NCBI GenBank assembly: GCA_029936315.1
Contig: JAPYTD010000031.1
Location: forward strand, 1-49,492
From: Planctomycetota bacterium
Lineage (GTDB): Bacteria; Planctomycetota; UBA1135; UBA2386
Length of the DNA: 49,492 nt
Direction: 5' to 3'
The first letter of the stretch is position 1; each line of letters begins with the position of its first letter. Shown here piece after piece: positions 1-49,492 of the stretch. The notes beneath the pieces were generated by a model, which saw only the letters and a program-made list of their open reading frames with translations, did not search any database and was not told where the DNA came from. A program made the translations under genes and the position numbers.

Positions 1-2
1 CG

Positions 3-188
3 CCAGGCGTGAGCAGCAAGCCACCGAAGCTGGCGAGTGCCTACTTCCTGGGCTTCATGTTCTTCTTGCTCGCGATGCTGCTGTGGCTGCGCGGCATGGG
101 AAAGCTGTTGTTGCCCGCGGCGTTGCTTGCCTTGGTGGGCTACGGCGCGCACCGGATCATCAAGAAGATCCGCGAGCCGATCGACTAG
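3..188 (+). CDS. Small membrane protein (5' end may lie outside window)
   Basis: The frame is open from the left edge to a TAG. It encodes a short protein with two hydrophobic stretches (about residues 10-25 and 32-45, starting around AYFLGFMFFLLAML) followed by a basic tail ending KKIREPID. A GTG at position 9 could be the start, giving 59 residues, or the gene could continue to the left. No family is recognised. The alternating hydrophobic segments and positive loops suggest an inner-membrane protein with two helices. It converges on the minus-strand gene that ends at 199. Confidence 0.5.
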   Translation, partial: PGVSSKPPKLASAYFLGFMFFLLAMLLWLRGMGKLLLPAALLALVGYGAHRIIKKIREPID

Positions 189-198
189 GCGCTTAGCG

Positions 199-1386
199 CT
201 AGAGCGCGACCAGTCGTTCGAGCTTGTCGTGGCCGGCGTTGCCGATGCTCTTGATGAGCAGTTTGCGGTCATTCTCTTCGATGACCAGAGCCCCCGTGCC
301 GAACGGATCGGCGAGCGGTTCGCTCGCGACCCCGCGATGCATGTCGAGCGCCATGCGGAGCATGCGCACGTGGCCAACCGTGTGACGGATCGATTGCTCG
401 GCCGAGATCAGGTGCGGGAACATGCAGTGAGCTGCAGTGTTGCTCGAGGCTTGCACCTCTTCGACGATCTGGTCGTACAACTCCTTTCTTGCGATCCAGT
501 TCTCACCGGGCACCTGCTCGAGACGTTCGAAGTTGCGTGCCGTCATCAGCACGGCGTCGGCCAGCATCCATCGCTGCGAGAACCCGTAGCGCCAGGTCCC
601 CATGCCGCACCAGTCCCCCTGGTCGGGCACCTTCTGTAGGTGCTCTGCCATGAACAACGTCTCGCGACTGGTCAGCATGCGCGTTGGCATGCGTTCATCC
701 AGTCGCGCGAGCCCTCGCGCAAACGATGCTGCCGTCTGCTCGTCGAGCTGTGCCAGCTCCTCGTCGGGCCACGGATCCATCGCGATCGCCAGTAATGCGA
801 TACCGATCATCTGGTTGATCACGTCACCACTGTGAAAGATGTCAGATGCCATCGTCATCGAGTCGAGCGTCAGCTGCATGCTGCCGGTCGCGTTCCCTTC
901 GTGGCGAAGGATGCGCGCCTCGAGCATTGCAGCATTGGTCACTGATCGGAAGGTGCGTAGGGTGAGGATCTCTTCGTCACCAACTCCCTTGGCGTAACGC
1001 AGCGCGCGAAGCGAGTGCGCACCCGAGTGCATCGCCGCGAGGCTCGGCTGCCATGCCGACCGCAGCTCGGCGGCGAGTGCCGCGACTTCGGCATCGCTCT
1101 TGCCAAACATCTTGAAGAATGCGCGCCGATCCCCGTCGACCGAATCGATCAGCGTGGCTGCGCGGCTGTAGTGTTCGAACGCGTAGTCGTCGGTAGCTTC
1201 GCCCCAAAGCGGAGTGCGCGCTTGTGGCTGTCTCTGCCACTGCTGGCGAACTTCTTCACCGAGGGCAACCATCGCTTGCCAGCTCTTGTCGGCCTGAATC
1301 TGCACGTAGGCCGCCGATGCCACCAAGACCGAGATGCTGGCGACGACCCCGAACAGGAGCTTGCGACGATGCTTAGGAGCTTTCAC
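199..1386 (-). CDS. Hypothetical membrane-anchored protein
   Basis: A 395-residue protein with a GTG start. The N-terminus has a basic stretch (MKAPKHRRK) and one hydrophobic helix (about residues 10-28) without a clear cleavage site, so it is probably a signal anchor with the rest outside the cytoplasm. The remainder is mostly alpha-helical and rich in Ala, Leu, Glu and Arg. I recognise no catalytic motif or named family. It is divergent from the TPR gene at 1435; the two starts are only about 48 bases apart, so they share a compact promoter region. The gene is confident, the function is unknown. Confidence 0.75.
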   Translation of the reverse strand: MKAPKHRRKLLFGVVASISVLVASAAYVQIQADKSWQAMVALGEEVRQQWQRQPQARTPLWGEATDDYAFEHYSRAATLIDSVDGDRRAFFKMFGKSDAEVAALAAELRSAWQPSLAAMHSGAHSLRALRYAKGVGDEEILTLRTFRSVTNAAMLEARILRHEGNATGSMQLTLDSMTMASDIFHSGDVINQMIGIALLAIAMDPWPDEELAQLDEQTAASFARGLARLDERMPTRMLTSRETLFMAEHLQKVPDQGDWCGMGTWRYGFSQRWMLADAVLMTARNFERLEQVPGENWIARKELYDQIVEEVQASSNTAAHCMFPHLISAEQSIRHTVGHVRMLRMALDMHRGVASEPLADPFGTGALVIEENDRKLLIKSIGNAGHDKLERLVAL

Positions 1387-1434
1387 ACCGTTGCTATCGG
1401 ACGGCTCCGACGAGTCCTTGCTAGAATGTCACGC

Positions 1435-2565
1435 ATGAAGTCTCTGCTTGCGATCGCAATGTTCGGACTCGCGATGACACCGTGTATTTGGGACAGCGAC
1501 ACGCTCGACACCGAGCTGCGCGGCCTGCCCGACGCGTTCGATCTGATCGTTGGCCGCTGGCATCGCCACAGTGACGCTTACTACGAGCAGCGCATCACGA
1601 AGATCGGGGGCAAGGAGTCGCTCAGTCTTGACGAGTTCGATGACCTGGCGGTTGCTTACGAGCGCTTGCAGCTGCGCGATAAGGCGATCGAAGTCATGGC
1701 TCGAAAGGCTGGCGCGCTCGCCAAGACTCCGGACAAAGAACACCAGTATCGCTACCACGCCAACCTAGGCACGTTCTACGCGCACTCTGGCAAGTTCGAT
1801 GAGGCGCTGATCGAGTTGCGCACGGCGATCAAGATCAATCCGGCGGCGCACTTCGGCCGCGAGGTGTATCAGATCGAGTTGATCGAATACGTCGCCGCTG
1901 CCAAGAAGGATCCAGCGATCTGGAAGCGGCGGAGCTTCCTGCGCCATGCTGGCTACGGACTGTCGTTGTACATAGGCGCGGAGGGCTTGCAGGCTGCGGA
2001 CTTGGGCCCCGAGGACAGGAACGAAGACTGGGGAGGCAAACGCAAGGTGGATTGGGATGCCGCCACCAAGGCTGTCGGCGGCATGCTGCGCTTCGGTGGG
2101 CTCGAAGGCGCAGAGCTCTATCGCTCTCTCGGCGAGCTGTACTTGGCCAAACAACACCTCAACCTCGCATGGTGGGCGTTTGGTCACGCCGCTGAGCGCG
2201 GCCACCCAGCCACAGAGACCATGCGCGCCGTGCAGCGCAGCATCGAGAAGCACTGGGATGAAGCGCGTTCACACAAGAACACTGGTCACGTCAATCCGAC
2301 CCAGGCCGACTACACGAAGAAGCGTGCCGAAGCAGACGCATGGCTGGCGGCGTTCCAGCATGCAGAGATGGCGGCAATCGAACGTGGCGAAGACGTTCGG
2401 TCGGATGCCGTGCTGAAGGCCTTGCTCGATTACGCCAATGGCGTCGCTCCCGTTGAGCCGCCGGCGTCGAGCGAACCCATTTCCTGGAGCATGGTGACGT
2501 TCTTCAGTGCGATCGGTCTGTTCGTGATCTTGCTCGCGTTCCGCGTTCGCATGGGCCGCAACTAG
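1435..2565 (+). CDS. TPR-containing protein with C-terminal membrane helix
   Basis: The reading frame is open from further upstream, but that stretch overlaps the divergent gene. The sensible starts are ATG 1435 (MKSLLAIAMFGLAM, signal-peptide-like) or ATG 1426. From 1435 the protein has 376 residues. The middle carries tetratricopeptide-like helices, for example the stretch around ANLGTFYAHSGKFDEALIEL and the following PAAHFG turn. A single membrane helix sits near the C-terminus (about VTFFSAIGLFVILLAF) followed by basic residues. TPR domains usually bind other proteins; the partner is unknown. A TAGAAT hexamer ends 7 bases before ATG 1435, which would suit a leaderless transcript. The stop overlaps the GTG of the next gene by one base, so the two are probably co-translated. 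Confidence 0.75.
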   Translation: MKSLLAIAMFGLAMTPCIWDSDTLDTELRGLPDAFDLIVGRWHRHSDAYYEQRITKIGGKESLSLDEFDDLAVAYERLQLRDKAIEVMARKAGALAKTPDKEHQYRYHANLGTFYAHSGKFDEALIELRTAIKINPAAHFGREVYQIELIEYVAAAKKDPAIWKRRSFLRHAGYGLSLYIGAEGLQAADLGPEDRNEDWGGKRKVDWDAATKAVGGMLRFGGLEGAELYRSLGELYLAKQHLNLAWWAFGHAAERGHPATETMRAVQRSIEKHWDEARSHKNTGHVNPTQADYTKKRAEADAWLAAFQHAEMAAIERGEDVRSDAVLKALLDYANGVAPVEPPASSEPISWSMVTFFSAIGLFVILLAFRVRMGRN

Positions 2566-3023
2566 TGACGAGCAATCGCTACCCACGCGACATCCCACCA
2601 CTGTGGTTACTCGCGTCGATCGCCGCGATGATTACGCTGCACTTCACGTTGCCACTCGCAACATGGATCACGGATCCATGGCGCAGCATTGGCTTTGGTG
2701 TCGTTGTGCTAGGCGTGTTGCTCGTCCTGCAAAGCGCGCGGCGGTTCAAGCGAGCCGGCACCGGTGTGCGCCCATTTTCCGAGGCGACGACCGTCGTTGC
2801 AGAGGGGGCGTTTCGATGGACGCGCAACCCGATGTATCTCGGCATGGTTGTTGTCACGCTGGGTGTGGCAACATGCCTCGGGAGCGTTTCCCCGATCTTG
2901 CTGCCGGGGACCCTGTTTCTTGTACTCGACCGGCGCTTCGTCCGCCGCGAGGAGCAGTTCCTACGGGACTCTCTCGGAACGGCTTACGACGATTACTCCA
3001 CGCGCGTCAGGCGTTGGATCTGA
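2565..3023 (+). CDS. Isoprenylcysteine carboxyl methyltransferase-like membrane protein
   Basis: A 152-residue polytopic protein with a GTG start overlapping the previous stop (TAGTG). It has three to four hydrophobic segments and the hallmark of the ICMT/PEMT-type methyltransferases in its second half: a G-x-F-R-x-T-R-N-P-M-Y-L-G-M motif (about residues 90-103), then a hydrophobic helix and an acidic/basic EEQFLRDSLG..YDDY region near the end. In this family the RNPMY region and the C-terminal EE..L...G..Y segment bind S-adenosylmethionine. The bacterial substrates are mostly unknown; lipids or isoprenoid-type molecules are likely. Family assignment is firm, substrate is not. Confidence 0.85.
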   Translation: MTSNRYPRDIPPLWLLASIAAMITLHFTLPLATWITDPWRSIGFGVVVLGVLLVLQSARRFKRAGTGVRPFSEATTVVAEGAFRWTRNPMYLGMVVVTLGVATCLGSVSPILLPGTLFLVLDRRFVRREEQFLRDSLGTAYDDYSTRVRRWI

Positions 3024-3122
3024 CTCCATCACCTGCAAATTACCTCCTGACACATCCGCGGTTCCTGGATCCAATGACCGTTCGCCTTCCCCTGGCGACG
3101 CTTTGTTCCGGAGAACCCTCAC

Positions 3123-4289
3123 ATGTTGAAGCTAGCGTCCCTCTCTTCACTTCTTGCGGTCAGCTTGGTCTTTGCAGGCTCAGCGACGGCACAGTTACGA
3201 CGGCTGCCAGGCATCCCGCTGATGTCGCCCGTCAATCATCCCGCCCTTGTCGGCCAGACGCTGATCGGCAACGAGACCACGAAGTCGCGCCCGCGCGGCG
3301 TCAAGGTCAAGGCCGCACCAAAGAAGGTAGTCAAACCTGATCCGTCGACCAGCGGCGTCAAGCTCAAGGGCAAGGCCCTCAAGAACGCGGTCAAGAAGGT
3401 CAAGGCGTTGCCGTGGAGCAAGAAGCTCTCAATCGCCAAGTCCAGGGCCAAGAAGAGCGGCAAGCCCATCCTCCTGCTACAGACGCTCGGCGACATCGAC
3501 GGTTTTGCTTGAAGCGCGTTGCAAAGTCTGCGGGGCGTGACCCTGCCGAACGACGACGTTATCAACTACCTCGACAGCCGCTTCATCCTGTTTCATCGCA
3601 ACATTGAGAATGACAAGCACGTTGGCATGTCGCAGGGCTACAAGCCGACGCAGTCCGCTGTTGGCACGACCAACGGAGCGGGCCCGCGCAACGTGCAGTT
3701 CCTTATCCTTGCGTGCGATGAAACGGTGTTGCATGCGCTGCCCGGTTTCTGGCACGCCGAGGACCTGATCCCCGAGCTGCAACTCGCGTTCGAGATCAAC
3801 CGTCTCTACCTCGATCAATCGAAGGACGCGGCGCAGAAGGACAAGATGTTTGCGATGCTGCACAAGTCGCACATGCGTCGCCACGGTGCAGCCGCCGAAC
3901 GTCGTGGCCACTGGCAGGGCTTTGACCGTCGGGCGGAGATGAGCCGCGTGCAGCTCGAAGAGCGCGACACCTTCCGGAAGACCGTCAGCGGTGAGCTTGA
4001 ATTGAAGTCGGTCCCCGAAGTCATCCACGACCGCATGCTGCAGCGCCGCTTCAAGAAGCTCGATGAGTTCGACCTCGAGAACTTCGTCGACTACGGCCGC
4101 GCCTACTACGACAACAACCGCGGCGAGACGGGCAAGGATTTCCGCAAGGCCAAGAAGGCCAACCGCAAACGCGAAGACCAGATGCAGAAGGAGCGCGCAG
4201 ATGCCGCGATCGAAGCTGCACGAGCTGCCGCGAAGAAGAAGATTGCGGACCGCAAAGCGAAGCGGAAGGCCCGGCGGGGGACGCGCTAA
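3123..4289 (+). CDS. Secreted thioredoxin-fold protein, candidate selenoprotein (in-frame TGA at 3510-3512)
   Basis: Two consecutive open stretches (3123-3512 and the frame after it to 4289) lie in the same frame, separated only by one TGA. Together they make 388 residues with Sec at about position 130. Order: signal peptide (LLAVSLVFAGSATAQ), a Lys/Pro/Ala-rich linker, then a thioredoxin-like domain that starts before the TGA (AKKSGKPILLLQTLGDIDGFA) and continues after it (SALQSLRGVTLPNDDVINYL, then FILFHRN, NVQFLILACDETVLHALPGF). The beta-strand with VLHALPGF matches the second half of the fold. The C-terminus is very basic (KAKKANRKRED...). The TGA sits at the N-end of helix 1, where thioredoxins keep their redox Cys. 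A hairpin follows directly (see 3514-3538). Alternatives are a disrupted pseudogene or a sequencing error. Role inferred: periplasmic redox protein. Confidence 0.7.
3514..3538 (+). promoter_or_regulatory. SECIS-like hairpin directly after the in-frame TGA
   Basis: Bases 3514-3517 pair with 3535-3538, a G-G mismatch lies at 3518/3534, and 3519-3523 pair with 3529-3533, closing a five-base loop AAGUC. That is nine pairs including G-U wobbles. The apical part GUUGCA-AAGUC-UGC closely resembles the apical hairpin of the E. coli fdhF selenocysteine insertion element (GUUGCAGGUCUGC, from memory). The loop starts 12 bases after the TGA, slightly closer than in fdhF, and I see no bulged U. Bacterial SelB recognises such a hairpin within the coding sequence. 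Confidence 0.5.
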
Positions 4290-4307
4290 GGCGCGTTGAG
4301 CGTTCGG

Positions 4308-4335
4308 CCCGCTGCGCTGCATGGGGTGCAGCGGG
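4308..4335 (+). terminator. Hairpin after the candidate selenoprotein gene
   Basis: CCCGCTGC (4308-4315) is the exact reverse complement of GCAGCGGG (4328-4335), 19 bases after the stop codon. There is no strong T run, so it is only a terminator-like structure. Two further short hairpins follow before 4420 (GCCGG..CCGGC and ATGCTC-TTAC-GAGCAT). The convergent minus-strand fragment ends at 4472, so a transcription stop here makes sense. Confidence 0.45.
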
Positions 4336-4471
4336 TCGGAGGTTTGCGAAGCCATCGGCCGGCTTTCACCGGCATCGCTGAGCGGCCTGCTTTCGATCTA
4401 ATGCTCTTACGAGCATAGACGTACGACGGTATGGCGCTACGGCACAAGCGATCCCGATGCACTCGCCGGGT

Positions 4472-4885
4472 TCAGTTGACCGTGACCCAGATGTCACCCA
4501 GTACGTCGACGGTATTGACTGCGAGTGCCCACGAGCCGTCGACTACGGCATGCGCTGCGACGCCGGCTTTTGGCCCCCGAGTCCCAAGGTAACCATCGCG
4601 GCCCTGACTGGTCGCGAGCACATGGCCTTGCGAGTCGATGACGAAGACGCGACGGCTGCCCTCTCTCGGATGTAGCGGCCACGCGTAACAGATCCAGTCA
4701 CGATCGGGCCGATCGACTTTGATCCGGATGGCAAGTGTGCGCCATTCGATGCTGCGAAGAACCTCGCGAACAAGGTCATCACAAGTCGCCTCTAGCAGCG
4801 CGGCGTCCGACGGACGCCGCGCGCGAGGCCAGCGAGGCTTCGGCCTAGATGTCGATTGTCGCGCGGCCGGCGTCCGAGACAACAA
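4472..4885 (-). CDS. Hypothetical protein, probably a C-terminal fragment
   Basis: The open frame encodes 137 residues, but the first part (Arg/Pro-rich, about residues 1-25) overlaps the end of the upstream gene and its hairpin and does not look like protein. The rest, from about DAALLEATCDDLVREVL onward, has a convincing composition, with strands around RDWICYAWPLHP and RRVFVIDSQGHVLAT and a C-terminus GDIWVTVN. I recognise no family. There is no good start codon with a ribosome site inside the plausible part. The simplest reading is the 3' end of a gene whose 5' end has been lost; a short intact gene with an unusual start is the alternative. Confidence 0.4.
   Translation of the reverse strand: MLSRTPAARQSTSRPKPRWPRARRPSDAALLEATCDDLVREVLRSIEWRTLAIRIKVDRPDRDWICYAWPLHPREGSRRVFVIDSQGHVLATSQGRDGYLGTRGPKAGVAAHAVVDGSWALAVNTVDVLGDIWVTVN
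4800..4820 (-). terminator. Perfect 10-bp inverted repeat after the LVIVD gene
   Basis: GCGGCGTCCG (4800-4809) and CGGACGCCGC (4811-4820) form a perfect inverted repeat with a one-base centre, 25 bases past the TAG of the minus-strand gene ending at 4845. A second repeat, AGGCC (4826-4830) with GGCCT (4842-4846), overlaps the stop. No U tail follows, so termination is inferred only from position and stem strength. Confidence 0.45.
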
Positions 4886-6728
4886 TGCCGAGCGGGTTGG
4901 CCGGGTCGAGCACAGCCCACTGGTGGTACAGGCTCAGGCCGATGTTGGCGGGCGTTGGCGGAACGTTGAACGGTGCGCTCGCGGTGCCGCCACCGCTCGT
5001 GACGAATAGCTGCAGGACCGCAGGTGCGGCGTAGATGTCGCAGCCAGGTGCCCCCACCAACGGGATCGGCAACGGCGATCCGCTCCACGTTGTGTCCGAC
5101 AGACCCGAGACCATGATCGCGAATGCGGCCGGGATCGTGTTGTTGAGCGTCACGTTGTAGGTCGAGTTGAGGATCGGCGAGCCAGTGTGGCCAAGCGATG
5201 GCGTCACCGCGCCGCCACCTGAGCACTGCACGCGCCACGACGGCCGGTCCACCAGGCCCGACTGGTTCCAGTTGCCCGTGCCCGCGTTGCGGTAGTGGCC
5301 AATGCCGTTGGCGCCCGAGACGAGGTTGGAGATCACGCCGTCGGGCGAGTTCTCGTAGCCGACGTAGAACGTGCCGTTGACCGCGACTGGTGCCGCAAAC
5401 GTAGCCGTGTAGAAACCAGGCGTCGTGCCGACCGTGATCGTCGTTGTGGCGAGTGGCGTCGAGGCGGGGCCGTTGCCGGCGTCGAGGTAGATGTGTGCCG
5501 GTCGCACAATCGTGCCGTTGTTCGATTCGGTGTAGATGTCGAAGGAGCTGACTTGCAGGCTGGCGGCGTTTGCGACTCGGAACGTGTATTCGTACTGGTT
5601 CGTGCTGTTATCCAGCGTGCCGCCGTTGGGGTTGAGTTCCGGGCACGGCAGGGTGGCGGAGCCAGGGCAGCCTTGGCCGTAATTGGTGAACGATGCGCCG
5701 CTCGGGCGCACGATGTAGAGGCCAGTCACGCGATCCGACACGAGGATGTTGCCGGACGGCAAGAACGGGTAGCAACCCCAGCAGCCGTTGTAGCCGCCGG
5801 TTGCGCCGGGCCAGGTGTCGTACGAAGCGACCTCGACGGGGTTGCTTGGATCACTGATGTCGATGCAGCGATAACCTTCGGTGTAAAAGCTGACGTGGAC
5901 CTTGTCGCCGAGGATGAAGGCGTTGTGGGGGATCGCGCCCGAGTTGGGTGTGAACTGGCCGAGTGGAATCGGGTTCGACTTGTCCGTGATGTCGAACAAC
6001 TTGATGACTCCGCCGGTGACCTCATCCGTCGTCACGCAAAGCGTGCCCGCGGCGTTTGGCCACGCGTTGTGCGTGAAGTTACCTGGTGTCGGGGAATTGC
6101 TGAGCGTCGTCGGCGGGAACGTGCTGACATCCCAGATGCGCAGGTCGCCGTTGTAGATCATCGAGCCGTAGCCGTAGCCGTTCTCGACGCACATGTCGTG
6201 GAAGTAGTTGCTGTTGCCACCACCGCCAGCAAGTCCAATGTAGGTTGGGTTGGTCGGGTTGCTGTTCAGGTCCCACACCGGTGTGCCGGAACTACTGCCC
6301 GGGAGATACAGGCGGCCCGCTCCCTCATCGATGCAGATGTTGTGCGAGCTGTTCGAGTTGCCGGTTCCTGCCGTGCCAACAAGAACGGGACTGTTTGGGT
6401 TGGCCAGATTGATGATCTGGAAGCCCGCGGTCGCTTCGGTGACCACGTAGGCGTATGTGCCGAAGGTGCGGATATCTCGCCATGTCGACGACCCGAACGG
6501 GAAGAAGCCGCGTTCGATCGGGTTGGCCGGGTTGGTCACGTCGACCACGACCGTTCCCGTCGACGCGCAAAGCAGCGCATACTCATTGCCGTTGGGTGCG
6601 GTGTAGCCCCAGATGTCATTGAATGGGCCGTGATTGCTGAATGTGCCGAGCAAGGCACAGTTGACACCTTGGGCGGAGAGGGACCCGGCTAGGGCGGTGG
6701 CCAGCAGGATCGATTTGGAGATATGCAT
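4845..6728 (-). CDS. Secreted choice-of-anchor-B / LVIVD-repeat protein
   Basis: A 627-residue protein with a signal peptide (ILLATALAGSLSAQ). Residues about 25-345 hold repeated beta-propeller-like units with the pattern 'V-V-D-V-T-N-P-x-N-P' (VVVDVTNPANPIE, FQIINLANPNSPVLV, LFDITDKSNPIPLG, CIDISDPSNPVEV) and conserved His-containing stretches (SSHNICID, HNAW, PHNAF). This is the choice-of-anchor-B arrangement of LVIVD repeats. A middle segment follows a NYGQGCPGS motif and looks like a beta-sandwich. The last roughly 110 residues form the C-terminal domain shared with other secreted proteins here (SGSPLPIPLVGAPGCDIY). No enzyme motif is seen; an extracellular or surface role is inferred. 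A strong hairpin follows the stop. Confidence 0.85.
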   Translation of the reverse strand: MHISKSILLATALAGSLSAQGVNCALLGTFSNHGPFNDIWGYTAPNGNEYALLCASTGTVVVDVTNPANPIERGFFPFGSSTWRDIRTFGTYAYVVTEATAGFQIINLANPNSPVLVGTAGTGNSNSSHNICIDEGAGRLYLPGSSSGTPVWDLNSNPTNPTYIGLAGGGGNSNYFHDMCVENGYGYGSMIYNGDLRIWDVSTFPPTTLSNSPTPGNFTHNAWPNAAGTLCVTTDEVTGGVIKLFDITDKSNPIPLGQFTPNSGAIPHNAFILGDKVHVSFYTEGYRCIDISDPSNPVEVASYDTWPGATGGYNGCWGCYPFLPSGNILVSDRVTGLYIVRPSGASFTNYGQGCPGSATLPCPELNPNGGTLDNSTNQYEYTFRVANAASLQVSSFDIYTESNNGTIVRPAHIYLDAGNGPASTPLATTTITVGTTPGFYTATFAAPVAVNGTFYVGYENSPDGVISNLVSGANGIGHYRNAGTGNWNQSGLVDRPSWRVQCSGGGAVTPSLGHTGSPILNSTYNVTLNNTIPAAFAIMVSGLSDTTWSGSPLPIPLVGAPGCDIYAAPAVLQLFVTSGGGTASAPFNVPPTPANIGLSLYHQWAVLDPANPLGIVVSDAGRATIDI

Positions 6729-6879
6729 GAGAGAGTCCGCGTGGATGCGGTGGTTCGATGGGGTGGGCGACCCACAACTCTAGGCGAGAGAGGGCAATCC
6801 TCCAACGTGCCACCTGCCACCGTATCGGTGGGCCGTATCAGGTGAGCCTCGATCCTGACTGTGAAGCAAGCCGCACGTG

Positions 6880-7440
6880 CTACGCCGCGGCGGGCCAGAG
6901 CCAGACAAACGTGCCGGCCGTGATCAACGCGTAGATCACCCCGTCGATCATGAACTTGATCATGATGCCGGTGTCGACGCCCTTCCAAGTCCACTCGTGC
7001 ACGGTCGAGAACACGTAGCCCAAGAACGCAACGGCGCCGGTGAATTGGAAGACGGTCTTGCTGGCCGCGCCTGGGCCGTTGCCGATGCACGTCAGGTAGG
7101 CGCAGAAGGTGCCGACGACCAGCGTGAACACGAACCACTTGAGCAGCACCGGGCCCATGTTCCACATGCCGTCGGGGCGCACGATCATGACGCCGACGGG
7201 GCCGACCTTGAGCTTCTCAAGCATCTCGGGCGACTGCATGTCCTTCATCGATTTCGCGTTCGGGAACATGTATTGGCCAGGCGGCGTGCCGCGCACAGCG
7301 TCGCGGATCTTGTCTTCGTCCGGCAGCTTCTTGAAGTCGCTACGATGGAAGGGCAACACCATGTGGATGATGCTGCTGACGACGAATACGAACACTGACG
7401 ACAGCAGGATCGGCAGCCAAAGGTCTGCGAGCGAGGTCAT
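6880..7440 (-). CDS. Hypothetical membrane protein
   Basis: About 186 residues from ATG 7440 (MTSLADLWLPILLSSVFVF); in-frame ATGs at 7452 and 7449 would add up to four residues. It has an N-terminal helix, a polar region (VLPFHRSDFKKLPDEDKI) and three helices in the C-terminal half (around LLKWFVFTLVVGTFCAYL, FQFTGAVAFLGYVFS and IYALITAGTFVWLW). There is no recognised catalytic motif. It follows the two gene remnants at 7541-7850 on the same strand and is followed by the LVIVD gene. It is a good gene by composition; the function is unknown. Confidence 0.7.
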   Translation of the reverse strand: MTSLADLWLPILLSSVFVFVVSSIIHMVLPFHRSDFKKLPDEDKIRDAVRGTPPGQYMFPNAKSMKDMQSPEMLEKLKVGPVGVMIVRPDGMWNMGPVLLKWFVFTLVVGTFCAYLTCIGNGPGAASKTVFQFTGAVAFLGYVFSTVHEWTWKGVDTGIMIKFMIDGVIYALITAGTFVWLWPAAA

Positions 7441-7540
7441 GGTGACCATCATGCCGCGGTGCCGTTCTGAGAGTTAAGGCAAGTCCTGGGTCGGTCGCTA
7501 TTCGTGCATCTCCGTGGCCGATGCGCGGCCGAGGGTGGAT

Positions 7541-7684
7541 GGTGCCGAGCATCCAGGCGAACAGGACGCGCTCGGGAGTGTGAAGGTCGGCGAGGGCGAA
7601 GCCAGATGTCGTGAAGACACCAACCCCGATCATGTTCGCGACGACTAGGCAGACGGCGCTGGGCAGGCCGATGCCACGTTTCAT
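7541..7684 (-). pseudogene. N-terminal remnant of an APC-family amino-acid permease
   Basis: From ATG 7684 the first 48 or so residues (GLPSAVCLVVANMIGVGVFT, then TSGFALADL and RVLFAWMLG) match the first helix of amino-acid/polyamine/organocation permeases, including the helix-breaking 'N-M-I-G-x-G-x-F-x-T' motif that forms part of the substrate site. After about 7541 the frame turns into His/Arg-rich sequence without membrane helices and runs on to 7340 antisense-like inside the next gene. A full permease has 400-500 residues, so only the start remains. It cannot be functional as a transporter. Confidence 0.6.
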
Positions 7685-7712
7685 TTGGCGGAGGTTGATC
7701 CGGTCAGCGCCT

Positions 7713-7850
7713 TCATGCGCCAGGTGTCTCCTGGATGACTCCCGCGTCCATGAGGTTGGGCACGATCTTCTTGAGGTTGTTGTCGTCGGCCAAGAAGTCG
7801 AACACGACCGCGCGTGGCGCTTCGATCTCGATTTGGTAGGAGCTCTTCAC
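7713..7850 (-). pseudogene. N-terminal remnant of an SRPBCC (polyketide cyclase/START-like) protein
   Basis: A GTG at 7850, just after the stop of the VCBS gene, opens a 45-residue frame with the start of an SRPBCC domain: YQIEIEAPRAVVFDFLADD followed by NNLKKIVPNL. That is strand 1, then the 'AP..VVF.FL.D..N...' helix typical of this superfamily. It stops at TGA 7713-7715 after ETPGA, whereas family members have about 140-150 residues. Nothing downstream continues the fold in another frame. It is therefore a truncated gene lying directly against the permease remnant. Confidence 0.55.
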
Positions 7851-7864
7851 GGAGGGGATGCGTG

Positions 7865-10087
7865 CTAGTTCTTGCCGCCGATTGTCGTGCGCACGAGCTT
7901 CAGCGTGACGATCTCATCGCTGCCTTCGGTGATGCGCACGGTTCGATCGGGTGCGACATCCTGGAACGTCTGCGTCTTGCCAGTCGTTGGCCAGAAGATC
8001 TCCAACCGGTCGATCTTGGTTGCCTTGCCTATGCCGATTGTCTGGCGCAACGGGTTGGCGCCGAAGCTGCCGCCGCTGTTGACGTGGCGATAGACTGACC
8101 GCTCCTTGCCGCCTTCGGTGAATACTGCGCGGATCCTCGCACCGATGGCGCATCGGTTGCTCACGGTTCCGACGAGCTTCACGCACAGTGCGTGGTTGCC
8201 AAAGCCGGGGTTTTGGAACAGTGCGTTGTAGGACGGGTCGCCGGGGTAGGCGCCGCCCATCACGGAGTAGATGTCGAGGTCGCCGTCGTTGTCGAAGTCC
8301 GCATACGAGACGCTGTGACCCTTTTGCAGGTGGGCGAAGCCGCCAGCCATGCTGACGTCGGCGAACTTCTGGCCGCCCATGTTCTTGTACATGAGGTTCG
8401 GCATCAGGTTGTAGTAGAAGGGATCGCCGGTCCCGAGGTAGAAGTCGAGCCAGCCGTCGTTGTCGAGGTCGCCGAAGTTGGCACCCATCGGCAGTGCGGG
8501 ATAGTCGAGCCCCATCTCCTTCGCGGCATTGGTGAAGCCACCCTTGCCGTCTCCGTGCCACAGCCTCAGCAGGTCGTAGTTGCTGTCGCGAACGGTGATG
8601 CCGAGGTGGTGCCCAGCGATGTGGCCGACTCCCGTTGAGTAGGCTGCGACGAAGATGTCGAGGTTGCCGTCGTTGTCGTAGTCCCAGAACCACGTCGGGA
8701 AGCTCGCGACCGGTTCTTCCATCTTGAGCTTCGGCGCGACGTTCTCGAAGCGGTTGTTGCCGAGGTTGTGGTAGAGGCGATTCTCGCTGGCCAGATTGCT
8801 GATGAACAGGTCGACCAGGCCGTCGCCGTCGTAGTCACCAAACGACGTGCCCTTGGTGTAGCCCAGGTTCTCGACACCCGCTTCGCTTGCGATGTCGACG
8901 AAGGTGCCGTCACCCTCGTTGCGCCACAGGTGGCACGGTGCGTGGATCTTTGGCGTCGACTCATTGCCGACGAAGAGGTCGAGGTCGCCGTCGTTGTCGA
9001 TATCACCCCAGTCCGCTTGTGACGATGGGAACGCGATGTCACCAAATCCAGCCGCAAACGATACGTCGTCAAACGTGCCGTCGCCGCGGTTCTTCAACAG
9101 GGAGTTGGGGTGGCGGCCGTTGTTGTAGAGCCACGCGCCGCGCAACACGACGACATCGAGGTCGCCATCATTGTCGTAGTCGGCTTGGAAGATGTTGATG
9201 CCGCTCGTGATGCCGAGCAGGTTGGCTTCGTTCGTGCGATCGGTAAACGTGCCATCGCCATTGTTGCGCATGTAACGCATCTGGCCGTCGGCGGACCAGA
9301 TCGACATCAGGATGTCGAGATCATCGTCGCCGTCGAAGTCATCGACGACCAAGCCGCCAAGCAACTCGAACGTGTCGAGCCCGGCCTTGTTCGCGACGTT
9401 GTCGAAGTGCGGCATCGGTACCTGCGATTGCAGCGCTTCGATTGGCATACGCCGTGCTTCGGGCACACCTGCAGGCCATGTGCCAAGGGTCATGTGGGCA
9501 ATGTTCAGGAGCCAACGCGCACTGAGGTGCCAGTAGTCATCGGCGGGGCGGTTTGCGATGACGAGTTCGAAGCACGGGATCGCGTTGGTTGCACCTTCCT
9601 TGCGCGTGTGGATCGCGCCACCCTTTAGCGGCAGGATGCAACTCTCAGGTGTTGCGCGGGCGCAGCAGTTCTCGGTCTCTGCTTGGCGCATGTAGCCCAT
9701 GCCGAGGTAGAACACGATGGAGCTGGCCGCATCGAGGTTGCCTGGCAGTCGTCCGGCCCGCATCTCGTCGCTGGCCTTCTTGAGGATCTTGATCGAAGCC
9801 GCGGTGTCGCCCAGTCGCATGTGTGCAAGTGCGGCGTCGAGGCGCAGCTTCCAATCCGCCTTGTCGCCCTTGGCTTCGAGTTGCGCCCAGAACTCTTTCG
9901 CGCCTTTGTCGCCGTGATACTTGTGGCCGCTCTTGGCCCACTCAGCGATCTCAGCGAGTTTGCCAACCATCTTGGTATGGCTCGCCTTCTCCGCGGCGGT
10001 AGGGGTCGACGCCTGGGCGAGCAGGGTGACCGTGACCAACAGAACCATGGCGAGCAGGCGTATGGCCTGGCTTGAGGCTGTATTCAT
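7865..10087 (-). CDS. Secreted VCBS/FG-GAP repeat protein with C-terminal ASPIC/UnbV domain (CRTAC1 type)
   Basis: The frame is open to 10393, but ATG 10087 (MNTASSQAIRLLAMVLL) is preceded by GAGGA at a good distance and starts a signal peptide, giving 740 residues. About residues 30-215 are helical and TPR-like. Then come at least six FG-GAP/VCBS units with calcium-binding loops of the type D-x-D-x-D-G-x-x-D (DDFDGDDDLD, DYDNDGDLD, DIDNDGDLD, DYDGDGLVD, DYDNDGNLD). The C-terminus has the ASPIC/UnbV domain (CAIGARIRAVF ... SGGSFGANPLRQTIGIG). Such proteins are extracellular seven-bladed propellers found in many copies in Planctomycetota; their ligands are unknown. It is divergent from the hydratase gene. 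Confidence 0.9.
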   Translation of the reverse strand: MNTASSQAIRLLAMVLLVTVTLLAQASTPTAAEKASHTKMVGKLAEIAEWAKSGHKYHGDKGAKEFWAQLEAKGDKADWKLRLDAALAHMRLGDTAASIKILKKASDEMRAGRLPGNLDAASSIVFYLGMGYMRQAETENCCARATPESCILPLKGGAIHTRKEGATNAIPCFELVIANRPADDYWHLSARWLLNIAHMTLGTWPAGVPEARRMPIEALQSQVPMPHFDNVANKAGLDTFELLGGLVVDDFDGDDDLDILMSIWSADGQMRYMRNNGDGTFTDRTNEANLLGITSGINIFQADYDNDGDLDVVVLRGAWLYNNGRHPNSLLKNRGDGTFDDVSFAAGFGDIAFPSSQADWGDIDNDGDLDLFVGNESTPKIHAPCHLWRNEGDGTFVDIASEAGVENLGYTKGTSFGDYDGDGLVDLFISNLASENRLYHNLGNNRFENVAPKLKMEEPVASFPTWFWDYDNDGNLDIFVAAYSTGVGHIAGHHLGITVRDSNYDLLRLWHGDGKGGFTNAAKEMGLDYPALPMGANFGDLDNDGWLDFYLGTGDPFYYNLMPNLMYKNMGGQKFADVSMAGGFAHLQKGHSVSYADFDNDGDLDIYSVMGGAYPGDPSYNALFQNPGFGNHALCVKLVGTVSNRCAIGARIRAVFTEGGKERSVYRHVNSGGSFGANPLRQTIGIGKATKIDRLEIFWPTTGKTQTFQDVAPDRTVRITEGSDEIVTLKLVRTTIGGKN

Positions 10088-10252
10088 TCTGAGTTCCTCG
10101 TGGATGCGTGTCATTGATACCAAGAACAGGGCAGCAAAGCGCGGGCCCACACGGAACCACGCGGGCAAGGAGCACACACGAGGCCACTGCCCGGATTGCA
10201 TCGTTGGATTTGGCGTTGGATTTACGCGCTGTCCTCGGACAATCGTGCGCAG

Positions 10253-11038
10253 ATGACTAGCTACGAAACCCTTGAGATTGTGCAGGATGGGTCGGTTCGC
10301 AACATTCGCCTCAACCGCCCGGAAGTTCGCAATGCGTTCAACGGTGTTGTTGTGGACGAGCTGCACAAGGCATTCGCCGAAGCAGGTGCCCACGATGAGA
10401 CGCGCGTGGTGCTACTCAGCGGCAACGGCAAGAGCTTCTCTGCTGGTGCCGATCTCGGTTGGATGAAGGACCAGGCTGGTTTGCCGCACGCAGAGAACGC
10501 GAAGGGTGCCGAACACATGGCTCGCATGTTCCTCGCGATTGCGCGCTGCAAGAAGCCGGTCGTCGGTCGCGTGCATGGCCATGCGCTCGGTGGCGGTTCT
10601 GGCCTGACGGCTGCGGTGGATGTTGCGATCTGTACGGAGGACTGCTTGTTCGGCATGACCGAGGTCAAGCTCGGCATCGTGCCGGCGGTGATCTCACCGT
10701 TCTTACTGCAGAAGATCGGAGCCGGTCGTGCGCGCACGTTGTTCTTGACCGGTGAGCGCTTCGACGGCAAAGAAGCTGAGCGCATCGGGCTCGTGCATCG
10801 TGCAGTGCCGACGGATCAGTTGCATGACGCAGTCACCAAGGCTTGCAAGGAGTTGCTCTCTGCGGGCCCTGCGGCAGTCGCGAGCGCAAAGGCACTGATT
10901 CAATCGGTTGCGCACTTGTCGCTCGAAGACGCGATTCCGGTTACGTCGAAGTGGATCGCGGACCTTCGTGCGACCGACGAAGCCAAGGAAGGCTTCACGG
11001 CGTTCCTCGACAAACGCAAGCCGAACTGGATGAGCTAG
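10253..11038 (+). CDS. Enoyl-CoA hydratase, methylglutaconyl-CoA hydratase-like
   Basis: A 261-residue crotonase-fold enzyme starting at ATG 10253 (MTSYETLEIV). Seen: the nucleotide/CoA-binding SFSAGADLGWM segment, the oxyanion-hole stretch GRVHGHALGGGSGL and the catalytic-region GMTEVKLGIVPAVISPF. The E-V-K-L-G-x-x-P-A-V-I-S-P string together with TGERFDGKEAERIGLV is typical of methylglutaconyl-CoA/geranoyl-branch hydratases of leucine breakdown (LiuC type), which hydrate methylglutaconyl-CoA to HMG-CoA. No other leucine-pathway gene is nearby, so a generic enoyl-CoA hydratase is the fallback. It is cytoplasmic and apparently monocistronic. A GACAAT hexamer lies 9 bases before the ATG. Confidence 0.88.
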   Translation: MTSYETLEIVQDGSVRNIRLNRPEVRNAFNGVVVDELHKAFAEAGAHDETRVVLLSGNGKSFSAGADLGWMKDQAGLPHAENAKGAEHMARMFLAIARCKKPVVGRVHGHALGGGSGLTAAVDVAICTEDCLFGMTEVKLGIVPAVISPFLLQKIGAGRARTLFLTGERFDGKEAERIGLVHRAVPTDQLHDAVTKACKELLSAGPAAVASAKALIQSVAHLSLEDAIPVTSKWIADLRATDEAKEGFTAFLDKRKPNWMS

Positions 11039-11074
11039 TGGCGACTAAGAGCGAAGCAGTTCTTTGACGAGCTG

Positions 11075-12991
11075 CTAAGCCTGCTGGTATCTGCTGCGTT
11101 CGTGCTCGAGGGCTGCAGCTTGCATCGCGGCTAGCTGCTCGGCTGTGAGATCCAGGCTGCTGGCGCGAACCAGAATCTCGCGCGGAGTTTCTCCGGGCAG
11201 CAGCGTGAGCTTGGCCTGACGCAGCGCGTGTTCGAAGTTGGTGATTGCCGGTTGGCGCTGCGCATGCCTTTGGCGACGGCGCAGCCATAGGAACGCCAGC
11301 GGCAAGGCGAAAGTGATCAGTGGATAGCGCAGCGGTAGCGACAGTAGGCTGGCCACCCAACGTGCACGCCGTTTGTCGTCGAAGCCGGTCACCTCGTTCC
11401 ATAGCGACTGCATCCACATGCTGGCGTCATGCCAATAGCCTTCGCCTGTTTGGGTCACGTCTGCCGCCGGGGTTGCGTCGAAGGTGTGCCAAGAACCGTC
11501 GCGAGCCAGCACCTCGATCCACGCATGCGCATCGCGGCCGCGCGCGATCATCGCCTTGTGGTCTTTGCTCTCTTCGTGCACGAGGTAGCCCCCGACAACC
11601 CGGCATGGCACACCCTGCGTTCGTAGCAACAACGCCATCGTTGTGGCGAAGTACTCGCACTGTCCGGTCGCCGTGCCGAGCAAGAACTCACCGAGGTTCT
11701 CCGCGAACCCTGGGTTGCCTGGCAGATCGTAGCGTCGGTTGGCCTGCAGCCAGTTGCTCACTGCCGTGGCGTAGGCGAGCCCATCGGCACTGTTTGGCAG
11801 CGTGCCCCGGATCTGTTCACTCAGTGCGCTGACAATGTCGGGGACGTCGTCCGGCAAAGCCATGAAGTGGCTGCGCGTGCGTTCGCTGAGGACGCGGGCA
11901 GGCTGTGGTTGCGCGAGTTCGATCGTGTAGGCGAGCGCAGCGACTGGCGCGTCGGCGGCTGGCACGATGCCGAAGCCAGCGTAGGACTCGGGGTTCAACA
12001 TGCAGCCCCGGAGGTCCGTAGGCGTTAGGTGAACGGCGGCGAGCGTCGTGACCAGGCGATCGGTGTCGCGGTCAAACTGTTGCACCCGCATGCGAGTGTG
12101 CGGCTCTCCGCGAGCCGGGCGTCGCCACGAACCGTTTGCCTGTCGCTGCCACTGCGAGTCACTGGCAAAGCGCGACGCGAGCAGACGGTTCCTTTGTCGG
12201 CCGACCTCTTGTGGTTCCCACGTGCGCCCGTCGAACCTGGAGAACACCATCGCGCGCCAATGGCATGGCACGTTCGATAGCCGGCCCTCGACCATCTCGA
12301 TGCGCAGCGCGATTTCGTCACTCAAGAACGGCCTGACCTTGTGGCCCAGGTCGATGCTTTCGGCCAGGCCACCTTGTGACAGTTGGGCTAGTGCGAGCGT
12401 TTCTTTGAGCCATCCCTTGCGTTCGAAGTCGCGCGGCCAGAACACAAATGCCACTGCCGTCACGGCACTGATAATGAGAGTTCGGGGGATGCTGTCCCGC
12501 ATCATCGTGCGCAAGGCCTTCTTGCTGATGTCGTGGCCGCTACCGGTCAGCACATAGACCTGCAGTGCCGGTACAAACGCCAGCGTGTGGCCGATGAACA
12601 GCAGCGACCACCAGAAGCTCGGTGCGAACAGGCTGGTGACGAACGCGATAAGGAAGGAGTTGAAGAACGTCAGGTCCGGGCGTTGGCGCTCACCGACATT
12701 GTTGAGCAGGTGCACCTGGCACAGCACGGCCAGCACGAGGCCGTCTTCGAGCATGTGCAGTAACCCGGTCGTCGTTGCGTGCCGAACGAGCAGTGAGAAC
12801 ACGATCAGCACGCCGATGTTCCAGATGGCGCGATAGACAGCAAGCCTCTGCAGGCGCCGCAACCACGGGGATGCGAACGCGAGTGCCCACATCGGCAGCA
12901 GGAGCATTGCGTCGACTGCATGTGTTGAGTGCACAAACCCGAGGTCGAACAGGCAGAGCACAACGAGCAGGGGATGCAGGCGATCGTTCAC
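11075..12991 (-). CDS. Membrane-bound transglutaminase-like protein (DUF3488/TgpA type)
   Basis: The start is GTG 12991, whose bases overlap the TGA of the upstream DUF58 gene (GTGA), giving 638 residues. The first half has several membrane helices (LLVVLCLFDLGF, IGVLIVFSLLV, SLLFIGHTLAFVPALQ and others), as in DUF3488. The second half is the periplasmic transglutaminase-like domain with the Cys (TGQCEYFATTMALLLRTQGV), His (GRDAHAWIEV) and Asp (HTFDATPA) triad. A last membrane helix (LITFALPLAFLWL) and a short helical tail (GETPREILVRASSL) follow. Together with the DUF58 and MoxR genes upstream it forms the widespread MoxR/DUF58/TgpA operon, thought to act in cell-envelope protein processing. 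The exact substrate is unknown. Confidence 0.9.
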   Translation of the reverse strand: MNDRLHPLLVVLCLFDLGFVHSTHAVDAMLLLPMWALAFASPWLRRLQRLAVYRAIWNIGVLIVFSLLVRHATTTGLLHMLEDGLVLAVLCQVHLLNNVGERQRPDLTFFNSFLIAFVTSLFAPSFWWSLLFIGHTLAFVPALQVYVLTGSGHDISKKALRTMMRDSIPRTLIISAVTAVAFVFWPRDFERKGWLKETLALAQLSQGGLAESIDLGHKVRPFLSDEIALRIEMVEGRLSNVPCHWRAMVFSRFDGRTWEPQEVGRQRNRLLASRFASDSQWQRQANGSWRRPARGEPHTRMRVQQFDRDTDRLVTTLAAVHLTPTDLRGCMLNPESYAGFGIVPAADAPVAALAYTIELAQPQPARVLSERTRSHFMALPDDVPDIVSALSEQIRGTLPNSADGLAYATAVSNWLQANRRYDLPGNPGFAENLGEFLLGTATGQCEYFATTMALLLRTQGVPCRVVGGYLVHEESKDHKAMIARGRDAHAWIEVLARDGSWHTFDATPAADVTQTGEGYWHDASMWMQSLWNEVTGFDDKRRARWVASLLSLPLRYPLITFALPLAFLWLRRRQRHAQRQPAITNFEHALRQAKLTLLPGETPREILVRASSLDLTAEQLAAMQAAALEHERSRYQQA

Positions 12992-13947
12992 GGTGTCTGC
13001 CTTGGGGAATTTGGCAGGTGCATCGCCGTACGCGGCCCTGGCGGCGTCGCAGCATCCATCGGCAACGGCGTCACGTCGGCGAGCCAACGCAGCGCGTCCT
13101 GGGTGCCGCCCCGGTCCGAGTCGACGAGCAGTTCTGCGCCTTGGCTGTAGATGCGCAGCGGCGAGCCATGGCGCGCAGCGAGCACCATCGCCGCCAGTTG
13201 TGACAGGGCCTGCTCAAAGACGTCGCTGTCGCAGCGACGATCGAGCACGACGTCCAGTGCCGGTTCGCTCTCACGTTCACGTTCTTTGACGACTACCGTG
13301 CCGCGACGCGCGGTCGCCTTCCAGTGCACGTCGGCCATCATGTCCCCGTCCCGGAACGGGCGCAGACCGGTGACCGCTGAACCGCGCCCAGGGGACACTT
13401 GCGAGCCATCACCCGCATGACCGACTTGGTTGGCGCGTTCGCCGAACGCGGTTGGCGTTGGGTAGGTGACCAACTCGCTGTGGATCGCCAAGGTCGTGCG
13501 CGCCACAAAGAAGCCAAACGGGAACCGCGACACGACCCGGACGTGATCGAGCTTGCTCAGGCTGCGCGGTTGTCCGGGAACCGAGTCGCTGATTGATGCG
13601 GCACCCACGGTACAAGGTGCGTAGCCGACTGTTTGGTGCTTGTCCGCCAGTAGCAGTTGGAACGTCAGGTCAAAACGCGGCCGCGTGCCGCCTTCGATGC
13701 GAAGCTGGATGGCACGCGTTGTTCCGCTTGCTGCCGCCGCCATCTCGATGTCGCGGATCTGCAAGCCGCGCAGATTGCGAATCGCCCACCACGCCCCGAG
13801 CACGCCGAGCGCGGCGCTGAACGCGATCATCAGGAAGAACAGGTTGCTGTAGTTAGTCGCGAGGAACGCCAACTCCATCGTGGCGAACAGCAGCAGTCCC
13901 TTGGTGCCGAGGGCGCTTGGACGGATTGACACCGCTATGCCCATCAC
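12988..13947 (-). CDS. DUF58 domain-containing protein
   Basis: A 319-residue protein with two N-terminal membrane helices (LLLFATMELAFLA and FFLMIAFSAALGVLGAWW). The DUF58 core motif is clear: LRPFRDGDMMADVHWKATAR followed by RGTVVVKERERE (about residues 205-240). The last part resembles a vWA-like fold (LDVVLDRRCDSD..FEQALSQLAAMVL). DUF58 proteins are regularly encoded next to MoxR ATPases and are thought to be their partners or clients. The gene starts 3 bases after the moxR stop and its own stop overlaps the next start, so the three are translationally coupled. Confidence 0.9.
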   Translation of the reverse strand: MMGIAVSIRPSALGTKGLLLFATMELAFLATNYSNLFFLMIAFSAALGVLGAWWAIRNLRGLQIRDIEMAAAASGTTRAIQLRIEGGTRPRFDLTFQLLLADKHQTVGYAPCTVGAASISDSVPGQPRSLSKLDHVRVVSRFPFGFFVARTTLAIHSELVTYPTPTAFGERANQVGHAGDGSQVSPGRGSAVTGLRPFRDGDMMADVHWKATARRGTVVVKERERESEPALDVVLDRRCDSDVFEQALSQLAAMVLAARHGSPLRIYSQGAELLVDSDRGGTQDALRWLADVTPLPMDAATPPGPRTAMHLPNSPRQTP

Positions 13948-13950
13948 GCG

Positions 13951-14889
13951 TTACAGCGGCACCGGTGTGTTCTTCAGAACTTCACGCACGAGCGGCGTCG
14001 CGTCGTCGCCGTGCTGCAGGAAGATGCGATGCGTGAGCGCGCACAGCGCGGTCGCCTTGAGGTCGTCCGGCAATACGAAGTCGCGGTCATCGAGCAGCGC
14101 ACGGGCGCGTGCGGTCTTGAGCCAGGCAAGTGCGGCGCGCGGGCTGGCGCCGAGCCGCACATCCGGATGCACGCGCGTGGCCTGAACCACTCGCAGCGCG
14201 TACTCCGCAACCGGTGCACGAACGTTGACCTTTGCGGCGGCGGCTTGCAGCGCGAGCAAGTCATCGGGGTGCATGATAGGTTCGATCTCAAGAAGGCGCG
14301 CTTCGGCATCGCTGCCCATGTAGAGCTCGAGTTCGAAGTCGGGAGTCGGATAATCGAGTTCGACACGAACCAGGAAGCGATCGAGCGCGGCTTCCGGAAT
14401 TGGGAACGTGCCGTGGAACTCAATTGGGTTGCGCGTCGCTAGTACCGTGAAGGGCGAGCCGAGTTCTTCGGTGCGGCCGTCGATCGATACTTGCCCGTTT
14501 TCCATCGCTTCGAGCAGGCACGACAGCGTGCGTGGGCTGGTGCGATTGATCTCGTCAGCGAGTACGAGGTTGGCAAACAGCGGCCCCGGCACAAACGTGA
14601 ACGAACCTGTGTTCTTCTGCCAGACGGAAGTGCCGATCACGTCGCTCGGCATCAGGTCGTTGGTGAACTGGATGCGCCGGAAGGTGCCGTCGATGCTGGC
14701 CGCAAGGGTGCGCGCGAGCAGCGTCTTGCCGATCCCAGGCATGCCCTCAACCAGCATGTGGCCGCCAGCGACGAGCGCGCAGATGAGCGGCTCGATGCAG
14801 GCGTCTGGAAGTTTGACGACGTGCGTCAGGTTGCGGATCAGAAGATCTCGCGTGGCGCGGACTTGGAGCGTTTTCGTGGGTGCCGTCAC
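13951..14889 (-). CDS. MoxR family AAA ATPase
   Basis: 312 residues from a GTG start preceded by CAGGA at a good spacing. Walker A is GMPGIGKTLLA, Walker B is LVLADEINR, and the sensor-1 stretch is FTVLATRNPIEFHGTFPIPE, in which the AT(Q/R)NP.E..G..P(L/I)PEA signature is diagnostic for MoxR. The lid-domain region VRPSPRA-like motif appears as RLGASPRAALAWL. Family role: a chaperone-like ATPase that helps assemble or mature envelope complexes. It is the first gene of the MoxR-DUF58-transglutaminase operon. Confidence 0.93.
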   Translation of the reverse strand: MTAPTKTLQVRATRDLLIRNLTHVVKLPDACIEPLICALVAGGHMLVEGMPGIGKTLLARTLAASIDGTFRRIQFTNDLMPSDVIGTSVWQKNTGSFTFVPGPLFANLVLADEINRTSPRTLSCLLEAMENGQVSIDGRTEELGSPFTVLATRNPIEFHGTFPIPEAALDRFLVRVELDYPTPDFELELYMGSDAEARLLEIEPIMHPDDLLALQAAAAKVNVRAPVAEYALRVVQATRVHPDVRLGASPRAALAWLKTARARALLDDRDFVLPDDLKATALCALTHRIFLQHGDDATPLVREVLKNTPVPL

Positions 14890-15009
14890 AGGGTGTTCCT
14901 GAGACCGTTTTTCGGCACAACTCCTACTCTTGGTGAGAGTGTTACGGCATACGCGATGGCATCGGTCTCACACTGAGCTTTGCTAGCCTGCCCAAGGTGG
15001 CGGTGGCCG

Positions 15010-15534
15010 TCAGGTTTGCGTTGGTCTGGGCCGCAGCAGCTGCCGGAAGCGCTCGTCCGTGCGCAGGCTGTCGAAGTCCGGTTCGTCGATCGCGAGCGTG
15101 CGGCACTCGGGGTTGAGTCCACAGGCCATCGATAGCTCATCGACAGCGCGATCCTTGTCGCCAGACAGCGCCGCGTAGCACGCCAGGTTGAACCGCGCCA
15201 TGTCGTGGCGATGGTTGCGGGCGAGCAGTTGCTCCGTGCAGCGAATGGCACCGGGTAGATCGTTGTGGCGACGTCGGCACCACGCTTCGGTCAGGTCGAT
15301 CCAATCATTGGTCGAATGCTCGCTGCGCAGTTCGGCGAGATCCGCCAGGGCATCTTGGTAGTTGCCGAGGCGGGCGTTGGCGCGAATGCGCAACGACAGG
15401 CCGATCGACTTGCCTTCCGGAGAGGCAATGACTGGGCCGACCAGTTTGAGTGCGCGCTCAGGACAGCGTAGATCGAGCCAGCCGTCGACTTGGTCGACGA
15501 GCCGCTGCAAGGCTTCCGGAACGTGGAAGTGCAT
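15010..15534 (-). CDS. TPR-repeat protein
   Basis: 174 residues from ATG 15534 (MHFHVPEALQRLVDQV), 5 bases after the stop of the alpha/beta hydrolase gene. It has four or so TPR-like helical hairpins (RANARLGNYQDALADLAEL, GAIRCTEQLLARN, FNLACYAALSGDKDRAVDEL) and ends with the TPR 'end-of-group' pattern PDFDSLRTDERFRQLL. It has no signal peptide, so it is probably cytoplasmic. Co-transcription with the hydrolase is likely from the spacing. Binding partner unknown. Confidence 0.78.
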   Translation of the reverse strand: MHFHVPEALQRLVDQVDGWLDLRCPERALKLVGPVIASPEGKSIGLSLRIRANARLGNYQDALADLAELRSEHSTNDWIDLTEAWCRRRHNDLPGAIRCTEQLLARNHRHDMARFNLACYAALSGDKDRAVDELSMACGLNPECRTLAIDEPDFDSLRTDERFRQLLRPRPTQT

Positions 15535-15539
15535 CGCCT

Positions 15540-16244
15540 TCAGCTCGCCGGGAGTTCGTCGAGGAGTCGCCAGATCTGGGTGCGCACCGTGTTCAGGCGG
15601 TGGTCCCCGTCTGGCACGATCCACAGCTTCTTATGCTCGTAGGCCATCGCGGCGTAAAAGCGCTCGCTGACGATCAGCGGGATCACATCGTCGGCCGTGC
15701 CGTGCACGAGCAACGTCGGCACTTTGAGTCGTGCCGGAAGGCTATGCTCGCCGAGCTCTTTCGCGTCCTTGAGCACGTGCGGCTCGATCTCAAAGCTGAT
15801 GCCTTCGTTGGTCGACATGCGGCCCTTGGCGTCGAGTCGTTCGCCGAGCTTCGCCATCAGGCCGAGTGCGGGCGCCAAGAGTGCGAGGCGATCGACCAGG
15901 TCTGGCCTCGCTGCGGCAACGTGGGCGCTGACGAGGCCGCCGAGGCTGGAGCCGACCAGGTTGCACGGGCCAATGCGTTCGAGCACCTGGATCGTGTCTG
16001 CGATCAGTTCACTGACGGGGATGCGGCCGAGCTGGCCGGATGATTCGCCGTGGCCACGCAGGTCGAATCGCAAGAAGCCCTGGCCACGTGCTTCGGCGTG
16101 TTCGCGCAGTGATTCGCTCTTCTCGCCGGTGCGCACGGAGCCGAGTCCGTGCAGGAAGACGTAGTAGGGGCCGTTACCCTCGCGAGCGTCGCCGACGATG
16201 TGGTGGTCGTCCGCGAGCTCGATGCGAAACGGCTGCGTGCTCAC
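15540..16244 (-). CDS. Alpha/beta hydrolase
   Basis: A 234-residue protein with all alpha/beta-hydrolase landmarks: the oxyanion-hole FLHGLGS, the strand LRFDLRGHGESSG, the nucleophile elbow GSSLGG, the acid in VHGTADDVI and the catalytic His in GDHRL. No signal peptide. The cap domain is short. The substrate cannot be inferred; a general esterase/lipase or peptidase-like role is possible. It lies between the gene for the large GreA (6 bases upstream) and a TPR gene, all on the minus strand. Confidence 0.88.
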   Translation of the reverse strand: MSTQPFRIELADDHHIVGDAREGNGPYYVFLHGLGSVRTGEKSESLREHAEARGQGFLRFDLRGHGESSGQLGRIPVSELIADTIQVLERIGPCNLVGSSLGGLVSAHVAAARPDLVDRLALLAPALGLMAKLGERLDAKGRMSTNEGISFEIEPHVLKDAKELGEHSLPARLKVPTLLVHGTADDVIPLIVSERFYAAMAYEHKKLWIVPDGDHRLNTVRTQIWRLLDELPAS

Positions 16245-16250
16245 CGCGCG

Positions 16251-18599
16251 CTATTGGAGGTCGATACGTTCGATCGCGTCGATCCGGACCTTTACCGGGC
16301 CGGTCAGCGACGGCATTTCGCCGATGTCACCAACCTTGAGTCCGAGCAGCCCTTGGGCCATCGGAGCCATGTAGTTGATGGTGTTGTCGTCGGTCATGTC
16401 CCATGGGCCGAGCACGCGGTAGCTGTATGTCGTGCCACTGGCGCCTTCTTCGACCAGCGTGATGCGCTGGCCGGGAGCGACGACGTCGTCGGGGACCTCT
16501 TGGTCCTCGATCAGCTTTGCACTCTTGATCTGCTCGTCCATCTCCTGGGCGCGACCGGTGAGGTTGCGCTGCTCTTCCATGGCGGCGTCCCACTCGCTGT
16601 TTTCGCTAAGGTCACCCAGCGACGCGGCGGCACCAATGGCCTTCGAGTTCTCGGGAATCTTCACATCCACGAGCACCCGGTAGTCTTCCGTGATCCGCTT
16701 GAAGCCTTCCTGAGTCGTGTAGATGAACTCTCTGTCCCAGAACGGACGCTCCGGCTGAGCCAGCAGATCTGGGTAGAGCTTGTCCGCAGTGCGGTCCAGG
16801 TAGGTCTCGAGTTCCTGCGGGAAGTCGTCACCAGCACGCGCGACGATGCCGACGTAATGCTCCAGGTCATCGCGGGAGATGCCATCGCAAGCGCGGTCGA
16901 GGAGGCTGCGCTTACCGGTCAGCAAGCTGAGTACGCGGTTGAGCAGGCGACTGTGCAGTTGGTTCTTCTTGCGGTCCTCGTTGAGGATGCGGGCGAGTTG
17001 CAGCAGCACGCGAACCATCGAGACGGCGTCCGGGCAGTTGTCGACGCCTTCGAACACGCCATCGCTGAAGTACTTGCCGAGCAAGTAGGTCATCAGCGGG
17101 TGACGGCGCGGGTACGGCGCGACGCGGTCCCAGATTGTCAGGATCTCGGGGCCGTGCTTGGTGTCGACGAGTTTATCAGCGACCTTCTCGGCGATGGTTG
17201 CAGGCCATTCGGTCAGCGTCGCAATGCAGCGCGGGGCCCAGTCGCCACCGAGTGCTTGTGGCAGCAGCGATACGGCGTGTTCGCGTGAGGCTTGCGTCGC
17301 GAGCAGGTCGATCGCGGTCGGGTTGAGGTTGTCTTCACCCCCGACGTCGTTGCCCTCGGTCAGCAGTTCGCGCAGTTCTTCGGCGGCCGGCACCGATGCC
17401 TTGCGCCCGTTTTCTTCTAGGAACAGGATGCCGTCGAGGATGTGCGCATGGGTGTGCTCCGCCTCGGGGTTGGCCTGCTTCTCTTCGAGCGCCTTCTCGA
17501 TCGTCGTGCTGGCGAGATCGAGGATCTGCGCCTGCACTTCCGGGTCTTCCGTGCGCTTCAGGTACTCGCGCAGCACGGCAACGCGCTCACCGAGGTTGTT
17601 CTGATGCTTGAGCGTTGTGGTCGCCTCATCGACAAGGCTGACGGGCTTCTTGCGCAAGACAAAGATCGGACGCGTTGGCGTGCCTTCGACTTTGAGCCAT
17701 GGGTCCTTCGCCGCGGCCGTCTTGGCGGACTTCCACCACGTCGGCCACTTCTTGGTCTCAATGACCGAGCCCGCTAGCTCCTTCTTGAGTTGCGTGCTGG
17801 TGATCGTGCCGCGGTAGAGAATCGCGGTGCGACGGATCAAACCGTTCGGCTCGTTCTTGGCTTCTTCGTGCAGTTGATCCATACGCTGCAGCTTCATCGC
17901 GCGCAGATCGTCGTGATCGAGCGACTTGAAGCTGTCGAGCAGCGTGTCCAAAGGGAACGGTGAGCGTCGACCGGTGCTGAAGTGCACCGTGATCTCTTCC
18001 GTAGCCGAATCAAAGCCCTCGATTGTGCCTTCGCCCCAACCTGCGGGGTGATAGACGACGTAGCCGCGCGTGTAGCGGCGCAGCGAGTCGAAGTCGAGAA
18101 GAGCATTGACCGTGGCATTGCTCAGGCTGGAACGCTGCATGAACAGCGGTAGCCATGGCTCGTCCTTGTAGATCTCTTCGATCAGGTCGATGACCGTTTT
18201 GACCAGGGCGTCGTTGTGGGCGCTGCGCTGCATCGCACGGAACCCGAGTTCCATTGCGGCGCGCTCTTCGCCCTTGCCGGCCAGTGCCTCGATCATCGAG
18301 GTGGCCATACCCAATGCCTTACTCGCCATATCCTGTTCACACAGGAGGTCGAGCGTGTCGGCGTATTGAGGGATAAAATCGGCGCTCGGAGCACCGACCG
18401 CCTGTGACCAGGCGGTCTCGAGATCGTCGAGATTATGGGAGCGGGCGAGATGGACCAGTTCGTTCGTCAACTTCGGACCCGAGGGTGGCGTAACCAGCGG
18501 AAAATGGGCGGGGGACGATACCTGCTCGCGCCGGTCGTCGCCAGCTTGGATCCGCGTTCCGGCCGCTGTTCCGCGCAATACCGTGAATAGCTGGGCCAT
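16251..18599 (-). CDS. greA: Transcription elongation factor GreA, large form with N-terminal extension
   Basis: 782 residues, against about 158 for the usual GreA. The last roughly 160 residues are GreA: a coiled coil with the acidic tip LGDLSENSEWDAAMEEQ, then the FKBP-like C-domain (PGQRITLVEEG ... YRVLGPWDMT ... LLGLKVGD). GreA rescues backtracked RNA polymerase by stimulating transcript cleavage. The extension includes GYVVYHPAGWGEGTIEGFD and a WPTWWKSAKTAAAKDPW motif as in the long GreA proteins of Chlamydia and spirochaetes, followed by helical repeats. The start is uncertain: ATG 18599 lies inside a perfect hairpin, and a TTG near the residues KLTNELVHLA is an alternative. It is highly expressed-type housekeeping by family, and is followed closely by the hydrolase gene. 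Confidence 0.88.
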   Translation of the reverse strand: MAQLFTVLRGTAAGTRIQAGDDRREQVSSPAHFPLVTPPSGPKLTNELVHLARSHNLDDLETAWSQAVGAPSADFIPQYADTLDLLCEQDMASKALGMATSMIEALAGKGEERAAMELGFRAMQRSAHNDALVKTVIDLIEEIYKDEPWLPLFMQRSSLSNATVNALLDFDSLRRYTRGYVVYHPAGWGEGTIEGFDSATEEITVHFSTGRRSPFPLDTLLDSFKSLDHDDLRAMKLQRMDQLHEEAKNEPNGLIRRTAILYRGTITSTQLKKELAGSVIETKKWPTWWKSAKTAAAKDPWLKVEGTPTRPIFVLRKKPVSLVDEATTTLKHQNNLGERVAVLREYLKRTEDPEVQAQILDLASTTIEKALEEKQANPEAEHTHAHILDGILFLEENGRKASVPAAEELRELLTEGNDVGGEDNLNPTAIDLLATQASREHAVSLLPQALGGDWAPRCIATLTEWPATIAEKVADKLVDTKHGPEILTIWDRVAPYPRRHPLMTYLLGKYFSDGVFEGVDNCPDAVSMVRVLLQLARILNEDRKKNQLHSRLLNRVLSLLTGKRSLLDRACDGISRDDLEHYVGIVARAGDDFPQELETYLDRTADKLYPDLLAQPERPFWDREFIYTTQEGFKRITEDYRVLVDVKIPENSKAIGAAASLGDLSENSEWDAAMEEQRNLTGRAQEMDEQIKSAKLIEDQEVPDDVVAPGQRITLVEEGASGTTYSYRVLGPWDMTDDNTINYMAPMAQGLLGLKVGDIGEMPSLTGPVKVRIDAIERIDLQ

Positions 18600-18609
18600 T
18601 TGGCCCAGC
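18590..18609 (-). promoter_or_regulatory. Perfect hairpin enclosing the greA start codon
   Basis: GCTGGGCC (18590-18597) and GGCCCAGC (18602-18609) are perfect reverse complements around a four-base centre. Read on the minus strand, the predicted ATG (18599-18597) sits at the loop/stem junction. If formed in mRNA, it would hide the start, which would imply translational control or that the true start is downstream. A run of nine A (minus strand) lies just upstream. Confidence 0.4.
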
Positions 18610-18664
18610 GAACGGGGTCGGCGGCGGTCCGGCGGTGGCTTTTTTTTTCGGGGACCTGCTGGAC

Positions 18665-19363
18665 CTACTCAGCCAGGCGCGCGATTAGCGTGTGCACGTT
18701 GGTCGACGAGCAGGACTCGTCGTAGCAACTAAGCGGCACCTCATCGAGGACCTCATCGTCAGCGACGAGGATGATGTAGAACTCCTGGCCATACTGCTCG
18801 CGGAACGCGATGACCTTGGTCAGGATCGATGCCTTTGCGTCCTCAATGGCCTCGATGATGACGCCCTTGCCCTCACGGCCGCGACCACGCAGCACGATCA
18901 TTGGGGCGTAGGCCGCCACTTTCGTCTCGTCTAGGCGGATCTCGTAGTGCCTAGGGCTGTGGCTGTGCACGACGCCGGCGACCCCGAGCCGGTTGCAGAG
19001 CTGTTGCTCATAGCGGTTGGACAGCATGCGGCCGCCACAGCGCCCGAAGCCACCACCACCACCGCCATGGGCCATCAAAGGGTTGTCGTCATCAACACTT
19101 GCGACCGCGCGCGGCAGGAAGATGGTGCGATCGGATCGTGCCTTGGCTCGTGAAGCCCGCTTGGTCGGACGCGTCGCAACGGCCGAGGCCGTCGCCTTGG
19201 CGGCAGTTTTCTTTGGGGCAGCCTTCTTGGCGACCGTTTTGGTTGCTCTGGCCTTGGTTGTCGTGGTCTTGCTTGCGGTGGGCTTATTGGCAGTAGGGGT
19301 CTTCTTGGTGGCTTTCTTGGCTGTCGCCTTGGTGGGGGAAGCTGACTTAGTTTTCGCTGCCAT
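18665..19363 (-). CDS. Histone-H1-like tail fused to a degenerate PD-(D/E)XK-like domain
   Basis: 232 residues from ATG 19363 (MAAKTKSASPTKAT). Residues 1 to about 80 are Lys/Ala/Thr-rich with AKKA, TKAT and PKKTAAK repeats, like the C-terminal tails of histone H1 and bacterial H1 homologues, so they probably bind DNA or RNA. Residues about 80-110 hold a glycine run with Cys (GGGGGFGRCGGRM). The rest follows a nuclease-like pattern: SNRYEQQLCNRLG, HYEIRLDETKVAAYAPMIVL, KGVIIEAIEDAKASILTKV, FREQYGQEFYIILV. This resembles the Y-x-P-D ... (D/E)-x-K core, but the acidic residue and Lys are replaced (APM, IIEAI), so activity is doubtful. The domain assignment is by eye. Confidence 0.65.
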   Translation of the reverse strand: MAAKTKSASPTKATAKKATKKTPTANKPTASKTTTTKARATKTVAKKAAPKKTAAKATASAVATRPTKRASRAKARSDRTIFLPRAVASVDDDNPLMAHGGGGGGFGRCGGRMLSNRYEQQLCNRLGVAGVVHSHSPRHYEIRLDETKVAAYAPMIVLRGRGREGKGVIIEAIEDAKASILTKVIAFREQYGQEFYIILVADDEVLDEVPLSCYDESCSSTNVHTLIARLAE

Positions 19364-19403
19364 GGGCACGTCGTGGAGGCCGTCCGCCAGGCTCTCGAAG
19401 CGT

Positions 19404-19419
19404 TTACGTTCGGACGTAA
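19404..19419. promoter_or_regulatory. Palindrome TTACGT-TCGG-ACGTAA upstream of the H1-like gene
   Basis: A perfect 6-bp inverted repeat around TCGG, 41 bases upstream of ATG 19363 and about 145 bases upstream of the divergent gene at 19566. It is AT-richer than its surroundings. It could be an operator or a small mRNA hairpin in the leader of the minus-strand gene. Nothing in the sequence identifies a regulator. Confidence 0.3.
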
Positions 19420-19565
19420 GTAAAGGGGTGCGCTCAAGAGATCAGCCCGGTATGGGCTAGGGGATGGGGCCGCCGGATTTGCAGCAAGTAGACTAGCAGA
19501 CTTCGGCGATTCCGGAAGCCCTGGATCTCGCGTTCCTGGCCCCCGTGCGGTAGCCAAGGGTACTG

Positions 19566-20078
19566 ATGAGTGAGTTAGCCCCGCAACGCCTGCTGACCGC
19601 GCCGCTGGTCTTGTTCTTGTTGGTGGTGATTGCCATCGTGGCCGGAGCGTTGGCCAATCGTGCCGAGACGCCAGACTTGGAAGGCGCGATCGAATTGCTG
19701 GCTGACGGCGATCTCGACCGCGATGAACGCGACCAGATATTGTTGCGAATCATAGTATTAGGAGAGTCTGATTCCACGTTGAGAGGACGCTGGGCAGCGA
19801 CGTTGGCGGCCGTTGCTTTGCGGGATCGCGCGGCGTTTGATCGGCTCGAGTCGCGGCTGGAGCCCGGTACCAAGCGGGTGTTGCCGGCGAACCGCATGCG
19901 CTGGTTGTCGCTTGGCGATGCGGTGCTCGCCAACGTGCTCGCGGCGATGCTTGCCGAGGCCGCGGGCGACCCGACGCAAGCCTTGACCAAGTGGCAACAG
20001 GTGGCGGCTCAGTCGCGCCTCACGGCCAATGGAGTGTCTGCCAAGTTGGCGGAAGAGGCTGAGGTTCGCCTGAACTGA
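19566..20078 (+). CDS. Small membrane-anchored hypothetical protein
   Basis: 170 residues. One N-terminal membrane helix (LVLFLLVVIAIVAGALA, about residues 13-30) with a helical, Ala/Leu/Arg-rich domain beyond it, probably in the periplasm. The helices (AIELLADGDLDRDERDQILL, AVLANVLAAMLAEAAGDPTQAL) suggest TPR-like packing. No named family. It lies 95 bases upstream of the two PilT-like ATPase genes on the same strand, so it may belong to the same machine. Confidence 0.68.
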   Translation: MSELAPQRLLTAPLVLFLLVVIAIVAGALANRAETPDLEGAIELLADGDLDRDERDQILLRIIVLGESDSTLRGRWAATLAAVALRDRAAFDRLESRLEPGTKRVLPANRMRWLSLGDAVLANVLAAMLAEAAGDPTQALTKWQQVAAQSRLTANGVSAKLAEEAEVRLN

Positions 20079-20173
20079 TCCCGCTCGCGGACCCGGTTTG
20101 AACTAAGGGTCATTTGGCACCTCAAGCCGAAACGTCCATGGGACCGATGGGCAGGGTTCAGAGGCAAAGGCGA

Positions 20174-21490
20174 ATGGATGAATACCGACTTGGTTCGATC
20201 TTGCTGGAAGGCGGGGTCGTTGATGAAGCCGGTCTGGAACGCTGTTTGGCGATTCAGGCACTAACCGGCAGTTCGCGACCGATTGGTCGCATTCTCGTGG
20301 AACAGGGACTGCTTGATGAGGCGACTCTCACGCGGTTGCTTGAGCTGCAGAAGACGCGTCTTGCGTCACAGGCCGCTTTGATTCCGGCGGATGATCTCGC
20401 TTCGGGCTCGTTGTTAACGGCCGCCAAGGCAAACGGTGCGAGTGAGATTGTCGTCAGCGAAGGCCGCCCTGTCCGGGTGCGCATCGGTTCGAGCTGGCAG
20501 CGGCTTACCGACGAAACACTCAGCGGTCCTGAGGTCTGGGATTTCGTGCGCGAGACAATGGGATTCGACGTGCTCGAACAGCTCGCCGAGAACCACTTCG
20601 TTTCGAGGCCATGGGAGCTCGATGGCATTGGCGCTGGCGCTGCGATTGCGTTTCGCCAGTTTGATGGCGTCGCCGGTCGCCTGACGTTCGGGCGGACCAC
20701 GGTCGAGTCTCTGAGCGATCTCGGCATTCCCGAAGCCGTCGGCGAGGCGATTGACTCCGGCAAGGGCCTGGTCCTGTGCGTCGGCGAGCGTGGCATCGGC
20801 CGCTCCGAGTTGCTTGCGTCGCTGACGAAGCATGCCGCCCAGGATCCGAGTCAATACGTTGTCGTTGTCGATGACGAGCCGGTCGTGTGCCAAGAAGATG
20901 GTGCGCTGGTTGTGCAGCGTCAGTTTGGCATCGACCCGGAGACGCGTGCCGATGTGCTGCGCAGTGTCGTACGCGAAGATCCCGACGTCATGGTGATCGC
21001 GGACGTCGGTTCGCCCGAAACCTTCGAGTTGGCCCTGCGTGCCGCCGAAGGTGGCCGCCTCGTGATCGCCTACCTCGACGCCAAGAACGTCGTGCAGGCG
21101 CTCATGCGCATCTTCAACTTCTACCCGTCGTACGAACTGCCACGCATCCGAGTGGCGCTGGCGGCGGTGTTGCGTTCGGTGCTGGTGCGCCACCTCCTGC
21201 CCAATGCCGAATACACTGGCACGGTGTCCGCAACCGAGCTCTTAGTCGTGCAAGACCCCGTGCGCGAGGTTCTGCGCAGCGGTGGCGTCGAAGACATCAA
21301 CTTGCTCCTGCGCGCCGAAGGCGGCGCCTGCGGTTATCCACTGGATCGCAGCATGTTGGACCTGCTCGGCAGCGGGTTGGTGCGCATGGATGACGTGTTT
21401 GCGCGGGCCGAGGAGAAGGCCTGGTTGCTCGAGCGCACTCGCAACCTCGGTGTCGCTACGGATGCGGCCAAGCTAACGGAGAAGAACTGA
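20174..21490 (+). CDS. PilT/GspE-like ATPase with degenerate active site
   Basis: 438 residues from ATG 20174, preceded by AGAGGCAAAGG; an earlier frame start at 20114 is less likely. The N-terminus has two copies of the GspE/MshE N-domain motif (YRLGSILLEGGVVDEAGLER; PIGRILVEQGLLDEATLTRLL). The rest aligns with PilT, but the P-loop reads GERGIGRS, with Arg for the catalytic Lys. The Walker B region reads REDPDVMVIADVGSPET where PilT has (I/V)GE(M/L)RD, and the His box is lost. ATP hydrolysis is therefore unlikely, and the protein is probably a structural or regulatory partner. Its stop overlaps the start of an intact PilT-like gene. Confidence 0.82.
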   Translation: MDEYRLGSILLEGGVVDEAGLERCLAIQALTGSSRPIGRILVEQGLLDEATLTRLLELQKTRLASQAALIPADDLASGSLLTAAKANGASEIVVSEGRPVRVRIGSSWQRLTDETLSGPEVWDFVRETMGFDVLEQLAENHFVSRPWELDGIGAGAAIAFRQFDGVAGRLTFGRTTVESLSDLGIPEAVGEAIDSGKGLVLCVGERGIGRSELLASLTKHAAQDPSQYVVVVDDEPVVCQEDGALVVQRQFGIDPETRADVLRSVVREDPDVMVIADVGSPETFELALRAAEGGRLVIAYLDAKNVVQALMRIFNFYPSYELPRIRVALAAVLRSVLVRHLLPNAEYTGTVSATELLVVQDPVREVLRSGGVEDINLLLRAEGGACGYPLDRSMLDLLGSGLVRMDDVFARAEEKAWLLERTRNLGVATDAAKLTEKN

Positions 21491-22557
21491 TGGATACGAC
21501 TCGTCTCGATACCTTGCTTGCCGCGACTGTGCGGCTCGGCGCGACCGCACTCCACCTCGTGCCCGGCCGCGCGCCGGCATTGCGTGTGCAACGCCGCTTC
21601 GTCGAAGGGGATGACACACCTGTGCAGCTTGGCGACATCGAAGAGCTGACGAGCAACATGTTGTTCTCCGATCACCGCGAGCAACTCGAGCGCCGCGGCT
21701 ATGTCGAAGTCCTCTACGTTTCGCGTGCAGGCGGTCGCTATCGCGCCACCGTTTCGCGCACCAACGGGGAGACTTCGCTCGTCTTGTGCCCCGTTCCGAT
21801 CGAGGCGCCGCAACTCGCGTCGCTGGACTTGCCCGACCAGATCTCCGCGTTCACGCGCTGCCGTCAGGGGTTTGTCGCCGTTGGCGGCTTCTTTGGTGCT
21901 GGCAAGAGCACCACGTTGTCGGCCATCGTCGACGCGTGCAGCGGGGACTCGGATCGGCACATTGTGACGATCGAGGACTCGATCCAGGTCCTGCACCAAA
22001 ACGGCGCGTCGCTGCTGCATCAACGCGAAGTCGGCAGGCACGTCGTGACGGCGGCTGAGGGCGTGCGGCAAGCCGTGGCGTTCGGTGCGGACGTCATCGT
22101 CGTGTCGGAGATCCACGATCTGGCGACCTTGGATGCCGTGCTGACGGCGTCCGAATCAGGTTGCCTGGTGTTCGCCGGCGTCGAAGCTGGCTCGATCATT
22201 GGAGTATTGGTCGAGATGACTTCATTGGCGGCCGTCGAAGATCGGTCGCGAATGCGCACGAGATTGGCGAGATCATTGCGCGGAGTAACAGCGCAGAGCT
22301 TGTTGAACCGCTCGCACAAGGGTGGTCGCGTTCCGGTTGTCGAAGTTCTTGTCGCCAGTCCGGCCGTGCGAACGGCGATTCGCACAGGCCGACTCAAAGA
22401 CCTTCCGGCGATCATGCAGCGCTGCCGTGGCCTCGGCATGCAAACAACCGACATTGCGCTACGTAACTTGCTTAATCAGCACTTGGTCCTTGAGGAAGAA
22501 GCGCTTCTGCACGCGAGCGATCGAGAGGAAGTGCTGCTCCGTTACCCGGTGCGCTGA
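21490..22557 (+). CDS. PilT-like secretion/retraction ATPase
   Basis: 355 residues, start ATG overlapping the previous stop by one base. Walker A is intact (GGFFGAGKSTTL), the Asp box is present (HIVTIEDSIQVLHQ ... LLHQREVG), and the Walker B segment is GADVIVVSEIHDLATLDAVL with the catalytic Glu. The His box is not recognisable (FAGVEAGS). PilT-type hexamers power type IV pilus retraction or secretion. The tight coupling to a P-loop-defective paralogue suggests a mixed hexamer or two stacked rings with unequal subunits. No pilin or platform gene is in the window. Confidence 0.85.
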   Translation: MDTTRLDTLLAATVRLGATALHLVPGRAPALRVQRRFVEGDDTPVQLGDIEELTSNMLFSDHREQLERRGYVEVLYVSRAGGRYRATVSRTNGETSLVLCPVPIEAPQLASLDLPDQISAFTRCRQGFVAVGGFFGAGKSTTLSAIVDACSGDSDRHIVTIEDSIQVLHQNGASLLHQREVGRHVVTAAEGVRQAVAFGADVIVVSEIHDLATLDAVLTASESGCLVFAGVEAGSIIGVLVEMTSLAAVEDRSRMRTRLARSLRGVTAQSLLNRSHKGGRVPVVEVLVASPAVRTAIRTGRLKDLPAIMQRCRGLGMQTTDIALRNLLNQHLVLEEEALLHASDREEVLLRYPVR

Positions 22558-22621
22558 CCACAGCCGCGCTGTTACCGCGGGTTTCTCGCGGCCAACGCTA
22601 AAGAGCGGTTCCTTTGCCGCA

Positions 22622-22662
22622 GCGGGGGTGACCCCGCGGGAAACAGCCGGGGCCACCCGGCT
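22622..22662 (+). terminator. Tandem terminator hairpins after the PilT-like pair
   Basis: Two perfect hairpins: GCGGGG-GTGA-CCCCGC (22622-22637) and AGCCGGG-GCCA-CCCGGCT (22645-22662), the second followed by GGCTCTTTGT. They lie between the plus-strand ATPase operon and the convergent lptB-like gene, where a bidirectional stop is expected. Confidence 0.6.
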
Positions 22663-22708
22663 GGCTCTTTGTAATGGCCGTGAGCTGGCCAAATCGCGAA
22701 ATTGGGGA

Positions 22709-23524
22709 TCAGTCGAGTTCGAGCCCGCGCTCTTCCTCTTCGGTGATGCCTTCGCCGAACGAGCTGCCGAGATACACGCGCCGCACCTGTTCGTCGGCGA
22801 CGATCGACTGCGCGTCGCCGTTGGCGATCACCGAACCGGCGTTGATGATGTAGGCGCGGTGGGTGATGCGCAGCGTCGCGATGACGTTGTGCTCGGTGAT
22901 CAGGATGGCGATGCCGGAGCGCGCCAACGCGGCAAGGATCTGCTGGATCTCTTCCACGGTGATCGGGTCGACGCCGGCGAACGGTTCGTCGAGCAGCAGC
23001 AGTCGGGGTTCGGTTGCGAGCGCCCGCGCGATTTCGAGGCGGCGCTTCTCACCACCGGACATCGTCTCGGCGATCGAGTCGGCGACGTGCATCAGTTGCA
23101 GATCCTGCATCAACTCGCGCGCGCGTTCCTCACGAGGAGCCTTGCGCATGCCGCGCGCTTCGAGCACGCAGCGGATGTTGTCGATCGCCGACATCTTCTT
23201 GAAGACCGACTCTTGCTGCGCCAGGTAACCGAGCCCGCACCGGGCGCGCCGATACATCGGTTGCTTGGTTACGTCCTCGCCGTTGAGGAGCACGCGTCCG
23301 CTGTCCGGTGTGATCATGCCGACGACCATGCGGAACGTCGTTGTCTTACCAGCACCGTTCGGTCCCAAAAGGCCAATGATCTCGCCTTCGCGAACGCTAA
23401 GGCTGACTTCATTGACAACGCGCCTGCCGCGGTAGGCCTTGACCAGGTTGTCGGTATACAGCACCTCTTCGGCCTGCTCGGGGTCCGGCAGAACGATGTC
23501 GGGCGTTGCGTCGAGATCTGTCAT
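22709..23524 (-). CDS. lptB: LptB-like ABC transporter ATP-binding protein
   Basis: 271 residues from ATG 23524 (MTDLDATPDIVLPDPEQ). Walker A is LLGPNGAGKTTTF, the Q-loop region is RCGLGYLAQQESVFKKMS, the signature is MSGGEKRRLEIARAL, Walker B is LLLLDEPFAGVDP, and the switch His is in LITEHN. The 'R-R-A-R-x-G-L-G-Y-L-x-Q-x-x-S-V-F' string is characteristic of LptB, which powers lipopolysaccharide transport to the outer membrane. Branched-chain amino-acid ATPases are related but differ there. It has a slightly longer N-terminus than E. coli LptB (about 241 residues). It is 50 bases downstream of the signal peptidase gene. Confidence 0.9.
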   Translation of the reverse strand: MTDLDATPDIVLPDPEQAEEVLYTDNLVKAYRGRRVVNEVSLSVREGEIIGLLGPNGAGKTTTFRMVVGMITPDSGRVLLNGEDVTKQPMYRRARCGLGYLAQQESVFKKMSAIDNIRCVLEARGMRKAPREERARELMQDLQLMHVADSIAETMSGGEKRRLEIARALATEPRLLLLDEPFAGVDPITVEEIQQILAALARSGIAILITEHNVIATLRITHRAYIINAGSVIANGDAQSIVADEQVRRVYLGSSFGEGITEEEERGLELD

Positions 23525-23574
23525 TTGGTGCCTTGACGAAGTGTTCTTGACGAGGGGGGTTGCTCGACGAAGCG

Positions 23575-25242
23575 CTATCTGACGAAGCCGAGTCGGTTGG
23601 GCCACGCGCTGCCGGTCAGCCAGCTGATCGGGCGCGACGGATAGAACACCATCAAGGCGCGGCCTTGGATGTCAGGGCGTGCCACGAACGAGATGCCCTT
23701 CGTGTTGGTTGTGTCGAGCGCCTGCCATTCGGCCTTCGGGTCACCAGAGATTGCGTTCGGGTTGCGGAACGAGACGTTCGGCGACCATGTGGATCCCGGT
23801 CGGCCCTTGAGGCGAAGGATCTCACCGAACTCATCGATCATGATGATCAAGTTCTTGTCGGGCAGCGCGATTGGCGTTTCGTCGCGGTCCGGTGCCTTGG
23901 TCAGGTCCATTGCACGCTTGTTGCCACGGATCTTGCGCACCAGGTCGGGACTGTCGAGCGGCACGATGTTGTCATCCTTGTCGACGCCGATGGTGATCGC
24001 AGTCCAACCACGCGAGTCGATCGACTGCAGCGTGTTGTCGCCCATCATGTAGTAGTGGCCTTCGGGCACGCGGATGACTTCGGGGGCGATGTCCCGCGTG
24101 TAATGCTGGTCGCGATCGATGCGAATGTCGGCCAGGGTGACCTTGCCGCTGCCTTCGCAGATAAACTGCGGGATGACCTTGCGGTTGCTCGGGGCTTCGA
24201 AGCGCCCGTTGTAGGGGATCACACAACCTTCGCGGCAGCTCCACTTGGAGCAGTCCCAGCGCTGCAGTTCGCTGCCGTCCTGCCACGCGATCAGTTGCTC
24301 GTCGACGTGGGCGAACGCCAACTCGGTGGCCTCCCCGGCGGTCAGCGCAACGTCAAACTCGTCGCTGGTGCCGACAACCTTGTTGGCGGCGCGCACCTCG
24401 AGCACTCCCTTGCCTTTCTTGACGACGAGCGAGTAGGTCAGCTTGTCGAAGTCCGGGCGCATTACTTCGATCACGATCGTGAACGCAGCGAGTTGCTTAC
24501 TAGTCGTGACGTTGGCCGTCAGGCGAACGTCGGGAACGATCTCTTGGCCGCGCTGCTGGTTGATGTAGAAGTCTCCGCCGGAGCCATCCTTGACCGAGGC
24601 GTCGCGCATTGGCCGCGCGACATCGACCGGGTAGCCATCCCAGACGCGATCGACCATGCCGCCGTCCAGTTGGTCGCGGAAGAACAAACGCACCGTCTTG
24701 CCCTTGGGGTCCAGCAAGAAGCCGTCGTCGGTCTCTTTCGCATTGCTACGCGGGGATGCGCCAAAGATGTTGGACAGCGACTTCGTCTCTGACCGCGTTT
24801 CGCGGCGCAGCGGGTAGACGTTCTTCCACATGATCTCCTGCAGGTCGTCCGGCTTGCGTTCGATCGTGAATGTGCGGTCGGCGCCTTCGCCCGCGACGTG
24901 GTAGATGTTGCCGCCAGCAATCGAGAAGTTGTCCAGCGGCATGCCGACGATGCGCTTGACGTAGTTCTGGTTCTTTTGCAGTGGGTACTTGAAGACCGAA
25001 ATGTCCCAGCGCTTCGGTTCGCGGAACGTCTGGATGATCTTGTTGACCAGGATGCGGTCGTGCACGTTGGCTTCGACGCTGCCCATCAGCGTCGGTTGCA
25101 TCGACGACGTCGGGATCTGGTAGGCCTCGATGCAGAACCACTTGAGCAGCACGGCCGCAAGGATCGCGACGCCGAATGCTTCAAGGTTGTGGCGGATCGG
25201 TCCGACCAGGATGGGCTTCTTCGCCTTCGTGTCGTTAGCCAT
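23575..25242 (-). CDS. lepB: Signal peptidase I with a large beta-rich insertion
   Basis: 555 residues from ATG 25242 (MANDTKAKKPILVG), against about 250-320 in most bacteria. Residue Ser47 (IPTSSMQPTL) is the catalytic Ser, and Lys96 (YVKRIVGMPLD) the general base. The box E motif GDNTLQSIDSRGW appears only about 300 residues later. A membrane helix (FGVAILAAVLLKWF) precedes the active site. The insertion includes DFYINQQRGQEIVPDV, FTIVIEVMRPDFDKLTY and LAFAHVDEQLIAWQDG, a pattern like a concanavalin/LamG-type beta sandwich, plus a Cys pair region (CSKWSCREGC). It cleaves signal peptides of exported proteins. It lies between lepA and lptB, although the gap to lepA is about 190 bases. Confidence 0.9.
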   Translation of the reverse strand: MANDTKAKKPILVGPIRHNLEAFGVAILAAVLLKWFCIEAYQIPTSSMQPTLMGSVEANVHDRILVNKIIQTFREPKRWDISVFKYPLQKNQNYVKRIVGMPLDNFSIAGGNIYHVAGEGADRTFTIERKPDDLQEIMWKNVYPLRRETRSETKSLSNIFGASPRSNAKETDDGFLLDPKGKTVRLFFRDQLDGGMVDRVWDGYPVDVARPMRDASVKDGSGGDFYINQQRGQEIVPDVRLTANVTTSKQLAAFTIVIEVMRPDFDKLTYSLVVKKGKGVLEVRAANKVVGTSDEFDVALTAGEATELAFAHVDEQLIAWQDGSELQRWDCSKWSCREGCVIPYNGRFEAPSNRKVIPQFICEGSGKVTLADIRIDRDQHYTRDIAPEVIRVPEGHYYMMGDNTLQSIDSRGWTAITIGVDKDDNIVPLDSPDLVRKIRGNKRAMDLTKAPDRDETPIALPDKNLIIMIDEFGEILRLKGRPGSTWSPNVSFRNPNAISGDPKAEWQALDTTNTKGISFVARPDIQGRALMVFYPSRPISWLTGSAWPNRLGFVR

Positions 25243-25434
25243 GTCGTTTGGTTGCTCGGTGCGGCGAGCATGGTATGCCTTGGGTCGCACGGTGGCAAAG
25301 CGAGGTTTGCTCGCTGCCACCCTCCCCGACATCCAGTCGGTCGCAGTAACTACTACCTAACGTCAACGCCCCAACCCCACCATCGCTCCCGAAGACGTTG
25401 CTTACGGGTGCCGGGCTAAATGGCCCCTCTTCGG

Positions 25435-27240
25435 CTAGTCGTCGCTGCGCAGCACCGACAAGAACGCCTTCTGTGGGATCTCGACGCTGCCGACCATGCG
25501 CATGCGCTTCTTGCCCTTCTTTTGCTTCTCGAGCAGCTTGCGCTTACGTGAGATGTCGCCGCCGTAGCACTTGGCGGTGACGTCCTTGCGCATCGCGGAG
25601 ATGTTCTCGCGCGCGATGAACTTGCCGCCAATCGCCGCTTGCAGGGCGACTTCGAACTGGTGGCGGGGGATCTCCTTGCGCAGTTGCTTGAGGATCTTGC
25701 GGCCGCGTTCTTCGGAGTTGTCTTTGTGGGTCAAGAACGACAGTGCATCGACTTCTTCACCACTGACCAGGATGCGCACCTTGACGAGGTTGCTGCCCTC
25801 GAAGCCCTCGACCTCGTAGTCCATCGTGCCGTAGCCGCGCGTCAGCGACTTCAGCTGGTCGTGGAAGTCGAAGATGATCTCGGAGAACGGAATGCGGAAG
25901 CCCAGCATCACGCGTTCCTTGCCGTAGTAGTCGGTCGACAGGTAGGCGCCGCGACGTTCCGTGCAGATCTTCATGACGGCGCCGATGAACTCGCTCGGCA
26001 CGACGATGTTCACGCGCGTGATCGGCTCGAGATACTCTTCGATGAAGTTGCCTTCGGGAAGGTCGCTCGGCGAGTGGATCTCCTTCATCTCGCCGGTGGT
26101 CAGTTTGATGCGATAGCGCACACTCGGCGCCGTCTGCACGATGTCCATGTCCTCTTCGCGCTCAAGGCGCTGTTGGATCACTTCCATGTGAAGCAGGCCA
26201 AGGAACCCGCATCGGAACCCGAACCCGAGCGCATCTGATGTTTCCGGCTCGAACGTGAATGAGCTGTCGTTGATGCGCACCTTCTCAAGCGACTTGCGCA
26301 GGTTGTCGAACTCGCTTGGCACGGTCGGGTAGAAGCCGCAGTAGACCATTGGCTTCGGTTCGCGGAATCCCTCAAGAACCTCGCCGCGCAGCTTCAGGTC
26401 ATTGTGCGTGACTGTGTCTCCAACGATCACATCGGCGAGTGTCTTGATGTTGGCGACGACGTAACCCACTTCGCCTGCCGCAAGCTCGGCGCTTGCGACC
26501 ATATCCGGACGCAATTGGCCGACCTCAAGCACTTCGTGCTCCTTGTCGGTGCCGAGCATGATGACCTCATCGCCCTTCTTGATCGTGCCGTTCATGACGC
26601 GCACGTAGATCACAACCCCGCGATAGTCGTTGAAGACGGCGTCGAACATCAGCGCCTGCAGCGGTGCCTTCGGATCGCCAGTCGGCGCCGGGATCAATTT
26701 GATGATCGACTCGAGAATCTTCTCGCAGTGAAGGCCCGTCTTGGCGGACAGCGCGATCGCATCTTCGGCTGGTAAGCAGATCGCGTCTTCGATCTGCATT
26801 GCAACGTGCTCGGGTCGCGCGTGCGGCAGGTCAATCTTGTTGAGCACGGGAATGACCGACAGGTTGGCTTGTTCGGCGAGGTGCGCGTTGACGACCGTTT
26901 GTGCTTCGACTCCCTGCGATGCGTCGACCAGTAGCAGGGCTCCTTCGCATGCCTGCAGCGACTTGAGCACCTCGTAGTTGAAGTCGACGTGTCCGGGCGT
27001 GTCGATCAGGTTGAGTAGGTACTGCTTGCCGTCGGCCGCCTTGTAGTCCATCGACACCGCCCGCGCCTTGATCGTGATGCCACGCTCGCGCTCGATCTCC
27101 ATGCTGTCGAGCATCTGCTGCTTCATCGCGCGCTTTTCGATTGTGCCAGTCAGCTCAAGCAAGCGGTCTGCGAGCGTCGACTTGCCGTGGTCGACGTGGG
27201 CGATGATGCTGAAGTTGCGAATGAGGGTGGGGTCGGTCAC
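25435..27240 (-). CDS. lepA: Elongation factor 4 (LepA)
   Basis: 601 residues, the usual LepA length. G1 is AHVDHGKSTLADRLL, G2/switch I includes RGITIKARAVSM, G3 is LIDTPGHVDF and G4 is NKIDLP. LepA-specific C-terminal features are present, including the VEGFEGSNLVKVRILVSGEE region and the lysine-rich end (RKRKLLEKQKKGKKRMR). It is a ribosome-associated GTPase that acts on stalled or misassembled ribosomes. ATG/GTG start near the end of the frame fits the motif position. It is typically upstream of lepB, as here. Confidence 0.96.
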   Translation of the reverse strand: MTDPTLIRNFSIIAHVDHGKSTLADRLLELTGTIEKRAMKQQMLDSMEIERERGITIKARAVSMDYKAADGKQYLLNLIDTPGHVDFNYEVLKSLQACEGALLLVDASQGVEAQTVVNAHLAEQANLSVIPVLNKIDLPHARPEHVAMQIEDAICLPAEDAIALSAKTGLHCEKILESIIKLIPAPTGDPKAPLQALMFDAVFNDYRGVVIYVRVMNGTIKKGDEVIMLGTDKEHEVLEVGQLRPDMVASAELAAGEVGYVVANIKTLADVIVGDTVTHNDLKLRGEVLEGFREPKPMVYCGFYPTVPSEFDNLRKSLEKVRINDSSFTFEPETSDALGFGFRCGFLGLLHMEVIQQRLEREEDMDIVQTAPSVRYRIKLTTGEMKEIHSPSDLPEGNFIEEYLEPITRVNIVVPSEFIGAVMKICTERRGAYLSTDYYGKERVMLGFRIPFSEIIFDFHDQLKSLTRGYGTMDYEVEGFEGSNLVKVRILVSGEEVDALSFLTHKDNSEERGRKILKQLRKEIPRHQFEVALQAAIGGKFIARENISAMRKDVTAKCYGGDISRKRKLLEKQKKGKKRMRMVGSVEIPQKAFLSVLRSDD

Positions 27241-27493
27241 GTCTTGGGGCTGGGCCTGCAGAGAACTTCGGCGGGTTCAGTTTCGGCTGGCTTGGGGTGC
27301 TTCGCCAGCGTCAATCGGGCGAAACATGATAGGGGCTGTCGGGCGCGGCGCATAGCGGGTTCGCGGTAGCTTGCGCAGATCGTGGCTGGACCGCGGCAGA
27401 ACGGTCTCGGTCGTTGGGCTGCGAAGCCACGGTCGACCGCCCTTGGTGCTGGAGGTTCGCGCCGTTGGCTGGGGCAGCATAGGATCGTCGGCA

Positions 27494-27841
27494 ATGAGTA
27501 CGGGCAATGCAGCTGTGGACCGCATCTTGACGCAGTTGGCGCCGCTGCAAGTTCGAGCCCGGGCGATGTTCGGTGGCTATGGCGTCTACTGCGACGACAA
27601 GTTTGTCATCTCGGTGTGCTACGACCGCGGCTTCCTCAAGGAGACGCCTGCGATTCAGGCAGCTGGGTTGGAGCTGCGGTCGAGTCCGCCATACCCGGGT
27701 GCGAAGCTCTGGCCCGAGATCAGCGAGGAGCTGATGCTCGATCGCACCGAGCTGCGCAAGGTCGTGCAGGCGACGGCGGATCTGTTGCCCGCGCCGAAGT
27801 CGAAGCGGCCCACGCTCAGCAAGCGCGCCGCGAAGAAGTAG
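27494..27841 (+). CDS. TfoX N-terminal domain protein
   Basis: 115 residues from ATG 27494 (MSTGNAAVDRILTQLA). The signature of the TfoX/Sxy N-domain is clear: VRARAMFGGYGVYCDDKFVI, followed by FLKETPAIQAAGL and a C-terminal basic stretch. TfoX/Sxy regulates competence in gamma-proteobacteria; single-domain homologues elsewhere have unknown roles. The C-terminal helix-hairpin domain of full TfoX is missing, which is common. A TAGGAT hexamer lies 8 bases before the ATG. Confidence 0.85.
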   Translation: MSTGNAAVDRILTQLAPLQVRARAMFGGYGVYCDDKFVISVCYDRGFLKETPAIQAAGLELRSSPPYPGAKLWPEISEELMLDRTELRKVVQATADLLPAPKSKRPTLSKRAAKK

Positions 27842-27942
27842 CCGCAAACGCTGCTATCGGGTCTGTCCTTCGATTGTGCCAGCAACACCTGGCTTGCGAA
27901 CAGGAGAGCGGCGAGTGTCGTAGGCAGCGGCGGGAGCATCAT
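27655..27942 (-). pseudogene. Possible truncated secreted-protein gene antisense to the TfoX gene
   Basis: From ATG 27942 (minus strand, preceded by GGCGAAGA) the frame starts with a convincing signal peptide, MMLPPLPTTLAALLFASQVL, with cleavage after LAQ. It soon runs antisense into the TfoX-N gene, where it has the composition of a shadow frame and stops at 27655. The most likely reading is a 5' remnant of a secreted-protein gene whose body was lost; chance is possible. Confidence 0.3.
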
Positions 27943-28342
27943 TCTTCGCCAGAGTTGTGGAAGAATGCTAGGAGCCTGATGAGGGCTCACAAGCTCCGCG
28001 TTTCCAACCTGGTCTGCAGCCTTTGCCGACTTACGCCGGCCAGATGTATAGAAGGCGTATCATCGCTGAGGAATGACCGGTTGCTGCGGTCGTGTTCGTG
28101 AGGTTGTCGCAACACGCCAGTGGGCAGCACCTTTGTGCGTCAGGGAAGGCAGTGATACTCAGCACGCCAATCCTCATTCACATGGCGGTGTTCCGATTGT
28201 CGAGGTGTGATCCGTCGTGTCGCTGCTCGTCCAACTCTCGTCTCACGGAGTCGGCTTGGCTGCCGCGCAAGAAACAACCTCTTCGCAGACCATGCGATGA
28301 GGTTAGTTTGTCCTGGCACCGTAATAACAAACTCGGCACTTG
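27842..28342. other. Gene-poor 500-base stretch
   Basis: I see no convincing gene here apart from the signal-peptide frame on the minus strand near 27942. No tRNA-like cloverleaf was found. Small hairpins occur (GACCG..CGGTC near 28075). The right end is the leader of the YfhO-like gene and holds an inverted repeat (see 28305-28333). The base composition is somewhat less GC-biased than in the flanking genes, consistent with decayed sequence. Confidence 0.5.
28305..28333 (+). promoter_or_regulatory. Inverted repeat AGTTTGT ... ACAAACT before the YfhO-like gene
   Basis: A perfect 7-bp inverted repeat with a 15-base centre ends 9 bases before ATG 28343. A TAATAA stretch lies in its right part. 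It may be an operator overlapping the promoter, or a leader hairpin close to the ribosome site. No regulator can be named. Confidence 0.35.
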
Positions 28343-30934
28343 ATGGGATTTTCGACTTCGCGTGAACAGCTGCAGGCGGTGCTTTTGGCGCTGCTTTGTT
28401 CGGTGATGTTCTTGGGGTCGGCGCTGATCCCGGGGAAGGCGTTGGTGCCGTATCCGCCGGAACTCAATACGGTGGAAGGGGCGGTGGCGCGGGCGAACGG
28501 GATGTCGCCGGATGAGCTGTATCGCGGTGCTCTATGCATGGGCGACAAGTTCTCCCAGTCGCTGGCGTGGGATCGCATCATGCATGACCGCATGCGCCAA
28601 GGAGAGATCCCGCTGTGGACCAAGGACATCGCGGGCGGTGCGAGCTTCGTGCCGCAGATGGCGCAGGTGTATCAGCCTTGGAACTTGCTGCTGCTGCTGG
28701 TGCCGAGCATTGAGGTGTACGGGTTGTGGTACCTGCTGCACCAGGTTCTGTTCGGGTGGTTGGCGTATCGGTTCTTTCGACGCATCTCGTGTTCGCATGG
28801 CGCGGCGCTGATTGGCGTTGTTTGCGCGGTGCTTGGGTTGTGGACCCAGTGTCGTGTGCATCACAACGTGGTACTGACTGCGGCCTTGTCGCTTTGGCCG
28901 ATGCTGTCCGCGATCCATGCGATCGCGCGCGGTGGCAGGTTTCGCGACATCGCAGTGCTGGCAATTTGGACGGGGCTCACGTGGATGAGCGGGTTCATCG
29001 TGATTGCGCTGCAGATCAGCTACCTGTGCGTCGGCTTTGCGTTGCTGCAGTGCATGGTTAACGAACGCGGTAAGCGGCTCGTTCCGCTAGTGCTGTGCGG
29101 GGTCGGTATGGGACTCGGTGCGATGTTGTCGTCGGCGCACATGCTGCCGGTGCTGATGGCGTCGAGTGAGTCTGGGCGACCCGCGATGACCACGGCCAAA
29201 TTGGTTGCGGGGGCGCTGGAGTGGGATCACGCGTTCACGTTCTTGTGGCCGGATCTGTTTGCGTGGTCGGGTGATTGGTTCCATCGCGACCAGGCCGACT
29301 TGGTGCGGCCGCCGTTGTCGACGTTGTCGTTCTTCCGCCAGCCGGTGGAGACGGCGGGCTACAACTGGGTCGAGGGCACGTTTGCGTTTGGCATCGCACC
29401 GTTCGTCAGCATGCTGCTCGCGTTCTGCAATCGAGAGCGGCGCATGATGGCGGTCTACTTCGCCGCAGCGGCGTTGTTTGCGTTTGGTCTGGCGACCGCG
29501 ACCGGCGGCTTCACGCATCTCGGCAAGCTTTTGCCGGGTCTGATGGACACCGACGTGAAGCGCAATGTGTTTACGGTTGCGTTTGCTGGAACGGTACTCG
29601 CGGTGATGGGAGCCGATCGTCTGTTGGCGAACGGTTCGCGACTCATTCAGGCGTTGTTGGCGGTGATCGCTGTGGTCAGTGCTACGGCAACGATCTGGTT
29701 GTTGATGGCAACCGACGACGAACTACTGGGCCTGATTGCGCAGTGGGGCGTGCACCTGAGCGGCAACCCGGCGATTGATCAGGTCGACGGGAATCTGGCG
29801 CTGATCCGCGCATGGATGGATTCGAAACTGTGGCCTGACGAAGCCCACGCCAACATGGTCATCTTGCGGGCCACGTTCGCCCGCACTGCGATCGTCGCGA
29901 TCGTCGCCTTGGTCGCAACCTTCCTGCGAGGTCGCGGCCGCTTGATCACGCTGCTTGCGATCACAGCCCTCGAACTGCTGCACATTGGCGGTGGTGCGAT
30001 TGTCGTCGTCGATGCCGAGCGCGTGACTACACCGCCTGCCGTGGTCCAGCCGGTACTCGATGCCAAAGAGGAAGCACCCGGAGTGCGCGCGCGCTTCCAA
30101 CGCCTTGGCGACCCTGGCGACAACAAGGCCACGACGATGTACTGGCCCAACTTCGCCGGCTTCCACGGCATCGAAGACCTGGCCGCCTACAACCCACTGC
30201 CGCCCGCGCGCCAGGATGAGTTCTTCCTCGCGATCGAACCGGACGAAGACAACAAGGCGAGCGTCACATGGGGCGGTGCCGGTATCAGTTGGTTCCGTCG
30301 CGATGCGTCGATGCAGCATCCGATGCTCGATGTGATGGGTGTGCGCTACTTCCTGTCGTCGCGGGAAGTAACGATGCCGAACGTCCTTGAACGCACGCCA
30401 GCAGGCACGCCACCGCCGCATCGTCTATACGAACGCACGTCTTGTCTGCCGCGCGCGACGTTTGTTACCCGCTCGGTCCTGATCGAGGACAAGGTCAAGC
30501 GTCTTGCTGCGATCCAACGCGCCGATCGCGACGCCAAGAACGAAGTCATCCTCGAAGACCCTGCGGCTCCGAGGCTGAGTGGCAATGCAGTGGCCGCGAC
30601 CGTAGAGATCGTCGCCCACGAAGAAGAACGCGTGACGATTCGCGTTGCCTGTGCCGGCGAAGGCTACCTGCGCCTGGCCGATCCCTACGACGCAGGTTGG
30701 ATTGCGACCGTTGATGGCGAAGCCGCCCCCGTGCTTGTCGCCGACCACTACCTGCGCGCGGTCTACCTCAACGAAGGCGAGCACGATGTGGTGTTCTCGT
30801 TCCGGGGATCGCGTGTTGTGTGGCCGCAGCGTATATCGCTGCTCGCCCTGATGATCATCGTCGGTCTGTGGATCGCTCGCATGCGCAGCAATACTGCTAG
30901 CATGGTGAGTCCCCCGACCGCCGGAGATTCATGA
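28343..30934 (+). CDS. YfhO-like polytopic membrane protein (GT-C type)
   Basis: 863 residues from ATG 28343. There are about a dozen membrane helices (AVLLALLCSVMFLGSALI, IEVYGLWYLLHQVLFGWLAY, ALIGVVCAVLGLW and more), with the loop motif YQPWNLLLLL after an ALCMGDKFSQSL region. The C-terminal periplasmic domain has the YfhO pattern RLADPYDAGWIATVDGEAA followed by a last helix. YfhO proteins resemble GT-C glycosyltransferases and have been linked to glycosylation of surface polymers such as lipoteichoic acid in Firmicutes. The function here is inferred only from the family. The stop overlaps the ATG of the next gene (ATGA). Confidence 0.85.
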   Translation: MGFSTSREQLQAVLLALLCSVMFLGSALIPGKALVPYPPELNTVEGAVARANGMSPDELYRGALCMGDKFSQSLAWDRIMHDRMRQGEIPLWTKDIAGGASFVPQMAQVYQPWNLLLLLVPSIEVYGLWYLLHQVLFGWLAYRFFRRISCSHGAALIGVVCAVLGLWTQCRVHHNVVLTAALSLWPMLSAIHAIARGGRFRDIAVLAIWTGLTWMSGFIVIALQISYLCVGFALLQCMVNERGKRLVPLVLCGVGMGLGAMLSSAHMLPVLMASSESGRPAMTTAKLVAGALEWDHAFTFLWPDLFAWSGDWFHRDQADLVRPPLSTLSFFRQPVETAGYNWVEGTFAFGIAPFVSMLLAFCNRERRMMAVYFAAAALFAFGLATATGGFTHLGKLLPGLMDTDVKRNVFTVAFAGTVLAVMGADRLLANGSRLIQALLAVIAVVSATATIWLLMATDDELLGLIAQWGVHLSGNPAIDQVDGNLALIRAWMDSKLWPDEAHANMVILRATFARTAIVAIVALVATFLRGRGRLITLLAITALELLHIGGGAIVVVDAERVTTPPAVVQPVLDAKEEAPGVRARFQRLGDPGDNKATTMYWPNFAGFHGIEDLAAYNPLPPARQDEFFLAIEPDEDNKASVTWGGAGISWFRRDASMQHPMLDVMGVRYFLSSREVTMPNVLERTPAGTPPPHRLYERTSCLPRATFVTRSVLIEDKVKRLAAIQRADRDAKNEVILEDPAAPRLSGNAVAATVEIVAHEEERVTIRVACAGEGYLRLADPYDAGWIATVDGEAAPVLVADHYLRAVYLNEGEHDVVFSFRGSRVVWPQRISLLALMIIVGLWIARMRSNTASMVSPPTAGDS

Positions 30935-32103
30935 TCCGCTTCCTCGTCCCGTTGCTATTGGCGCCGGCCCTGACCGCGCAGTTCGTCTACGACTTCAACG
31001 GCCTCAACGGCGCGGATCCACATCCGTTCATTCAGCTTGATGGGCAGGACAATTGGAGCGAGCAGACCTTCAACACGAGCACCCGGTGCGGCGTGACCGC
31101 GACGTTGTCGCACGACGGCACCCCGGCATTGCGCTTCCAGGAAGCGGGCCCTGGCTATGGCTGCGATGCTTCGCGCATCAATGACGGCAACTGGCTCTAC
31201 GCTCCCTTCGCTGGCAACGAAACCAACGCGATGTTCCAGGCCGACATCCACGTCGGCTACTGGGGCGGCACGTTTGGCTTGGCGCACGACACCAATGGCG
31301 ACACCATCATTCGCGGTAGCCAGGCTGGCGAACTCGGCGTGCGTTTTTTGGTTGGCACCCATGCCAATCAGCAGTTCCGCTTGTACGCCGCCGACCAAAC
31401 ATTCGTGCAGGTGCCACTCGCGAGCCTCGGACAAGTCAGCGGCGGCAGCTGGCTGCGCGTGCGCGTCATCATGGACTTCACTGCGGCAGGTGGCGCGGGT
31501 CACGGTTCGGTGTTCGTGCAGAATCTGACGCTCGCCGCGCCAGGCTTCACCGCAGTTCCCGGTCTGCAAGACATTCCATTGGCGCTCAACCAAACAGCGT
31601 TGGACGCGACCAATCCGTTGTTTTGGGACGCGATGTGGTTGCACTTCGAAGGTGCGACCTACGAACTCGACAACATCGAAGTCGGCCGCGGTGGTTGGGC
31701 AGTGCCGTTTGGCAACGCGTGTCCGGCCGCCAGTGGCATCCCGGAGCTGGTCGCGAACGGACCGTTCGCCCAAGGCTCGACGGTCCTGTTTGAATCGGGC
31801 AACCATGCGCCCAACGCCATTGGCGTGACGATCTTTGGTTTCAGTACGACGATCTACCAAGGCCTGCCGCTGCCGCTGTCTCTCGACCCGGTGTTCGGAA
31901 CCACTGGTTGCACGCTCTACACCGATGTCATGCTCGCAGTACTAGCCGTAACGTCGGCCACGACGCCAGGTGTGTTGTCGCAGGGCTTCGGGATTCCGGC
32001 GGGACCATGGACGGGATTCGAGTTCTTGGTGCAGCAGGGCTGTTTGGAGTCGCCACCGAGTAATTGGTCCTTCACCAACGCGCTGCGCGTGCAGTTCCCT
32101 TAG
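30931..32103 (+). CDS. Secreted protein with Planctomycetota-type C-terminal domain
   Basis: 390 residues, ATG overlapping the YfhO stop. A signal peptide (IRFLVPLLLAPALTAQ) is followed by a beta-rich domain of about 230 residues (VYDFNGLNGADP, FQADIHVGYWGGTFGLAHD, LRVRVIMDF), resembling LamG/concanavalin-type folds that bind sugars or surfaces; this is judged by eye. After VPFGNACPAASG the C-terminal domain has the GLPLPLSLDPVFGTTGCTLY motif shared with the 4845-6728 protein. Coupling to the YfhO-like gene suggests the two work at the cell surface. Confidence 0.8.
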   Translation: MIRFLVPLLLAPALTAQFVYDFNGLNGADPHPFIQLDGQDNWSEQTFNTSTRCGVTATLSHDGTPALRFQEAGPGYGCDASRINDGNWLYAPFAGNETNAMFQADIHVGYWGGTFGLAHDTNGDTIIRGSQAGELGVRFLVGTHANQQFRLYAADQTFVQVPLASLGQVSGGSWLRVRVIMDFTAAGGAGHGSVFVQNLTLAAPGFTAVPGLQDIPLALNQTALDATNPLFWDAMWLHFEGATYELDNIEVGRGGWAVPFGNACPAASGIPELVANGPFAQGSTVLFESGNHAPNAIGVTIFGFSTTIYQGLPLPLSLDPVFGTTGCTLYTDVMLAVLAVTSATTPGVLSQGFGIPAGPWTGFEFLVQQGCLESPPSNWSFTNALRVQFP

Positions 32104-32159
32104 CGGTGCGTGTCTGTTGAGGATCTGCGGCTAAGCTTCTGGCCCCCGGAGGTACCAGC

Positions 32160-33164
32160 TTGCGTTTTGTATCGATCATCAGTGTCCTGCCCTTGCTTCT
32201 GATTGCCGCCTGTAGTTTGGCGCCAGAAGCACCCAGCATCAATTGGGCCATCGCCGTGCATGGCGGTGCGGGCACCATGAGCCGCGACGCTCCCGCGGCT
32301 CAGTTGAAGGCCTATGAAGACGCGATGACGCGCGCGCTCGTGCTAGGCAAGGGCATGTTGGCGGATGGCGCCTCGGCGCTAGATGTCTGCGAGGCGGTGA
32401 TGCGTTCGATGGAAGACAACCCGATGTTCAACGCGGGCAAGGGTGCGGTCTTCAACGAACAGGGCAAGCACGAACTCGATGCGTCGATCATGGACGGCTC
32501 GACGATGCGCTGCGGTGCAGTCGCCGGGGTGCGCACCGTGAAGCACCCAATCTCGCTGGCGCGCAAGGTCATGGCCGATACGAGGCACGTGTTGCTCTCT
32601 GGCGATGGCGCGGAGAAGTTCGCCGATGTCGCTGGCGTCGAGCGCGTCGAGAACAGCTACTTCGACACTGAGAAGCGCCGCCGTTCGTTGCAGCGGCTGC
32701 TGCGAGAGCGCAAGCGCACCGGCTCGTTGGTGCCGAGCGATCAAAGCATGGACTACGGCACGGTCGGCTGCGTAGTACGCGATCGCGATGGCCGTTTGGC
32801 TGCGGCGACCACGACTGGCGGCATGACCGGCAAGAAGTGGGGCCGCATCGGCGATTCCCCAATCATCGGTGCGGGCAACTACGCGGATGAATACGCCGCG
32901 GTCAGTTGCACGGGCACAGGCGAGGAGTTCATTCGCCACAGCATTGCCCGGTCGGTGACGGCACGCATGGCGCATGGTGGCGAAACCCTCCAGCAGGCCT
33001 GCTCGGCGGTCATCCACGACGTGCTCAAGCAGGGTGACGGCGGCCTGATTGCTGTTGATCGCGACGGCAACATCGCGACACCGTTCAACTCGAGCGGCAT
33101 GTATCGCGCCATGGCAGATTCACGCGGCCGGTTCGAGGTTGCGATCTTCCCCATAGAGCGCTGA
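32160..33164 (+). CDS. Isoaspartyl peptidase/L-asparaginase (Ntn-hydrolase), lipoprotein
   Basis: 334 residues from a TTG start with GGAGGTA upstream. The N-terminus is a lipoprotein signal with Cys18 (LPLLLIAACS), so the enzyme is probably anchored in the periplasm. The family marks are AIAVHGGAGTM, the FNAGKGAVFNEQGKHELDA stretch, and the autoprocessing site DYG-Thr201-VGCVV, whose Thr becomes the catalytic N-terminal nucleophile after self-cleavage. Further conserved parts are TTTGGMTGKKWGRIGDSPI and IGAGNYAD. Such enzymes release Asp from isoaspartyl dipeptides or hydrolyse asparagine. Export is common for plant-type asparaginases in some bacteria. Confidence 0.92.
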   Translation: MRFVSIISVLPLLLIAACSLAPEAPSINWAIAVHGGAGTMSRDAPAAQLKAYEDAMTRALVLGKGMLADGASALDVCEAVMRSMEDNPMFNAGKGAVFNEQGKHELDASIMDGSTMRCGAVAGVRTVKHPISLARKVMADTRHVLLSGDGAEKFADVAGVERVENSYFDTEKRRRSLQRLLRERKRTGSLVPSDQSMDYGTVGCVVRDRDGRLAAATTTGGMTGKKWGRIGDSPIIGAGNYADEYAAVSCTGTGEEFIRHSIARSVTARMAHGGETLQQACSAVIHDVLKQGDGGLIAVDRDGNIATPFNSSGMYRAMADSRGRFEVAIFPIER

Positions 33165-33171
33165 TCGCCAG

Positions 33172-35145
33172 GTGACCGATACTTCGACGCAGCCCACATC
33201 GGTGCCAAAGCGCAGCCTGACTATCGCGATCGCCAGCCTCGTGCTGCTCGCGGTAGCCGTGCGTGTCGCGTGGCTGGGTGATGACGCCTACATCACGCTG
33301 CGTTCGGTCGAGAACTGGGTCAGCGGCAACGGTCTGCGCTGGAACCCGGATGATCGCGTGCAGACTTACACGCATCCGCTGTGGATGATGGTCTTGTCGC
33401 TCGGACGGTGGCTGTCCGGCGAGCTCTACTTCACGACGATCGCGATCTCGATGTCGTTGTCGATGGCGGCCGTGTTGTGGTTGCTGTTGCGCGCCAAGAC
33501 GGTGCCGGCCGTGATCGTTACAGCGACGCTGTTGTTATGTTCGCGTGCGTTCACCGAGTACATGACGTCGGGTCTGGAGACGCCGCTGACCTTCGTGCTG
33601 CTGGTTCTGTTTGTTGGCAACATCCTCGGTGATCGCAAACCGATTGCTCGCTACACGCGCGCCGTGCTGCTCGCGACGCTGCTCGCGACCAACCGCATGG
33701 ACCTGGCGCTGCTGTGTCTGGCACCGGTGCTGGCAACTATGCGCGGCGTGCCGTTCGCGGCGTTGTGGCGGCGTGGCCTGTTGATGTCGCTGCCGTTCTT
33801 CGCGTGGCTTCTGTTTGCCGGCATCTACTACGGCAGCCCGTTCCCCGTCACTGCGCACGCCAAGGCCTTTGGTGTTGGCATTCCTGGTTCCGAGCTATTT
33901 GACCAGGGCCTGCGCTACATGCTGCACACGCTGTGGCACGATCCTTTGCTGTGCGTGACGACGATCGTTGGCACGTTGGCCTTGTTGCTCAGCAATCGTT
34001 CGCGCTGGCTCGCAGTCGGCGCGCTCTGCTATCTCGTCTACGTGCTCAAGGTTGGCGGAGGCTTCATGCAGGGCCGATTCTTCTTGCCGCCGTTCGTGGT
34101 TGTGGTCGCTTGCCTCGGGCCGTTCTTGGCGGATTTGACGCGGCAGAAGGCGCAGTGGCTGGTGATCGGCGCCATCGCCTTGATGTTTGTCGGCGGGCTG
34201 CCGGCTTGGCTGCAAGCGCCATCGAGCGATGTGCCGTTGACGGCGGAGGTCATCGAAGCCCAGCACGGCATCCTCGATGAACGGCGCATGTACTATCGCG
34301 AGCTTGGCCTCCTGTCCGAGAAGCGCGCGATCCCCGAGTTTGGCGCGCTCGACAAGCAGGTGTTTCCTGAGGGTCGCGACAAACGTTGGTGGTTGCTCAA
34401 CGGCGCCGTTGGTTCGGCAGGCTTTAGAGCGGGTGCGAAGGGCCACATCGTGGATCCGCTGTTGTGCGACGCGTTGATTGCGCGCTTGCCGGCGCGCGAT
34501 CCAAAACGCTGGCGCATCGGTCACGTGCTAAGGCGTATTCCCGAGGGTTATTGGGAATCCTTGGTCAGCGGCGAAAACCGCATACACCACGAAGGCCTGC
34601 GCAACTACTACGAGGCGCTGCGCACCTTGACGCAGAAGCCGGTCTTCGATGGCAACCGTTTGTCGGTGCTGTGGCGCATGGCGATCGGTAGCTACAACGA
34701 GGACTTCCAGTCGTTCTTGCGGGAGCAGTACTACGATCCGCCGCGCATCGCGTTTGAGGCGGAGCAGGCAAGTCACGAAGTCGACTTGGGCGCGTTTTGG
34801 TTTGATGAGCCCAGCGTGCACGTCGTCTACGAAGGTGGCGTCGCCGTGCGTTTCCGAGAGGCGGTCAAGGCCCGTGTGATGCACGTGCAGACCTTCGGCA
34901 TCCGGGCATTCCGGTTTCGATTTGTCCAGGCGGGGCAAGTCTTCGGCGAAGCCATGGGCATGCCGTTGCCGCCGGACCCCGATTTGAATCCGATCCGCAT
35001 GGTGGCAGGTGTTCGCCGAGAGCGCGTGCTCGTCCCCAGCACGGTGCCGCAGTTTGACACCTTGTGGATCGACTGCCTCGAAATGCCCGGTTCGGAACTC
35101 TCGACCGGACCTCCCGGAATCGGTGCGGTGACTCCGCAGAAGTGA
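33172..35145 (+). CDS. GT-C glycosyltransferase resembling arabinofuranosyltransferase AftB
   Basis: 657 residues from GTG 33172, 8 bases after the previous stop. The first periplasmic loop carries the motif DDAYITLRSVENWVSGNGLR followed by WNPDDRVQTYTHPLWM, very like AftB-type GT-C enzymes. Then come about nine membrane helices and a large soluble C-terminal domain of about 300 residues. AftB transfers arabinose from a polyprenyl-phosphate donor in mycobacteria; the donor here is unknown. The acidic DD in the first loop is the expected catalytic site for this fold. Likely role: building a surface glycan or glycosylating exported proteins. Confidence 0.75.
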   Translation: MTDTSTQPTSVPKRSLTIAIASLVLLAVAVRVAWLGDDAYITLRSVENWVSGNGLRWNPDDRVQTYTHPLWMMVLSLGRWLSGELYFTTIAISMSLSMAAVLWLLLRAKTVPAVIVTATLLLCSRAFTEYMTSGLETPLTFVLLVLFVGNILGDRKPIARYTRAVLLATLLATNRMDLALLCLAPVLATMRGVPFAALWRRGLLMSLPFFAWLLFAGIYYGSPFPVTAHAKAFGVGIPGSELFDQGLRYMLHTLWHDPLLCVTTIVGTLALLLSNRSRWLAVGALCYLVYVLKVGGGFMQGRFFLPPFVVVVACLGPFLADLTRQKAQWLVIGAIALMFVGGLPAWLQAPSSDVPLTAEVIEAQHGILDERRMYYRELGLLSEKRAIPEFGALDKQVFPEGRDKRWWLLNGAVGSAGFRAGAKGHIVDPLLCDALIARLPARDPKRWRIGHVLRRIPEGYWESLVSGENRIHHEGLRNYYEALRTLTQKPVFDGNRLSVLWRMAIGSYNEDFQSFLREQYYDPPRIAFEAEQASHEVDLGAFWFDEPSVHVVYEGGVAVRFREAVKARVMHVQTFGIRAFRFRFVQAGQVFGEAMGMPLPPDPDLNPIRMVAGVRRERVLVPSTVPQFDTLWIDCLEMPGSELSTGPPGIGAVTPQK

Positions 35146-35393
35146 CCGACTAGTCAGATCGTGCTGCCGATTCTATGGATCGTCGGGTTGTTGTTGCGAT
35201 CGGAGGAAGCGCGCCACGACACGCTTACACACCGATGGTATCGCACGGTTCTGCATGGTGCACCCTGGTGCGATGTCGATTCAGGTCATGCGCGGATTCG
35301 AGCTACTCGCGACCCGGGCGGTGTATGTTTGTTCGGTGGGGCACGGCCCGCACGGATGTGCCCGCCGACCCGTCGAAGTGATTTCCCGAGCAG

Positions 35394-36956
35394 ATGAGTT
35401 CTACACCCAGCGCAACCCGATGGCATCGCCCAGTGCTCATCCTTGTACTGTTCGGTGCGTTGTTTGGTTTGGGCATGTGTGGTTCGGAAGTGGAACCACC
35501 GGCATGCAATGACGCCGACGGTGCTACCCAGCGTGTTGCCGGCATCGTTGCCGAGGCGAGCGTGCAAAAGAAGACGCGAACGGCCGGTCCTCGTGAACTC
35601 GTCCGCGAACAGTTAGCCGGCTCATGGTCGCTCCAGCTGCAGGTCCTGGACACGAATGGTGCAGCGGTTGCTTCGGCGGGTGTGGATGTACTCGATGCTG
35701 TGCAGGGCGGCGAGGTGGCCAAGGTCGTCACGGATCGCGAAGGCTTTTGCGAAGTGGTCGTTCGCGAAGACCGCGTCGCCGTGCGCGCCACGCATGCGGA
35801 CGTTGGCCGCAGCTTGACGCTCTCGGTGTCACGCGACGTGGATGCGGATCAGACCATTCGCATGATCCTGTGGCGGCCGGTGCAGATGACGGGGGTCGCC
35901 CTCGGCAGGGATGCGCAACCGCTGCGCGGAGTGCAGGTCGAACTCGAGCCTCTGAGTTTGCTCTATGGCTCCAACTCTCCGCATGTCGCACCGCCGCTGG
36001 TCGTGACTGACGGGCGTGGTCGGTTCTCGTTTGAGGCCCCGTTTGGCCTCGAAGGGTTTGCTTACATGCGAGTTGCCGGGCGCAGCAAGCGCATTGAGGT
36101 GGCGTGGACAGCAGAGCCTGGTGGCGAAGTCGTGGTGGCCGTGCCCGGTGCGTTCCGCATCGAGGGGCTTGTGACCGATGCCGCCGGCAATGTCACCAAA
36201 GCGAACGTGTCACTAGCCCAAGCCAAGCATTCGACATTCATCTCGACCAGTCGATATGAGCCGGCCGAACGCTTCTCGTTGGACCCTAAGAAGCCGGGCA
36301 AGCATTCCTTGGTGGCGGTTGGATTTGATGGCTTCGTCGCCAAAGTCGATGTCGAGGTCACCTCGGCGCAGCCACGCGCCTACGTCGAACTCACGCTCAA
36401 GGAGGCCGACGACACGCTGGCGCTGGCACCGGTCACCACGGTCGAGGATCCAACCGCATCGATTTGGGTCGATGTGTTCACAGCTGACGGCAAGCCCGCG
36501 AAGAGGGTCTGGCTCAGCAACGGTCGCACACCGAGCGGCCCTCTTCCTGCGCCGCTGTCGAACGACCGCGGCCCTAAGATCCAACTGAGTGGGCGAACTC
36601 TGTGGGGGAGGCCGATGCGCATCCTCGTGTACGATGCGCCATCGAATCAATACGGGTGGCTCGAACTGAAGACTGGACCGCTACCGCCTCGAACGACGGT
36701 GGTGCTGCAGCCGCCGGCAAGTGTCGACTTCGTCGCGAAGTGTCGCGGGCGAGGCGCGCGCGGTGTGATGTTGCACTTGTCCACCGAGCACACTGACTTC
36801 GTCAGCGGTCGCGGCAAGCACCTGATGCAACTCGACGAGGTGCCGCCAGGTCCGGCAGTGTTGCAGGTTCGCCGCGGTTTCGAAGTGCTCGCCACGAAGA
36901 ACGTCTTCATTCGCGGTGGTGTGACCAACTACGAGACGATCGAAGTCAAGTTGTAG
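35394..36956 (+). CDS. Secreted protein with carboxypeptidase-regulatory-like domains
   Basis: 520 residues. The N-terminus (HRPVLILVLFGALFGLGMC) has a lipobox-like LGMC, so it may be a lipoprotein. Several beta-sandwich units follow, with the pattern 'V.D..G.....A.V.l......VVTDREGFCEV' (LQVLDTNGAAVASAGVDVL; VALGRDAQPLRGVQVELE; IEGLVTDAAGNVTKANVSLA), typical of carboxypeptidase-regulatory-like and transthyretin-like domains. No protease motif is present. It is probably an extracellular structural or binding protein. The 248-base stretch before it (35146-35393) shows no convincing gene or strong promoter. Confidence 0.72.
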   Translation: MSSTPSATRWHRPVLILVLFGALFGLGMCGSEVEPPACNDADGATQRVAGIVAEASVQKKTRTAGPRELVREQLAGSWSLQLQVLDTNGAAVASAGVDVLDAVQGGEVAKVVTDREGFCEVVVREDRVAVRATHADVGRSLTLSVSRDVDADQTIRMILWRPVQMTGVALGRDAQPLRGVQVELEPLSLLYGSNSPHVAPPLVVTDGRGRFSFEAPFGLEGFAYMRVAGRSKRIEVAWTAEPGGEVVVAVPGAFRIEGLVTDAAGNVTKANVSLAQAKHSTFISTSRYEPAERFSLDPKKPGKHSLVAVGFDGFVAKVDVEVTSAQPRAYVELTLKEADDTLALAPVTTVEDPTASIWVDVFTADGKPAKRVWLSNGRTPSGPLPAPLSNDRGPKIQLSGRTLWGRPMRILVYDAPSNQYGWLELKTGPLPPRTTVVLQPPASVDFVAKCRGRGARGVMLHLSTEHTDFVSGRGKHLMQLDEVPPGPAVLQVRRGFEVLATKNVFIRGGVTNYETIEVKL

Positions 36957-37032
36957 GTTGGCTACTTGCGCGTGACCCGCAGGCCGGCGCATGTGCCGGG
37001 TGTGATACCCTTCTTCCCGCAGGAACCCCTTA

Positions 37033-38319
37033 ATGACCTCAGCCGATACGTTGCTCGATCGCCCGTCACCGCGACTCATTGTCGCGGATGCTTTGCTGGC
37101 GTTGGCGGCAGGTTGGCTGCTGTATTGGCTTTCGTGCTCTTTGCTGGCTCCCCACGATGTGGTGCATGGTCAGTTTGCAAGTGACTGGCAGAGGATGTCG
37201 GTCGATCCCCTGTCGTTCCCAGGGTCACTGCCACATCGCATTCTGGTGCCGTTCCTGGCCTGGGCATTTGGTTGCGGCGGCGAAGGTTACGTCGCGTTCG
37301 TGCGCGGGCTGAACGTGCTGTTGTTGGCGTCCGCGTTCTTTGCCGTGCGCCGATTGGGTGGTCGCTATCTCGATGGATTGCTGGTTGCGGCCGCGATTGC
37401 AATCACTGCGCCAGTGCAGTTGTACAAGCAGCATTGGGTCGGCTATACCGATCCCATTTGTTACACGCTGTTCATCTGGATGATGCTCGTGGCGCGGAGC
37501 CCATACGTGTTCTGGGCGCTGTTCCTAACCAACCTGATGAACCATGAGTTGGCTGGCTTCCTACTGCCATGGCTCTGGTATCTGCGGCGGCGTGAGGATC
37601 AGCGTTGGCGCTTGGATCTCGTCTGCATCGCCGTCACGTGCGGGCTCTACCTGGCCTACTACTTCTGGGTCAAAGCGAACGTGAACCAGACCTACAGCAT
37701 CGACTACTTCATGTCGCACCCGCTGTTCCCAGGGGGGTCATTTGCTGTGTGGAACCTTGCTGCCGTGCATCTCACGTGCACGTTTGGACCGGTACTCGCT
37801 TTGCTCGCGTGGCATCAACACGCCCGTGGCGAACGCGGGGAGCGTTGGCACTTATGGTTGGTGTCTCTGGGCGTGTTGGTGATCTTCTGTATCGCGTTCG
37901 ACTGGGCGCGGCATTCGAACTTGATCCTGTTGCCGCTGATCGTTGCCGGCACCCGGTTCTTGGCGAGAGGCAATAACAACCGGCTGTTGTTTATCGGACT
38001 GCTTGGCTTGACTTTGTTCTTGTTCTGGCTGGTGCCACCGTGGTCTGCAACGGCATGGCCGACCAACGTCTTCTTCCACGGCACGGATGCGTGGCGAGCC
38101 ACTCATCCGGATAAGCTATTCCTGGTAGAAATCGGCGTGTTGTTGCCACAGGTTGGGCCCGGCGGTGTCGTCAATATTGGTTTCGGGTCGCTGGCGACGG
38201 TGCTTGGCGAGTGGGTTCCTCGCATTTGGAAGCCGTTGGCCGTCGTGCACGCTATCGGCATCACCATCTGGTGCGCCGGCTGGGGTTGGGCGCGGTATCA
38301 GAACCGCGCCACTAGCTAA
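37033..38319 (+). CDS. Polytopic membrane protein, possible GT-C fold
   Basis: 428 residues with about ten hydrophobic segments (LALAAGWLLYWLSCSLL, GLNVLLLASAFFAV, LDLVCIAVTCGLYLAYYFW, LLFIGLLGLTLFLFWLV). A first-loop region QFASDWQRMSVDPLSF...LPHRILVPFLAWAFG resembles proteins of unknown role in the same superfamily as dolichyl-phosphate mannosyltransferase-like enzymes, but I see no decisive motif. It is the third large polytopic protein in the 28-38 kb region. The gene ends only a few bases from the convergent oligopeptidase gene. Confidence 0.72.
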   Translation: MTSADTLLDRPSPRLIVADALLALAAGWLLYWLSCSLLAPHDVVHGQFASDWQRMSVDPLSFPGSLPHRILVPFLAWAFGCGGEGYVAFVRGLNVLLLASAFFAVRRLGGRYLDGLLVAAAIAITAPVQLYKQHWVGYTDPICYTLFIWMMLVARSPYVFWALFLTNLMNHELAGFLLPWLWYLRRREDQRWRLDLVCIAVTCGLYLAYYFWVKANVNQTYSIDYFMSHPLFPGGSFAVWNLAAVHLTCTFGPVLALLAWHQHARGERGERWHLWLVSLGVLVIFCIAFDWARHSNLILLPLIVAGTRFLARGNNNRLLFIGLLGLTLFLFWLVPPWSATAWPTNVFFHGTDAWRATHPDKLFLVEIGVLLPQVGPGGVVNIGFGSLATVLGEWVPRIWKPLAVVHAIGITIWCAGWGWARYQNRATS

Positions 38320-38322
38320 CCC

Positions 38323-40377
38323 CTACGCCAACCCGCGCCGCTTCAACACGGCTTGCGTGTCCAGCTCGCGGCCGCGGAACGCCGTGAACATGTCCATCGG
38401 GTCCTGCGTCAACCCGCGCGACAACACCGTCTTGCGAAAGTGCTGACCGTTCTCGCGAGTCATGCCACCCTTGGCCATGCAGCCTGCGAAGCCATCCGCG
38501 GCCAGCGCTTCACTCCACAGATACGCGTAGTAACCGGCCGAGTAGCCGCCGGGCCAGATGTGCGCGAAGTAGCTGCTGCGATAGCGCGGCGGCACGAGGT
38601 CGTAGGCGACACCAGCATCTTTGAGCGCTTGTTGTTCGAACGGGGCAACGTCTTCGACCAAGGTGTCAGTCGGCAACGAGTGCCAGGCGAGGTCGAGCCA
38701 TGCCGCAGCGATGTACTCGAGCGACGCGAAGCCTTGGCCAAACTTGCGGGCGCGTTGGATCTTGTCGGTCATCTCCGCCGGCATCGCGTCACCGGTCTGG
38801 TAGTGCTTGGCGCAGCGATCGAGCACCGCGGGGTCGAATGCGAAGTCTTCGTGGAACTGCGATGGGAACTCGACGAAATCGCGTGGCACGCTGGTGCCGG
38901 CAAGCATCGGGAACTGCACGTCGCTGAACATGCCGTGCAAGCCGTGTCCGAACTCGTGGAACATCGTCGTGACTTCATCGAAGCTGAGCAGGGTTGGCCC
39001 GTCGGTTGGCTTCTTGATGTTCATCACGTTGACGACGACCGGCTTGGTCGAGAGCAGGCCGGATTGCCCGACAAAACTGCTCATCCACGCGCCGCCTCGC
39101 TTGCTCGGCCTGGCGTAGTAGTCGGCGTAGAACAACGCGATCTGCTCGCCGTTTTCGTCGAGCACGTCGAAGGTCCGCACGCCTTCGTGGTAGATCGGCA
39201 GGTCGGTGCGCTCGCGCATCGTGATGCCGTAGAGCTTGTTGGCCATGAAGAACAGGCCGTCCTGCAGCACCCGCTCCATCTCGAAGAACGTCTTCACTTT
39301 CGCCTCGTCGAGGTCGTAGCGAGCCTGGCGCACCTGTTCGGCGACCCAGGACCAATCCCAGGCTTCGAGCTTGGTGCCGGGCGCGGTGGCGTCGAGGTGC
39401 TCTTGTAGTTCGTGCGCTTCGGCCTTGGCGTTGCCGACGATGGCCGCGGTCATGCTACCCATCATCTCCCGCACTGCCTTCGGCGTGCCTGAGGTCTCAT
39501 CGTCGAGCACGTAGTGTCCATGCGTTGCGTATCCGAGCAGTGCAGCGCGTTCGGCGCGCAGCGTGCACAGTTCGAGCACGATCGCTTGGGTGTCGTGTTC
39601 GTTGCCTTGGCTGCATCGGCCAATCGACGCTTCGAAGACGCGCTTGCGAGTCGTGCGATCGTTGAGCGACGACAGGATGCCTTGTGAAGTTGGCAGCTCC
39701 AGCGTGATCAGATACTTGCCGTCATGCCCCGCTTCTTTGGCGGCGCTTTCTGCGGCGGAGATGTCACTCTCGCTGAGACCGTCGAGTTCTTGCTTGGTCT
39801 CGACCACTACGGCCTGCGTCTTGGTGTCTTTGAGCAGGCACTCCTGGAACTTCGTTGTCAGCTTGGAGCACTGCTCGTTGATCTCGCGAACGCGCTGCTG
39901 CTTGGTGTCGTCTAGCTCCGCGCCGGCCCGCAAGAACGCGGTGTGGTAGCGTTCGACCAGTTGTCGCGGCTCCGGGTCGAGGCCGTCGCGGCTGGCGTGC
40001 ACTGTTTGTACGCGCGCGAACAGTTCTCGGTCGAGCCAGATCGCATCGCGGTGGCCGGCCATCTTCGGCGCAATCTCCGCCTGGATCGCTTGCAGGCCAT
40101 CCGTGACCGTCGAGCCGGTCAGATTGTAGAACACATGCGCGACGCGGTCGAGCAGGTCACCGGCTCGTTCCATCGCTTCGATCGTATTGGCGAAGGTCGG
40201 CGCGTCGGCTTGCGTCGCGATTGCGCGCACTTCGGCGAGGTGCTGGTCCATGCCCGCCTCAAACGCCGGCACGTAGTGCTCTTCGCGGATCAGATCGAAC
40301 TGCGGCGCTTGCAGCGGCAGCGTGCTCGCTGCGGAGAATGGGTTGTCGGTCTTCAGTCCGACAGTCGCGTTGGGCAT
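38323..40377 (-). CDS. prlC: M3 family oligopeptidase (oligopeptidase A / PrlC-like)
   Basis: 684 residues from ATG 40377 (MPNATVGLKTDNPF); ATG 40416 would add 13. The zinc site HEFGHGLHGMFSDVQFPMLA is intact (HExxH with the following Glu in EFPSQFHED), and the C-terminal PARYRSSYFAHIW-like region (RYRSSYFAHIWPGGYSAGYY) and the WSEALAADGF end match the M3A subfamily. Such enzymes degrade short peptides, including cleaved signal peptides. No signal peptide is present, so it is cytoplasmic. It is convergent with the polytopic protein gene, with a gap of 3 bases. Confidence 0.93.
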   Translation of the reverse strand: MPNATVGLKTDNPFSAASTLPLQAPQFDLIREEHYVPAFEAGMDQHLAEVRAIATQADAPTFANTIEAMERAGDLLDRVAHVFYNLTGSTVTDGLQAIQAEIAPKMAGHRDAIWLDRELFARVQTVHASRDGLDPEPRQLVERYHTAFLRAGAELDDTKQQRVREINEQCSKLTTKFQECLLKDTKTQAVVVETKQELDGLSESDISAAESAAKEAGHDGKYLITLELPTSQGILSSLNDRTTRKRVFEASIGRCSQGNEHDTQAIVLELCTLRAERAALLGYATHGHYVLDDETSGTPKAVREMMGSMTAAIVGNAKAEAHELQEHLDATAPGTKLEAWDWSWVAEQVRQARYDLDEAKVKTFFEMERVLQDGLFFMANKLYGITMRERTDLPIYHEGVRTFDVLDENGEQIALFYADYYARPSKRGGAWMSSFVGQSGLLSTKPVVVNVMNIKKPTDGPTLLSFDEVTTMFHEFGHGLHGMFSDVQFPMLAGTSVPRDFVEFPSQFHEDFAFDPAVLDRCAKHYQTGDAMPAEMTDKIQRARKFGQGFASLEYIAAAWLDLAWHSLPTDTLVEDVAPFEQQALKDAGVAYDLVPPRYRSSYFAHIWPGGYSAGYYAYLWSEALAADGFAGCMAKGGMTRENGQHFRKTVLSRGLTQDPMDMFTAFRGRELDTQAVLKRRGLA

Positions 40378-40493
40378 GCCCACAGTATCGACCAGATCCG
40401 TGCGCGGGCTCCCCATGATCCTGCCGCTTTTTGGCCAGCAGGCCGTTGCAGAACCCATTCACTCACCAGAACCGCGCCAGGCACCGTTCCTGA

Positions 40494-41513
40494 TCAGCTG
40501 TCAGCCGGAACGCGACCGAGCAACACGTCTTCGTAGGCAAACAGCGTAGGAGCACCGCCAGTGTGCAGGAACAGCACATTCTCGTCCTTGCTGATCTCGC
40601 CGCTGCGGATCATGCCGAGCATGCCGGCCATGATCTTGCCGGTGTAGACCGGGTCGAGCAGGATGCCTTCGGTGCGCGCCAGCAGTTGCACGGCTTCGAC
40701 CATCGCGGCGTTCGGGACACTGTACTTTGGTTGCCAGAAGCCACCAACGCACTGCACCATGTCCTCGGGAACGGTGATGCCCAACTCAAGCAGATCACAG
40801 ACGGCCTGCGCTTCGCAGAGCACCAGTGGTGCCTGGTCCTCAGGGTCGCGACTGACGCCGATACCGGTCAACGTGATGTTGATGCGGTTGGCGAGGAAGG
40901 CGGCGACCATGCCGCCGTGCGTGCCGGAGCTACCCGAGCCGACCACGACGCGATCGATGTGCAGACTCTGTTCGAACAGTTGCTGCTGAAGTTCTTGCGC
41001 GCCCGCGAAGTAGCCGAGGCCACCGAGTGCATTCGAACCACCGCCCGGAATCACGTAGCCCAATCGATCTTCGGCTGCGAGCGCGTCGGCGATCTTCTGC
41101 ATGGCCGCCGCAATGTCGCTACCGCCGGGCACCACCGTGATGGCTTCGACGCCCATCAGTTGGAACAAGAAGTTGTTGCCGCTGTTGCGTTCGTCGTAGC
41201 TGCCGGGCACACGCTCTTCGATGACGAAGCGGCACTTCAGCCCTTCTTTGGCTGCGGCAGACAGCGTGATGCGGCAGTGATTCGATTGTGGCGCGCCACA
41301 CGTGATCAACGTATCGCAGCCCTTGGCTAGCGCGTCGGCGACCAGAAACTCAAGCTTGCGAGTTTTGTTGCCGCCCGGCGTCAAGCCGAGTTGGTCGTCG
41401 CGCTTGATCCAGATCTTTGGGCCGCCGACTGCCTCGGTCAGATTTGGCAGAAACTCAATGGGGGTTGCGCCGTGCGTGTAGCGGCGGCGGGGGAAACGTG
41501 AGATATCGACCAA
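40494..41513 (-). CDS. dcyD: D-cysteine desulfhydrase-like PLP enzyme
   Basis: 339 residues, fold-type II PLP enzyme. The PLP lysine lies in GGNKTRKLEFLVADAL, preceded by KRDDQLG. The phosphate-binding GSGSSGTHGG and the ITCGAPQSNHCR motifs match the ACC deaminase / D-cysteine desulfhydrase family. The C-terminal LFLHTGGAPTLFAYE is typical too. DcyD converts D-cysteine to pyruvate, ammonia and sulfide; ACC deaminase is the close alternative, and the two are hard to separate by eye. Confidence 0.85.
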   Translation of the reverse strand: MVDISRFPRRRYTHGATPIEFLPNLTEAVGGPKIWIKRDDQLGLTPGGNKTRKLEFLVADALAKGCDTLITCGAPQSNHCRITLSAAAKEGLKCRFVIEERVPGSYDERNSGNNFLFQLMGVEAITVVPGGSDIAAAMQKIADALAAEDRLGYVIPGGGSNALGGLGYFAGAQELQQQLFEQSLHIDRVVVGSGSSGTHGGMVAAFLANRINITLTGIGVSRDPEDQAPLVLCEAQAVCDLLELGITVPEDMVQCVGGFWQPKYSVPNAAMVEAVQLLARTEGILLDPVYTGKIMAGMLGMIRSGEISKDENVLFLHTGGAPTLFAYEDVLLGRVPADS

Positions 41514-41640
41514 GGTGGATTTGAGGGGGCAGGAGGTGGGGTCAGCGTCTCAAGCAGGCGTGCGCATGGCGAGGAGTGATGCTACTCGCTCCAGTGGTAC
41601 GAACCAGTGACGGATAAGGTGCATGGCGCCCGAAGTAGCG

Positions 41641-42459
41641 CTACCGGCCCAGCACGGATCGAAACGCGCGTTCCTTGCTCGCGCGGAAGATCGTGTGGTG
41701 CCGTTCATCTGGCATCGGTTCAAACACCATCGACAAGTTGCCATGCCCTCGATCCGCAATGATGCGCGCCAACTGTGCCGTGAACGGCACGATGTCGGTT
41801 TCGTTCGCGGACGTTAGATACAGGTGCATCTGGTGACTCTTGCCAGCTTCGAGGTGGTTGGCCGCATCGCGAACGAGTTTGTGGTCGTTCCACCACAAGC
41901 TTGGGCTGACCGCGATGTAGCGATCAAACATCTCGGGTTCGAGCAGCATCGTTTCGACGACGAACAACCCGGCCAACGATTCGCCAACGATGGCGCGCTG
42001 GTTGCTGCATCGGTAGCGGCGCTCGATGTTGGGGATCAGCACTTCGCGGATGAAGGCTCGAAAGTTTGCTGAGCCACCTACGATTGGTGCGATCGTGCGA
42101 TCCTGGGCAATGTTGGTCGGACCCGTCAGGTCGCGACGGCGCTTTGTATTCGCAATGCCGACGACCAGCATCGGCGGGATGGCGCCTTCCTTGAGCAACG
42201 ACTGCACGGTCGCAACGATGTGCGGGAAGTCCTCGTGGATGCCGCCATCGGGCATGTAGAGCACTCCGAAGCGAGCCTTTGTGTCTGTTAGGTAGGCGTC
42301 CGGCGTGTAGATGTTGATCGTGCGTTTTTCGCCGAGCGTCGCCGAATCCAGGGTGATGGAATGGTGACGTGGGATCGGGTCGCGGGTCTGCGTCTTGCAG
42401 CCCGCGAGTGCCAAGAGGGCCGTCGCACTCAAGAAGATCTGTAGGCCGAGGTGCGACAT
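41641..42459 (-). CDS. Esterase-D-fold hydrolase, lipoprotein
   Basis: 272 residues. A lipoprotein signal ends LLALAGC (lipobox), so the enzyme is anchored outside the cytoplasm. The alpha/beta hydrolase marks are FGVLYMPDGG, the nucleophile elbow IVGESLAGLF and a C-terminal His in ERHHTIF. The overall layout (esterase-like 'MLVVGIANTKRRRDLT', then IPNIERRYRC) matches the COG2819 / enterobactin-esterase and feruloyl-esterase group. The substrate is unknown. It is 10 bases downstream of the glyS stop on the same strand. Confidence 0.85.
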   Translation of the reverse strand: MSHLGLQIFLSATALLALAGCKTQTRDPIPRHHSITLDSATLGEKRTINIYTPDAYLTDTKARFGVLYMPDGGIHEDFPHIVATVQSLLKEGAIPPMLVVGIANTKRRRDLTGPTNIAQDRTIAPIVGGSANFRAFIREVLIPNIERRYRCSNQRAIVGESLAGLFVVETMLLEPEMFDRYIAVSPSLWWNDHKLVRDAANHLEAGKSHQMHLYLTSANETDIVPFTAQLARIIADRGHGNLSMVFEPMPDERHHTIFRASKERAFRSVLGR

Positions 42460-42469
42460 CTGGGGCCTG

Positions 42470-44572
42470 TTACGTCACGAGTTTCGCCAGGTCGGCGATG
42501 CGGTTCATCAACGTATGTAGACCACGCAGCAAGGCGTAGCGGTTGTTGCGCAGGGCTGGGTCTTCGGCGTTGACCATGACGGCGTCGAAGAATGCATCGA
42601 CCGGGCCCTTCAGCGCGGCGCAGTCGGCGAGCGCTGCTTGGTAGTCGCCGGCATCGAACTTCGGTCCCGCACTTGCAGCGACTTTGGTCAGTTGTTGGTG
42701 CAGAGCCTTCTCGTGTCCGTCGGTGAGCAGATCCGTGTCGATGGCGCCGTCGGTCGGCCCTTCGCTCTTCTTGAGGATGTTGCCGATGCGTTTGTTGGCG
42801 GCAGCCAGCGATGCCGCTTCGGGCAGCTTCGAGAACGCGCGCACTGCCGCGAGTCGGGCGTGCACGTCGGCGAGTCGTTGTGGGCGCAGGCTGACGACCG
42901 CGTCGATCTCCTGTGGTGTGTAGCCCTGATCCTTCAGCGACGTTGCCAGGCGATCGAAGAAGAAGTCTTGCAGCTTCTGTCCGGGGTCTTTGATCTTGTC
43001 GCCAAACACCAGCACGGCCGCATCGATCAGTTGGGCCAGCTCGAGCGGTAGTTCGCGTTCGACCAACATACGGATCGTGCCGAGGGCGTGGCGGCGAAGC
43101 GCGAACGGATCCTTGTCCCCGGTCGGCACCTGGCCAATGCCAAACAGGCCAACCAACGTCTCGAGCTTGTCGGCGAGCGCAACGGCAACGCCGACCAGGT
43201 CGCGCGGCAACTCGTCGCCGGCAAAGCGTGGCTTGTAGTGATCCTCGATCGCCTCGGAGATTGCCTTCGGTTCGCCATCGTGGCGGGCGTAGTAGCCGCC
43301 CATGATGCCTTGCAGTGCGGGGAACTCGCCGACCATCTCGGTCAGTAAGTCTGCTTTCGCGAGTTGGGCCGCGCGGTCGGCCAACCCAGCCATCGCTTCG
43401 CCGCCGAGCAGGCCACCGATCGCCTTGGCCAGATCCCGCACGCGCTGCACTCGCTCACCCTGGGTGCCGAGTTGGTTGTGGTATACGACCTTGTCGAGGC
43501 CGGGTAGTCGCTCTTCGAGGGTCTTCTTCTGGTCTTGCTCGAAGAAGAACTTTGCGTCCGCCAAGCGTGGTCGCACCACGCGCTCGTTGCCGCCGATCAC
43601 CTCACTGGCATCGTCTGGCGTGATGTTGCTGACGATCAGGAAGCGGTTGGTCAGCTTGCCGTCCCCATCGAGCAGCGGGAAGTACTTCTGGTTTTGCTTC
43701 ATCGTCAGGATGAGGCATTCCTGCGGCACTTCGAGGAACTCCTCTTCGAACTGACACAGCAGCACGTTTGGACGTTCGACCAGCGACGTCACTTCGTCGA
43801 GCAACTCGTCGTCGTCAATTGGCTTCAGCCCTTCGCTCTCAGACTTCAACAGCAGCTGGCGTTGGATTTCATCGCGCCGCTCCTGGTAGGAAGCGATCAC
43901 GGCGCCGTCTTCGGCGAGTTGCTTTTTGTATCCGTCGGCGCTCTGCACCGTCATTGAGGCTTCCTTGGCCTCGAAGCGATGGCCTTCTGTGATGTTGCTG
44001 GCGGATACGCCGAGGGCAACGACCGCCACGACATCGCTGCCATGCAGCGCTGTCAGTCGGTGCACGGGACGCACGAACTTGATGTTGCTCCAGCCGTCGT
44101 CCTGCTGGTACGTCATGACCTTCGGAATTGGTAACTTCGCAATCGTCGCGTCGATCGCAGTCTGCAAGCCACCCGCCAACTCGGCGCCAGGTTCGACGCG
44201 CTCAAGCCACAACGCTTCGTTCTTGCCGTCGCTCTTCTTGATTAGCGAGGGCACGACACTCTCGTCGACACCGAGCGCCGACAGCTTCTTCTTGAGCGGC
44301 ATGGTTGCGTTGCCGTCCGCATCGAGGCCGACCTTGACCGGCACGAGTTTGACCTCGACTTGCTTGTCGGCGGCGCGAGTCGCGACATCGGCAACGAGAA
44401 CGGCCAGTCGTCTGGGCGTGGCAAACGTCGTGACCGCACAGCCATCGGCGGCCAGACCCTGTTCGCGCAAGCTCCCGACCAGGACAGATCCAAAGGCGTC
44501 ACCAAGGCGCCTTAGCGACTTTGGCGGCAGTTCTTCGACCAACAGTTCGACCAGCAGGCTCTTCGTGCTCAT
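42470..44572 (-). CDS. glyS: Glycyl-tRNA synthetase beta subunit
   Basis: 700 residues from ATG 44572 (MSTKSLLVELLVEELPPK). The start LL.ELLVEELPPKSL, the DGWSNIKFVRPVHRLTALHG stretch and the HD-like region PALQGIMGGYYARHDGEP are diagnostic of GlyS; the C-terminal anticodon-binding end is present. With the alpha subunit GlyQ it forms the alpha2-beta2 enzyme that charges tRNA-Gly. glyQ is not adjacent, which is unusual since glyQS normally is an operon. Confidence 0.95.
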   Translation of the reverse strand: MSTKSLLVELLVEELPPKSLRRLGDAFGSVLVGSLREQGLAADGCAVTTFATPRRLAVLVADVATRAADKQVEVKLVPVKVGLDADGNATMPLKKKLSALGVDESVVPSLIKKSDGKNEALWLERVEPGAELAGGLQTAIDATIAKLPIPKVMTYQQDDGWSNIKFVRPVHRLTALHGSDVVAVVALGVSASNITEGHRFEAKEASMTVQSADGYKKQLAEDGAVIASYQERRDEIQRQLLLKSESEGLKPIDDDELLDEVTSLVERPNVLLCQFEEEFLEVPQECLILTMKQNQKYFPLLDGDGKLTNRFLIVSNITPDDASEVIGGNERVVRPRLADAKFFFEQDQKKTLEERLPGLDKVVYHNQLGTQGERVQRVRDLAKAIGGLLGGEAMAGLADRAAQLAKADLLTEMVGEFPALQGIMGGYYARHDGEPKAISEAIEDHYKPRFAGDELPRDLVGVAVALADKLETLVGLFGIGQVPTGDKDPFALRRHALGTIRMLVERELPLELAQLIDAAVLVFGDKIKDPGQKLQDFFFDRLATSLKDQGYTPQEIDAVVSLRPQRLADVHARLAAVRAFSKLPEAASLAAANKRIGNILKKSEGPTDGAIDTDLLTDGHEKALHQQLTKVAASAGPKFDAGDYQAALADCAALKGPVDAFFDAVMVNAEDPALRNNRYALLRGLHTLMNRIADLAKLVT

Positions 44573-44686
44573 GGTTTGGCGGAAGATCCTAAGGCGCGAA
44601 GGTTCGAGGGCCAGCAACAACAGCGATTGTAAAGATCGCGCGGCCCGGCGTCAGCATGGCCGCTGGCTCGAACCGCGCCAGTTTGG

Positions 44687-44959
44687 CTATTGTGGCTGAA
44701 TGCGCCGAGGCCTCGTGTTTGCCGTTGCTGTTGGGTTGTCGATGCTTAGCGGCTGCGCGGCCAAGCCCGCCAAGTAGAACTCGGTCAGCGTGGCAGCATC
44801 GGCGACCAAGAACGCAAACGGGGCCTCACTTGCTCGCGGACTGAGGGGAACCTGAGTCAGTTGTGTCGCGACCGGAAGGTCCGGTGCCAACGGTGTTGGT
44901 GGTACGTGCGCGACGTAGCAGGCGCTCAACAACACGCAGGGCACGAAGAACCAACGCAT
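44687..44959 (-). CDS. Small putative lipoprotein
   Basis: 90 residues from ATG 44959 (MRWFFVPCVLLSACYV). The lipobox LLSAC at residues 10-14 suggests a lipoprotein. The middle (RASEAPFAFLVADAATLTEFYL) has a credible protein composition. The last 25 or so residues are polar, low-complexity and lie antisense to the tiny plus-strand lipoprotein frame at 44700, so the 3' end may be lost. No family is recognised. Confidence 0.45.
   Translation of the reverse strand: MRWFFVPCVLLSACYVAHVPPTPLAPDLPVATQLTQVPLSPRASEAPFAFLVADAATLTEFYLAGLAAQPLSIDNPTATANTRPRRIQPQ
44700..44777 (+). CDS. 25-residue lipoprotein-like peptide
   Basis: The frame encodes MRRGLVFAVAVGLSMLSGC followed by AAKPAK and TAG. This is a complete lipoprotein signal (basic start, hydrophobic core, lipobox LSGC) with only six residues after the Cys, like entericidin-size peptides. 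A TATTGT hexamer lies 5 bases before the ATG; no ribosome-binding site is seen. It could be a real mini-lipoprotein or the 5' stub of a lost lipoprotein gene. It overlaps the minus-strand frame 44687-44959, so at most one of them is likely to be fully real. Confidence 0.4.
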   Translation: MRRGLVFAVAVGLSMLSGCAAKPAK

Positions 44960-45042
44960 GCCGGCTACCTTGGCCGCGGCTATCCGCGCGTACTGCATCG
45001 TTCCGATGCCCGCGCGCGGCGGGTAGCATCTTCCCGCTCGCA

Positions 45043-45402
45043 ATGCTGCTTCAACAGATCCCATTCACCGCCGATGTCCCCGAGCTCGGCACTCTCGCCA
45101 TCAATCTTGGCATCGCGCTTGTGCTCGGGCAGGTTCTCGGCTGGCACTTCGTGCAGGTGCTCAGCAACAAACGGAAGCTGGCGCGGGTGTTGATGTTCAT
45201 TGCGGCAACGACGGTGCTGATCATCACCGTTGTCGCTTCTTCGCTGGCATTGTCACTGGGTCTGGTTGGCGCCTTGTCGATCATCCGGTTCCGCACGCCG
45301 GTCAAAGAGCCAGAAGAGCTGGCCTATCTGTTTCTCGCGATAGCCTCGAGTGAGGTAGTCATGAGCTTCGACCGGTGTCTACCTAGGCGACGCGAATGCT
45401 GA
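45043..45402 (+). pseudogene. Truncated DUF4956 membrane protein
   Basis: 119 residues from ATG 45043 (MLLQQIPFTADVPELG). The DUF4956 core is clear: INLGIALVLGQVLGWHFVQV, three hydrophobic segments and the signature LGLVGALSIIRFRTPVKEPE with AYLFLAIA. Family members run to about 200-230 residues; here the domain stops after FLAIA, the frame continues with unrelated residues (SSEVVMSFDRCLPRRREC) and ends at a TGA overlapping the CotH start. DUF4956 proteins usually accompany CotH and VTC-domain proteins, as here. Confidence 0.65.
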
Positions 45403-48218
45403 TCAAGGGCCAACCTAAACACGCTTCCCGCGTGGCAGTTCCCGTGCTGTTCTTGGCACTGGGACTCGTCTTGGGTGCCGCGTTGTCGGGATTGCTTTCT
45501 GATGGCACTGAGATTGATGGCACTGAGATTGATGACACGGGGAAGCACTCTGCCGGCAGCAACGAGGAGCCTGCAAAGCCGCCGTCCGGTGCCAGCGTCT
45601 CGACGAACAACCCTGACGCCTTCGGCTCAGTCGGCGAATTGGAACAACTGCAGATCACGATCCGCGAGGCGGACTGGCAGGTGCTGCAACGTGCCCGCGA
45701 TCGTGCCCTCCAGAAGGGCATGATCATTCAGGATAAGCGCGACATCGTGCCGGTCGCGTTGGCACTCGGTGACGAGCGGGCGACCGGCAAGGTGCGTCTC
45801 AAGGGCGATTGGCTCGATCACGTCAAGACCGAGCAATGGTCGCTGCGTTTCGAACTCGATACGGCGTTTCTCGGCATGCGTCGGTTCTCTATCCAGCATC
45901 CGTTGACACGCGGGTTCGTCATGGAGTGGCTGGTGATGAAGACCGCGCAGCGACAGGGCGTGCTCGCACCGCGCAGCGACTACGTGCAGGTGATGATCAA
46001 CGGCACCCCAAAGGGTGTCTACTACCTGGAAGAACACTTCAGCAAGGAACTGCTCGAAGCGCAGGGGCGCCGCGAAGGCCCGATCGTTCGCTTTGACGAG
46101 TCGGCGATGTGGCAGACCTGGTTGCAGCACGGCTTCCACAAGACTGGCCAGTTGTCGCCGGAGCTTTGGAGCGCGACCTCGTTCTTCGTCGCTGAGGTCG
46201 GTGGCTTTGGTGAAGGAGCGCTGCGGAAGAACAAGGCGCTTGATGCGCGGTTGCAGCGTGCACTCGCCCAGGCACGCGACCTACAACGCTTGGCGGTCAG
46301 TTCGATGGATGGTTTCCCATCGCGGTCGGCGCAGGCGTTGACGCAGCTCGAAGGCAAGACCGTTGAGGACGTGTTCGCCGTCGACAAGCTCGGCAAATGG
46401 CTGGCGGTCTACACGCTGTTCCGCGGCTTCCACGGCCTCGCGTGGCATCAGTACCGGTTCTACCACGACCCTGTGCTCGACCGTCTCGAGCCGATCGCTT
46501 TCGACACCGGTGCCAGCCTGATTGAGCACGCCGATGAGTTGGCGCTGTCGTCTTTGGATGCTCGCTTGTTTGCCAGTAGTGACGCGGTGATGGCTGCGGC
46601 ATTCGAAGAACTCGGCCGCATGACCGAGCCAGGCTGGGTCGAAGACCTGGTGTCGGATCTGCGCCCGCGACTGCGGGAGATTGTCGCAGCGATGACTAAG
46701 GCGGGCATGGTCGTGCCAGGCTTTGATTTTGCGGAAGTGCTAGACGTTGCGATCCCGATGCAAGTGGCGTCGCTGCGCCGGATCGTGCGCCCCGTTGCGA
46801 TTCTTGGGCACACGGCGAGTCACGTCGGTGTTCGGTTGCCGTCTGGCAAGGACCTGCGAACGATCGACGTGGATGCCTGGGCAACCACGCTGATCCCGAC
46901 GCAGATCACCGGCTTTCGATTTGGTAACGGCCGCGTGATCTCCGCCGCGCAAGCCATGGTTGGTATCGCCGACCTGCCAGATTCGGAGGCGTTGGTGACG
47001 GTCCGAAGCGATGGCTCAGTGCTGTTGCCGCGCGACGGTAGGCACGTTCGCTTTCGCTTCCCGATCGACTACCGTCTGGCCGGTCTGTCCGAAATCCAGG
47101 CGATCAAACGTGCCATTCGCGGCGGCGTGCTGCCAGAGGACAAGGGCAAGGTCGATGTGTCGGTGTTGTTCCGGACGTTGGCTGAGACCCAAGACCGCAT
47201 CAAACCGATGGTCGTGCGTCGCTCACCGGACCCGGAGATGGCGCGGATCGGCCGCCCGCCTGCTCCGACCTTGGCGGAAGCTCTGCAGCGCCATGCGTTC
47301 TTGCACTACGACTTCGATCGCGGCGAGATCGGCATCGATCAGGGTCGCCATGAGGTGGCCGGCGACCTCGTCTTGCCAGATGGCATGATGTTGCACGTTG
47401 CGCCAGGTGCCGAGTTGCTGTTCGACGAAGGCTGCGTGCTGCTGTGCTCACGCATGAAGGTCGCTGGCACCAAGGCACAACCGGTGCGGTTCAAGGCCAA
47501 GGATGCGGCTCGCGGCTTTGGCGGCGTTTTGGTCCTCGGTGGCGCGGGTGCCAGCGAATTGCGGTTCTTTGAGATCACGAATGCGACCGCGATTGCGCGC
47601 GGCGGGTGGCAGAGCAGTGGTGCCGTGACGTTCTATCGGGCGCCGGTTTCGTTCTATGACTGCACCTTCCGCGATGCGAACTGCGAAGACGTGGTCAACG
47701 TGTTTGCGGCAGCGGTGCACTTTGAGCGATGCGTGTTCGATGGCGGCCCGCACGATTTGTTTGACGGCGACTTCGTGACCGGCAAGATCGTGGATTGTCG
47801 CTTCCTGCGTTCGGGCGAAGACGCGATCGATGTCAGTGGCTCGCAGTTGACCGTCACGGGTTGCCATTTCGAAGCGATAGGCGATAAGGCTCTGTCGATT
47901 GGAGAGGACTCCAACGTCAACGTGCAGTCGTGCCATGTTGTGTCCGCTTCGATCGCGGTTGCGGCCAAGGACCGTTCGAAAGTGACGCTTGATGGCTTGA
48001 CCGTCGATGCCGTCGAGAACTTCATCTTTACCGCCTACATCAAGAAACCGGAGTTTGGCGCGTCCCAGTTGTCAGCGACGGGGCTCCATTGGGGAGGCCA
48101 GGGACCCCCGAAGCATCTTGCGCAGACCGGGTGTGAGATCACGGTCGACAACCAGTTGGTCGTTGCGCAAGACATCGACGTTGCGGCGCTGTATCGCCAG
48201 AAGGTGCTCGGCAAATGA
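45396..48218 (+). CDS. CotH-kinase-like protein with C-terminal parallel beta-helix
   Basis: 940 residues. An N-terminal membrane helix (VAVPVLFLALGLVLGAALSG) is followed by a CotH domain: LQITIREADWQVLQRAR, GKVRLKGDWLDHV, VQVMINGTPKGVYYLEEHF and WHQYRFYHDPVLDRLEPIAF with the acidic end DTG. CotH folds like a protein kinase and phosphorylates surface proteins in spores. About residues 660-930 form a right-handed beta-helix with repeated turns (FYDCTFRDANCEDVVNVF, HFERCVFDGG, IVDCRFLRSGEDAIDVSG). Probably membrane-anchored with the rest outside. The usual partners DUF4956 and VTC flank it but are truncated. Confidence 0.82.
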   Translation: MLIKGQPKHASRVAVPVLFLALGLVLGAALSGLLSDGTEIDGTEIDDTGKHSAGSNEEPAKPPSGASVSTNNPDAFGSVGELEQLQITIREADWQVLQRARDRALQKGMIIQDKRDIVPVALALGDERATGKVRLKGDWLDHVKTEQWSLRFELDTAFLGMRRFSIQHPLTRGFVMEWLVMKTAQRQGVLAPRSDYVQVMINGTPKGVYYLEEHFSKELLEAQGRREGPIVRFDESAMWQTWLQHGFHKTGQLSPELWSATSFFVAEVGGFGEGALRKNKALDARLQRALAQARDLQRLAVSSMDGFPSRSAQALTQLEGKTVEDVFAVDKLGKWLAVYTLFRGFHGLAWHQYRFYHDPVLDRLEPIAFDTGASLIEHADELALSSLDARLFASSDAVMAAAFEELGRMTEPGWVEDLVSDLRPRLREIVAAMTKAGMVVPGFDFAEVLDVAIPMQVASLRRIVRPVAILGHTASHVGVRLPSGKDLRTIDVDAWATTLIPTQITGFRFGNGRVISAAQAMVGIADLPDSEALVTVRSDGSVLLPRDGRHVRFRFPIDYRLAGLSEIQAIKRAIRGGVLPEDKGKVDVSVLFRTLAETQDRIKPMVVRRSPDPEMARIGRPPAPTLAEALQRHAFLHYDFDRGEIGIDQGRHEVAGDLVLPDGMMLHVAPGAELLFDEGCVLLCSRMKVAGTKAQPVRFKAKDAARGFGGVLVLGGAGASELRFFEITNATAIARGGWQSSGAVTFYRAPVSFYDCTFRDANCEDVVNVFAAAVHFERCVFDGGPHDLFDGDFVTGKIVDCRFLRSGEDAIDVSGSQLTVTGCHFEAIGDKALSIGEDSNVNVQSCHVVSASIAVAAKDRSKVTLDGLTVDAVENFIFTAYIKKPEFGASQLSATGLHWGGQGPPKHLAQTGCEITVDNQLVVAQDIDVAALYRQKVLGK

Positions 48219-48322
48219 TGCGCTACGAGGTCAAGCTGGTTGGTGCTGAGCCCGATTTGTCGCGGGTCAACGCCGAGCTGCGCCTGCTGCCATCGGTGAA
48301 ACCCTGCGCTGATTGGCGGTGA
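48218..48322 (+). pseudogene. N-terminal remnant of a VTC-domain (polyphosphate polymerase-type) protein
   Basis: The start ATG overlaps the stop of the CotH gene (ATGATG/TGA; ATG 48215 is in frame too). The first residues MRYEVKLVGAEPDLSRVNAE match the beginning of VTC domains, where the first strand R-Y-E-x-K starts the tunnel-forming barrel. The frame ends after 34 residues (CADWR and TGA), while VTC proteins have about 240. Nothing in 48323-48440 continues it. The order DUF4956-CotH-VTC is the known cassette, which supports the identification. Confidence 0.55.
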
Positions 48323-48440
48323 AGTTGCGGTCGCATGGATGAGGCTGCGGGCCACAGAACATCGCGCGGCATGGCAATGGTGCGCACGGCGCATGGGCCA
48401 AAGGGCAGCAGGAATCCCATAGTGAGTGTATCTTCGCGAT

Positions 48441-49492
48441 ATGGAACGCCTCGCGCTTGGACTCCTCGTCCTGATTTCGCTCGCTGTGTCGGGTATTGCG
48501 CAAACGAACAACTGGACGCAGGTCGCAACTGGCAGCAGTCCGAGTGCTCGCGTAAACCACGCAATGGCCTACGACAGCGTGCGGGGGAAGGTCGTTGTGT
48601 TTGGCGGTAACTACTGGAACGGCTCTGCCGGCACCTACTTCAACGACACGTGGGAGTATGACGGCAGCAACTGGACGCAGGTCACGACTGCCAGCAGTCC
48701 GAGTGCTCGCACAAGCCACACGATGGTCTACGACAGCGTGCGGCAGAAGGTCGTTTTGTTTGGCGGACTCGACAACAACTTCAACTTCCTCAACGACACG
48801 TGGGAGTATGACGGCAGCAACTGGACACAGGTAACGACTACCAGCAGTCCGGGTAGTCGCTATACCCACGCGATGGTCTACGACAGCGCGCGGCAGAAGG
48901 TCGTTATGTTTGGGGGATTCGACAACTTCAACTACGTCAACGACACGTGGGAGTTTGACGGCTCCGACTGGACGCAGGTCACGACTACCAACAGTCCGAG
49001 TACTCGCATTAGCCACAAGATGGTCTACGACAGCGCGCGGCAGAAGGTCGTTATGTTTGGCGGCTACGCCGGCGGCGGCAACTTCGTCAACGACACGTGG
49101 GAGTATGACGGCTCCGACTGGACGCAGGTCACGACTGCCAGCAGTCCGAGTGCTCGCGGTGGCCACGAGATGGCCTACGACAGTGCGCGGCAAAAGGTCG
49201 TTGTGTTTGGCGGCTTCGACGGCGTCGGCTACGCCAACGACACGTGGGAGTATGACGGCAACGACTGGACGCAGATCTCGCCTGCCAGCAGTCCGAGTGG
49301 TCGCGATCGCCACGCGATGGTCTACGACAGCGCGCGGCAGAAGGTCGTTGTGTTTGGCGGCTACGCTAGCGGCTACCTCAGCGACACGTGGGAGTATGAT
49401 CTCACCACCCCCGCGTCGTCTGTAGGGTTTGGCATTGGCTGCCCCGCAACCCAGCCACTCGCCTTGAACAGCAACCTGCCGATACTTGGCAC
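48441..49492 (+). CDS. Secreted kelch-repeat protein, partial at right edge
   Basis: From ATG 48441 a signal peptide (ERLALGLLVLISLAVSGIAQ) is followed by six kelch units with the pattern 'W.QV....SP.AR..H.MVYDS.R.KVV.FGG......NDTWEYDG'. Each unit has the paired Gly (FGG) and the Trp/Tyr spacing of kelch blades, so a six-bladed beta-propeller is expected. After the last unit comes VGFGIGCPATQPLALN, the start of the C-terminal domain shared with other secreted proteins in the window. The frame is open to the end. A TATCTT hexamer lies 6 bases before the ATG. It is probably extracellular; the ligand is unknown. The gene is just downstream of the VTC remnant. Confidence 0.88.
   Translation, partial: MERLALGLLVLISLAVSGIAQTNNWTQVATGSSPSARVNHAMAYDSVRGKVVVFGGNYWNGSAGTYFNDTWEYDGSNWTQVTTASSPSARTSHTMVYDSVRQKVVLFGGLDNNFNFLNDTWEYDGSNWTQVTTTSSPGSRYTHAMVYDSARQKVVMFGGFDNFNYVNDTWEFDGSDWTQVTTTNSPSTRISHKMVYDSARQKVVMFGGYAGGGNFVNDTWEYDGSDWTQVTTASSPSARGGHEMAYDSARQKVVVFGGFDGVGYANDTWEYDGNDWTQISPASSPSGRDRHAMVYDSARQKVVVFGGYASGYLSDTWEYDLTTPASSVGFGIGCPATQPLALNSNLPILG
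48510..49410 (+). repeat. Six tandem DNA repeats inside the kelch gene
   Basis: Units beginning at about 48510, 48669, 48819, 48966, 49116 and 49263 have lengths 159, 150, 147, 150, 147 and about 147 bases, all multiples of three. Blocks such as GTCTACGACAGCGCGCGGCA and GACACGTGGGAGTATGACGG recur almost unchanged. Such near-identity at the DNA level points to recent duplication and to possible copy-number change. Confidence 0.85.

Follow-up and report, generated by a model that had tools for sequence, protein, structure and literature searches.

A planctomycete DUF4956-CotH-VTC locus with CotH as its only complete gene, a probable case of cassette decay through two separate events

RESULTS

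Overview of the locus

The window, i.e., the whole stretch of 49,492 nucleotides that was analysed, is the entire contig C180 of a Planctomycetota draft genome (4.98 Mb in 180 contigs; completeness, 92.1%; estimated contamination, 2.5%). Near its end, a 3'-truncated DUF4956 gene, a complete CotH gene and a 3'-truncated VTC gene lie on the plus strand in overlapping frames, followed by a repeat and a Kelch-repeat gene. The coordinates and frames given in a preliminary description of this DNA were reproduced, and its view that the three families form a recurring cassette agrees with the intact copies in relatives described below and with the parts of published reports that deal with neighboring genes. 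CotH being the only complete gene, the locus does not hold three adjacent complete genes. The tetranucleotide composition of the cassette correlates with that of the first 42 kb of the contig (r = 0.96) and fits the host, and a foreign origin found no support in either GC or tetranucleotide content. The window contains no Rfam matches, and scans for promoters and terminators were uninformative (2 and 7 sites versus shuffle means of 0.8 and 3.6, respectively).

The truncated DUF4956 gene and its junction with CotH

The DUF4956 gene (45043 to 45402, plus strand) encodes 101 homologous residues followed by 18 unrelated ones, and its stop codon (TGA, 45400 to 45402) overlaps the CotH start codon (ATG at 45396). 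The product matches Pfam PF16316 with 43.2 bits, above the cut-off of 30.6 (E = 4.5e-11), and the domain is incomplete, covering positions 18 to 81 of 169 in that profile and 12 to 102 of 219 in our own. Identity to the DUF4956 proteins in the cassettes of relatives ranges from 53 to 86% and stops at residue 101 (base 45345), very close to the approximately 100 matching residues first reported. Two or three gapped alignments (from L054 and L052) ran past this base, to 45381, 45594 and 45675; these were judged to be over-extensions, the longer two entering CotH. All 24 columns that are highly conserved across these 101 residues are preserved in the remnant.

Between the break and the CotH start lies a segment of 50 bp (45346 to 45395, strand not assigned), in which no DUF4956 homology was found and which occurs only once in the host genome. 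The distance from residue 101 to the CotH start is 363 bp in G002 (a genome of the host's genus), 378 bp in G020 and 394 bp in G018, where the CotH starts of the latter two were taken as GTG codons picked to agree with the conserved start. Judged from the spacing in these three relatives, about 313 to 344 bp are missing at the junction in the window.

The truncated VTC gene and the adjacent repeat and Kelch gene

The start of the VTC gene (48215 to 48322, plus strand) overlaps the CotH stop, an arrangement common to the window, G018, G020 and G002. Its first 27 to 28 residues are 59 to 64% identical to the VTC proteins of four relatives by tblastn, and homology ends at 48295 to 48298; the initial estimate of about 30 residues was thus close. 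The 35-residue frame has no Pfam match and does not contain the full polymerase domain of PF09359. A repeat of about 70 bp (48301 to 48376, plus strand) starts a few bases from where VTC breaks off and has two more copies in the host, on contigs C159 and C78 (L046, 36 to 109; L051, 2682 to 2751). We considered whether it is a widespread mobile element and rejected this, since the host has three copies of it and the 35 relatives have none. A Kelch-repeat gene with its own start follows (48441 to 49490, plus strand) and continues past the contig end, which falls inside it, about 1.2 kb from the VTC break. The VTC break is a join to other sequence, unlike the DUF4956 break, and this supports the earlier argument that a single deletion cannot produce both: a loss of about 313 to 344 bp stands at one junction and a join to the repeat and Kelch region at the other. 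A frameshift concealing the lost parts nearby was also dismissed, because tblastn of 11 DUF4956 and 8 VTC sequences against the whole window returned no convincing second piece.

As a side observation, G018 likewise has a Kelch-repeat gene upstream of glyS and close to it (C193, L073), in the opposite orientation, and Kelch genes appear to be multi-copy in this group. The sequence upstream of glyS showed nothing cassette-like in G003, G004, G018 and G020, with G003 offering only 2.9 kb there; G001 and G002 hold too little sequence upstream of glyS for this comparison.

The intact CotH gene

The CotH gene (45396 to 48218, plus strand) encodes 940 residues comprising an N-terminal transmembrane helix (residues 14 to 33 in the predicted model), a CotH-fold domain and a beta-helix. 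As had been proposed, it is intact and overlaps both neighbors (45396 to 45402 and 48215 to 48218). It is full length relative to its homologues and 44 to 53% identical to the four closest, 53% being the value for the nearest homologue found. All 39 columns invariant among 32 other sequences are kept, as are 87 of the 89 columns invariant among 17 other, closer sequences; the members of this close set themselves deviate at 0 to 10 columns. The Pfam match to PF08757 (37.2 bits; cut-off, 23.8) covers only profile positions 1 to 113 of 322 and is accompanied by a weak beta-helix match. A structure predicted from 33 sequences (mean pLDDT, 87; pTM, 0.66) matches 5JDA, aligning with Bacillus cereus CotH over about 400 columns, which identifies the CotH fold.

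The two catalytic aspartates of Bacillus CotH are described as important in the portion of PMC7821199 available to us; we placed Asp228 and Asp251 provisionally in 5JD9 through their 23-residue spacing. By profile alignment only, His346 of the window CotH (46431 to 46433) aligns to Asp228 and is histidine in 33 of 33 aligned subfamily members, and D370 corresponds to Asp251 and is aspartate in 33 of 33. R354 and L364 to P366, together with D370, are also invariant in the aligned subfamily. On these alignments, the subfamily with histidine at the Asp228 position possibly carries out a different chemistry. The preliminary description had linked the cassette to polyphosphate and surface-protein phosphorylation; this link was not established, given that what bears on it is the gene-neighborhood reports, as far as the consulted parts of PMC7112168 and PMC2879425 go, and the histidine at the Asp228 position.

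Census of related loci

Eight aligned CotH proteins served as the query for a search of one genome per species. Of the 375 stretches that matched, 346 encode relatives, and the top 80 were retained; their six frames were scanned with neighbor profiles derived from 11 DUF4956 and 8 VTC sequences. In these best 80 of 346 loci, all 53 DUF4956 neighbors and all 42 VTC neighbors are full length (7 and 3 matches at locus edges excluded, respectively), and the sole short DUF4956 is the window copy. Both partners accompany CotH in 43 of the 80, DUF4956 only in 16, VTC only in 2 and neither in 19, many of these loci being cut by contig ends. When restricted to the 46 of the 80 with at least 2.5 kb on each side, the corresponding numbers are 28, 8, 1 and 9. 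CotH without partners thus occurs in relatives, e.g., in G018 (C161, L113), and the 9 stand-alone cases among these 46 loci suggest that CotH may not need a cassette.

Among the related genomes are Planctomycetota metagenome-assembled genomes (MAGs) and two isolates, Pla86 and Pla163. Of the 154 genomes that represent the order, 18 have this CotH type at E = 1e-100, the host being one of them; G001 and G003, which belong to the host's genus, lack it. The complete copies that were sought are present in both relatives and host, with intact cassettes in G018 (C67), G020 (C39), G002 (C183) and others. Gene order differs elsewhere, being DUF4956-VTC-CotH in L104 and CotH-DUF4956-VTC in L137 and L144. 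Full-length partners with CotH were also observed in Sulfidibacter corallicola and the archaeon Methanogenium marinum (L111 and L133), so the cassette is distributed over distant lineages.

Other cassette copies in the host genome

The host genome has DUF4956 matches at five loci, VTC matches at four loci and 13 CotH matches. Contig C159 (L046) carries a full DUF4956 gene, an 89-codon CotH remnant (7061 to 7330) and a full VTC gene, the last without a sequence match among solved structures. The remnant joins the CotH start to its last residues, about 2.6 kb having been lost in frame when compared with C183 of G002. Positions 6352 to 7069 of C159 align with 1691 to 2404 of C183, and 7301 to 8979 with 5228 to 6929; because the alignment with the intact cassette holds on either flank of the gap, C159 is its positional orthologue and lost CotH in frame. 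The shared part of DUF4956 is 63% identical between the window and C159, compared with 79% between C159 and G002. The window and C159 loci are old paralogues. Their losses are complementary, DUF4956 and VTC being broken at the window and CotH at C159.

Orphan 3' parts of DUF4956 or VTC were found on none of the host contigs, the nearest copies being the intact genes of C159, and every match to the missing VTC part in the host genome was a full gene (C159, C103 and C18). Contig C11 breaks off within a CotH gene that follows a full DUF4956 gene, and C103 has the tail of a CotH gene together with a full VTC gene at its end; these ends (L047 and L050) overlap by 133 bp, of which 129 are identical (97%). 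We infer that C11 and C103 represent a single DUF4956-CotH-VTC cassette split by strain variation. Further sets are carried by C18 and C72, and the other sets in the host genome look complete.

DISCUSSION

We regard the window locus as probably a recently decayed copy of the DUF4956-CotH-VTC cassette, in which two separate events left CotH alone complete. One event would have removed about 313 to 344 bp after codon 101 of DUF4956, ahead of the CotH start; the other would be a rearrangement after VTC codon 27 or 28 that swapped the rest of VTC for the repeat and the region upstream of the Kelch gene. Since the DUF4956 remnant keeps all of its highly conserved columns, the break looks recent, although this conservation could also mean that the remnant is still in use. 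The decay was probably tolerated owing to the four other DUF4956 loci in the genome. The end of the shortened DUF4956 frame falls within the CotH start, so that translation could continue into CotH. CotH probably still functions as an enzyme anchored in the membrane, with a CotH fold and a beta-helix, either by itself or together with partners encoded at other loci.

Either junction could instead be an assembly error, given a draft assembly with strain variation. That a misjoin at one or both junctions hides genes that are full length in the organism seems unlikely to us, although the genome is in 180 contigs with some estimated contamination, another cassette is split between C11 and C103 by strain variants, and the VTC break coincides with a repeat that recurs on two other contigs, the kind of site at which misjoins commonly arise. 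The 50 bp at the DUF4956 junction occur nowhere else in the genome, which is not expected of a repeat-driven misjoin, and a misjoin should leave orphan 3' parts, which no contig has unless they were left unassembled at a completeness of 92.1%. We give somewhat less credit still to an insertion in which a mobile segment consisting of the repeat and the Kelch gene split VTC and placed its 3' part past the contig end. The start of the repeat at the VTC break and the contig end about 1.2 kb farther on, within the Kelch gene, would suit such an insertion, but the missing part matched only full genes on three other contigs, an incidental view of the sequence beside the break showed no transposase or terminal repeats, and the DUF4956 truncation would be left unexplained.

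It is very improbable that the 119-residue DUF4956 and 35-residue VTC products are functional mini-proteins. The 24 of 24 conserved columns in the DUF4956 remnant and the overlap of its stop with the CotH start would be in keeping with function, but no short forms occur among the 53 DUF4956 and 42 VTC neighbors in the best 80 of 346 loci, and from what is known of the family, 35 residues should be too few for a polymerase domain whose Pfam model has 235 positions. Conserved mini-proteins were rejected on the basis of this census, and conserved short versions in relatives, by which the preliminary description was to be judged, were not seen.

If the window is a cassette decayed in two events, one might ask whether its CotH now acts in trans with the DUF4956-VTC pair of C159. 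The complementary loss at C159 would allow it, but the two loci are old paralogues and the other sets of the host look complete, and we consider it unlikely; were it true, nature would have supplied evidence that the three products cooperate and yet need not share a locus. The two-locus split, if real, would make CotH separable from its partners and thereby limit any model of a three-part complex. The function of the DUF4956-CotH-VTC cassette is little studied, and within the open-licence PMC literature, DUF4956 turned up in the full text of three papers and together with "VTC domain" in none. Natural loss mutants show which cassette genes can be lost separately; coming from one draft genome, the present case chiefly illustrates how redundant copies decay.

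Comparison with known systems

According to the part of PMC7112168 consulted, accessory genes for CotH, a polyphosphate polymerase and DUF4956 adjoin pel operons in streptococci, clostridia and bifidobacteria, and in the consulted parts of PMC2879425 and PMC11677781, a single locus of Clostridium perfringens is listed with both VTC and CotH genes. The window resembles the pel-adjoining group, as described there, in having the three families side by side, and differs from it in that the planctomycete CotH has a C-terminal beta-helix and that both partners are broken. With the spore-coat kinase CotH of Bacillus (5JD9 and 5JDA; PMC7821199, as far as consulted), the window CotH has the fold in common, both by Foldseek (TM-score by target length, 0.72; E = 1.9e-12) and by sequence profile (E = 9.1e-10), and in the profile alignment D370 corresponds to Asp251; it differs in being 940 residues long with a beta-helix and in having, in that alignment, His346 opposite the catalytic Asp228. 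Intact Planctomycetota cassettes, such as those of the MAGs JAEUHP (G018), JANSXC (G020) and HyVt-435 (G002) and of the isolate Pla86, have the same DUF4956-CotH-VTC order as the window, and in all of these, in contrast to the window, the outer genes are complete.
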